From NCBI GenBank assembly GCA_022842905.1, contig JALHOS010000023.1:3637-36576 (forward strand): a stretch of DNA of 32,940 nucleotides. The letters run 5' to 3'. Within the stretch, counting starts at the first letter, position 1; each line of letters starts with the position of its first letter. Shown in pieces: positions 1-32,940 of this stretch. The position numbers were made by a program, and so were the translations under genes. The notes beneath the pieces are model-generated. The model had not been told where the DNA came from and made no database searches. It saw nothing but the letters and a program-made list of their open reading frames with translations. The stretch comes from Myxococcaceae bacterium. GTDB taxonomy: Bacteria; Myxococcota; Myxococcia; Myxococcales; Myxococcaceae.

Positions 1-645
1 GTGCTGTTCGAAGCCGACGCGTTCAACGTCGAGCGGGGCGGCACCAAGTGGGCCGAGCGGAGCAAAGAGCTTCCGGGGGGCGTCAAGCTGGAAGGCTCGG
101 TCGAAGGGCCCAAGTTCACGATGACCGGCGGCGCCTCGGGCTCCATCAGCACCAAGGGCCTCGACGTCGACGTGAACCTGAAGATCGACGCGAACCTGGT
201 CAGCGCCAGCGGCTCCGTCAGCAAGGAGTTCAAGTTCCAGGTCAACGGCGAAGAGGTCAAGCTCAAGCTCGACCTGTCGGCGAACGGGAACGTGGGCATC
301 AACGGAGAGCTGAACCTCAAGCTGCGCGTCGGCACCGACGGCACGCTCAGCGTGCAGCTCAACGGTGAAGGCTTCGCCGGCGCGCGCGGGGAGCTGAGCG
401 GCAACATCGAGCTGTCCGTCAACAACCAGGAGATCGCCAAGGGCACGCTGTCCGTCGGCGCGTCGATCGGCGCGGGCGCGGGCGCGTACGCGGAGGGCGG
501 GTACAAGGACGGGCAGCTGAAGTTCCGCGCAGGCGCCTACGCCTCCGTCGGCGCGGGCATCGGCACTGACGTGTCCGGCACGGTCAACGTGAAGAACCTG
601 GTGGGCCAGAGCTGGGGCCTGTTGATGCCCGGCACGCAGGGCTGA
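1..645 (+). CDS. Gly/Ala-rich beta-repeat protein, module copy 1 (5' truncated)
   Basis: I do not recognise a named family. The frame is open at the first base, and the paralogue at 2029-2823 has about 50 more N-terminal residues, so the start lies outside the window and the GTG at base 1 is probably internal. The visible 214 residues are alternating polar/hydrophobic strands of about ten residues separated by G/N/D turns, as expected for a beta-barrel, beta-solenoid or repetitive fibre. Blocks shared with the paralogue include EFKF.V.GEEV, GFAGARG.LSG and a C-terminal A.VGAGIG. No signal peptide, enzyme motif or toxin domain is visible. A TPR gene follows 54 bases after the stop, the same arrangement as in the two other copies. 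A secreted or self-assembling cargo is an inference from composition only. Confidence 0.8.
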   Translation: MLFEADAFNVERGGTKWAERSKELPGGVKLEGSVEGPKFTMTGGASGSISTKGLDVDVNLKIDANLVSASGSVSKEFKFQVNGEEVKLKLDLSANGNVGINGELNLKLRVGTDGTLSVQLNGEGFAGARGELSGNIELSVNNQEIAKGTLSVGASIGAGAGAYAEGGYKDGQLKFRAGAYASVGAGIGTDVSGTVNVKNLVGQSWGLLMPGTQG

Positions 646-699
646 GAACCGCGGTTTGAAGGTCCCGGCGGAGCGTGGCTTGAGGTAAACCCGGCCGCC

Positions 700-1866
700 A
701 TGTCCAGCAAGCACGCAACCGACGGCGCCGCGCTGATGCAGTCCGGCCTCCTCAAGGAAGCCCTGCAGGCGTTCGAAGCGGGAATCAAGGCTGACCCGAA
801 GGACCTGCCGTCGTGGCTGGGCATGGCCCGCGTGTCGATGTCGCAGCAGAACGAAGCCCAGGCGCGCCGCGCGTTTCAGGCGATCCTCAAGCTGTCGGCG
901 ACCCACCTCGAAGCGCAGTCGACGCTCGCGCTCTTGGACCTGCGCAAGGGCGACAAGACGGCGTTGGCTCGCCTCAAAGCGTGCGCCGCGGCGCCCGAGG
1001 CCGGCTTCTTCGAGCAGTACAACTTGGCGCAGGTGCTCCAGGACTCCGGCGACTTGAAGGGCGCGGGCCAGGCGCTCGAGCGGGCGAACAAGGCCGCGCC
1101 GAACAACCCCTACGTGATGATGGAGCTGGCCACGCTCGCGCTGCAGCAGGGCGACGCGCGTACGGCGGCCGAGACGGCGAAGAAGGTCTGCACGCTGGTG
1201 CCCCGCGAGTGGTTCCCCGAGCTCGTCGCCGCTCGCGCGCTGGTGAAGCTCGGGAGCCTGACCGAGGCGCTGATGCGGCTGGACGCGGCGAGCAAGCGCT
1301 TCCCCGAACAGCCGGCCCTGGCCCACGAGCTGTTCGACGTCGCCATGGTGCAGGGCAACTTCGCGGCGGCGCAGCGGGCGGCGATCGACCTGCGCCGCAT
1401 GAGCCCGACCGACGCGAACGCCGTCTACAAACACGCGCTCGTCTTCTTCACGCAGGGCAAGGTCGCCGACGCCAAGCCGCTGTTCGAAGACGCCCTGCGC
1501 AAGGCGCCCAAGGCCATCGAGCCGAAGCAGGGCCTGGCCAAGTGCCTCATGCTCGAGAAGAAGTACGACGACGCGCAGAAGCTGCTCGAAGAAGCCAACG
1601 CGCTCAACCCGACCGCGTCTGGACCGGCGAACGATCTGGCGACGCTGCTGCTCAAGAAGGACGACGGCGCGCGCGCGGTGAAGGTGCTGATCAAGGTCCA
1701 CGCCGCCGAGCCCGAGGACGACGCGACGAACTTGAACCTCGCGCTCGGGTACGCACAGCAGGGCCTCGCGCTGCAGGCCAAGCCGCACGTGCGCGCCGCG
1801 CTCAAGAGCGCTGACGCCGACATTCGCTCGCAGGCCGAGCGCCTCAAGGCCCGCGTCGGGGCGTGA
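700..1866 (+). CDS. TPR-repeat protein, partner of module copy 1
   Basis: This 388-residue protein is built almost entirely of about ten tetratricopeptide-like helical pairs (patterns such as GLLKEALQAFEAGIKADP near the N-terminus and YDDAQKLLEEANALNP near residue 300). There is no signal peptide or membrane segment, so it is expected to be cytosolic. The ATG at 700 follows a purine-rich TTGAGG stretch, and the repeats begin within ten residues of it. The C-terminal 60 residues (NLNLALGYA, then a helix with spaced Ala/His/Arg and a QAERLKARVG ending) match the ends of the TPR proteins at 2882-3562 and 16544-17731, which supports a common origin. It lies 54 bases downstream of the beta-repeat gene and is probably co-transcribed with it. 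A role as chaperone or adaptor of the upstream product is inferred; a general scaffold remains possible. Confidence 0.88.
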   Translation: MSSKHATDGAALMQSGLLKEALQAFEAGIKADPKDLPSWLGMARVSMSQQNEAQARRAFQAILKLSATHLEAQSTLALLDLRKGDKTALARLKACAAAPEAGFFEQYNLAQVLQDSGDLKGAGQALERANKAAPNNPYVMMELATLALQQGDARTAAETAKKVCTLVPREWFPELVAARALVKLGSLTEALMRLDAASKRFPEQPALAHELFDVAMVQGNFAAAQRAAIDLRRMSPTDANAVYKHALVFFTQGKVADAKPLFEDALRKAPKAIEPKQGLAKCLMLEKKYDDAQKLLEEANALNPTASGPANDLATLLLKKDDGARAVKVLIKVHAAEPEDDATNLNLALGYAQQGLALQAKPHVRAALKSADADIRSQAERLKARVGA

Positions 1867-1904
1867 CGAGCCGTCTCACCTTCGCAGGACGTGAGGATTC
1901 TCAG

Positions 1905-1955
1905 TCGCTCAAGTTGCTGGAATCACAAAACAAGTTTCCACAATTCCTTTGGGCG
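1905..1955 (+). promoter_or_regulatory. AT-rich leader upstream of module copy 2 (possible promoter)
   Basis: A stretch around 1911-1950 is markedly richer in A and T than anything nearby (runs such as AATCACAAAACAAG) and sits about 90 bases before the ATG at 2029, between two modules. This suggests the second module has its own promoter rather than reading through from the first. No convincing -35/-10 pair and no GG-N10-GC sigma-54 spacing was found. Confidence 0.25.
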
Positions 1956-2028
1956 GCTTCACGTCGGGGGCCGACAACTCGGGTGCAGCATCAGGCAGCT
2001 CCACCCACGCTCGGAAGCCCCCGCCCCC

Positions 2029-2823
2029 ATGTCTTCGACCAATCTGACGCCGGTCTCCTCCGGTCCGAACTCTTTCGACTTCGCTCGCTCGGGTCTGCGC
2101 ACGCGACGATTCGGCGACGAAGAGGGCTCGGCGCGCATGGAAGAGCAGCTCAAGCGCGCCAACGGCAGCCAGGGCGCGTTCCAGGAAGCGCTCTACACCG
2201 ACGACGTGGGCGTGGAGCTGTTCCGGCGTGAAGCGGAGCAGCGGGAGATCAAGCGCACCATTCGTGGCGTGGACGTGACGGGCACGGCCAGCGGGCCGTC
2301 GTTCCGTCTCGGTGGCACGGCGGGCTTCAAGCGCGTGGGCGCGCTGGGCGCGGAGATCGACATCAACCTGCAGGTGAAGGCCGAGGCCGGCCGCGCGGGC
2401 TTGTCGGCGAAGAAGGAGTTCAAGTTCACCGTCGGCGGCGAAGAGGTGTCGGTGAAGGTGGATCTGTCGGCGGAGGTGCTCGCCGGCATCAACGGCAACC
2501 TCAAGCTCAAGCTCTACGTCGGGAAGGACGGCGTGCGGCTCAATGCGGGCGGCGAAGGCTTCGCTGGCGCTCGCGGGACGCTCTCCGGCTCGCTGGCCGT
2601 CGACGTCAACGGCAAGAACGTGGCGCGCGGCAACCTGAAGGTGCAGGCGTTCGTCGGCGCCGCGGCGGGTGCGCAGCTCGACTGGTCGCTCAAGGAGTTC
2701 CGCGCAAAGGCGTACGCCGCGGTGGGCGCCGGCATCGGCGTCGAGCTGCACGGCGTGTGGGACCCGCAGCAGATCGTCAAGTCCAGCGCCGCCGTGGCCC
2801 TGCCCGGTCACCAGGGCTGGTGA
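2029..2823 (+). CDS. Gly/Ala-rich beta-repeat protein, module copy 2
   Basis: This is a complete 264-residue paralogue of the truncated protein at the left edge. The frame is open upstream of the ATG at 2029, but that upstream part crosses the AT-rich leader and reads as noncoding, so 2029 (MSSTNLTP) is preferred. Residues 1-75 are polar and partly helical (GSARMEEQLKRANG, then LFRREAEQREIKR) with no Sec signal. Residues 80-255 are alternating beta-type strands with EFKF.V.GEEV.VK.DLSA, GFAGARGTLSG and AAVGAGIGVELHGVWDPQQ near the end. The final DP motif corresponds to SYDPKDFGQ in the larger protein at 17747-19195, so all three share a C-terminal region. The next gene, a TPR protein, starts 58 bases later. 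Function is unknown; an export or assembly signal in the polar N-terminus is speculation. Confidence 0.85.
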   Translation: MSSTNLTPVSSGPNSFDFARSGLRTRRFGDEEGSARMEEQLKRANGSQGAFQEALYTDDVGVELFRREAEQREIKRTIRGVDVTGTASGPSFRLGGTAGFKRVGALGAEIDINLQVKAEAGRAGLSAKKEFKFTVGGEEVSVKVDLSAEVLAGINGNLKLKLYVGKDGVRLNAGGEGFAGARGTLSGSLAVDVNGKNVARGNLKVQAFVGAAAGAQLDWSLKEFRAKAYAAVGAGIGVELHGVWDPQQIVKSSAAVALPGHQGW

Positions 2824-2881
2824 CGGTCCGGACGTCTTCGGGCAGTGGCTGGGCCTGTGGCCGGCTGGTAAGCGAGCCGTC

Positions 2882-3562
2882 GTGACCGACCGTTCTTGGA
2901 GAGAGCTGCAGGCCGACGCCGACGCCCACCTGAAGAAGGGTGAGGTCGGCCGCGCGGCTCACACGCTGATCGCCGCCATCGAGCTGGCGCCGGACCAGCC
3001 GCAGCTCTACCAGCAGCTCGTCAAGGTCGCGCTCCTCGCCGGCGGAACGCAGACGGCCGTCGAGGCCGCCGCGCGCCTCGTCGCGCTGCAGGTGAACGAC
3101 CCCGACAGCCACTACCTGCACGCCGTCGCGAGCCTCGCGCACGGCAAGCCCGACGACGCCAAGGCTTCGCTCGAAGCGACCCTCGAGCTCGCGCCCAAGA
3201 GCTGGCAGGCGCGGCAGGCGCTGGCGCAGGTCTGCACGATCCTCAAAGAGGCGCCGCGTGCGCGGCAGCTGCTCGAAGAAGCGGTTCGCATCGCGCCGAC
3301 CGAGCCGGGTCCCGCGGCGGAACTTGCAGTGCTGCTGCTCGCGGCGGAAGACGCGGCGGGCGCGAAGGGAGTGCTCGAGCCGGCCGTCCGCGCCAACCCG
3401 TACGATGCGGGACTGCACCTCAACCTGGCCCTGGCGGCAGCGAAGCTGGGCGATCGCGCGCTCCAGACGTCGGCCGCGCAGACGGCGCTCACACACGCGA
3501 AGGATGATCGGTCGATCGCCGAGCAGGCGCAGCGGCTGCTCGAGCTGTCGCGACCGAGCTGA
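2882..3562 (+). CDS. TPR-repeat protein, partner of module copy 2
   Basis: This 226-residue protein has about five to six TPR-like helical hairpins (GEVGRAAHTLIAAIELAPD near residue 20; PDDAKASLEATLELAPKSWQ near residue 100) and no signal peptide. The frame is open further upstream but overlaps the preceding gene out of frame. The GTG at 2882 is chosen because it places VTDRSWRELQADADAHL directly before the first repeat, and it lies just after the upstream stop. The ending (LHLNLALAAAKLGD, then AEQAQRLLELSRPS) resembles the ends of the TPR proteins at 700-1866 and 16544-17731. It is much shorter than those two, as if several central repeats were lost. As in the other copies it follows a beta-repeat gene, so a dedicated binding partner is the simplest reading. 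Confidence 0.82.
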   Translation: MTDRSWRELQADADAHLKKGEVGRAAHTLIAAIELAPDQPQLYQQLVKVALLAGGTQTAVEAAARLVALQVNDPDSHYLHAVASLAHGKPDDAKASLEATLELAPKSWQARQALAQVCTILKEAPRARQLLEEAVRIAPTEPGPAAELAVLLLAAEDAAGAKGVLEPAVRANPYDAGLHLNLALAAAKLGDRALQTSAAQTALTHAKDDRSIAEQAQRLLELSRPS

Positions 3563-3855
3563 GCGGCTCGCGTCGGCGCCTTCGGGAGGTCCACTCGCGC
3601 GCAGCTCGCGCTTGGGCCGCCAGCGCGTCGAGGCGTGGCCCGAGGTCGGTGTGCGGACGCGGTCGTCGAGATTGAGCGGGTCCGGCGAGCGTCCTTCTCG
3701 CAGACGTCGATTCGGGGAGCCGCCGCTTGGGCACAGACGTGCGAGGGGTGGCCCTTCGTCGAAGCGCGGACACGTGCTGCTCACCGCCCGCATCGTGTCT
3801 ATATGGTGCCCCCGCGCTGGCCGAAGCGCGCCGCTTCGTCGTCCCGAGTCGCTCC
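3563..3855. other. Intergenic region upstream of the giant ORF
   Basis: There are 293 bases without a convincing gene. The only promoter-like element is TCTATATGG at about 3798-3806, 50 bases before the ATG at 3856, which could serve as a -10 element. A similar CGTGTATATG occurs just before the small gene at 26478. No matching -35 was found. The giant frame stays open back to 3727, but those codons read as noncoding and precede a clear signal peptide at 3856. Confidence 0.45.
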
Positions 3856-6800
3856 ATGCACAAGACCGTCTGCTTCCTCTTCGTCGCGCTGGCCTTCCCG
3901 TCGTGGGCTTCGCCCGGCGACGTCTTCAGCCAGTTCGACCGCTGGGCCACGCGCTATCGCACTGCCCCCGCATCCGAGCAGCCGAAGCTCGTCGCCGAAG
4001 GGGTCGGGCTCGCCACCGAGCGCCGTGCGGCGCTGCTCAAGCTGATGAAGGACGAGCCTTCGCGCGCGTGGGAGCAGTTCCGGTCGAAGGTGGGTCTCCC
4101 CGAGGCCGTCCAGGTCAAACTCGAGGACCGCTACAAGGGCCCCGCGCGCTTCGAACGTCTCTGTGAGTTTCCGCTTCGCCAGCGCGCGCAGCTCTTCGTC
4201 GGCCAGCGCCGCTTCGACGTCACGCCGCACGGCCGGTGGGGTGGGGCGCGCGCGCTGGACTCGGTGCAGGTGGACGCGCTGCTGTTGGGCGAGCAGGCGG
4301 CGCTGACGGAGTACGTCGGCGAGCTCGAGCTCCCGTCGGCCTGGACCGAAGGCAACAAGCGGCTGCTCTACGTGCGTGTGGACTTCGCGGACGACGTGGG
4401 CGAGCCCATCTCGGTCAGCTCGGCGCAGGCGGTGCTGGCCGAGCTCAACCAGTTCATGCAGTCCAACAGCTACGGAAAGACCAGCATTACCCCCACGGTG
4501 GTGCCGATGGTGCTGCGGCTGCCGCGCAGCAAGGCGTCCTACGGCAGCGCGAACGACACCGACGGGCTCTTGCGTGACGCGCGCACCGCGGCGCGCAACG
4601 CGGGGTACGACCCGTCGACCTACAACCTCGACGTCGTCGCCTTCCGCCGCGTCTCTGCCTTCAGCTGGGCGGGGCTGGGACGGGTCGGCGGGCCGGGCAC
4701 GTGGATCAACGGCAGCTTCGGCATCGGCGTCATCGCGCACGAGGTCGGCCACAACTTCGGCCTGTCTCACGCGAACTTCTGGCAGGCGCCCAACGAGAGC
4801 ATCATCGGGGCGGGGAACGCTCAGGAGTACGGCAACCCCTTCGACACCATGGGCAGCGGCGGCGACACCGCGCACTTCGGCGCGTCGTACAAGACGAACG
4901 TCCTCAACTGGTTCGATCCAGCGCAGGTCGCGCAGGCCACGAGCTCCGGCACCTACCGCATCTCGGATCTCGAGCAGGGCGCGCTCGGCTCGGCGCAGGG
5001 CATTCGCATTCCGGCGGGGGTTCGGTCGTACTGGGTGGAGTTTCGTCCGGGGCAGGGTGGGCCGCTCAGCACTGGCGCCGTCATCTACTGGGACCGCTTC
5101 TCGGCCGCCGGGAGCCAGTCGAGCCTGCTGCTGGACATGAACCCGGGCACCCCGACGGCGAACGACGCGCCGCTCCAGCTCGGCCGGACCTTCGTCGACG
5201 CGGCCGCGGGCATCGCCATCACCCCGGTGGGCGTCATCGCCGGGAGCCCCGCCGCGCTCGACGTGCGCGTCAACCGCGGCGTCTTCACGACGAACCGGCC
5301 ACCGACCGTCTCGCTGACCGCGTCGAGCACCCAGGTGAACCCGGGCGCGTCGGTGTCCTTCACCGCCATGGCGAGCGACCCCGACGGCGATCCGCTCGCC
5401 TACTTCTGGGACTTCGGCGACGGCAGCCCGAGCAGCAACCAGGCGGCGCAGACGAAGGTCCTGGCCATCGCCCGTGAGCAGCTGGTGCGCGTGGTGGCCA
5501 GTGACATGAAAGGTGGCACGGCCACCGCGTTCGTCGTCGTGCGCGTGGGCTCACCGGTGACGCTGCGCATCTCCGGGCGCGTCACGGAGATGGGCGCGGG
5601 CGTCGAAGGGGTTCGCGTCGTCGCTGGGAATCGGTCGAGCTTCACCGACTCCATGGGCCAGTACGTCATCGTCGGAGTCAACGTGGGCACCACGACGGTG
5701 ACGGCGGTGAAGTCCGGCTACACGCTGTCGGCCGCCTTCACCAACCCGGTGTCGGTCATGACGCCGGGGGCGACCGGCATCGACTTCACCGCCTCGCGCG
5801 CGGGCTTCGGTATCTTCGGGCGCGTCACGAGCGTCGGCGCGCCCGTCGCCAGCGTGGCCGTCAGCGCGGGGCCGTACACCACCACCACCAACGCCACCGG
5901 TGACTTCGAGCTGCGCAACGTCCCCAACGGACAGTACGTGCTCACCGCCACGGGCGCGCCCGGAGCCACCTACGCGCCCGCGGGCTGGATGAACCCGCTG
6001 GTCGTCAGCAGCCAGGCCGTCACGGGGCGGAACTTCGTGGAAGAAGCGCAGACCGTCACCGGCGTCGTCCGCAGCCCCGACGGCGGCACGCTCATGGGGC
6101 CGCACACCGTGACGGACGGCGTCCGCAGCACCGTCACCGCGCTGTCCCAAGGCGAGTGGCGCTACACGTTCCCGCGGGTGCCCTTCGGCAGCTACCACCT
6201 CATCGCCACGGCGGCGGGCCAGCTCCTCACCCCGGCCTTCACCAACCCAGTGACGGTGGGCACGAGCCCGGTGTCCTCGAAGGACTTCAACGCCCAACCG
6301 GGCGAGGGCTACACCGTCAGCGGCGTCGTCGACGAGCTCGGCGCGGGCCTGGCCGGGACCGATGTCGCGCTGCGGCTGGGCAGCGATGCGGGCCTGGTGC
6401 TCGGGACGACGCGCACCGACGGGCGCGGCTTCTACGCGTTCCCCAACGTGCCCAACGGTGACGTGTCGGTCGCGCCCACGCGCCCGGGCTTCACCTTCGC
6501 GCCGGCCGAGCGGTTGGTGAGCGTCGACGGCGGGCCAGCCGAAGGCCAGGACTTCAGCGTGTTCGGCGCCAACGCACGGCCCGTCATCGTGGTTCCTCCG
6601 GCGGCGAGCCCGTTCCCCGTGGTCGGCACCAGCGCGACGCTCGTGGTGCTGGCCGACGACCCTGCGCCGGGTACCGAGGGTGAGCTGACGTACACCTGGG
6701 CGCAGACCTTCGGTCCAGTCCCGGCCATGTTGGGGCGCAACGGCAACAACGCGGCGAAGAGCACGCCGGTCACCTTCACCCGCGCCGGCGCGTGGGGCTT

Positions 6801-9800
6801 CCGGGTGACGGTGACGGACCCCGGCATGTTGTCCGTCACCGGAGACACCGTCGTCGTCGTGCCGCAGACCCCGACGACCGCGACGGTGACGTCGAACAGC
6901 GCCTCCGCGCTGTCGATCGGCGACGGTCGGCAGTTCGTCGTCAGCGTGAACGATCAGTTCGGCCAGCGCATCGAAGCGCCCGGCGACGTCGAGTGGTCCG
7001 TCATGGGCAGCTGCGGCACCGTCAGCCCCTTCGGCCGCTTCACGGCCACCGCCGTGGGGAGCTGCAGCGTGGTGGCCAGCGTGGCCGGGCTGACGGGGAG
7101 CGCCATGGTGACGGTACAGATCAGCCGAGTGCCGCGGTTCACCACCATGCCGTCGGTGACCCCGAGCCCCGTCGTCGGCTCCGTGGCGCAGGCGTCGACC
7201 TTGGCTGACGACGACACCGGCGAGGCCGGGCTCACCTACACCTGGTCCGCGCTGGACCCGTCGGCGCCGGTCGTCTTCGCGCCGAACGGCTCGAACGCCG
7301 CCAAGCAGACGACCGTGACGTTCGCCGCGCTGGGTACGTACACCCTCCAGGTCGACGTCGAGGACGCGCAGGGCAACAAGGCGACCGGCTACGTCACCAT
7401 GGTGCAGGTGACCAACGGGCTGGCGAAAATCGCGGTGACTCCCGCGGCGAGCGTGCTCAAGTCCCAGGGCACCATGCAGCTGGGCGCGACGGGCAAGGAC
7501 TTCATCGACGGCGACGTGGCCGTCTCCAACTGTACGTGGGCGACCACGGCCGGGAGCATCGACATGAGCGGGCGCTTCACCGCGGGCGAAGGCGAAGGGA
7601 CGGCGACCGTCACGGCGACCTGTGACGGCCGCGTCGGCAGCACCACCGTCAGTTGGTCGGCAACTGGCGGAGAGATGAAGAAGGGCTGCGGCTGCGCGGC
7701 GGGCTCCGAAGGTGGCCTGCTGCTGGCGCTCGGCGCACTCGGCCTGCGGCAGCTGAAGCGGCGGCGGCGGCTGGTCGCGGCGCTGGGGCTGGCCGCGCTG
7801 TCGGCGACGAGTCTCGGCTGCGGCACGACCCGCGTGGACGCGAGCGAAGCCGCGGGCGCCGTCGAGTCCCGAGCGCAGGCGCTGGGTGAAGTCGTCAACG
7901 GCTACCCGGGAGACCAGGAGCGCATGCTCCACGTCCTGGTGAACCAGGCGCGCGTGGCGGGCATGCAGCACTGCCAGGACGACGCGGGCACGCCAGTTCG
8001 CCGCGTGCCACTCGTCTACACGGAGCCAGGCAACCGTTCGGCGCGCTTCACGGCGCGGCACATGGCAGAGAACGGCTGCTACCAGAACGACAACTGCTGC
8101 GTGCTCGGTGACGCTGGCGCGGGGCCCGGTTGTATTGGCCAAGCAGACTGCTCGGGGCAGGCCTGCGCGCGCACCTGTGACGCCGGCGTGCAGCAGACCG
8201 CGGCGCAGCGGCACGCGCTCTTGGGCTTTGCGAACTACCTGTCGTCCGGCGTGATTCGAAACGTGAGCAACGCGCAGGGCGTCTTCTGCTCGGTCATGGG
8301 CTCGGCGAGCTTCCGCAACGTCATCACCGCGGACGCGGGCACCGAGTTCGCGGCGGGCCTGGTGCAAGACCAAATGCTCAGCTGCAACGGCACCTACTGG
8401 GAGCTCGCCTTTGGCCAAGGCCAGGTACAGGTGCCGCGGATTCCGGTGGGCAGCGCCATTCACCAGCCGCCCAACCCTGTCAACTCCACCGAGCTGTACT
8501 TCGCCGCGCACTATTACGATCCCAGCCGCCGCGCCCCGCGCCGCGCCGCGGTCGTCGTGTCGGGCCACTGCTTCGACGTCGAGCGGCAGTGGGGCTTCGA
8601 CGACGACGGCACCTACGAGGCGCGCTTCGCGGACCCGGACTTGCTGCCGTCGGGCTGCCACCCGTACTACTTCCTCTTCACCGACGCGGACGGCATGCGG
8701 CACACGTACCCTTCGTCGGGCAGCCTGCAGGTGGCGGTCGGCTCGGAGCAGACGTGCCCGCTGGCGTACGACCCGGCGCCGCAAATGGCGGCGGACTGTG
8801 AGACCGGCGAGTCGCAGTGCCCGGCGAACGGCGCGCGGCGCCCTTGTTACACGGCGGACATGTCGCTCGTCGGCGTCGGCGAATGCCGACAGGGCACGCA
8901 GATCTGCCGCAACGGGCTGTGGGGCGCGTGCCGCGACATGGTCCCGCCGTTCCCCGAGGCCTGTGACGGCCTCGACAACGACTGCGACGGCATGGTCGAC
9001 GAAGGGAACCCCGGCTCCGGCTCGAGCTGCACGCTGCTGTCCGAGCTCGGCGCGTGCCAGGCCGGGCGCCGGCAGTGTGTGTCCGGGCGGCTGACCTGCG
9101 TGTCGAACGCCATGTCGAGCCCGGAGGTCTGCGACGGCATCGACAACGACTGTGACGGGGCGATCGACGACGGGTTCCCCATGCAGGCCTGCGGGCAGGG
9201 CATGTGCTTCCGCATGGGGCCCAGCTGTCAGAACGGCCGCGTAGTGTCCTGCGACGGCGGTGCTCCCAGCACGGAGATCGACGACGGCAAGGACAACGAC
9301 TGCAACGGTCAGGTGGACGAGGGCTTCGACTGCCGCCGGCCCGACGGTGGCACCGGGCACGTGCGGACGATCTGGCCCATTCCGGGGTCCCTCCCGACGC
9401 TGCCGTGCGCGAACCAGCGGCAGACCTGCCAGGCCGACGCGGGCTGGTCGACGCCGTTCGGTGGCCGGCTGCCGAGCCCCGAGACCTGCAACGGCGAGGA
9501 CGACGACTGCGACGGCGTCGACGAGAACGACACCGCGGTGCAGCTCCAGCTGGGGACGGATCGCTGCGGCACCGGCGGGTGCACGGTGCGCACGGCGCCG
9601 CGCTGCATCGGCGGGAACGCGGTCACGTGTGCTCCGCGCCCCGTCAACCCCGAGGTGTGCAACGGGACGGACGACGACTGCGACGGCACCGTGGACGAGA
9701 TGTGCGCCTGCCGCAACGGCGACACGCGGCCCTGCTACACGGGTCCGTCGGAGACGCGCGGCGTGGGGACCTGCCGGCCTGGCACGCGGGTCTGCCGGGA

Positions 9801-10092
9801 CGGCGCGATCACCACGTGCACCGGTGAAGTGAAGCCGACGCAAGAGGTCTGCGACAACCAGGACAACGACTGCGACGGAATGATCGACGACAGCTGCGTC
9901 GCTGCCGACGGCGGAACGTCGTCGGACGGTGGCGCGGGCGGGGCCGGGGGCAGCGGCGGGAGCGGCGAGGTGGACGGCGGCACCGGCGGCGACGGCATGA
10001 AGAAGCCGGGCTGCGGGTGCACGTCTGGTGAGGCGCTGCTCGGCGTGGCCTTGGGAGTGTTGGGGCTCAGGCGCCGTCGGTCGTCGCGCTGA
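3856..10092 (+). CDS. Giant secreted protein: M11-like metalloprotease fused to CAP/MopE-motif protein
   Basis: This single open frame encodes 2078 residues from an ATG with a clear signal peptide (MHKTVCFLFVALAFPSWA). Domains in order: a zinc metalloprotease with HEVGHNFGLSH at 295-305 (HExxHxxGxxH, gametolysin/M11-like) followed by a DTMGSG Met-turn; a PKD-like domain about 480-565 (DPDGD, WDFGDG); four carboxypeptidase-regulatory-like beta domains about 568-890 (SGRV, YVIVGV, FTNPV patterns); and Ig-like domains to about 1270. A complete MYXO-CTERM tail follows (MKKGCGC at 1274, helix, RRRR 1302-1305). The frame then runs directly into a lipoprotein-like signal with Cys1322, a CAP/SCP-like region about 1350-1520, Cys-rich linkers, six MopE-type metal-binding motifs (1703-2015) and a second MYXO-CTERM tail from 2048. 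It looks like two neighbouring genes joined without a stop; a true fusion and a sequence error are both possible. Confidence 0.85.
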   Translation: MHKTVCFLFVALAFPSWASPGDVFSQFDRWATRYRTAPASEQPKLVAEGVGLATERRAALLKLMKDEPSRAWEQFRSKVGLPEAVQVKLEDRYKGPARFERLCEFPLRQRAQLFVGQRRFDVTPHGRWGGARALDSVQVDALLLGEQAALTEYVGELELPSAWTEGNKRLLYVRVDFADDVGEPISVSSAQAVLAELNQFMQSNSYGKTSITPTVVPMVLRLPRSKASYGSANDTDGLLRDARTAARNAGYDPSTYNLDVVAFRRVSAFSWAGLGRVGGPGTWINGSFGIGVIAHEVGHNFGLSHANFWQAPNESIIGAGNAQEYGNPFDTMGSGGDTAHFGASYKTNVLNWFDPAQVAQATSSGTYRISDLEQGALGSAQGIRIPAGVRSYWVEFRPGQGGPLSTGAVIYWDRFSAAGSQSSLLLDMNPGTPTANDAPLQLGRTFVDAAAGIAITPVGVIAGSPAALDVRVNRGVFTTNRPPTVSLTASSTQVNPGASVSFTAMASDPDGDPLAYFWDFGDGSPSSNQAAQTKVLAIAREQLVRVVASDMKGGTATAFVVVRVGSPVTLRISGRVTEMGAGVEGVRVVAGNRSSFTDSMGQYVIVGVNVGTTTVTAVKSGYTLSAAFTNPVSVMTPGATGIDFTASRAGFGIFGRVTSVGAPVASVAVSAGPYTTTTNATGDFELRNVPNGQYVLTATGAPGATYAPAGWMNPLVVSSQAVTGRNFVEEAQTVTGVVRSPDGGTLMGPHTVTDGVRSTVTALSQGEWRYTFPRVPFGSYHLIATAAGQLLTPAFTNPVTVGTSPVSSKDFNAQPGEGYTVSGVVDELGAGLAGTDVALRLGSDAGLVLGTTRTDGRGFYAFPNVPNGDVSVAPTRPGFTFAPAERLVSVDGGPAEGQDFSVFGANARPVIVVPPAASPFPVVGTSATLVVLADDPAPGTEGELTYTWAQTFGPVPAMLGRNGNNAAKSTPVTFTRAGAWGFRVTVTDPGMLSVTGDTVVVVPQTPTTATVTSNSASALSIGDGRQFVVSVNDQFGQRIEAPGDVEWSVMGSCGTVSPFGRFTATAVGSCSVVASVAGLTGSAMVTVQISRVPRFTTMPSVTPSPVVGSVAQASTLADDDTGEAGLTYTWSALDPSAPVVFAPNGSNAAKQTTVTFAALGTYTLQVDVEDAQGNKATGYVTMVQVTNGLAKIAVTPAASVLKSQGTMQLGATGKDFIDGDVAVSNCTWATTAGSIDMSGRFTAGEGEGTATVTATCDGRVGSTTVSWSATGGEMKKGCGCAAGSEGGLLLALGALGLRQLKRRRRLVAALGLAALSATSLGCGTTRVDASEAAGAVESRAQALGEVVNGYPGDQERMLHVLVNQARVAGMQHCQDDAGTPVRRVPLVYTEPGNRSARFTARHMAENGCYQNDNCCVLGDAGAGPGCIGQADCSGQACARTCDAGVQQTAAQRHALLGFANYLSSGVIRNVSNAQGVFCSVMGSASFRNVITADAGTEFAAGLVQDQMLSCNGTYWELAFGQGQVQVPRIPVGSAIHQPPNPVNSTELYFAAHYYDPSRRAPRRAAVVVSGHCFDVERQWGFDDDGTYEARFADPDLLPSGCHPYYFLFTDADGMRHTYPSSGSLQVAVGSEQTCPLAYDPAPQMAADCETGESQCPANGARRPCYTADMSLVGVGECRQGTQICRNGLWGACRDMVPPFPEACDGLDNDCDGMVDEGNPGSGSSCTLLSELGACQAGRRQCVSGRLTCVSNAMSSPEVCDGIDNDCDGAIDDGFPMQACGQGMCFRMGPSCQNGRVVSCDGGAPSTEIDDGKDNDCNGQVDEGFDCRRPDGGTGHVRTIWPIPGSLPTLPCANQRQTCQADAGWSTPFGGRLPSPETCNGEDDDCDGVDENDTAVQLQLGTDRCGTGGCTVRTAPRCIGGNAVTCAPRPVNPEVCNGTDDDCDGTVDEMCACRNGDTRPCYTGPSETRGVGTCRPGTRVCRDGAITTCTGEVKPTQEVCDNQDNDCDGMIDDSCVAADGGTSSDGGAGGAGGSGGSGEVDGGTGGDGMKKPGCGCTSGEALLGVALGVLGLRRRRSSR
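7675..7821 (+). other. Internal sorting-signal junction (MYXO-CTERM tail directly followed by lipoprotein-like signal)
   Basis: Codons from ATG 7675 read MKKGCGCAAGSEGG, a Leu/Ala/Gly helix, and QLKRRRR, which is how a MYXO-CTERM protein normally ends. The same Arg cluster then serves as the n-region of a second hydrophobic segment (LVAALGLAALSATSLGC, Cys at 7819), which looks like the start of a lipoprotein. No stop lies between them. There is also no ATG, GTG or TTG in frame between 7678 and 7821; only CTG codons (7753, 7771) sit where a start codon would be expected. The lipobox is imperfect (T-S-L-G-C). Confidence 0.75.
8962..9891 (+). repeat. Six MopE-type CDGxDNDCDGxxDE metal-binding motifs
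   Basis: Within the giant ORF, the acidic Cys motif recurs six times, starting near 8962, 9130, 9277, 9487, 9658 and 9850. Copies 1 and 2 are canonical (CDGLDNDCDGMVDE, CDGIDNDCDGAIDD). Copy 3 has lost the leading Cys (IDDGKDNDCNGQVDE), copy 4 is one residue short after CDG (CNGEDDDCDGVDE), copy 5 reads CNGTDDDCDGTVDE and copy 6 CDNQDNDCDGMIDD. Spacers contain paired Cys and Gly-rich segments. This matches the 'putative metal-binding motif' family seen in MopE-like proteins; calcium or copper binding is known for relatives but not shown here. Confidence 0.8.
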
Positions 10093-10110
10093 GCGTTCGC
10101 GTGGAAGGTC

Positions 10111-10145
10111 GGTTGGGCTGCTCGAACTCGACTGCGGCCCAAACC
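10111..10145 (+). terminator. Possible hairpin after the giant ORF
   Basis: GGTTGGGC at 10111-10118 can pair with GCCCAAACC at 10137-10145 (one bulged A) across an 18-base loop, starting 18 bases after the stop at 10092. There is no T-run after it, so intrinsic termination would be weak. Confidence 0.25.
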
Positions 10146-10250
10146 GGAGCGCTGCGGGCCGGGGGGTGTGGGGGCTTGCGCTCCGACAGCGCAGCAGGAT
10201 CCCGGGGCGGGAGTGGTCAGCGGCTCCCGGAGTTCGGCAGAAGGAGCTCC

Positions 10251-10715
10251 ATGCGTCTTCAGTGGGCCGTCGTTGTGTGTGCCGGTTCGATGCTCGTCCT
10301 CGCCGGCTGTTTTCAGCCCGTCGACCCCAACGCCCGGCTCGTCGCTTCCTGCAAGGGCAGTTGCCCTCACGGTGAGTGCAGCGAGGAGTGCGCCGGTGGC
10401 GCCGACGCCGGCTGCACGACACCCGAGGACTGCTTGCGGGCCTACGGCTGCGGCAGGTCGGTCACACGGCCGTGTTCGGCGTACAAGGCAGAGACTTTTC
10501 AGCTGGGAGCGGCGCCGACGGCCTGCGCCCAGAGCTCCGGCTCCTACTGCGTGACGACGGTCGGCGCTGCTGGGGTGAGGGGCACGTTCGCGGTTCTGTG
10601 TGCCGACGGTGGCGTCAGCTCGACGGACTGCTCGGAAAGCGACCCCTGCGCTGACGGAGGGTCGGCGCCGGCGGCGTGCCGGTCGGTGTGTGGTGCTCGG
10701 CTCTGCGTGAGGTAG
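10251..10715 (+). CDS. Small Cys-rich lipoprotein
   Basis: This is a 154-residue protein of unknown function. The ATG at 10251 is preceded by a good AAGGAG at 10241-10246. The N-terminus is a lipoprotein signal (MRLQWAVV, hydrophobic core, LVLAGC with Cys20 as the lipidation site). The mature part has about 14 cysteines (for example CKGSCPHGECSEEC and SESDPCADGG), which suggests a disulfide-bonded exported domain anchored in the envelope. Gly/Asp/Ser linkers resemble those of other myxobacterial surface proteins. It follows the giant secreted ORF by 158 bases on the same strand. No enzymatic motif is visible. Confidence 0.75.
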   Translation: MRLQWAVVVCAGSMLVLAGCFQPVDPNARLVASCKGSCPHGECSEECAGGADAGCTTPEDCLRAYGCGRSVTRPCSAYKAETFQLGAAPTACAQSSGSYCVTTVGAAGVRGTFAVLCADGGVSSTDCSESDPCADGGSAPAACRSVCGARLCVR

Positions 10716-10763
10716 GCCAAGCGCGCGCGCAGGCCGAGCCTTGGCTTCAGCGACGACCTGGCA

Positions 10764-10843
10764 AGTCACGTGGGCAGCGTCGGGTCGGTGACGCCGGTGG
10801 TGGCCGCCGTGCACGCGAAGTCGCCCGGCCGCGTGCACAGTGA
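10764..10843. repeat. 80-bp direct repeat, copy A
   Basis: This 80-base segment recurs at 11368-11447 with only two differences (78/80 by eye), in the same orientation. It contains a perfect 9-bp inverted repeat, GTGCACGCG at about 10810-10818 and CGCGTGCAC at 10831-10839, around a 12-base loop. It lies between the lipoprotein gene and the small gene at 10859. On the - strand both copies keep an open frame ending in ATTGVTDPTLPT and a stop, so a relic of a coding 3' end is an alternative explanation. Confidence 0.85.
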
Positions 10844-10858
10844 CAGGATGGAGCCCGC

Positions 10859-11317
10859 ATGTTCGCGCTGCTCGCCGCTGCGGTGCTGTCGCAGGCCACG
10901 CCCACCATCGCCCTGGTGGACATCTCCGCCGCCGACGCCGTGTACGAAGACGTCTCGCAGCCGATCGTCCGGGAGCTCGCCGGCTTGTTGGCGAAGGGGC
11001 CGGTGAACGTCACGCTCGTCACGCAGGACAGCGCCTGGGGCTGCCGCTTCGGCCCGTGCCTGGGCGCCCTGGCCCAACAACACCACGCGGCGATCGTCAT
11101 CACCGTCGACATCGCTGAAGCGGAACACCCCGTACTGACCGTCGCCGCGCTCGCGCTGAAGGGGGCCGATGGGGCGCCGCTCAGCGGACGGCGGTGGAAG
11201 ACCGGCGGGAAGAAGAAGCCCGGCAAGGCCCGAGACGACTTCGTGCGCGACGTGCTGGCGGCCGCCGCGACGATCGAGCCCCAAGCGCGGCCGTTGGCGC
11301 CGGACTCCGGGCGCTGA
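10859..11317 (+). CDS. Small exported protein of unknown function
   Basis: This 152-residue protein begins with a short hydrophobic signal (MFALLAAAVLSQA) and is likely exported. The body looks like a single alpha/beta domain: a strand TIALVDIS, helix, strand VNVTLVTQD, a Cys pair in GCRFGPCLGALA, then AAIVITVDI and a Lys/Gly-rich hairpin (RRWKTGGKKKPGK). The pattern 'Cys-few-Cys-Leu-helix-A-strand' occurs in myxobacterial proteins that combine paralogue levels or bind envelope partners, but I cannot name the family. A GGATGGAG purine stretch precedes the ATG at 10859. The gene is framed by the two 80-bp repeats, which could mean it was moved or copied as a unit. Confidence 0.65.
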   Translation: MFALLAAAVLSQATPTIALVDISAADAVYEDVSQPIVRELAGLLAKGPVNVTLVTQDSAWGCRFGPCLGALAQQHHAAIVITVDIAEAEHPVLTVAALALKGADGAPLSGRRWKTGGKKKPGKARDDFVRDVLAAAATIEPQARPLAPDSGR

Positions 11318-11367
11318 CGCGACTTCGCTGGGCAGTCTCGGCCGCGTGCGCCGATGGGGCTCGCGCC

Positions 11368-11447
11368 AGTCACGTGGGCAGCGTCGGGTCGGTGACGCCG
11401 GTGGTGGCCGCCCTGCACGCGAAGTCGCCCGGCCCCGTGCACAGTGA
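11368..11447. repeat. 80-bp direct repeat, copy B
   Basis: This is the second copy of the repeat at 10764-10843, 604 bases further on and in the same orientation. The two changed bases both fall in the 9-bp stem arms and weaken the hairpin (CTGCACGCG against CCCGTGCAC). It lies 50 bases after the stop of the small exported protein and 91 bases before the stop of the oppositely oriented haem lipoprotein gene. Confidence 0.85.
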
Positions 11448-11538
11448 GTGCCGTCTGCGCCGCAGCCCGCGGCCGCAATCGTCCGCGGTCGAGGTGCGGC
11501 GCCCCAGACGGCGCATCGTGCCGCCGCGGAGCAGGTCC

Positions 11539-12726
11539 TTACGGACGCCGCGACGACAGCACGTCCGCCACCACCGCGCTCTCGTTGATGGTGCGCTGGC
11601 TCAGCGCCGTGCGCGGGCCGAAGTAGCCAAACGCTCGCAGCGCGTGAGGGTCGTCCCCCACGCCGTCCAGCCGTCGAAGGTCGAAGCGCGACGACGTGAA
11701 CAGGTCCGGGTGCGCGCGGTTGTCCACCATGCGGCGCTGCTCGGCGTTCCTTCGGGCGCGGCTGGCGACGTGGCAGCTCGCGCAGTCGGCCGTCTTGGGG
11801 CTCGAGCGCTCCGGGTGCTCGAGCCGGAGCGCCGAGGTCAGCGCTTCGCCGAGCGTGAAGTCGTCGGTCAGCCGCAGCTCGCGCTCGGACAGAATGACGG
11901 GCAGCTCGTCACCCGTCGGCGGCGGCAGCATCAACCCCGCCCGAAACTCCGCGGTGCCTTGTTCCTGTACGCCCTGCCGCTTCGCGCCGTTCAGCCGGGG
12001 AATCGTGTCGTCCACCAGCGCGCCGCCGTCGACGTTCGAAGCGCCGAAGGTCCACGCGAAGCCCTGGGCGTTGACGGCCATGAAGGCCACGCGCGTGAGG
12101 TTGGCTTCACCCGCGTGCGCGCGAATCAGCCCGTTGAGCACAGCGGCGTACGCGCCGTCGAGGCCCTGTCGCGCCAGCACCGGGTGCACTCCCAGCGGGC
12201 GCCCGCGTGTCTGCCCGTCGGCCAGCGCGTGGAGCTCCCACAGCCCGCGGTGCACCGCTTCAAATGACGAGTCGCTCAGCCCGTAGAACAGGTGCACCGT
12301 CGCGTCGAAGGTGGTCGTCGCGAAGCCGGCGTCGGCGCCTCCGGGGAGCACCGGCTGCGCGACGAGGCGCAGCTGCTTCACACAGGTCGGGGCTGCCGGC
12401 GGAGCGCTGCCCGGAAAGCACGGGTCCACCCGCGCGGAGACGACTCGCAGCAGCTGGTACAGCGCGTCTGGCGTCTGGCCTTCGACGAGCGGCGGCAGCC
12501 CGTCGTAGTGCCGCCGAGGCAGCAACTGCCCTCCGAGTCCCGCGGCCGAGACATGCAACAGGCTCGACTCCCGGCCCGGCGGCGGCAGCGGGTACAAGAA
12601 GCTGACGTCGTTCAGATCCAAGCCGCCGTCGCTAACGACGGTGACGGGCGCTGCGTCTTGCTCGACGGGCGGCGCTCCGCAGCCGAGCACAGTGACGCAA
12701 CACAGAAAGCAGAGGGCACGGTGCAT
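11539..12726 (-). CDS. Mono-haem c-type lipoprotein, unknown role
   Basis: This 395-residue protein starts at the ATG at 12726 (MHRALCFLCCVTVLGCGAPP), which gives a clear lipoprotein signal with lipobox VLGC. The frame is open 11 codons further upstream, but that would bury the signal. One haem c-binding motif, CASCH, lies at residues 315-319 and is followed by an Arg-rich helix. The rest (Pro-rich linker, then mixed segments such as RLVAQPVLPGG and NLTRVAFMAVNAQGFAW) matches no enzyme I know. It is probably attached to the outer or inner membrane facing the periplasm, with a role in electron transfer inferred only from the haem site. Its upstream neighbour on the same strand, the EF-hand gene, is separated by a strong terminator, so it likely has its own promoter. 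Confidence 0.78.
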   Translation of the reverse strand: MHRALCFLCCVTVLGCGAPPVEQDAAPVTVVSDGGLDLNDVSFLYPLPPPGRESSLLHVSAAGLGGQLLPRRHYDGLPPLVEGQTPDALYQLLRVVSARVDPCFPGSAPPAAPTCVKQLRLVAQPVLPGGADAGFATTTFDATVHLFYGLSDSSFEAVHRGLWELHALADGQTRGRPLGVHPVLARQGLDGAYAAVLNGLIRAHAGEANLTRVAFMAVNAQGFAWTFGASNVDGGALVDDTIPRLNGAKRQGVQEQGTAEFRAGLMLPPPTGDELPVILSERELRLTDDFTLGEALTSALRLEHPERSSPKTADCASCHVASRARRNAEQRRMVDNRAHPDLFTSSRFDLRRLDGVGDDPHALRAFGYFGPRTALSQRTINESAVVADVLSSRRP

Positions 12727-12780
12727 GCGGCCGCGCTTCGGTCGCAAGCCTGGTGCCAAGGCGTAGGCAGCGCTCGACGA

Positions 12781-12813
12781 ACGAAACCACGGCGTTGCGG
12801 CGACACGCCGTGG
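12781..12813 (-). terminator. Rho-independent terminator of the EF-hand gene
   Basis: A perfect 9-bp stem (CCACGGCGT at 12787-12795, ACGCCGTGG at 12805-12813) has a 9-base loop. Read on the - strand the stem is followed by TTTCGTT, as expected for intrinsic termination. It lies about 30 bases after the stop of the EF-hand gene and before the haem lipoprotein start. Confidence 0.7.
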
Positions 12814-12844
12814 CGTTCCCCTTCGAAATTCTGAGGTCGCTGGT

Positions 12845-13183
12845 TCAGCGCAGCGCCGCGTAGTTCCGGAAGTTGTCGCGCAGGTCCACCGGGAGGCGCT
12901 TGGCTTCCATGCTGTTGAGGAAGCCGTCGCCGTTGACGTCGGCGCGCTGTGCGTGGACCGCCACGTAGTTGGTGAAGCGCTCGACGAACTTCGCCGCCGT
13001 CACCGCCTGGTTCTCCTGCGCGCCCCACCGGTGGTTCTCGAAGTTGTCCTTCAGATCGCGCGGCAGCGCCTGCGCTTCGGCCTTGGTGAGGAAGCTGTTC
13101 TTGTCGGCGTTTGCCCGGCTGACGTTGGCGCGGATGTACCCGGCGGACGAGCGAATGAAGTCGGCGGTCGAGACGATGGGCAT
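12845..13183 (-). CDS. Small two-EF-hand protein
   Basis: This 112-residue protein has two EF-hand loops: residues 25-36 (NADKNSFLTKAE, a variant starting with Asn and lacking the central Gly) and 82-93 (DVNGDGFLNSME, canonical D-x-N-x-D-G). Each loop is followed by the same sequence type (LPRDLKDNF and LPVDLRDNF), so the protein is an internal duplication. No signal peptide is seen; it is either cytosolic or exported by another route. A strong AAGGAG lies seven bases before the ATG at 13183. A TTGACA (- strand, 13250-13255) about 70 bases upstream could be a -35 box, but no good -10 is visible. It is likely a calcium-binding regulator or buffer; partners are unknown. A clean terminator follows, so it is probably monocistronic. 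Confidence 0.82.
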   Translation of the reverse strand: MPIVSTADFIRSSAGYIRANVSRANADKNSFLTKAEAQALPRDLKDNFENHRWGAQENQAVTAAKFVERFTNYVAVHAQRADVNGDGFLNSMEAKRLPVDLRDNFRNYAALR

Positions 13184-13294
13184 GGACTGCTCCTTGGACG
13201 GCGAGGTGGGCCTGCGCTCCTCAGACAGCCGCCCGGCGAGTCAGTCGCCTGTCAATTCGCCCAACAGTCTCCCAAGGCTCCTGCTCGTGGCTTC

Positions 13295-14287
13295 TCAGAA
13301 CTCGAGCGTGGGCGCCGTGAACTTCGCGCTGTGCACCACGTCGCCGCGCTTCGGCTCTCCCTTCGGCTGGGCCACCCCGTTGCGCACGAAGTCCCTGAGC
13401 ACCAGCGGCAGGCCGTGGGCCGTGCGCCAGTCGGGCCCGTCCATGAGCTGAAAGTGCACGTGGGGCTCCGTCGACAGACCGCTGTTGCCGGTGCGGCCCA
13501 CGGGTTCGAACGCGGCGACGCGCTGCCCGGGCTGCACGACGATGGAGCCGTTCCTCAGGTGGGCGAGCAGCGAAAACTCGTCGGCGGCATGCCGGAGGAC
13601 GACCACGTTCCCGTAGAGGCTCTCGAACGAATGGATGCGGTTGGGCTCGTTGTCGACGACCCCGTCCACGACGGCGACGACCTCGGCGTCAGCCGGCGCG
13701 AGCACGGGCTTGCCCCAGCAGGCGTACTGCTCGTTGCGCGTCCCGTCGCCGGTGAAGGTGCTGCCCTTCTCCACCATCCACAGGTCGAGCGCGTAGCGCA
13801 TGTCGGGGACGGCGGCGTGGCGGTTGTCTTCGAACGAGCGGCCGCCCCAGAGCACCGTCCACGAGCCCGAGACCGGCAGGTGCAGCGGCGTCTTCGGCAC
13901 GCGGCGGGCGTGAGGGCTGGGCGCGGCGCTGCTGGCGGTGCGCGCGGCGATGGCGTGGAGCTTCCCCGCGCCGTCGAGCACCAGCTCCCACTCGACGCCG
14001 CGGGCCCAGTGCTTGACGTGCGCGCGCCGCACGTAGCGCAGGCCGCCCTTGCTGGGCTGCAGCGCTTCGTCGATGAGCCGCAGCTCCGGTCCGAAGTTGT
14101 CGTTCGCCTTGGCGAGGAACTGCTCCAGCGCCTGCGCCGTCGGGAACTGCCGGCTCAGCCCGGAGCCCGCCCAGTCGGTGAGCAGCGCGGCGTCTCGTGA
14201 CAGCACCGCCGCCATGAGCCGTTGGGCGTGCTCCAGGCTCGGCGCCTGGGCGACACAGACGACGAGCGCGAAGGCAGGCAGTCCCAC
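13295..14287 (-). CDS. M23-family (LytM-like) metallopeptidase
   Basis: This 330-residue protein starts at a GTG at 14287 and has a short signal-like segment (VGLPAFALVVCVAQA). An N-terminal helical region (residues 20-130, DUF-like, with AQRLMAAVLSRDAALL) is followed by the peptidase domain from about 145. Zinc-site elements are RYALDLW with Asp168, SLLAHLR, and HVHFQL with His276 and His278. The usual first His of HxxxD is Arg164 here; His157 a few residues earlier may take its place, as in the RYAxD subgroup of M23. A substrate in the peptidoglycan peptide cross-links is expected from the family. It lies 52 bases downstream of the macro/deoxyribosyltransferase-like gene on the same strand and may be in its transcript. 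Confidence 0.88.
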   Translation of the reverse strand: MGLPAFALVVCVAQAPSLEHAQRLMAAVLSRDAALLTDWAGSGLSRQFPTAQALEQFLAKANDNFGPELRLIDEALQPSKGGLRYVRRAHVKHWARGVEWELVLDGAGKLHAIAARTASSAAPSPHARRVPKTPLHLPVSGSWTVLWGGRSFEDNRHAAVPDMRYALDLWMVEKGSTFTGDGTRNEQYACWGKPVLAPADAEVVAVVDGVVDNEPNRIHSFESLYGNVVVLRHAADEFSLLAHLRNGSIVVQPGQRVAAFEPVGRTGNSGLSTEPHVHFQLMDGPDWRTAHGLPLVLRDFVRNGVAQPKGEPKRGDVVHSAKFTAPTLEF

Positions 14288-14339
14288 GCCCGCTCGAATA
14301 CCACGCTCGCGAGAAGGGCGCCCCCCGAGGGCCTCAGCC

Positions 14340-15332
14340 TCAGCGCAGGCCCAGCGCGCCGAGCTCCTGCCGCAGCGTCTGCTCGAGCTGGCGAATGGTG
14401 CCGTAGGCCAGGCAGCGGTGGCCCTTCACGTCGAAGCGCAGCTCGGCCACGTCGCGCACGAGCAGGATCGTCGGCACCTTCAGCCCCCAGGCGTAGCCGA
14501 CCTCGAGGTACACGTTCGGGTTGGCGCCGCTCAGCTCCGCGACGACGACCTTCGCCGAGGCGATGCGGGACAGAATGCGCTCGATGATGAGGCCCGAGAA
14601 GACGGTCTGGTCGACGCGCTCGCACAGCAGGCCCGCGTCGCGCAGCGGCAGCTGAATGCCGTAGTGGAAGACGTCTTCGAACTCCGGCGCGAACGGCATG
14701 GCGACGAAGGCGTGCGGCTTGTCCTGGGCCGACGTGCCGTAGCCCTGGAGCGACGGGCTCGGGGGCTTCGTCGCCGGGCGCTGAATCTGAAACGCGCCGT
14801 CCACCGCGCGCACGTCGCCGATGTCGACCAGCCGCTGCCGGAACGTGGCCTCGAGCCGCTTCGCGCGGCTGGTGCGCTTCTCGACGATGACGACGCGCTC
14901 GAGGCTCGCCGGCGCGGCGCCCCGCTGGATCGCGTCGATGAGGCCGCCTACCAACGCGAGGCCGGCCTCGTCTTCGTCGAGCCCACAGTTCGCCCCATGC
15001 ACGGTGATGCCCACGGTGCGAATCGGCGGGGTGCGCTGCGCCAGCGCTTCGAGCGCCTTGCCGGCGAGCAGGCGCACGTCCAGGTAGCCGAAGCCGGACA
15101 GCGGCACCGTGCCGACGAAGAGCACGCCGTTGGCGCCCAGCGTGCCTCGCGCGTCGACCCACGCCGACTTGCCGGGGAGCAGTTCGAACGTGCCCGGCAC
15201 GAAGCCAGACGCGCGCAGCCGCTCCGCGACCGCGCCGTCCGACGCATGGAAACTCTGCGCGTACTTCACCACCACCGCGTCGACGACCAGGTCCAGCAGG
15301 TCGCCCTGGAGGACTTCCAGCCTCACGCTCAT
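14340..15332 (-). CDS. Macro-like domain fused to nucleoside deoxyribosyltransferase/TIR-like domain
   Basis: This 330-residue soluble protein has two domains. Residues 1-165 resemble a macro fold as in the N-domain of leucyl aminopeptidases and conflict-system proteins (LEVLQGDLLDLVVDAVVV at the start, ITVHGANCGLDEDEAG near 110, LERVVIVE near 145). Residues 200-330 resemble the deoxyribosyltransferase/TIR-like fold: HAFVAMPF from 207, a GLIIERI helix, VVVAELSGANPNVYLEVGYA with Glu277 in the catalytic position, and PTILLV. Such folds cleave N-glycosidic bonds in nucleosides or NAD; macro folds bind ADP-ribose-type ligands. The ATG overlaps the astA stop by 4 bp, so the two are translationally coupled. 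A role in nucleotide metabolism or NAD-based defence is inferred, not shown. Confidence 0.72.
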   Translation of the reverse strand: MSVRLEVLQGDLLDLVVDAVVVKYAQSFHASDGAVAERLRASGFVPGTFELLPGKSAWVDARGTLGANGVLFVGTVPLSGFGYLDVRLLAGKALEALAQRTPPIRTVGITVHGANCGLDEDEAGLALVGGLIDAIQRGAAPASLERVVIVEKRTSRAKRLEATFRQRLVDIGDVRAVDGAFQIQRPATKPPSPSLQGYGTSAQDKPHAFVAMPFAPEFEDVFHYGIQLPLRDAGLLCERVDQTVFSGLIIERILSRIASAKVVVAELSGANPNVYLEVGYAWGLKVPTILLVRDVAELRFDVKGHRCLAYGTIRQLEQTLRQELGALGLR

Positions 15333-16354
15333 TCGAACGGCACCACGCTGACGCGCTCGCCGGGCTTCACCTTGAGCAGGTCCTTGGCCGGCTTGGGGAG
15401 GTACACCTCTTGGTCGTCGAAGCGCACCTGACAGCGCACCGCTCGGAAGCGGTTGTGGCCCGCGCCGCGCGAGACGGCCACCAAGGCGTCCTCCGCCTCT
15501 TGCTCGAGTGACTCCTTCTTGAGCGTCGCCGTGCGGTAGCGCCGCACCAGGGCGATGTCGTGGAGGTTGGCCTCGTAGTGGGGGCCGCCGTCGAACGGGT
15601 CGATGTGGTTGACGTACCGAAAGCCGATGCGCTCGAGCATGCGCTGCACGCCCTTGGTCTCGGGGCCGACCTCGCCGATGAGCTTCTGCGCGCGGTCGCT
15701 GAACAACGTCGCGTAAATGTCGGACGACGGGAACAGCTCCTTGATGAACTCCTTGTTCTGGCGCGACAGCTTGTCGGCCTCCGGGTACTCGAGGCCGGTG
15801 AACTTCTTGCCGCAGGACTCCCAGAGCAGGCTGCGGCCGTCCTCCATGAGCGGCGGGAGCAGCTCGGCGAGCACGCGCTCGCGGAAGAGCGGCTTGTGCA
15901 TGGCCATGAAGAGGAAGCGCACGTAGGACAGCTGCTTGCCTGGCTTGTCCGGGCCGCTGCGGTGCGGCGGATCGACGACGAGCCCGCCGATCTCCGTCGG
16001 CCCTTCGTAGTTGTACCCAATCGACAGCACCTTGTGCCGGAAGTGCGCGTCGATGCTCGCCGAGTAGTGCTCGGCTTCGGTGACCTGGAAGTAGATGTGC
16101 GGCGCGTCCTTGGTGCCGTGCTGGGCGATGATCATCGACGTGCCGATGATGAGCTCGTTGCGCAGGTCTTCGAGCACGAACAGGTATTCGCGCTCGTGCG
16201 GCGCCTCGAGCTTCCCGGCGAAGCTCTTCACCGACCGGTCGATGAGCTGCGCCAGCACCTTCTTGTCGTTCGGCAGGTTGACGCTGTTGAGCACGGCTGC
16301 CAGCCGCTGGAGCCCTGCCAGGTCGGACCTCGCTACGTCTCGCAGGAGCAACAT
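15329..16354 (-). CDS. astA: Arginine N-succinyltransferase
   Basis: This 341-residue protein is the usual length for AstA, which transfers succinyl from succinyl-CoA to arginine in the first step of the AST arginine-degradation pathway. Matching family blocks include LSYVRFLFMAM, FTGLEYPEADKLSRQNKEFI, LFPSSDIYATL, a QKLIGEVG segment and IDPFDGGPHYEA. The frame is open 20 codons further up, but starting at ATG 16354 (MLLLRDVARSDL) gives the conserved N-terminus. The other ast genes (astB, C, D, E) are not in this window. The stop overlaps the start of the macro/deoxyribosyltransferase-like gene, an unusual partner. The C-terminal residues (VYLPKPAKDLLKVKPGERV) look like a small AbrB-type tail typical of this group. 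Confidence 0.9.
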   Translation of the reverse strand: MLLLRDVARSDLAGLQRLAAVLNSVNLPNDKKVLAQLIDRSVKSFAGKLEAPHEREYLFVLEDLRNELIIGTSMIIAQHGTKDAPHIYFQVTEAEHYSASIDAHFRHKVLSIGYNYEGPTEIGGLVVDPPHRSGPDKPGKQLSYVRFLFMAMHKPLFRERVLAELLPPLMEDGRSLLWESCGKKFTGLEYPEADKLSRQNKEFIKELFPSSDIYATLFSDRAQKLIGEVGPETKGVQRMLERIGFRYVNHIDPFDGGPHYEANLHDIALVRRYRTATLKKESLEQEAEDALVAVSRGAGHNRFRAVRCQVRFDDQEVYLPKPAKDLLKVKPGERVSVVPFE

Positions 16355-16543
16355 GCGCCTTGCCTTAGACCAAGGCCGCGAAGGCGACCACCTTTCGCGG
16401 ACGTCCTGGGTCACGCCCCGTCGCTCGGGAGCGCAGTACGCGGCCCGATATCTCGTCGTCCTGACCTTCCGCCTCGGCTGCGGCGCTGGCAGCCACCACC
16501 CGTTCTCACCCGCGCCGCTCGGCCGCTCGACCGTCCCCCGCGC

Positions 16544-17731
16544 TCACCCAGCCACCTGCGCGACCAGCGCGAGCAGCGCGTCGCGTTGGCCACCGGCCGC
16601 GCGGGCGTGGCGCGCGTGGTGGCGGGCTTCCTCTTTTTGGCCCAGCTTCACGTGGGCGAGCGTCAGGTTGTAGCGGACGAGGTCCTGGTCCTCGCTGGGC
16701 GCCGCGGCGAGCGCTTCGTCGAGGAGCAATCGTGCCTCTCGCCAGCCCGAAGGCTGCTCTTGCTCGAGCAAGAGCACCGCCAAGTTCGTGCGGGCTCGCC
16801 AGTTGGTCTTCGACAGCCGGACGGCCTGACGGTACGCCCGCTCCGCGCCGACCTCGTGCCGCGCAGCTTCGTAGACGATGCCGAGCTGGAGGTAGGCCGC
16901 GTCGGACTTCGGGTCGAGCGCGAGCGCGCCCTTGGCGTGGGCGAGCGCCTGGGCCAGGTCTCCCTCGGTGGTGGCCAGCGCCGCCGCCAGCAGCCGCGTG
17001 TTGACGGTGCGTGGCAGGAGCTGCACCAGCCGCTCCGCCCACAGTCGCGCCGTCTGGGTCTGGTCTTGGCGAATGGCGACGGCCGCGCGCTTCTGGACGA
17101 GGAGCGCCGAGTCAGGGATGCGCTCGAGCGCGGCGTCGAACCACTTCGCGGCGAGGCTCAGCTGCTGCGCGTTGCACAGCAGGTCCCCCACCATGGCCGC
17201 GGCCACGTCCCAGCCCGGCGCCAGGCAGAACGCTTCGGTCGCGAGCTTGAGCGCGGTCGCGGCGATGCCGTTCGCGTCGGCGATGCGCGCCGCGGTCAAC
17301 CGAGCCCCGGCCGAGTCGGGCAACAGCCGCATCGCCCGCGCCGCGGCGGTGTGCGCTTCCGTCCAGCGGCCCTGCTGCGCGTACGCGCGCGCCAAGCTGA
17401 CGAAGCCCAAACCTTGTTCGGGGGCCATCGCCACGGCGGCCTCGTAGTGGGCGATGGCGACCTCGAACTCGCCTTTGGCTTCACACGCAATGCCCAGCAG
17501 GTGCCGCGCCTGCGCGACGTGGGGGTGCTGCGCGACGACGCGATCGAGCAGGCGCTTGGCGTCGTCCTGGCGCGCGAGCGCGAGGGCAATGCGGGCCAGG
17601 CCCATCGTCGGAAACGGTGACATGCGACCGTCCAGTGCTCGCGCGCGCTCGAACAGTTCGGCGGCGCGATCCAAGTCGTTGTCACCCAGGTAGCGTTCGG
17701 CCTCGTTGAGCAGCGGGAGGATCGTCTCCAT
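16544..17731 (-). CDS. TPR-repeat protein, partner of module copy 3
   Basis: This 395-residue protein is composed of about ten TPR-like helical pairs (DLDRAAELFERARALDG near residue 20, GEFEVAIAHYEAAVAMAP near 90, GDLAQALAHAKGALALDP near 270) with no signal peptide. The ATG at 17731 has a good GAGGAAGG upstream and lies only 15 bases after the stop of the beta-repeat gene, so the two are in one operon. The last 50 residues (VRYNLTLAHVKLGQ, an Ala/His/Arg helix) follow the same pattern as the TPR proteins at 700-1866 and 2882-3562. Length and order match copy 1 best. Dedicated binding of the upstream protein is an inference from threefold conserved linkage. Confidence 0.88.
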   Translation of the reverse strand: METILPLLNEAERYLGDNDLDRAAELFERARALDGRMSPFPTMGLARIALALARQDDAKRLLDRVVAQHPHVAQARHLLGIACEAKGEFEVAIAHYEAAVAMAPEQGLGFVSLARAYAQQGRWTEAHTAAARAMRLLPDSAGARLTAARIADANGIAATALKLATEAFCLAPGWDVAAAMVGDLLCNAQQLSLAAKWFDAALERIPDSALLVQKRAAVAIRQDQTQTARLWAERLVQLLPRTVNTRLLAAALATTEGDLAQALAHAKGALALDPKSDAAYLQLGIVYEAARHEVGAERAYRQAVRLSKTNWRARTNLAVLLLEQEQPSGWREARLLLDEALAAAPSEDQDLVRYNLTLAHVKLGQKEEARHHARHARAAGGQRDALLALVAQVAG

Positions 17732-17746
17732 GGCGTGCCTTCCTCT

Positions 17747-19195
17747 TCAGACCTTCACGGTGGTGCTGCCGCTGCGCGTCGTCGTCTTCCCCGCGCGCTT
17801 GCTGTCTTCACGCAGCGCGCGCGTCCGCTTGGCCGTCTCGTCGATGGAGTCGAGCAGCGCGGGTTCTCCCGTCGATTGGACGAAGCCCCCGGCGATCGAC
17901 GACTGCGGCGGCGCGGGTTGGTCCTTGGGGTCGCTCGCCGAATCGCTCACCGCGCCGTCGAGCACCTTCTGGGCGTGGGCTCCGTCCGCGCTCTTGCCGC
18001 CGAAGAGGCCGGGGACCATGCCAATGAGGCCCCACACGGGGTTGGCGGTGAGCGCGAGCCCCAGCATGGTCAGCGCGCCGACCGCGACCTGGCCGAAGTC
18101 CTTCGGGTCGTAGGACTGCGTGCTGCCCATTTGCAGGCCGACGCCTAGGCACAGCGACAGGCTCCACTCGATCTTCAAGATGCCCGCCTCATCGAAGCCG
18201 ATCTTGAAGCTCGCCTCGGCGCCGACGCCCGCGAGGGCCGCCACGGTGGTCGTGTTCTTCGCGCCGAGCACGTCGCTGCTCGCTCTGGCGGCGGCGCGGG
18301 CGCCGGCGAAGGCGCCAGCACCACCCGAGACGATGGCCTTGGCGGGGACGATCGACAGCGCTGCTTCGACGTCCGCGTCCGCGCCGCAGCCGGACTCCGC
18401 GGTGGCCTTCGCGTCCAACGCGATGCCACCGACGACGTTGCCGCCGGCGTACGCGTCCGCGGTAGCCATGGCACCGGTCGACGCGCTCGCGCGCCCGGAG
18501 CCGCCGAGGACGTGCACTTGCCCCGCCGCTTCCGCCTGGGCCCACACCGCCGCGGCGCCCTTCACGCCCGCATACGCGCTGCCCATGGGCGTCTCGCACT
18601 TCACTTTCGCGCCTCCGGACACGCCCGCGCGCGCCCCGGCCTTGACCTGACCCGAAGCCTGGCCGCCACCGACGCTCGATTCACTCGTCGCGTACGCTTC
18701 TGCCGTCGCTTGGGCCGCCGCCTCGGCGCTCGCCGCGAAGCCACCCTCCCGCGCTTCGGCCTTGACGTGTCCGAGCGAGGTCGTGCCGCCCACCCGCTCA
18801 CCGCCTCGCTGCACGTCGGTCTTCGCCGTGCCGTCCGCTTTCCATTGGCCCGGAGGCGCTCCGACGGAGCCCATCGCGCTGCTCAGGTCCAGCGCATCGA
18901 AGGTCAACGAGTCGATGACGTGACCGATGTCGACGAGCAGCTTTCCAAGGTCGAGCCCCTCGGCCTGTGCGCCGTGAGACTGCTGGGCAGCGCTCACGCC
19001 GCTTCCCAGCAGGTTGGTGAACAGCTGACCGAGCGCCTGCCCGAGGTCCGGCGCCTGCTTCGGCGCGGCGCCATGATGGCGCTCGACGTCGTTCGTGCGT
19101 CGCGGCGCGGCGGGCGCGCGCTCGGTTGGCTGTGGATCGTCCGCTTCGATGGGCCGAGCTGCCTGTGTGGCGCCGGTTGCTTGAACGCTGGTCAT
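17747..19195 (-). CDS. Large Ala/Gly-rich repetitive protein, module copy 3
   Basis: This 482-residue protein is of unknown function. The ATG at 19195 is chosen over an earlier in-frame start because it follows GGGAGGCGAC, an excellent ribosome site. Residues 1-60 are polar and disordered-looking with many Pro, Glu and Gln. Residues 60-100 form an amphipathic helical region (LGQALGQLFTNLLGSG, LLVDIGHVIDSL). Residues 110-345 are an Ala/Gly/Ser-rich stretch with alternating pattern and FAGAR, as in the smaller paralogues. Then come CLGVGLQMG and SYDPKDFGQ, matching the end of copy 2, a hydrophobic stretch about 372-395 (LTMLGLALTANPVWGLIG) and a polar tail. There is no Sec signal. The composition recalls shafts of polymorphic toxins or exported fibres, but no toxin domain is seen. 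Confidence 0.85.
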   Translation of the reverse strand: MTSVQATGATQAARPIEADDPQPTERAPAAPRRTNDVERHHGAAPKQAPDLGQALGQLFTNLLGSGVSAAQQSHGAQAEGLDLGKLLVDIGHVIDSLTFDALDLSSAMGSVGAPPGQWKADGTAKTDVQRGGERVGGTTSLGHVKAEAREGGFAASAEAAAQATAEAYATSESSVGGGQASGQVKAGARAGVSGGAKVKCETPMGSAYAGVKGAAAVWAQAEAAGQVHVLGGSGRASASTGAMATADAYAGGNVVGGIALDAKATAESGCGADADVEAALSIVPAKAIVSGGAGAFAGARAAARASSDVLGAKNTTTVAALAGVGAEASFKIGFDEAGILKIEWSLSLCLGVGLQMGSTQSYDPKDFGQVAVGALTMLGLALTANPVWGLIGMVPGLFGGKSADGAHAQKVLDGAVSDSASDPKDQPAPPQSSIAGGFVQSTGEPALLDSIDETAKRTRALREDSKRAGKTTTRSGSTTVKV

Positions 19196-19222
19196 GTCGC
19201 CTCCCGTGGTGGGGGCAGCCAA

Positions 19223-19238
19223 AGCAGGGCGCAGGCCA
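19223..19238 (-). promoter_or_regulatory. Possible sigma-54 (-24/-12) promoter of module copy 3
   Basis: On the - strand TGGCCTGCGCCCTGCT has the diagnostic GG-N10-GC spacing and matches 9 of 12 positions of the TGGCACG-N4-TTGCW consensus. Its GC lies 28 bases before the ATG at 19195, which would leave a leader of about 16 bases holding the GGGAGG site. Such matches arise by chance in GC-rich DNA, so this is a candidate only. Confidence 0.35.
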
Positions 19239-19445
19239 GCTCAAGTGGCTGCAATCAGGGCCCCCCTGAGCAGAAGCGGAGTCTCCGCACCGAGACGCTG
19301 AAGCAGGCGGGCGCGCTCCACACCGCCGCGCGGGGCGGCGCATGGCTCGCGGCATTGGCATTGGCGCGGCGGTCGTTCTTCGACCCGCGAGCCCGCCCTG
19401 CTTCGTGCTTGCTCCACGCCGACGAACCGGCTTTGGGTCGCCGCC

Positions 19446-21470
19446 ATGCGCTTGCTCACGCTGTCTGCCCTCCTCGTCGCGTCCGTCGCCTCCGCCGACG
19501 AGGGCATGTGGCTGTTCAACGACTTCCCCACCGCGCAGGCCAAGCAGAGCGTCGGCGTCGCGCCTGACGCGGCGTGGCTCGACCGCGTGCGCCTGGGCTC
19601 CCTGCGCTTGGCGAACGGGTGCTCGGCGAGCCTGGTCAGCGCGGACGGGCTGGTGATGACGAACCACCACTGCATTCGCGGGTGCCTCGAAGACCTGTCC
19701 ACGCCCGAGCGCGACCTGCTCAGCACGCCCTTCATCGCCAAGGACCGCGCCGCCGAAGAGCGCTGCCAGAAGACCGAGGCGAACCAGTTGGTCCGCATCA
19801 CCGACGTCACTGAGCGGGTGCTCGAGGCGACGCAGGGCAGCAGCGGCGCCGACTACCAGAAGAAGCTCAAGGCGGAGCAGGCTCGGCTCGAGTCTGGCTG
19901 CGCCCAGGGCGACGCGACCAAGCGCTGCGACGTCGTCACGCTCTTCCACGGCGCGAAGTTCCACCTGTACGAGTACCGGCGGTACCAAGACGTGCGCCTC
20001 GTCTTCGCGCCCGAATTCTCCATGGCAGCCTTCGGCGGCGACCCCGACAACTTCAACTTCCCGCGCTACGGCCTCGACGTGGCGTTCCTGCGCCTCTACG
20101 TGGACGGGAAGCCCCGGCCGTCTCCCGAGCGGCTGGCGTGGGCGAAGGAGCCGGCGAAGGAGAAGGACCCCGTCTTCGTCAGCGGGCACCCGGGCAACAC
20201 CGATCGTCTTCTGACGGTGGCGCAGCTCGAGTACCAGCGCGACGTCGCGCTGCCGTACAGCATCGCGTTGCTCAGCGAGCTCCGCGGTCGCCTCGACGAA
20301 TGGCTCAAGGCCCACCCAGCGCTCGGGAACGTCGGCCGTTCGAGGCTTCGCTCGGTGGAGAACTCACTCAAGGCCCAGCGTGGCGCCCAGCAGGCGCTGG
20401 CGGAGCCCAGCTTCTTCGCCAAGCTCGTCAGCGCCGAGGTCGAGCTCAAGCGCAAGGCGCCTGCTTCGACGCTGGCCGGCTGGGACTCGATCGCCGAGGC
20501 GACCAAGGCGCTGCGGGGGCTCGCGCTGGAGTACCGCTTGAAGGAGCGGGGCGACGCGTTCAACAGCGAGCTGTTCGGCCACGCCCGCGCGCTGGTGCGG
20601 CACCGCGCCGAGAAGGCCAAGCCGAACGCCGAGCGGCTGCCGGAGTTCACCGACGCGCGGCTGCCGGGCCTCACCCAGTCGCTCGGAAGCCAGGTGCCGG
20701 TGAGCAAAGAGCTGGAGATCGCCACGCTGAGCTGGTCGTTGCAGCGGCTGCGCGAAGCCTTGGGCGCGGACGACGCGTTCGTGCGCTCGGTGTTGGGGAG
20801 CGCCACGCCGCTCGAGGTTGCCACGCAGCTCGTCGAAGGCACGGGGCTGGCTGACGCCAAGCGACGGCTCGAGCTGCTCGACGAGAAGGCGTTCGACGCG
20901 GCCACCGATCCGCTGCTGGCCTTCGCGAAGAAGGTCGACGCCGACGCCCGCGCCATTCGCCAGAAGGTCGAAGCGCAGGTCGACGCGCCGCAGAAGAAGG
21001 GCAATGAGCTGCTGGCCGAAGCGCGGCGCACGGTGCTGGGGCCCGTCGGCGCGCCGGACGCGACGTTCACGCTGCGGCTGTCCTTCGGGCGAGTGCAGGG
21101 GACGGCGACCGCTCCGGCCATGACGACGGTCGAAGGCCTCTTCACCCGTGCGACGGGGAAAGCGCCCTTCGCGCTGACCGAGCCGTGGCTCAAGGTGAAG
21201 CCGTCGCTCAAGGCCGCGGAGCTCAAGCTGCCGTACAACGTCAGCACGACGAACGACATCATCGGAGGCAACTCGGGCTCGCCACTCGTGAACGCCAAGG
21301 GCGACGTCGTCGGGCTGGTCTTCGACGGGAACTTGGCGTCGCTCGGTGGCCGCTACGGGTACGAGCCCGCCAGCAACCGGGCCGTCGCCGTTCACGGCGA
21401 GCTCATTCAGTTCGCGCTGATGCGGGTGTACGGGGCGAAGCACCTCGCGGAGGAGTTGCTGCGGCGGTGA
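19446..21470 (+). CDS. S46 family dipeptidyl-peptidase (DPP7-like)
   Basis: This 674-residue protein has a signal peptide (MRLLTLSALLVASVASA), so it acts in the periplasm or outside. The S46 catalytic triad is visible: His75 in TNHHC, Asp201 in GGDPDNFNFPRY and Ser610 in GGNSGSP. The residue 18 positions after the serine, which sets P1 preference in this family (Arg in acidic-specific DPP11), is Gly in VFDGN, which points to the DPP7 type with hydrophobic P1 preference. It releases dipeptides from peptide N-termini, fitting with the dipeptide/amino-acid economy suggested by the neighbouring importer and peptidases. The helical cap (about 280-500) is present, so the protein appears complete. 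It is transcribed divergently from the module copy 3 operon across 250 bases. Confidence 0.92.
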   Translation: MRLLTLSALLVASVASADEGMWLFNDFPTAQAKQSVGVAPDAAWLDRVRLGSLRLANGCSASLVSADGLVMTNHHCIRGCLEDLSTPERDLLSTPFIAKDRAAEERCQKTEANQLVRITDVTERVLEATQGSSGADYQKKLKAEQARLESGCAQGDATKRCDVVTLFHGAKFHLYEYRRYQDVRLVFAPEFSMAAFGGDPDNFNFPRYGLDVAFLRLYVDGKPRPSPERLAWAKEPAKEKDPVFVSGHPGNTDRLLTVAQLEYQRDVALPYSIALLSELRGRLDEWLKAHPALGNVGRSRLRSVENSLKAQRGAQQALAEPSFFAKLVSAEVELKRKAPASTLAGWDSIAEATKALRGLALEYRLKERGDAFNSELFGHARALVRHRAEKAKPNAERLPEFTDARLPGLTQSLGSQVPVSKELEIATLSWSLQRLREALGADDAFVRSVLGSATPLEVATQLVEGTGLADAKRRLELLDEKAFDAATDPLLAFAKKVDADARAIRQKVEAQVDAPQKKGNELLAEARRTVLGPVGAPDATFTLRLSFGRVQGTATAPAMTTVEGLFTRATGKAPFALTEPWLKVKPSLKAAELKLPYNVSTTNDIIGGNSGSPLVNAKGDVVGLVFDGNLASLGGRYGYEPASNRAVAVHGELIQFALMRVYGAKHLAEELLRR

Positions 21471-21654
21471 GGACGACGCTCGGCCTTCGGTGGAAGCGAG
21501 GCAGCGCGACGGCTCGGCGCCCTTTCACGGCGCGCGCGACCGCGAGGCGTTGACGCCGGTCCAGAGCCCCAGCCCACGCCCGAGGCGTCGCTTCGAGCTG
21601 GGCCTTCGCCGGGTCGTGGCGGAGTCGGCGCCGAGTGCGGTCGCGATCCGCTCG

Positions 21655-21830
21655 TCGCAGCTCGAAGCCGTTGACGTGCAGCGTTGCGCCGGGCCCTCGA
21701 GCCGCACTTCCGCCACGCGACCGTGTTGCGGCAGGTCTGCGCGCAACCGCCGTTCATCGACAGACACTCGTCGACCTCGTCGTAGCTCGTTCCGTTCCCG
21801 TCGCGGCTGAAGCCCGGCCGGGCAGGGTGC
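21655..21830 (-). pseudogene. Decayed EGF-like domain remnant
   Basis: In the 392 bases between the S46 gene and sfsA there is no intact gene. On the - strand one frame reads PGFSRDGNGTSYDEVDECL and then NGGCAQTCRNTV, a typical calcium-binding EGF-like start, at 21829-21716. The sequence then continues in another frame as GPGATLHVNGFEL (about 21695-21657), the normal end of such a domain. The expected Cys before DEVDEC is Tyr. At least one frameshift separates the parts, so this is a broken fragment of a secreted EGF-repeat protein. Confidence 0.55.
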
Positions 21831-21862
21831 AGCCTCAGGGTCGTGGCGAGCACGCCGACTGC

Positions 21863-22681
21863 TCAGCGTCGCAGTCGCGGCGGGTTGGCTCCCGACACGC
21901 CGCCGTCCTTCCTCGACCAGCCGCTCTCGGCGGCCAACGCGGCGGCGTAGGGCACGAGCGCCCGAGCGTCCCTCGCTGACGCATCGACCGGGACCGCCCC
22001 GTGCAGCTCGTAACCCTCGGTCGACGGGACGAAGCGCAGGCCGAAGAGCCGCACGCCGGCTCGCTCCGCGCGCTCGAGCGCCTTGGCGAACGCCGGGTCG
22101 TGCAGCGGGCTTGGCCGCAGCACCTGCCCGTCCGCACGGAGCAGGGTGAAGAGCACCGCCGCGCGCTGGCCACGGCGCGCCAGCCTCGCGAGCGCTTTGA
22201 CGTGCGCGGTGGCCCGCTCGCTCACGCTGTCGGGGAAGTACGCGCCGCCGTCGGGGTAAACGAGGTGGCTGTTCTTCACCTCGAGGTGCCACGGCCCGTC
22301 ACTGCGCTCGACGACGAAGTCGACCAGGTGGCCTCGTCCCAGCGGCCGCTCGGTCGCGACGGAGCGCACGTCGTCCCAGCCTGGGACGGCGCCCGCGCGC
22401 AGGGCCTCCTTGACGAGCCGGTTGGGGACGACGGTGTTCGCGCCGATGAGCTGGCCGTCGAGCTCCAGCAGCTCCAGCGTGTGCGTCAGCGAGCGGTCGG
22501 GGTTGTCCGCGACGGACACCCACGCCGGCGCGCCGATGCGGACCAAGCCTTCCATGCGCCCTGGGTTCACGCAGTGCGCGCGAATGAGCCGACGCCCCAC
22601 GCGCACCTCGGCGATGAAGCGCTCGTACCGGCGCACCAACGTGCCCCGCAGCAGCGTGCCGCTCCAGGGTCGGAGCTTCAT
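21863..22681 (-). CDS. sfsA: SfsA-family DNA-binding/nuclease-like protein
   Basis: This 272-residue protein has SfsA family blocks throughout: RRYERFIAEVRVG, AHCVNPGRMEGL, LELLELDGQLIGANTVVPNR, GHLVDFVVE, LEVKNSHLV, DSVSERATAHVKAL and RAAVLFTLLRAD. The GH..DFxV, LEVK and E residues fit the nuclease-like fold described for the family. The name comes from sugar fermentation stimulation in E. coli; its exact role is still unclear. It is about 35 residues longer at the C-terminus than the E. coli protein. The ATG overlaps the stop of the ABC ATPase gene by 4 bp, so it is the last gene of the amino-acid transporter operon, an unexpected partner. Confidence 0.92.
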   Translation of the reverse strand: MKLRPWSGTLLRGTLVRRYERFIAEVRVGRRLIRAHCVNPGRMEGLVRIGAPAWVSVADNPDRSLTHTLELLELDGQLIGANTVVPNRLVKEALRAGAVPGWDDVRSVATERPLGRGHLVDFVVERSDGPWHLEVKNSHLVYPDGGAYFPDSVSERATAHVKALARLARRGQRAAVLFTLLRADGQVLRPSPLHDPAFAKALERAERAGVRLFGLRFVPSTEGYELHGAVPVDASARDARALVPYAAALAAESGWSRKDGGVSGANPPRLRR

Positions 22682-23406
22682 GGTTGCCGCTCGGCGACGG
22701 CGCGCAGCACGTCGGCCGGCGGTCCGCTCTGGACGACGCGGCCGTTCTCCAGCACGCAGACGTGCTCGAGCTCTCGCGCAAAGGCCAGGTCGTGCGTGAC
22801 GACGACCTGCGTGACGTGCGCGGCGTCCACCCGCTTGAGCGCTTGCAGCACCTCGTTGCGCAGCGCCACGTCGAGCGCGCTGGTCGGCTCGTCGTAGAGC
22901 AACACCGCGGGCTCCATGGCCAAGGCCCGGGCGATCGCCACCCGCTGCTTCTGCCCACCGGACAGCTGGGCCGGGAAGACGTGCAGCCGCTCCGAGAGGC
23001 CCAGCTGTTCGAGCAGCGCCTTCGCGCGCCGCTCAGCCTCGCCGCGCGCCTCACGCTTCACCGTCACCGGCGCCAGCGTGCAGTTGTCGAGCGCCGTGAG
23101 GTGGGGGAACAGCTCGAAGGACTGAAAGACGAGCCCCAGCCGGGTGCGGGCCTCGGCGAGCGCCTTCGCGCGCTCGGCCCCAGACACTTCCTTGGTGCCC
23201 CGCACCACGACGCCGTCGATCTCGATGAGCCCTTCTTCGAACGGCTCGAGCCCCATGACACACCGGAGCATCGTCGACTTGCCCGCGCCGCTCTTGCCGA
23301 GCAGCGCCGCGAGCGTGCCCTTGGGCAGCTCGAAGGACAGCCCCTTGAGCGTGGCCTCGGCGTTCCCCGCGTGGTGGCGGACGACACCCTGCACCCTGAG
23401 CGTCAC
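22678..23406 (-). CDS. Polar amino-acid ABC transporter ATP-binding protein
   Basis: This 242-residue ATPase shows Walker A GKSGAGKST (about residue 37), a Q-loop in LVFQSFELFPHLTALDN, the signature LSGGQKQR, Walker B VLLYDEPTSALD and the H-loop VVVTHDL. The QSFELFPHLTALDN block and overall length are typical of GlnQ/HisP-type importers for polar amino acids. The GTG start overlaps the stop of the fused binding protein-permease by 4 bp, and the stop overlaps the sfsA start by 4 bp. Two copies are expected to sit on a permease dimer formed by the upstream gene product. Confidence 0.93.
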   Translation of the reverse strand: MTLRVQGVVRHHAGNAEATLKGLSFELPKGTLAALLGKSGAGKSTMLRCVMGLEPFEEGLIEIDGVVVRGTKEVSGAERAKALAEARTRLGLVFQSFELFPHLTALDNCTLAPVTVKREARGEAERRAKALLEQLGLSERLHVFPAQLSGGQKQRVAIARALAMEPAVLLYDEPTSALDVALRNEVLQALKRVDAAHVTQVVVTHDLAFARELEHVCVLENGRVVQSGPPADVLRAVAERQP

Positions 23407-24896
23407 GACGGCTCCTTGGCCAAGTGCCGACCGAAGTACCGCTCCGCACCGCGGGCCAGGGCCGCGAAGGGTAGCCCCAGCGCCAGGTACCAGAGCGCGA
23501 CCACGAGCCCCAAGCCGAGGTGATCGCGCGTCGAGTTGGCGAGGCTGCCGTACGTCTTCGTCAGCTCGGTGAGCGTCACCGCGGACACCAGCGAGCTGTC
23601 CTTGAGCAGGGCGATGAAGTCGTTCGTCATCGGAGGAATGGCCAGGCGCGCCGCTTGGGGGCCCACGACGTGGCGCAGCGCCTGCCAGCGGCTCAGGCCC
23701 AGCACCAGCGCCGCTTCCCGCTGCCCGTCAGGCACGGACTCGAGGCCCGCGCGGTAGTTCTCGGCTTCGGCCGCCGCGTAGTTGAGTCCCAACGCCAGCA
23801 CGCCCGCGACGAACGGCGACAGCTTGAGCCCCAGCTCGGGGAGCCCGAAGTAGATGACGAGCAGCTGCACGAGCAGCGGCGTGCCGCGGAACACCTCGAC
23901 ATACGCGCGCGCCGCGAGCGCCAGCGGTGTTCGATTCGATCGCCGCGCGGCGACCAGCAGCAGCCCCAGGGCGATCGCCAGCGCCATCGACAGCAGCGAC
24001 GTCACCAGCGTCAGCCCGGCACCCTTGGCGAAGAGCGGCATCAAGCCCGGGTAGACGTCGCGCACGCGCTCGAAGAACGGCCTGGGCGCGCCGACCGCGC
24101 TGCGCCAGCGCTCCCATTCCGGGGCCGGCCCGGGCCTAAAGTTCGCCGCGCCCTCGAGCGCCGCGACGTCCTCGTTCCACAGGCCCCAGCGCTCGAAGAG
24201 CGCGCGCAAGGTGCCGTCCGCCTGGAGCTGGGCCAGCGCCTGGTTCACGGCGGCGAGCCCCGTGTCGTCGCCGAGCCTGAGCGCCACCGCGTACTGAACG
24301 TGTCCGAAGTCGCCGGGGACTCGTTCGAAGGAAGGGTCGACGTCCGCGTAGTAGCGCGCCACCGGGGCGTCGAGCAGCACCGCGTCGAGTCGGCCCAGCT
24401 TCAAGTCCGCGTAGATCTCGTCTTGCCCGCCTTCGTACGTCTTCACGTCCGCCCCGAGCCCCGTGAGGATTCGCTCCGCCAGGCTGCCCGGCAACGTCCC
24501 CACGGCCCGGCCAGCCAGCGCTTCCTTCGTGCGCGGCGCCGCTGTGTCGCCTCGGCGCACCGTCAGCACCTCGGGCGCGGCGAAGTAGGGCGTGGACAGC
24601 AGCGCCACCCGCCGCTTCTCGTCGGCCACTTCGATGCCGTTGAGCGCCGCGTCGAAGTCGCCTCGGCCGAGCAGCTCGAGCAGCTTGTCCCAGGGACCCA
24701 GCACCGGCACCGCGCGGCGACCCAGCTTCGTGCCCAGCGCCTGCGCGAGCTCGACCTCGAAGCCCACCAGCCGGTTCGGCTCGAAGGGGTCCAAGAAGAC
24801 GTACGGGGCCCCTCCTTGGGCGTCGGCGCCCCAACGCCAGGCCGGCGCGTCGGCGTTGGCCACGGCGAGCGCGGCGAGGAGGGCGGTCAACGGCAT
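23403..24896 (-). CDS. Fused amino-acid binding protein and ABC permease
   Basis: This 497-residue fusion has a signal/anchor segment (MPLTALLAALAVANADA) and a family 3 solute-binding domain at about 20-250 (VGFEVELAQALG, LLGRGDFDAALNGIEV, DAVLLDAPVARYY). A permease domain follows from about 290 with several hydrophobic helices (LVTSLLSMALAIALGLLLV, VEVFRGTPLLVQLLVIYFG) and an EAA-type coupling loop (REAALVLGLSRWQALRHVV). Binding domain and pore on one chain is known for some Gln/His-type importers and gives two receptors per transporter. The substrate is probably a polar amino acid; which one cannot be read. It is first in the operon, with 4-bp overlap to the ATPase gene. Confidence 0.92.
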   Translation of the reverse strand: MPLTALLAALAVANADAPAWRWGADAQGGAPYVFLDPFEPNRLVGFEVELAQALGTKLGRRAVPVLGPWDKLLELLGRGDFDAALNGIEVADEKRRVALLSTPYFAAPEVLTVRRGDTAAPRTKEALAGRAVGTLPGSLAERILTGLGADVKTYEGGQDEIYADLKLGRLDAVLLDAPVARYYADVDPSFERVPGDFGHVQYAVALRLGDDTGLAAVNQALAQLQADGTLRALFERWGLWNEDVAALEGAANFRPGPAPEWERWRSAVGAPRPFFERVRDVYPGLMPLFAKGAGLTLVTSLLSMALAIALGLLLVAARRSNRTPLALAARAYVEVFRGTPLLVQLLVIYFGLPELGLKLSPFVAGVLALGLNYAAAEAENYRAGLESVPDGQREAALVLGLSRWQALRHVVGPQAARLAIPPMTNDFIALLKDSSLVSAVTLTELTKTYGSLANSTRDHLGLGLVVALWYLALGLPFAALARGAERYFGRHLAKEPS

Positions 24897-25020
24897 GGGC
24901 GGCGCATGACACGGGGAAGTGCGCCGAGGTGCAAGGCCCGGCTGGCTGAGGGGCTGCGTGGGGCTGAGCGAGCGCTCTGGATGGCCGCCCTTCCCGAGTC
25001 TCGTGGCCCGAGCGCGTGAA

Positions 25021-25365
25021 GTGTCCGGCAGCTCGGCGGGCGCGGGTTTCGGCGCGACCTTTTCCCGGTCCGGTCCGGGCGCGCTCAGAGCAGCTCACCG
25101 CGAAGGCGCCGTGCACGTACCTCAGCGGCGGTCAGGGACAGCCGTTCCCTTCGAGCGTGGCGAGGCCTTGCGCTGCAAGCATGCGCGTGAGGAGCCCGGC
25201 AGCTCGGTAGGCGTTCGCTTCGGCTCAGTTTCCCCGCGCCGACCCGGCCGCGCTCAGAGCAGCTTCACGGCGATGGCGCTGTGCACGTCGAACCCAGCGT
25301 CGGTCAGCGACAGCCGTTCCCCTTCGAGCGTGCCGAGGCCCTGCGCGGCGAGCATGCGCGCGAAG
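25021..25365. repeat. Imperfect tandem duplication covering the 3' end of hemW
   Basis: Two units of about 170 bases follow each other (about 25021-25193 and 25194-25365). Matching anchors are CGGCAGCTCGG at 25026/25197, GCGCTCAGAGCAGCT at 25082/25251, ACAGCCGTTCCC at about 25139/25310, and GAGGCC.TGCGC followed by AGCATGCGCG. Unit 2 holds the real end of hemW and the bases after it; unit 1 is a decayed copy with substitutions and indels. The whole gene-free stretch from the transporter start (24896) to the hemW stop (25254) is 357 bases; 24897-25020 shows nothing I recognise except room for the transporter promoter. Confidence 0.75.
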
Positions 25366-26465
25366 GCCAGCCGCGGCGCTGGGTCCTGCCCGAACGCGCG
25401 GCACACCTCACCCACGTCGACGCCGCTGGTGAGCCGCAGCCCCATGGCCAGCCGCTCGCGAAAGCGTGCCCCGTCGTCGAGCGCCTCGTCGGCCGCCGTG
25501 GGCAGGGTCGCGTCGGCCAGCGCGCGCAGGTACTTCTCGGCGCTGCGCAGGTTCGTCGTGCGGACCCAGCCCGTCGGGCCAATCACCGCGCCTGTCGCGC
25601 CAGCGCCCAGGCCCAGGTACTCGCCGCCGGTCCAGTACAGCGCGTTGTGCCGCGAGTGGCGGCCGGGCTTGGCGTAGTTCGACACCTCGTACCGCCCCAG
25701 GCCCGCGCGCGCGAAGGCGTCTCGCACGGCGCGCTGCATGGCGACGACGAGCTCGTCAGGAGGGAGCGTCACCTCGCCGCGGGCCAGCTGCTTGGCCAGC
25801 GGCACCTCTTCGGCCAGCGACTGCGCGTCGAGCGTGAGCGCGTAGGCCGACAGGTGCTCGGGCCCGAGCGCGGCGGCGGCTTCGGCGTCGGCGACGACGT
25901 CGGCCAGCTGCTGGTGCTGCACGCCGTAGATGAAGTCGAGGGACACGCTGTCGAAGCCCGCCCGGCGCGCGGTCTCGTACGCCCGCAGCGCCATGGCCCC
26001 GTCGTGGCCTCGGCCGAGCGCCGCGAGCGTCTGCGTTCGAAACGACTGCACCCCCATGGACAGCCGGTTGATGCCCGCGGCGCGGTACGCAGCGAAGCGC
26101 TCGGCGTCGGCGGCGCCGGGGTTCGCCTCGAGGGTGATCTCGGCGCCGTGGCGCAGCGTGAAGCGCTGGGCGATCGCCTCGAGCACCCGGGCCACGCAGG
26201 TCGGTTCCCACAGCGACGGCGTGCCCCCGCCGAAGAAGACCGAGTCGACGGTGCGCGGGCCGAGGTGCTCCGCACGCAGCGTGAGCTCCTGCACGACGGC
26301 GTCCGCGTACGGCTCGTGGGGCACCACGCGGGCCACCGTCGAGGCGAAGTCGCAGTAGGGGCACTTCGACAGGCAGTAAGGGAAGTGCACATAGACGCCG
26401 AAGCGCGCGGCCTCGAGCCGGGTCAGCGGATCCACCGGCGCCGGCCCTGGTTCGCTCGCAGCCAC
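25254..26465 (-). CDS. hemW: HemW-like radical SAM haem chaperone
   Basis: This 403-residue protein carries the radical SAM cluster motif CLSKCPYC (Cys31, Cys35, Cys38 from the GTG at 26465), FFGGGTPS for SAM binding, ITLEANPG, NRLSMGVQSF and the HemW-type RHNALYWTGGEYLGLGAGA, followed by a C-terminal winged-helix-like part. HemW was formerly annotated as oxygen-independent coproporphyrinogen oxidase but is now regarded as a haem-transfer protein; the sequence fits HemW better than HemN. The frame is open further upstream, but those codons overlap the divergent gene at 26478. GTG 26465 or GTG 26435 both leave a sensible N-terminus. Only 12 bases separate the two divergent starts, so promoters must overlap coding sequence. 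Confidence 0.88.
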   Translation of the reverse strand: MAASEPGPAPVDPLTRLEAARFGVYVHFPYCLSKCPYCDFASTVARVVPHEPYADAVVQELTLRAEHLGPRTVDSVFFGGGTPSLWEPTCVARVLEAIAQRFTLRHGAEITLEANPGAADAERFAAYRAAGINRLSMGVQSFRTQTLAALGRGHDGAMALRAYETARRAGFDSVSLDFIYGVQHQQLADVVADAEAAAALGPEHLSAYALTLDAQSLAEEVPLAKQLARGEVTLPPDELVVAMQRAVRDAFARAGLGRYEVSNYAKPGRHSRHNALYWTGGEYLGLGAGATGAVIGPTGWVRTTNLRSAEKYLRALADATLPTAADEALDDGARFRERLAMGLRLTSGVDVGEVCRAFGQDPAPRLAFARMLAAQGLGTLEGERLSLTDAGFDVHSAIAVKLL

Positions 26466-26477
26466 CGGACCGTGTAT

Positions 26478-26828
26478 ATGCCCAAGTCGATGCAGACCGC
26501 AGACCGTCCTCGTTTGAAGTGGCCACGATCTCAACGCTTCATTCTCAGCCCGACTGGGCAAGGGGCGTTCCAATCCTGGAAGGACGCGCTCGCCCTCGCA
26601 CAGGGGAACGGGAAGACCGCCTTCGACACCGCGCAGCAGGCGTGGGCGAAGTCCGCTGGCGTGGAGCCAGAGGACGTGACGGTGCTGTCGGAGCTGGCCG
26701 ATTCCCAGGGCAAGCGGCTCGAAGACGTCGTCGCCGCTTTGCAGGACCTGGGCGCGTCGCGCGAGCAGGTCAAGAGCGCCGTCGAACGGCTCTACTCGGC
26801 GCAGCTGGTCGATCCGGTCAGCGCCTGA
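26478..26828 (+). CDS. Small helical protein, winged-helix-like, unknown
   Basis: This 116-residue basic-to-neutral protein has no signal peptide. After SQRFILSPTGQGAFQSW come three or four helices; the end (VAALQDLGASREQVKSAVE, then RLYSAQLVDP) looks like a winged-helix DNA-binding or dimerisation segment, but the match is only by pattern. The ATG at 26478 or 26490 could be the start; TATATG just before the second could be a -10 element, which would favour 26490 or a leaderless transcript. It is divergent from hemW and convergent with the response regulator gene, 24 bases apart. Confidence 0.65.
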   Translation: MPKSMQTADRPRLKWPRSQRFILSPTGQGAFQSWKDALALAQGNGKTAFDTAQQAWAKSAGVEPEDVTVLSELADSQGKRLEDVVAALQDLGASREQVKSAVERLYSAQLVDPVSA

Positions 26829-26852
26829 GCGGAGCGGCGCGGTCGGCGTCGC

Positions 26853-28190
26853 TCAGATGAAGTCCTGGCGGAGCTCGAGGATCTGCACGCCCAACATGGC
26901 GGCGAGGAACGCGCGCACCTGGTGATCGGGCCTTCCAGCCAAGGCGATCAGCTCCTGGTTGCTGCGAGTGCCGTCGGCGCGCGCCAACAGCTGTGCTTCC
27001 CACTTCTCGAGCTCGAGTTCGTGGAGTTGGTACGCCGGGTTCTGGCTGGGAATGAGGCGCTCGCCGTCGGCCACCAGCCGTAGCAGCCGCGCCGGCTTGT
27101 AGAGCTTCTTGATGCCTCGGACGATGAGGTTCCCGGGGAACAGGTCGAGCTTGATGTTCTCGGCCCGCGCTTTCTCTTTGAAGGCGAGCACGAACTGGCC
27201 TTCTTCCCAGCCGAACAAGCTGTAGATGATGCTCTTGACCTGCTGCGCCAGGTAGTACGGCCGCTCGGTGTCCTTGAGCAGGCCTCGCTCGACGAGCACG
27301 TCGCCCACGCGGCGCTTGGACTCGGCGGCGACCACGGCGGCGTCTTCGAGCTGCTCGGCCTTGATCTTCCCCACGCGCACCAGGAACTGGCCGAAACGGT
27401 CCGCCGCCAAGTTCGACATGGCGAACACCGGGGCGCCGCTCTCGAAGTAGACGACCTTCTTGACCTTGCCCTTCTGGCAGTAGAGCTCGCCGGTCTCCTT
27501 GGCCTGGAAGAAGGCGCTGATGAGGCCGGGCAGGTTGTCGGTCAGCTCGCCCTTCTTCGCGACGCGGACCGAGGACGACGTGCGCAGGCCAGACGCGCTG
27601 GCTTGGGCTGCGGGGCGTGCGCCGGCGACGGGTCCTTTGCTGGGCTGCGCCGTCAGGTCCGCGCCCTGGAGCACCGTGGGCTGCGCGCCTTCGCGCATGA
27701 CGCGGATCTTCCCGGTCAGCTCCATCTCGTCGTCGGAGGACTCGGTGTCGTCCACGTCGACGTCGAGCTCGACTTCGTACTCTTCGGCCGCCGGGGGCGG
27801 TGGAGGCGCCGTGACGGCTGGGGGCGGGACGGTCTGGGTGACCTGGGCCAGCAGCTTCTTCGCGTCGAAGGGCTTCTCGAAGTACTTCGCGCCGGGGAAC
27901 CGAGCCCCGGACTCGTTCGCGTGCTTCGCTCCGCGGAAGACCCCGGAGATGAAGATCAGCGGGACGTCGGGCACCGCGCCGCGGATCGCCTCCGCCACCG
28001 CGTAGCCCATCATGTCCGGGAGCAGCAGATCGATGACGACCAGCGCCGGCGAGCTCGTCTTCGCTGCTTCGATGCCCGCCCGGCCCTTGTTCGCGCCGAC
28101 GACGGTGTACCCGGCGCTTTCGAACAGCGTCGTCAGCAGCACCACCAGCTCGTTGTTGTCGTCGATGACGAGTATGGTGGGGCCCGACAT
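26853..28190 (-). CDS. Response regulator with C-terminal PATAN/DUF4388 region
   Basis: This 445-residue protein starts at ATG 28190 (MSGPTILVIDDNNE). Residues 1-120 are a receiver domain with acidic pair Asp10-Asp11, phospho-acceptor Asp54 in VVIDLLLPDMMG, a Ser in LIFISG and Lys in EKPF. Residues 125-215 are a Pro-rich and acidic linker (AVTAPPPPPAAEE, DVDVDDTESSDDE). From about 230 the PATAN/DUF4388 region begins (GELTDNLPGLISAFFQAKETGELYC style, split here by ellipsis in the family), with GDVLVERGLL and SLFGWEEGQFVLAF. Such proteins are frequent in myxobacteria and are thought to relay phosphorylation to protein partners rather than DNA. No kinase gene is adjacent; the truncated kinase at the right edge is 4 kb away. 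Confidence 0.88.
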   Translation of the reverse strand: MSGPTILVIDDNNELVVLLTTLFESAGYTVVGANKGRAGIEAAKTSSPALVVIDLLLPDMMGYAVAEAIRGAVPDVPLIFISGVFRGAKHANESGARFPGAKYFEKPFDAKKLLAQVTQTVPPPAVTAPPPPPAAEEYEVELDVDVDDTESSDDEMELTGKIRVMREGAQPTVLQGADLTAQPSKGPVAGARPAAQASASGLRTSSSVRVAKKGELTDNLPGLISAFFQAKETGELYCQKGKVKKVVYFESGAPVFAMSNLAADRFGQFLVRVGKIKAEQLEDAAVVAAESKRRVGDVLVERGLLKDTERPYYLAQQVKSIIYSLFGWEEGQFVLAFKEKARAENIKLDLFPGNLIVRGIKKLYKPARLLRLVADGERLIPSQNPAYQLHELELEKWEAQLLARADGTRSNQELIALAGRPDHQVRAFLAAMLGVQILELRQDFI

Positions 28191-28232
28191 TTCGGGTCGG
28201 CAAGTTACCTTCGTTTCCCCCAGGTGTGTCAG

Positions 28233-28553
28233 ATGAAAACGTGGGCGTGGGCGGTCGTGGTGCTCGGCGTGGCGGCGTCGGCGTGGGGCCAGACTCGAGA
28301 TGGCGGCCTCGACGGCGGCGACGGCGCCCTGGGCATGCAGCCGGCCCCCAAAGAAGAGACGCCGGAGTCCGAGGAGACGGCCGCCGAGGGCGCGCCTTGT
28401 CTCGACGCCCGGCAGTGTGATCGCGGGCTGGCGTGCAAGTCCGGCCGGTGTGTCCCTTCCGCGCCGCGCGTGGTGCCCGCGTGTGGTGGGGCCCCGGCGG
28501 TGGTGATGCTCGCGGCCTTGGGGCTGGTCCTGGCCCAGCGTCGCCGGAGCTGA
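28233..28553 (+). CDS. Small exported Cys-motif protein with MYXO-CTERM-like tail
   Basis: This 106-residue protein starts at ATG 28233 with a signal peptide (MKTWAWAVVVLGVAASAWG). A Gly/Asp/Glu-rich spacer follows, then a compact Cys motif (CLDARQCDRGLACKSGRCVP, six-residue spacing as in many secreted disulfide modules). The end is a single Cys-Gly-Gly, a hydrophobic helix (VVMLAALGLVLA) and QRRRS, which resembles a MYXO-CTERM tail with one Cys. It is therefore probably surface-attached. It is divergent from the response regulator, with 42 bases between the starts. Confidence 0.75.
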   Translation: MKTWAWAVVVLGVAASAWGQTRDGGLDGGDGALGMQPAPKEETPESEETAAEGAPCLDARQCDRGLACKSGRCVPSAPRVVPACGGAPAVVMLAALGLVLAQRRRS

Positions 28554-29080
28554 AGCGCGGCGACTTTGGCGACGCAGAAGGTCGCAGTGGAAGAGGCGGT
28601 TCGTGGGCGCGTTCGCACCGCCGTCGACTCCCGGCACTGGCGGTACGACCGCGGCTTCCTGGCGCAGTCGGGCGACCGTCATCACGCCCACGGGAAGGCA
28701 CGTGCATGCGTCGCTGCGGTCAGGCTGAGGAAACCTGGAATGAGGCCAAGGCCGCTCGTGTTCCGAGCGTTTGCTCGCACGTGGAGTCCTCAGGCAGGTG
28801 CGGCGAGCGAGGCGAGGACCAAGCAGGCTGGAGGTCCCAGCCTGGGTGGATCAGTTTCACGTCGGCGGGTGCACTGTTTCCGACGGGCCGAAGACCGGCA
28901 GCCACCCTGCTGCGCCTGTCTTCGCGGTTCGCGAGCCGCCCCTGCGACGGCTGGGCCATGGTGAACCCCACGCCGTGCGCGACCGCGAGCCCTGCGGACG
29001 CTTCCTCGTGCGGCTTGAAGCGCGCCGCTCGGGCACGGTGCGGAGAATCGCTCAGCGACGTGAACGGTGCCTGCGTCGGC
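28554..29080. other. 527-base gene-poor region with an 8-bp hairpin
   Basis: No gene is supported here. Frames stay open on both strands because of GC content but show no start with a ribosome site and no recognisable protein. A perfect inverted repeat, CAGGCTGG (28824-28831) and CCAGCCTG (28837-28844) with a 5-base loop, lies in the middle; it has no T-run, so its role is unclear. A Cys-containing stretch read on the + strand around 28960-29085 (MVNPTPCATASPAD) could be a relic of a secreted protein, but this is weak. Confidence 0.5.
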
Positions 29081-31471
29081 TCAGCGCCGCGTCCGTCGCC
29101 GCCACGCGACGAGCGCGAGCAGCGCGAAGCCCGGCGTGAAGCCCGCACTGCAGCCACACCCGGTGGGCACCGTGCCCAGCGTTTCGGGGGCCAGCTGAAG
29201 CGACGTCGGCGTCTGAGCGCCCGCATCGGAGGGGCAGCTGTCGAGTTGCTCGTAGCGGAAGGCGACGTCGGCCAGAAGCAGATCTCGCTCAGACCTGTTG
29301 CCCAGCGTGAAGTACAGCTCTCGGCCGCAGTCCACGCGCAGAGGTGTGCTCCCCTGGAGTCGCCCGGGGGCGGGGGAAGACGCCGTGACGGTCAACTCGG
29401 CGTTGGTTCCGAGCGAGCCGCGTACCTCTAAGAAGGAGATCGGCCGCCCCACCTTGGTCAGCAGCTGTACGTCCTCACCGCGACCGAACGTGAAGAGCTC
29501 GCTGGTGAAGGACAGGCTTTTGGCCCCGCGCGGGAGCCGCAGCTTGAATTGGTGTGGCCCGGGCACGAGCGAGCCTTCGACCAGACCCGCCGCCCGCGTC
29601 CCGACGATCCCGTACAGCGCGCGCGGCTGCCCCAGGCGGTCCGTCACGTCGATCACCTTCGAACAGCCCACCACGCCTCGGCTCCGGAAGATGCCGAGCA
29701 TGGTCTGTTCGGCGTTGGGGAGCGCGGGGAACGCGAGCCCGACGGCGTTCGCGACGATCCGCGCCGCCGCCGCGAAGTCGACGTTCTTCGGGAAGGACAC
29801 GAGCGCCGCATAGAACGCCGCGTCGAACGTGCGGCCGTCGTCGGGGCTGCGAAACGGCCCCACGCGGGCTTCCCACACCGCGCCGGTGAAGTGCTGGCTG
29901 TCCGCGTGGGACTGGCCCTCCAGCACGTCGGGGCAGGCGAAGGTGTTGTTCGCGCTGCGCAGCGAGGACCCGGACTGGGAGAGCGCGCTGACATACGTGC
30001 CGATCGCCGGCTCGTTCCCAGTCATGAACGCGACGATGTCGGCCACCGACTCGTGCAGGGCGGCGGACTCGTTGTTTGCCGACCACTCGTCGATCGCCAC
30101 GCTCCGGTTCCAGTCGGACGTCGAGTACACCAGCCCGTGCCCGAACTCGTGCCAGAGCACCGGCCCGTCGTACGCGAAGTCGGCTTCGTCCCCCTGATAG
30201 ATGACGAGGGCGTCGCTCTCGAACGCGTTCTGGGGAACCGTGACGCCGCCCATTTGCTCGCGCGGCAGGAACAGCGCGTTGCTGACGCGGGCCAGATCGT
30301 TCGCGACGATGCCCGCCGCGTCCCGCGTCGCCGTCTCGAAGTCGGGCTCGGTGACGTTGACCCAGGTGGCGAACGGGCGGCCCTGCCGGTTGTCCCGCTG
30401 CACGTACGGGCTGAAGGTGCCGGCGTCGGACGCCAGCGGCCCGCGGGAGAGCGCTTCGAACGTGTCGTAGACCTTCGTCACGTGGAAGTAGCCCATGACC
30501 TCCGAGAAGGCGTCCCAGTCGGCGGCGGACGCGGCGCTCGGGCGAGCGGTGGTCGGCGGGTCGATCGCCGGGTAGACGAAGTCTCCGCTCGGGTGCGCCG
30601 CGAGCTCGTTCGTGGCGGTCTGCAGGCGATCACACACGACCATGTCGTACGGCAGCGAGCCCTGGCCCGTCTGGAAGGAGCCCGTCACGCGCCGCGCCGG
30701 CGCGTTCAGTTGGCACCCGGCGGTCGGACAGCACCCCCACACGCGCACGCGGTTCCCCGTCAGCGTGCCCGCGTCGGCCGGCAGATCACTCAGCGTCACG
30801 CGGCGCCGCGCCGCGACCCCGACCGGGCCCACGCTCGGCGCCGCCGGGTCGAACACGTCGGCCGCGAAGCTCGCGTGCACGCGGTTCTCCGTGAAGAGCA
30901 CCGCGCCGTCGGTGGCGTCGATCGCGACGTGCCAGTTCTCGCCGACAGCGGGCGTCGGCACCCACACCCAGTAGCCGCGGTGCACCTCGCCCTGGACGAG
31001 GAAGGCCACGTCGAGAAACCCACCGAACGGTGTGCCGTCGGCCTGGAGGAGCGCCATGTCGACGGCCCGGGCGGCGAGCGCTCGCGCCCGGGCGGCGTCG
31101 ACGGTGGCTTCGCCGCGCACCACGCGAGCGTCGGACAGGCTCGACGCTACGCGCACGATGCGTCCCATGCCGTCGAAGGTGACGACGACGCTCGCGCCGC
31201 GCAGCGGCAGTCCCGCGAAGCGCTGCGGGAAGTGCACCGAGCCTCCGAAGCGCGTGCCGAAGGTCTTCGGGTCACCGAGCGTGGAGTCGGGGGAGAGGCC
31301 CAGCTCGGTGGCGTGCTCGAGCACGTACTGTCGGGCGACGTCGACCAACGCCCCTTGGCGCGGCGCGCTGAGCACTCCTTGCAGGAGCAGGGGACCGGCG
31401 GGGGTGGCGGCAGGTGGACTGGAGACGCCGGGCGCGGCGCAGAGGGCAAAGAGCAACGAAGCGGAAAGCAC
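29081..31471 (-). CDS. Secreted M4/M36-type gluzincin metalloprotease
   Basis: This 796-residue protein starts at GTG 31471 with a signal peptide (LSASLLFALCAAPG). Residues 30-200 are a fungalysin/thermolysin propeptide (GGSVHFPQRFAGLPLRGA, VTFDGMGRIVRVAS). The catalytic domain has HEFGH at 441-445 and NNESAALHESVADI with Glu474, which aligns with thermolysin's NES..INEaisDI (third zinc ligand). After about 630 comes a beta-type domain (VPGPHQFKLRLPRG, CGRELYFTLGN) and a MYXO-CTERM tail (TGCGCSAGF, helix, WRRRTRR). It is thus likely a surface-bound or released protease activated by removal of the propeptide. A broken tandem paralogue lies directly upstream, ending 9 bases before this start. 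Confidence 0.92.
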   Translation of the reverse strand: MLSASLLFALCAAPGVSSPPAATPAGPLLLQGVLSAPRQGALVDVARQYVLEHATELGLSPDSTLGDPKTFGTRFGGSVHFPQRFAGLPLRGASVVVTFDGMGRIVRVASSLSDARVVRGEATVDAARARALAARAVDMALLQADGTPFGGFLDVAFLVQGEVHRGYWVWVPTPAVGENWHVAIDATDGAVLFTENRVHASFAADVFDPAAPSVGPVGVAARRRVTLSDLPADAGTLTGNRVRVWGCCPTAGCQLNAPARRVTGSFQTGQGSLPYDMVVCDRLQTATNELAAHPSGDFVYPAIDPPTTARPSAASAADWDAFSEVMGYFHVTKVYDTFEALSRGPLASDAGTFSPYVQRDNRQGRPFATWVNVTEPDFETATRDAAGIVANDLARVSNALFLPREQMGGVTVPQNAFESDALVIYQGDEADFAYDGPVLWHEFGHGLVYSTSDWNRSVAIDEWSANNESAALHESVADIVAFMTGNEPAIGTYVSALSQSGSSLRSANNTFACPDVLEGQSHADSQHFTGAVWEARVGPFRSPDDGRTFDAAFYAALVSFPKNVDFAAAARIVANAVGLAFPALPNAEQTMLGIFRSRGVVGCSKVIDVTDRLGQPRALYGIVGTRAAGLVEGSLVPGPHQFKLRLPRGAKSLSFTSELFTFGRGEDVQLLTKVGRPISFLEVRGSLGTNAELTVTASSPAPGRLQGSTPLRVDCGRELYFTLGNRSERDLLLADVAFRYEQLDSCPSDAGAQTPTSLQLAPETLGTVPTGCGCSAGFTPGFALLALVAWRRRTRR

Positions 31472-31480
31472 GCGGGGCGG

Positions 31481-32355
31481 CTAGCCCGCTTCCACGCGGT
31501 GGGTCAAACCACGCCTCGCCGGTCGCGGGCGCCTGCGCGCGCCCAAAGCCAGCAGCACCAGCCACGGCACGGGGACCGCGGTGCAGCCGCAGCCCGCGGA
31601 CGCGCCCAGCTCGTCCGGCACGAGCGCGATCGTCGCGGGCGACGACGGTGTGCCAGCGTCGCTCTCGCCCGGAGTCCCCGCGTCCAGAGGCGCCCCGGCG
31701 TCCGCTGGGCAGGAAGCAGACGGCTCATACGAGAACGTCACGTTCTCCAGCACTCGGTCAAAGGACGCAACCGAGCCGAGCGTGAAGTACAGCTCTTGGC
31801 CACACGCCACCTCGACCGCGGCGCTGCCTCGTTGCTGGTCGCCCGCGCGCAGCAGCGGCGTGACGGTCGCCTCCGCGTCGTTCGAGATCGACTGGTTGAC
31901 GACCTGGAAGGTGATGGGCCGCCCGGTCTTCGTCAGCAGGCGGATCGGCGAGCGCTGGAACGCGTAGAGCGTCGCGTCGAACGTGAGCCTGCGGGACCCG
32001 CGCGGCAACCGCAGCTTGAACTGGTACGGCCCAGGAACGACGCGACGCGGACGATGCGGCCCAGGCCGTCGAAGGTGACGATGACGCTCGCGCCGCGCAG
32101 CGGCACGCCTGCGTAGTGCTGCGCAAAGTGCACCGAGCCTCCGAAGCGCGTGCCGAAGGACTTGCTTTCCCCCAGCGTCGAGCGCGGCGACAGGTGGAGG
32201 GACTCGGCGTTCTCGACCACGTACTGCCGAGCGACGTCGATCAGGTCTCCCTGGCGCGGCGCGGAGAGCACGCCCTGACGGAGGACCGCGCCCGACGGCG
32301 TCGGCAGGAGCAGCGGCCCCGCGCCGAGGCAGAGCAAGAGCGTGAGGTGGGGCAC
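31481..32355 (-). pseudogene. Paralogue of the gluzincin with the catalytic domain deleted and frame broken
   Basis: From GTG 32355 the frame encodes a signal peptide (PHLTLLLCLGAGPLLL) and the propeptide start (VLRQGVLSAPRQG, GGSVHFAQHYAGVPLRGA, FDGLGRIVRVAS), about 105 residues closely matching the gene at 29081-31471. At about 32040 the sequence jumps, in another frame, to VVPGPYQFKLRLPRG, which matches the intact protein from about residue 634. It then continues through ACGQELYFTLG to a MYXO-CTERM tail (SAGCGCTAV, helix, RRRPRPARR) and a stop at 31481. About 525 residues, including all zinc ligands, are missing compared with the intact neighbour, and the junction is out of frame. Confidence 0.85.
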
Positions 32356-32388
32356 GGCTGTGGCCGCTAACCCGGCGACTGACAGGGG

Positions 32389-32927
32389 TCAATCGAGCGC
32401 CGGCGGCGACTCGAGTCTCCGGCCCAGCTCGAGCACCACGGTGGCGCCCGGGCCAGACGGGGCGACTCGCGCGGTGCCGCCGTGGCGGCGCGCGATCTCC
32501 CGGACGATGGTGAGCCCCAGCCCCGTGCCCGGCCCCTGCTGCCCGCGTGTGCGGTGAAACGGTTCGAACACCGCCTCGCGCTCGGCTTCGGCGATGCCGG
32601 GGCCTTCGTCAGCCACCGCCAGACTGACGCGCTCGCCCGACGGGGCCAGCGTGACGGTGACGCTGCCTCCTTCGGGCGAGAAGCGCAGGGCGTTGTGCAG
32701 CAGGTTGTCGACGGCCTGTCGAACGCTGGGCGCGTGCACCGGCCAGATGACGGACGGCGGGCCGGCCTGCGTGACGGTGACCTTGCGGCTGAGCGCTTCG
32801 ACGGCGTGGGCGGCGATCGCCTCGCGGACCAGCTCGCCCAGGTCCGCGTCGGCCAGCTCGGTGGCCTTCCCGACCGTGGCGGCGTCGAGCAGCCGCGTGG
32901 CGAGCTCTGCCAGGCGTTTGACCTCTT
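32389..32927 (-). CDS. Histidine kinase, C-terminal part (truncated by contig end)
   Basis: The frame enters from the right edge and encodes 179 visible residues. VKRLAELATRLLDAA is the end of a dimerisation helix; then come the N-box DNLLHNALRFSPEGG, the G1-box DEGPGI, the F-box FEPFHR, the G2-box GTGLGL and REIARRHGGTARV of an ATPase domain. This is the catalytic end of a sensor histidine kinase. The sensor part and the phospho-accepting His lie beyond the window. The stop at 32389 is 33 bases before the start of the broken protease gene on the same strand. Confidence 0.88.
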
Positions 32928-32940
32928 AGATCGGAAGAGC
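32928..32940. other. Residual Illumina adapter sequence at contig end
   Basis: The last 13 bases, AGATCGGAAGAGC, are identical to the start of the universal Illumina TruSeq adapter. They interrupt the kinase reading frame and are not expected in the genome at this exact place, so they are sequencing-library residue left by incomplete trimming. Confidence 0.9.

Follow-up and report, generated by a model that had tools for sequence, protein, structure and literature searches.

The gene at positions 14340-15332 on the minus strand of the window (the whole stretch of DNA analysed here, 32,940 nucleotides from a Myxococcaceae bacterium) is conserved, chromosomal and vertically inherited in myxobacteria, and encodes a two-domain protein that we read as an enzyme with a predicted activity, a ligand-gated N-glycosidase most likely consuming NAD+. 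We are evenly balanced between accepting and rejecting this reading. The two-part protein is uncharacterised and is not a known defence system. For its biochemistry, a ligand-controlled ribonucleotide N-glycosidase, with NAD+ first among the candidate substrates, is the likeliest; for its biology, a conserved chromosomal function in myxobacteria is the likeliest, and defence is possible.

An earlier note on this DNA had singled out the open reading frame, and it was confirmed as a real, conserved protein-coding gene. In the list of open reading frames it starts with ATG and encodes 330 amino acids followed by a stop; its third-position GC content of 0.95 is typical for real genes in the window, and the dN/dS ratio, between 0.04 and 0.21 in 12 of 12 closely related pairs, indicates purifying selection. 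Upstream lies an AstA-like arginine succinyltransferase gene (15329-16414, minus strand, 361 aa), whose stop shares 4 bases with the start of the macro/NDT-like gene. Its product matched PF04958 at 2e-103 and, despite this strong match, stays below the NCBI equivalog cut-offs for AstA and related families; the gene is present as a single copy in this genome. In the window, the two genes are possibly co-transcribed. The comparison with 17 other flanking loci, two of which represent the same region, gave no AstA-related open reading frame, so that the pairing, confined to the window, is not part of the finding, and an operon with astA was rejected. A peptidase M23 gene (13295-14287) comes after the macro/NDT-like gene. 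Scans for sigma-70 promoters and for terminators gave no matches.

The sequence matches of the protein are mostly weak. Pfam gave Nuc_deoxyrib_tr (PF05014) with 21.5 bits against a cut-off of 28.8, NCBIfam a fragment of O-acetyl-ADP-ribose deacetylase (E 0.03) and PADLOC a TIR effector model (E 3.8e-12). The same holds across the family: PF05014 was weak in 36 of 36 rows (best E 4e-6) and below the cut-off in all 16 members from genus g6, and the TIR effector model matched 36 of 36 rows. FeoA, DUF5754, RNA_pol_A_CTD and similar Pfam matches, weak, below cut-off and confined to few rows, were set aside as chance. Searches of the PDB with the sequences of the protein and its family yielded weak matches, with MilB in the PDB profile list. 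The earlier note had named a close relative with a characterised function in nucleoside salvage as a finding that would speak against its reading, and none was found in the Pfam, NCBIfam and PDB searches.

An AlphaFold2 model, built from a 36-row family alignment (A1), exhibited two globular domains with no added membrane helix region, with a pLDDT of 89.1 and a pTM of 0.84. The N-domain (aa 1-187; 14772-15332, minus strand) and the C-domain (aa 203-330; 14343-14726, minus strand) are joined by a low-confidence linker (aa 188-202; 14727-14771, minus strand), with a pLDDT of 58 in block 191-200. By Foldseek and VIA-align, residues 1-175 form a macro fold, matching PARP9 macrodomain 2, the P. 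putida leucine aminopeptidase (3h8f) and E. coli PepA (1gyt), each with a Z of 16.9, as well as the O. iheyensis macrodomain with a Z of 16.4-16.7, all of which are ties, as are any VIA-align rows differing in Z by less than 1. By the same methods, residues 203-330 adopt the deoxyribosyltransferase (NDT) fold, and the best among the matches listed is DNPH1 (8rps_B; Z 17.4, rmsd 1.9, 121 residues, 20% identity). No canonical TIR structure is among the best 50 VIA-align matches listed, the places being taken by chains of macro, PepA and DNPH1 proteins, and this leaves room for a TIR likeness.

The N-terminal domain, which the earlier note called macro-like, indeed has the macro fold (Z 16.9), but judged by its sequence it belongs to the PepA (Peptidase_M17_N) type and not to the classical PF01661 type that binds ADP-ribose. 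The family profile A1 retrieved, via its N-terminal part, two leucyl aminopeptidases (L105, E 2.9e-11; L106, E 4.4e-6), both confirmed as M17 peptidases. An HMM of the N-domain only scored two PepA N-domains, chosen because the family profile had matched them, at 1.5e-13 and 1.2e-7, and reached at best E 0.004 with ten classical PF01661 macrodomains from six genomes. Peptidase_M17_N (PF02789) itself stays below its gathering cut-off, matching one of 36 rows with 17.8 bits versus 23.4. PF01661 matched neither the window protein nor any of the 36 family rows, and the loop-1 NAAN/GGGG signature for ADP-ribose is absent in the alignment with 10 PF01661 domains of 6 genomes. A classical ADP-ribose macrodomain was thus rejected, as the fold agrees but the loop-1 signature does not. 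According to the accessible part of a published survey, the M17 N-terminal domain is placed in Pfam's Macro clan (PMC6500376).

The loop H112-G113-x-x-x-G117-L118-D119 (14976-14999, minus strand), equivalent to the phosphate loop 2 of macrodomains, is invariant in all its defined columns in A1 (36 rows) and in the N-domain alignment A3 (25 rows). It aligns with 'HGAGIGGLD' of PepA and 'STGAYGF' of macrodomains, HGANC-GLDEDEA of the window protein standing against HGAGIGGLDPREA of PepA. All 25 rows of A3 share K23, G74, Y83, H112, G113, G117, L118, D119 and E151. These residues make binding of a ligand through loop 2 plausible, and it remains putative because the loop-1 signature is absent. The protein therefore has in common with PepA the fold and sequence of the N-domain and the HG...GLD..EA loop, but it lacks the M17 catalytic domain and has a predicted glycosidase attached instead.

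The motif ANPNVYLEVGYA, pointed out in the earlier note, is present in the window protein, and its Glu is residue 277 (14502-14504, minus strand), the predicted nucleophile in NPNVYLEVGYA. A loss of this Glu in the family, which the note would have counted against itself, did not occur: a column tally showed Glu277 in 44 of 44 family rows, which include close relatives within the same genera, in 30 of 30 C-domain relatives and in 6 of 6 canonical NDTs, and its surround NPNV..E.G.A is invariant in the 44 rows. The place of the catalytic Tyr of NDT and DNPH1 (Y24) is taken by Phe209 (14706-14708, minus strand). This equivalence, besides the column tally, comes from VIA-align offsets to human DNPH1 (203->18, 204->19, 205->20), assuming no gap there, and the sequence alignment agrees with it (VYLAAPF in canonical NDTs of the same phylum versus AFVAMPF). 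The column holds Phe in 44 of 44 family rows and in 29 of 30 C-domain relatives, the other one (L086) being truncated and without the column, whereas it holds Tyr in 6 of 6 canonical NDTs of the same phylum. Likewise by column tally, Ile253 (14574-14576, minus strand) takes the place of the acid/base Asp of NDT and DNPH1 (D80), with Ile in 44 of 44 family rows and either Ile or Met in all 30 C-domain relatives, two of which (L091 and L098) contain stop codons read as X, whereas Asp is found in 5 of 6 canonical NDTs of the same phylum. Arg239-x-Asp241 (14610-14618, minus strand), invariant in 44 of 44 rows, is a candidate base or nicotinamide pocket. Most of the invariant columns of A1 fall in the C-domain.

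In the part of the source available, the catalytic triad of DNPH1 is given as Y24/D80/E104, and MilB, with Phe17 at the Y24 position, is said to accept ribose, its F17Y variant reportedly using ribonucleotides less and deoxynucleotides more (PMC10603095). According to an excerpt from Shi and colleagues (PMC11204291), the Tyr position is usually occupied by Phe or Ala in TIRs that are NADases, and the family shows this pattern, the catalytic Glu277 being invariant and Phe209 occupying the Tyr position in 44 of 44 rows. A canonical NDT acting in salvage was ruled out by the residues, Phe for Tyr and Ile for Asp, in 44 of 44 rows each. Of the deoxyribosyltransferase/TIR-like C-terminal domain proposed earlier, the NDT fold stood (DNPH1, Z 17.4), while the residues of a deoxyribosyltransferase, with Phe209 and Ile253, did not. 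Going by these residues, the C-domain is not a deoxyribosyltransferase but resembles the sites of ribonucleotide-cleaving enzymes or TIR-type NADases, and a substrate of the ribonucleotide/NAD type is favoured.

DNPH1/Rcl and MilB, NDT-fold nucleotide N-hydrolases, have the C-domain fold and the catalytic Glu in common with the window protein, and MilB also the Phe (F17); the window protein differs by Ile253 for the acid/base Asp, by the missing Tyr and by the fusion to a macro fold. With TIR and TIR-like NADases (CAP12-type TIR, DUF4062, the retron-Eco1 NDT-like effector) it shares the NDT/TIR fold relation, the conserved Glu and the Phe at the Tyr site, but it has no linked system genes, its activity is predicted, and PF10137 matched a single one of 36 rows (L035, 20.5 bits versus a cut-off of 24.7) and not the window protein itself.

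In the mechanism we propose, the C-terminal NDT-fold domain would have a TIR-like active site, in which Glu277 would attack a ribonucleotide at its C1', the likeliest target being the nicotinamide riboside of NAD(P)+. Nicotinamide as a leaving group would require no acid catalyst, and the loss of the acid/base Asp would suit such a leaving group, which needs no protonation; Phe209 instead of Tyr would leave room for a 2'-OH. The N-terminal PepA-type macro domain would bind a small nucleotide-like ligand via the invariant GxxxGLDE loop, possibly the ADP-ribose product, and would switch or restrain the glycosidase. NMPs and other ribonucleotides would fit Phe209 equally well as NAD+, and the strongest fold match among those listed, DNPH1, is a deoxynucleotide hydrolase, which speaks against the NAD+ reading. 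TIR NADases usually require self-association, which also counts against the proposed mechanism. A retron NDT-like effector, the subject of work by Carabias in 2024, reportedly forms filaments that hydrolyse NAD+. DUF4062, related to TIR and NDT, is an NADase according to the accessible part of its description (PMC13174449).

The C-domain also occurs outside this family. Among ten C-domain relatives scanned, one each carried a guanylate cyclase (L078), a HATPase (L088) and a SLOG domain (L095), and the other seven showed nothing clear beyond at most a weak NDT match. Judging by these three fusions, the NDT/TIR-like clade seems to be a signalling module subject to shuffling.

A protein search of 195 Myxococcota genomes gave matches in 66, and full-length relatives, counted from the search rows, in 62, with 45-100% identity. 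The full-length holders comprise 61 genomes of the window's own family (f1) and one (G155) of another family in the same order; in G153 the gene is split over two contig ends. The gene is present in 16 of 16 genomes of genus g6 and in 25 of 27 of genus g19 (G126 and G137 being without it), and in 3 of 7 of genus g8 and 0 of 4 of genus g7, and these absences leave room for an accessory role. Those relatives that carry a name are listed as Archangium sp. or uncultured Myxococcales. Outside the phylum, full-length relatives were found in 2 of 395 genomes, a Syntrophobacterales MAG (L035, 30%) and L076. Searches of 72,556 plasmid and 50,697 phage records gave no full-length copy; in IMG/VR, profile A1 gave one C-domain-only locus and the N-domain profile A3 no confirmed locus. 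In a tree of 43 family proteins, the seven genera with at least two rows each form one group, and all labels together need 11 changes, the smallest number attainable. For comparison, the CAP12-type TIR (PF10137) is patchier, with 11 carriers among 58 genomes sampled from the same family, and strong NDT matches were obtained in 6 of 189 Myxococcota genomes. A second, partial copy in G071 (C16:15922-16527) contains two TAG stops and is apparently a decayed duplicate.

The gene usually is solitary, between divergent and convergent neighbours. In genera g5, g6 and g19 it lies beside the same convergent gene, and other genera have different neighbours. Neighbours were scanned at 14 of the 15 flanking loci, four genes on each side (112 genes); the remaining locus (L062) was left out as gene calling had missed the family gene there. 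Ala_racemase_N and D-ser_dehydrat domains were present in 6 of the 112 neighbours, which we take to be the shared convergent gene of the three genera. No conserved partner gene was found in the flanks of the 15 comparison loci nor among the 112 called neighbours, and the same searches found no linked thsA or thsB genes, so the pairing of the Thoeris kind evoked in the earlier note did not materialise. The search for a defence-island setting, which the note had suggested, was no more favourable, with six PADLOC models reaching E 1e-10 or better among the 112 neighbours, each in a single gene and without recurrence. These were a subtilase, a TIR effector, PycTIR, PycC (Pycsar cyclase) and two viperin models. 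In the window itself, one of the ten other genes scanned with PADLOC matched: the gene at 22678-23406 (minus strand, 242 aa) hit the MADS models mad3 (6e-32) and mad8 (2e-10) and a Toprim-ATPase model, and we suspect its product to be an ordinary ATPase. The window is no recognisable defence island.

Vertical inheritance and the lack of full-length copies in the plasmid and phage records argue against a mobile anti-phage cassette, and a mobile defence gene was disfavoured on these grounds and on the IMG/VR result; neither observation argues against a conserved conflict or cell-fate role. We infer a reaction on NAD+ under ligand control, with a chromosomal signalling or cell-fate role rather than one in mobile defence. 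Of the earlier interpretation as a NAD- or nucleotide-linked conflict protein, the two folds and the catalytic Glu were borne out, and the class of the N-domain, the Thoeris partner and the defence islands were not.

The nearly fixed single copy in g6 (16/16) and g19 (25/27), together with the vertical inheritance, would also suit a housekeeping cleaner, in which the C-domain would hydrolyse a non-canonical or damaged ribonucleoside monophosphate in a MilB-like manner while the macro domain would hold or process the sugar-phosphate. DNPH1 as the closest solved fold among the matches listed, MilB in the PDB profile list and the agreement of Phe209 with MilB Phe17 point in the same direction. 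However, expelling an uncharged base calls for the acid/base Asp, which is replaced by Ile in all 44 rows, and the C-domain relatives occur in signalling-type fusions (guanylate cyclase, HATPase, SLOG); we hold such a role to be rather doubtful. A catalytically dead nucleotide sensor, suggested by the fact that only one of the three NDT catalytic residues is retained, is very improbable in view of Glu277 and NPNV..E.G.A, invariant in 44 of 44 rows, and of a C-domain that holds most of the invariant columns.

Two readings place the protein in anti-phage defence. A stand-alone abortive infection protein, whose TIR-like domain would be released by a phage cue and deplete NAD+, would account for the PADLOC TIR-effector model in 36 of 36 rows and would resemble the NDT-like/TIR-like NADase effectors of the retron-Eco1 and DUF4062 systems, as the accessible portions of the sources describe them. 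The related macro-fold domain in CHAT proteases (see below) also speaks for it, and the absence from some genera (g7, 0/4; g8, 3/7) would allow an accessory role. This abortive infection reading is nevertheless distinctly unlikely, there being no defence-island context and no full-length plasmid or phage copy, with a vertical tree and, by comparison, a patchier occurrence of CAP12-type TIRs (11 of 58 genomes in the same family). In a two-gene Thoeris-like system, the macro domain would sense a signal from a separate TIR gene; TM-macro ThsA effectors do exist (PMC11204291, in the part available), and type II (TM-macro) Thoeris likewise combines macro and TIR-like folds. Here, in contrast, both parts lie in one chain with no added membrane helix region in the model, the macro domain is of another class, no neighbour is conserved across genera and the PADLOC TIR model was found in only 1 of 112 neighbours. 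This or another two-gene system was rejected for want of a recurring partner, and we find it hardly credible.

If the preferred reading, a ligand-gated N-glycosidase, is right, a single polypeptide unites a nucleotide-reading with a nucleotide-breaking fold, which would open the control of a TIR-like enzyme by its ligand to study within one molecule. Automatic annotation lumps likely ribonucleotide/NAD-type domains together with true deoxyribosyltransferases under PF05014, and the Phe209/Ile253/Glu277 pattern would offer a simple sequence test to tell them apart.

The N-domain profile, searched against 189 Myxococcota genomes, also matched (E 1e-8 to 8e-6) open frames of 1139-1163 aa, which come from four genomes belonging to g8 and g9. 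Two of these regions (L160:1154-4555, plus strand; L161:1082-4471, minus strand) each encode a protein of some 1130 aa that has an alpha/beta-hydrolase-like region in front, a PepA-type macro fold in the middle and a CHAT domain at the C-terminus. The caspase-like CHAT domain was matched by Pfam at 1e-29 and 2e-27, the front gave weak Pfam matches and the middle domain was not recognised by Pfam. The middle region was modelled as a macro fold (pLDDT 84; Z 16.4 with macroH2A and 16.1 with leucine aminopeptidase 8pz0); the alignment behind this model, A4, included rows of the window protein's family as well. No fusion of a PepA-type macro domain to an NDT/TIR-like domain or to CHAT was found in the portions of the literature available, and the accounts of Rossmannoid nucleotide-processing domains in modular fusions, in their accessible parts, name none with a PepA-type macro domain. 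That these bacteria also carry a related PepA-type macro domain in their CHAT proteins suggests an as yet unstudied sensor module. We tentatively put forward, as an unlikely but wider view, that myxobacteria may have recruited the PepA-type macro fold as a ligand-reading switch for cell-fate enzymes: it would gate a TIR-like NAD+ glycosidase in cis, with feedback by its own ADP-ribose product, and a related domain would gate a caspase-like protease in the alpha/beta-hydrolase-macro-CHAT proteins, together making up an NAD-sensing circuit that multicellular bacteria would carry on the chromosome and keep by vertical inheritance.

A stand-alone Peptidase_M17_N protein of 188 aa, without the aminopeptidase domain, was also observed in G003 (L162:1393-1956, plus strand).

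Follow-up and report, generated by a model that had tools for sequence, protein, structure and literature searches.

The analysed stretch (hereafter the window) is 32,940 nucleotides long and covers positions 3637-36576 of contig C23 in the 7.85 Mb draft genome of a Myxococcaceae bacterium. It carries on its reverse strand an Ala/Gly-rich protein gene followed by a TPR protein gene. The Ala/Gly-rich partner is called 'cargo' here, as a label only.

17747-19195 (-): 482-aa Ala/Gly-rich cargo, subfamily B, ATG start (ORF, third-position GC, AlphaFold2 model, orthologues)
17732-17746 (-): 15 bp intergenic gap with GAAGAGGAAGG, ribosome-binding-like, ahead of the TPR start
16544-17731 (-): 395-aa TPR protein, ATG start, partner of the cargo and its proposed chaperone (ORF, Pfam, TPR tree)

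Coordinates, order, strand and gap had been given exactly in the initial annotation of this DNA. Both ORFs are supported as genes by their third-position GC (0.86 and 0.89). The 395-aa product is a TPR protein beyond doubt (Pfam TPR_19, E 1e-22, with several Pfam TPR models above cut-off), and the matches cover most of its length. It carries no evident signal peptide; likewise, no signal-like N-terminus was evident on reading the cargo sequence. The divergent neighbour of the cargo gene encodes an S46-type peptidase (19446-21470, annotated by reading the sequence). Directly downstream of the TPR gene lies AstA, an arginine N-succinyltransferase (15329-16414 (-), E 2e-103).

Two further pairs, on the forward strand, occupy the left end of the window:

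1-645 (+): copy 1 cargo, subfamily A, 5′ end missing
700-1866 (+): 388-aa TPR protein, partner of copy 1
2029-2823 (+): copy 2 cargo, subfamily A, 264 aa from ATG
2882-3562 (+): 226-aa TPR protein behind copy 2

A run of N just upstream of window position 1 (about 3625-3636 in L002; G000:C23) is a scaffold gap, which truncates copy 1. The initial annotation had regarded these genes as tandem copies. They are not two equal modules: the 226-aa TPR protein is closer to the second TPR gene of a relative, L017 (68% identity over 88 residues), than to the 388-aa TPR protein. In L017 that second TPR gene stands directly behind the long one, and insertion of a second cargo between two TPR genes is the most likely history of copies 1 and 2. 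A fourth cargo, again followed by a TPR gene, is present on contig C39 of the same genome.

Searches of Pfam, NCBIfam and PHROGs with the 482-aa cargo and with copy 2 assigned no family, copy 2 giving a single sub-threshold Pfam match; a PDB sequence search returned no meaningful match, and no phage record with the 482-aa protein was found. The 482-aa protein had been proposed to be a third, diverged copy of the pairs at the left end, on account of its FAGAR motif and a C-terminus resembling that of copy 2. In pairwise comparison this similarity is invisible (BLASTP against copy 2, E 0.14), such comparisons of cargos being uninformative because of their biased composition. Profile-profile alignment of the orthologues of each side recovered it over 88 columns, from FAGAR to the last strand (95.7%, E 9.8e-9), with a score of 70, to be read against a score of 73 for the reversed A1 (B) profile aligned to A1 itself. 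Column shuffles reached at most 18, shuffles of 6-column blocks at most 43 and reversed A2 44. The Ala/Gly-biased composition therefore makes the E-value overstate the match, and the reversed-A1 score means that the profile score by itself is not proof of homology. Subfamily D, as an intermediate, links A and B independently of this direct score: with scores of 21.7-37 bits its profile retrieved 10 of the 12 A proteins, and B proteins matched it at 17-77 bits, the decoy maximum being 18 in both cases. Backed by the intermediate subfamilies, by two structure models, by the conserved gene order and by matching trees (below), the 482-aa protein is confirmed to be homologous to the pairs at 1-3562, though divergent, and the C-terminal resemblance that had been noticed is real. 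With a homologous C-terminal beta-domain, subject to the composition caveat, and a same-strand TPR gene after the cargo, the window pair belongs to the cargo-TPR family. It is not, however, a local copy. B did not arise as a recent third copy but is an ancient paralogous subfamily, whose orthologues occur in other genera; A and B pairs are not kept close together in the relatives examined, and in other genomes they lie on different contigs.

The structure models extend this comparison. AlphaFold2 predicts for the 482-aa cargo (29-sequence alignment, pTM 0.46) a beta-meander of nine consecutive strands spanning residues 137-362, eight of 23-24 residues and the first (137-150) of 14. The pLDDT is about 90 over residues 140-250 and about 80 over 250-360, and is low over most of both ends, including the N-terminus (1-135). 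The model of copy 2, made from two sequences only, has long strands at 107-135, 138-165, 168-193, 196-219 and 224-244, with pLDDT of about 70-75 and of 62 for the last strand. FAGAR (at about 296-300 in the 482-aa cargo) lies on the third-last strand of each model, and the same long-strand beta-meander is predicted for the two proteins. Most of the nine strands, the last excepted, present Ala/Gly/Val on one face and mixed polar residues on the opposite one. Foldseek against PDB and viral structures found nothing at E≤0.001 (best E 2e-3, TM about 0.1). Using VIA-align, the best Z values (8-11) were to outer-membrane beta-barrels and autotransporter translocators, with rmsd mostly of 6-20 Å. Such proteins share with the cargo the up-and-down arrangement of long beta-strands; the cargo appears to differ from outer-membrane barrels by the lack of an evident signal peptide and by its Ala/Gly face opposed to a mixed polar one. 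These barrel matches, and others to apolipoprotein B, at high rmsd, were taken as generic up-down sheets. Behind the meander of the 482-aa cargo comes a hydrophobic, Gly-rich and partly helical tail (364-420), in which the region of about 370-398 is moderately hydrophobic (maximum 19-residue mean 1.5). This stretch, in a low-confidence part of the model, is the one feature that makes membrane activity of the 482-aa cargo plausible.

With the 482-aa protein as a single-sequence query, homologues turned up in 8 of 60 genomes, one of which is the genome of the window. Among 195 genomes of the phylum, 84 were matched by the B profile and 50 by the A profile, counts that take in other subfamilies within reach of each profile. 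By size and profile the cargos were divided into subfamilies, which bears out the diversified family with different cargo lengths that had been supposed:

Subfamily A: about 260-400 aa
Subfamily B: about 410-540 aa
Subfamily C: mostly about 550-630 aa
Subfamily D: about 310-410 aa
Subfamily E: single member, LysM N-terminus

The E cargo (L125:339-3222), from another family of the phylum, has LysM above the Pfam cut-off, then the beta-domain, and is followed by a TPR gene. A TPR gene lies directly downstream on the same strand for 66 of the 77 cargo genes detected in fetched loci, a set that includes overlapping fetches of one place and does not amount to 77 independent loci. Some of the misses are gene-call artefacts, as for copy 2, where an overlapping frame was chosen by the caller. 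Others are A-type cargos without a TPR gene, flanked by nuoG and nuoC (L015, L016, L055, L056, L059 and L060; annotated by reading).

Trees of the two partners, computed for 35 cargo-TPR pairs, agree in their subfamily splits, which is the comparison that the initial annotation had called for. In the TPR tree A, B, C and D each form one side of a branch (support 98-100); in the cargo tree A, B and C are each separated and the lone E falls inside D, on long branches. In both trees only 4 label changes, the minimum possible, are needed to split A, B, C and D/E, a value reached by 0 of 200 shuffles, and the window's B pair sits on a long branch in each. The cargo-TPR pairing is real and conserved, and both partners have co-diversified. 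That the pairs are a compositional coincidence, i.e. unrelated Ala/Gly-rich proteins lying near common TPR genes, could appeal to the inflation of profile scores by biased composition that reversed A1 illustrates, but it is already contradicted by the pairing frequency, the congruent trees, the same strand register and scores well over shuffled decoys, and its probability is next to nil. Tight gene pairing would also be expected of a toxin and its immunity protein or antitoxin, where the TPR protein would neutralise a pore-forming hydrophobic tail, and subfamily B does carry a hydrophobic Gly-rich segment after its beta-domain. The cargos that were read have, however, no variable toxin domains, most A, B and D members ending soon after the beta-domain, and cargo and TPR protein co-diverge across ancient subfamilies with no polymorphic tips; we regard such a pair as highly improbable.

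Among known systems, the YopD-SycD type of translocator and class II chaperone is like the cargo pair in placing a hydrophobic or aggregation-prone substrate, devoid of an evident Sec signal, beside a dedicated TPR protein, and a further likeness to type III translocators may lie in the type III-like neighbours found at related cargo loci. The differences are that the TPR partner here is about 390 aa long and encoded downstream of the cargo, and that the cargo is predicted to fold as a long-strand beta-meander where these translocators are helical, and shows no sequence match to them. Class II chaperones (SycD/LcrH-like) have roughly 3 TPR repeats. The 395-aa partner is far longer, which counts against reading the pair as substrate and chaperone, as do the A cargos at nuoG/nuoC that have no TPR gene. 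Going by the pairing and by what TPR chaperones generally do, the TPR protein quite probably binds and protects the cargo. In the explanation that we favour, each pair would consist of a substrate and its own dedicated TPR chaperone. The cargo, with its loose N-terminus, its long-strand Ala/Gly beta-meander and, in subfamily B, its hydrophobic tail, would be prone to aggregate and has no evident Sec signal; the TPR protein would bind it in the cytoplasm, keep it competent for export and hand it over to an export machine.

A clue to export comes from outside the myxobacteria. A B-profile scan of named genomes returned myxobacterial MAGs and actinobacteria (Amycolatopsis, Streptomyces, Kutzneria, Prauserella, Herbiconiux and others), and plasmid records contained one relative, on a Streptomyces plasmid, with the actinobacterial domain. 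In three of the four actinobacterial proteins scanned the N-terminus is a T7SS_signal domain (PF21725, E 1e-27 to 1e-32), the remaining one having a WXG100-like N-terminus below the curated cut-off; the C-terminus of these type VII-signal proteins is the same beta-domain as that of the cargos. A profile built solely from the actinobacterial domains scored 34-102 bits against the B, C, D and E cargos of myxobacteria, where decoys reached at most 26; A cargos, at up to 32 bits, overlapped the decoys. The actinobacterial PF21725/WXG100 proteins are thus akin to the cargos in their C-terminal Ala/Gly FAGA(R/K) domain and unlike the cargo-TPR pairs in N-terminal signal domain, machine and downstream genes: Pfam and NCBIfam detected no T7SS_signal or WXG100 domain in the 482-aa protein, and no adjacent TPR gene was seen at the actinobacterial loci read. 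EccB is present in 4 of 5 of these actinobacterial genomes and in 0 of 60 relatives of the window, so that myxobacterial export would need another machine. Since the beta-domain is a T7SS-type passenger in actinobacteria, it is not tied to a single machine.

These type VII relatives, together with the needle-like tails described below, make export of the cargo likely. If instead TPR and beta-meander proteins built a cytoplasmic structural complex with no export, the want of an evident signal peptide on either partner would be expected, both being cytoplasmic by default; the secretion signals of the actinobacterial relatives and the needle-like tails on one cargo and on neighbours argue against such an intracellular scaffold, which we consider improbable.

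The needle-like tails were found at related B loci, where the divergent neighbour of the cargo ends in ...MQSNLSKMFSEMASSAIRNMR or close variants:

L110:3214-4224: divergent neighbour of a B cargo, needle-like tail
L117:3062-4396: divergent neighbour of a B cargo, needle-like tail
L118:3143-4342: divergent neighbour of a B cargo, needle-like tail
L085:3283-4383: divergent neighbour of a B cargo, needle-like tail

Besides the C-terminal tail, these Ser/Thr/Pro/Gly-rich neighbours have an EF-hand-like acidic segment; that of L110 has a weak NolX match (0.0076). Among 60 genomes, two have T3SS_needle_F matches above the curated cut-off and others weaker ones; the C-termini of these myxobacterial proteins resemble the tails. 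A profile of the T3SS_needle_F-matching tails hit the B-locus divergent neighbours at E 1e-5 to 0.13 and, with hmmsearch, residues 570-630 of a subfamily-C cargo (genome G159, L126) at 2.6e-9; this cargo too is followed by a TPR gene. With hhalign, the B-locus neighbour tails aligned to needle/rod-like ones (94%, E 1e-7, score 40; shuffles at most 18) and the C cargo tail did so at E 8e-10. Pfam matched the C cargo tail weakly (E 0.39) and gave no match for the one B-locus neighbour tail tested. On contig C14 of the window's own genome, sctV adjoins short TPR genes that flank a needle-like protein (L147:4868-5527; PF09392, E 1e-5, just under cut-off). The needle-like proteins would be homologues either of the needle (SctF) or of the inner rod (SctI). 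At myxobacterial T3SS loci of the kind reported as needleless (L147, L132, L133), TPR chaperone genes adjoin genes for proteins whose C-terminus is needle/rod-like (PF09392) and whose length is about 220-290 aa.

The Myxococcus T3SS* belongs to the same bacterial family as the window. Its cluster is described as encoding SctI and several LcrH-type TPR chaperone homologues but no needle, and no effector is known for it (PMC10433427). SctF was not found in an earlier survey of such systems (PMC3459982). What T3SS* exports in contact-dependent predation is reported as unknown (PMC10433427, PMC12075869). Published descriptions of T3SS* include no substrates, needle or translocon, and the cargo-TPR pairs are located outside the sct cluster. 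According to the explanation that we favour, the export machine in Myxococcaceae would most likely be a non-flagellar type III system, this 'needleless' T3SS*, and the exported beta-domain would work in the periplasm, on the cell surface or where prey is contacted. FHIPEP was found in 82 of 84 genomes with the A1 (B) profile versus 80 of 111 without it, a difference confounded by phylogeny; as FHIPEP is nearly universal in the family, co-occurrence discriminates poorly. Several observations count against the T3SS* route. At the B locus of the window there is no adjacent type III gene, only one cargo was seen to carry a needle-like tail, and FHIPEP was not detected in the genome of the E cargo, an 82%-complete MAG. 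T3SS* is moreover reported to have no secretin, which bears on the outer-membrane step. In view of the first three, we propose T3SS* as the route only tentatively. The explanation as a whole, in which the cargo would be exported independently of Sec with a dedicated TPR chaperone for each and probably via T3SS*, is held with the same reserve.

The chaperone-substrate logic could also be kept with another exit, by Tad/Kil, T6SS or an unknown route needing no signal, or with the cargo delivered to the envelope of the producing cell. This would suit a beta-domain that rides on T7SS-type proteins in actinobacteria, a LysM variant suggestive of peptidoglycan contact and a window locus free of type III neighbours, but for subfamilies B and C the needle-like tails speak for type III, and we judge these other routes unlikely, if less so than the scaffold.

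Substrate-chaperone pairs are already known; what is new here is that the TPR partner is long and that an unclassified beta-domain serves in two secretion worlds. Literature searches, with subscription journals largely outside their coverage, returned no description of the cargo-TPR pairing. Absent from the family libraries searched, yet common to myxobacteria and actinobacteria behind different N-termini, the beta-domain would be a new secretion passenger domain. It is a more speculative step, and one we think rather doubtful, that the pairs represent an undescribed class of secretion substrates with matched long-TPR chaperones, built around a mobile beta-domain that serves type VII secretion in actinobacteria and T3SS* in predatory myxobacteria. 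If this were true, the 'needleless' killing machine would find among them its missing substrates or a surface-delivery element, and the pairs could have a role in predation. A conserved family of probable substrate-chaperone pairs, present in several copies and with type III-like neighbours, offers a short gene list for the question of T3SS* export.

Rfam and tRNA scans of the window returned nothing. A 112-aa protein encoded at 12845-13183 (-) gives weak EF-hand/dockerin-like matches.
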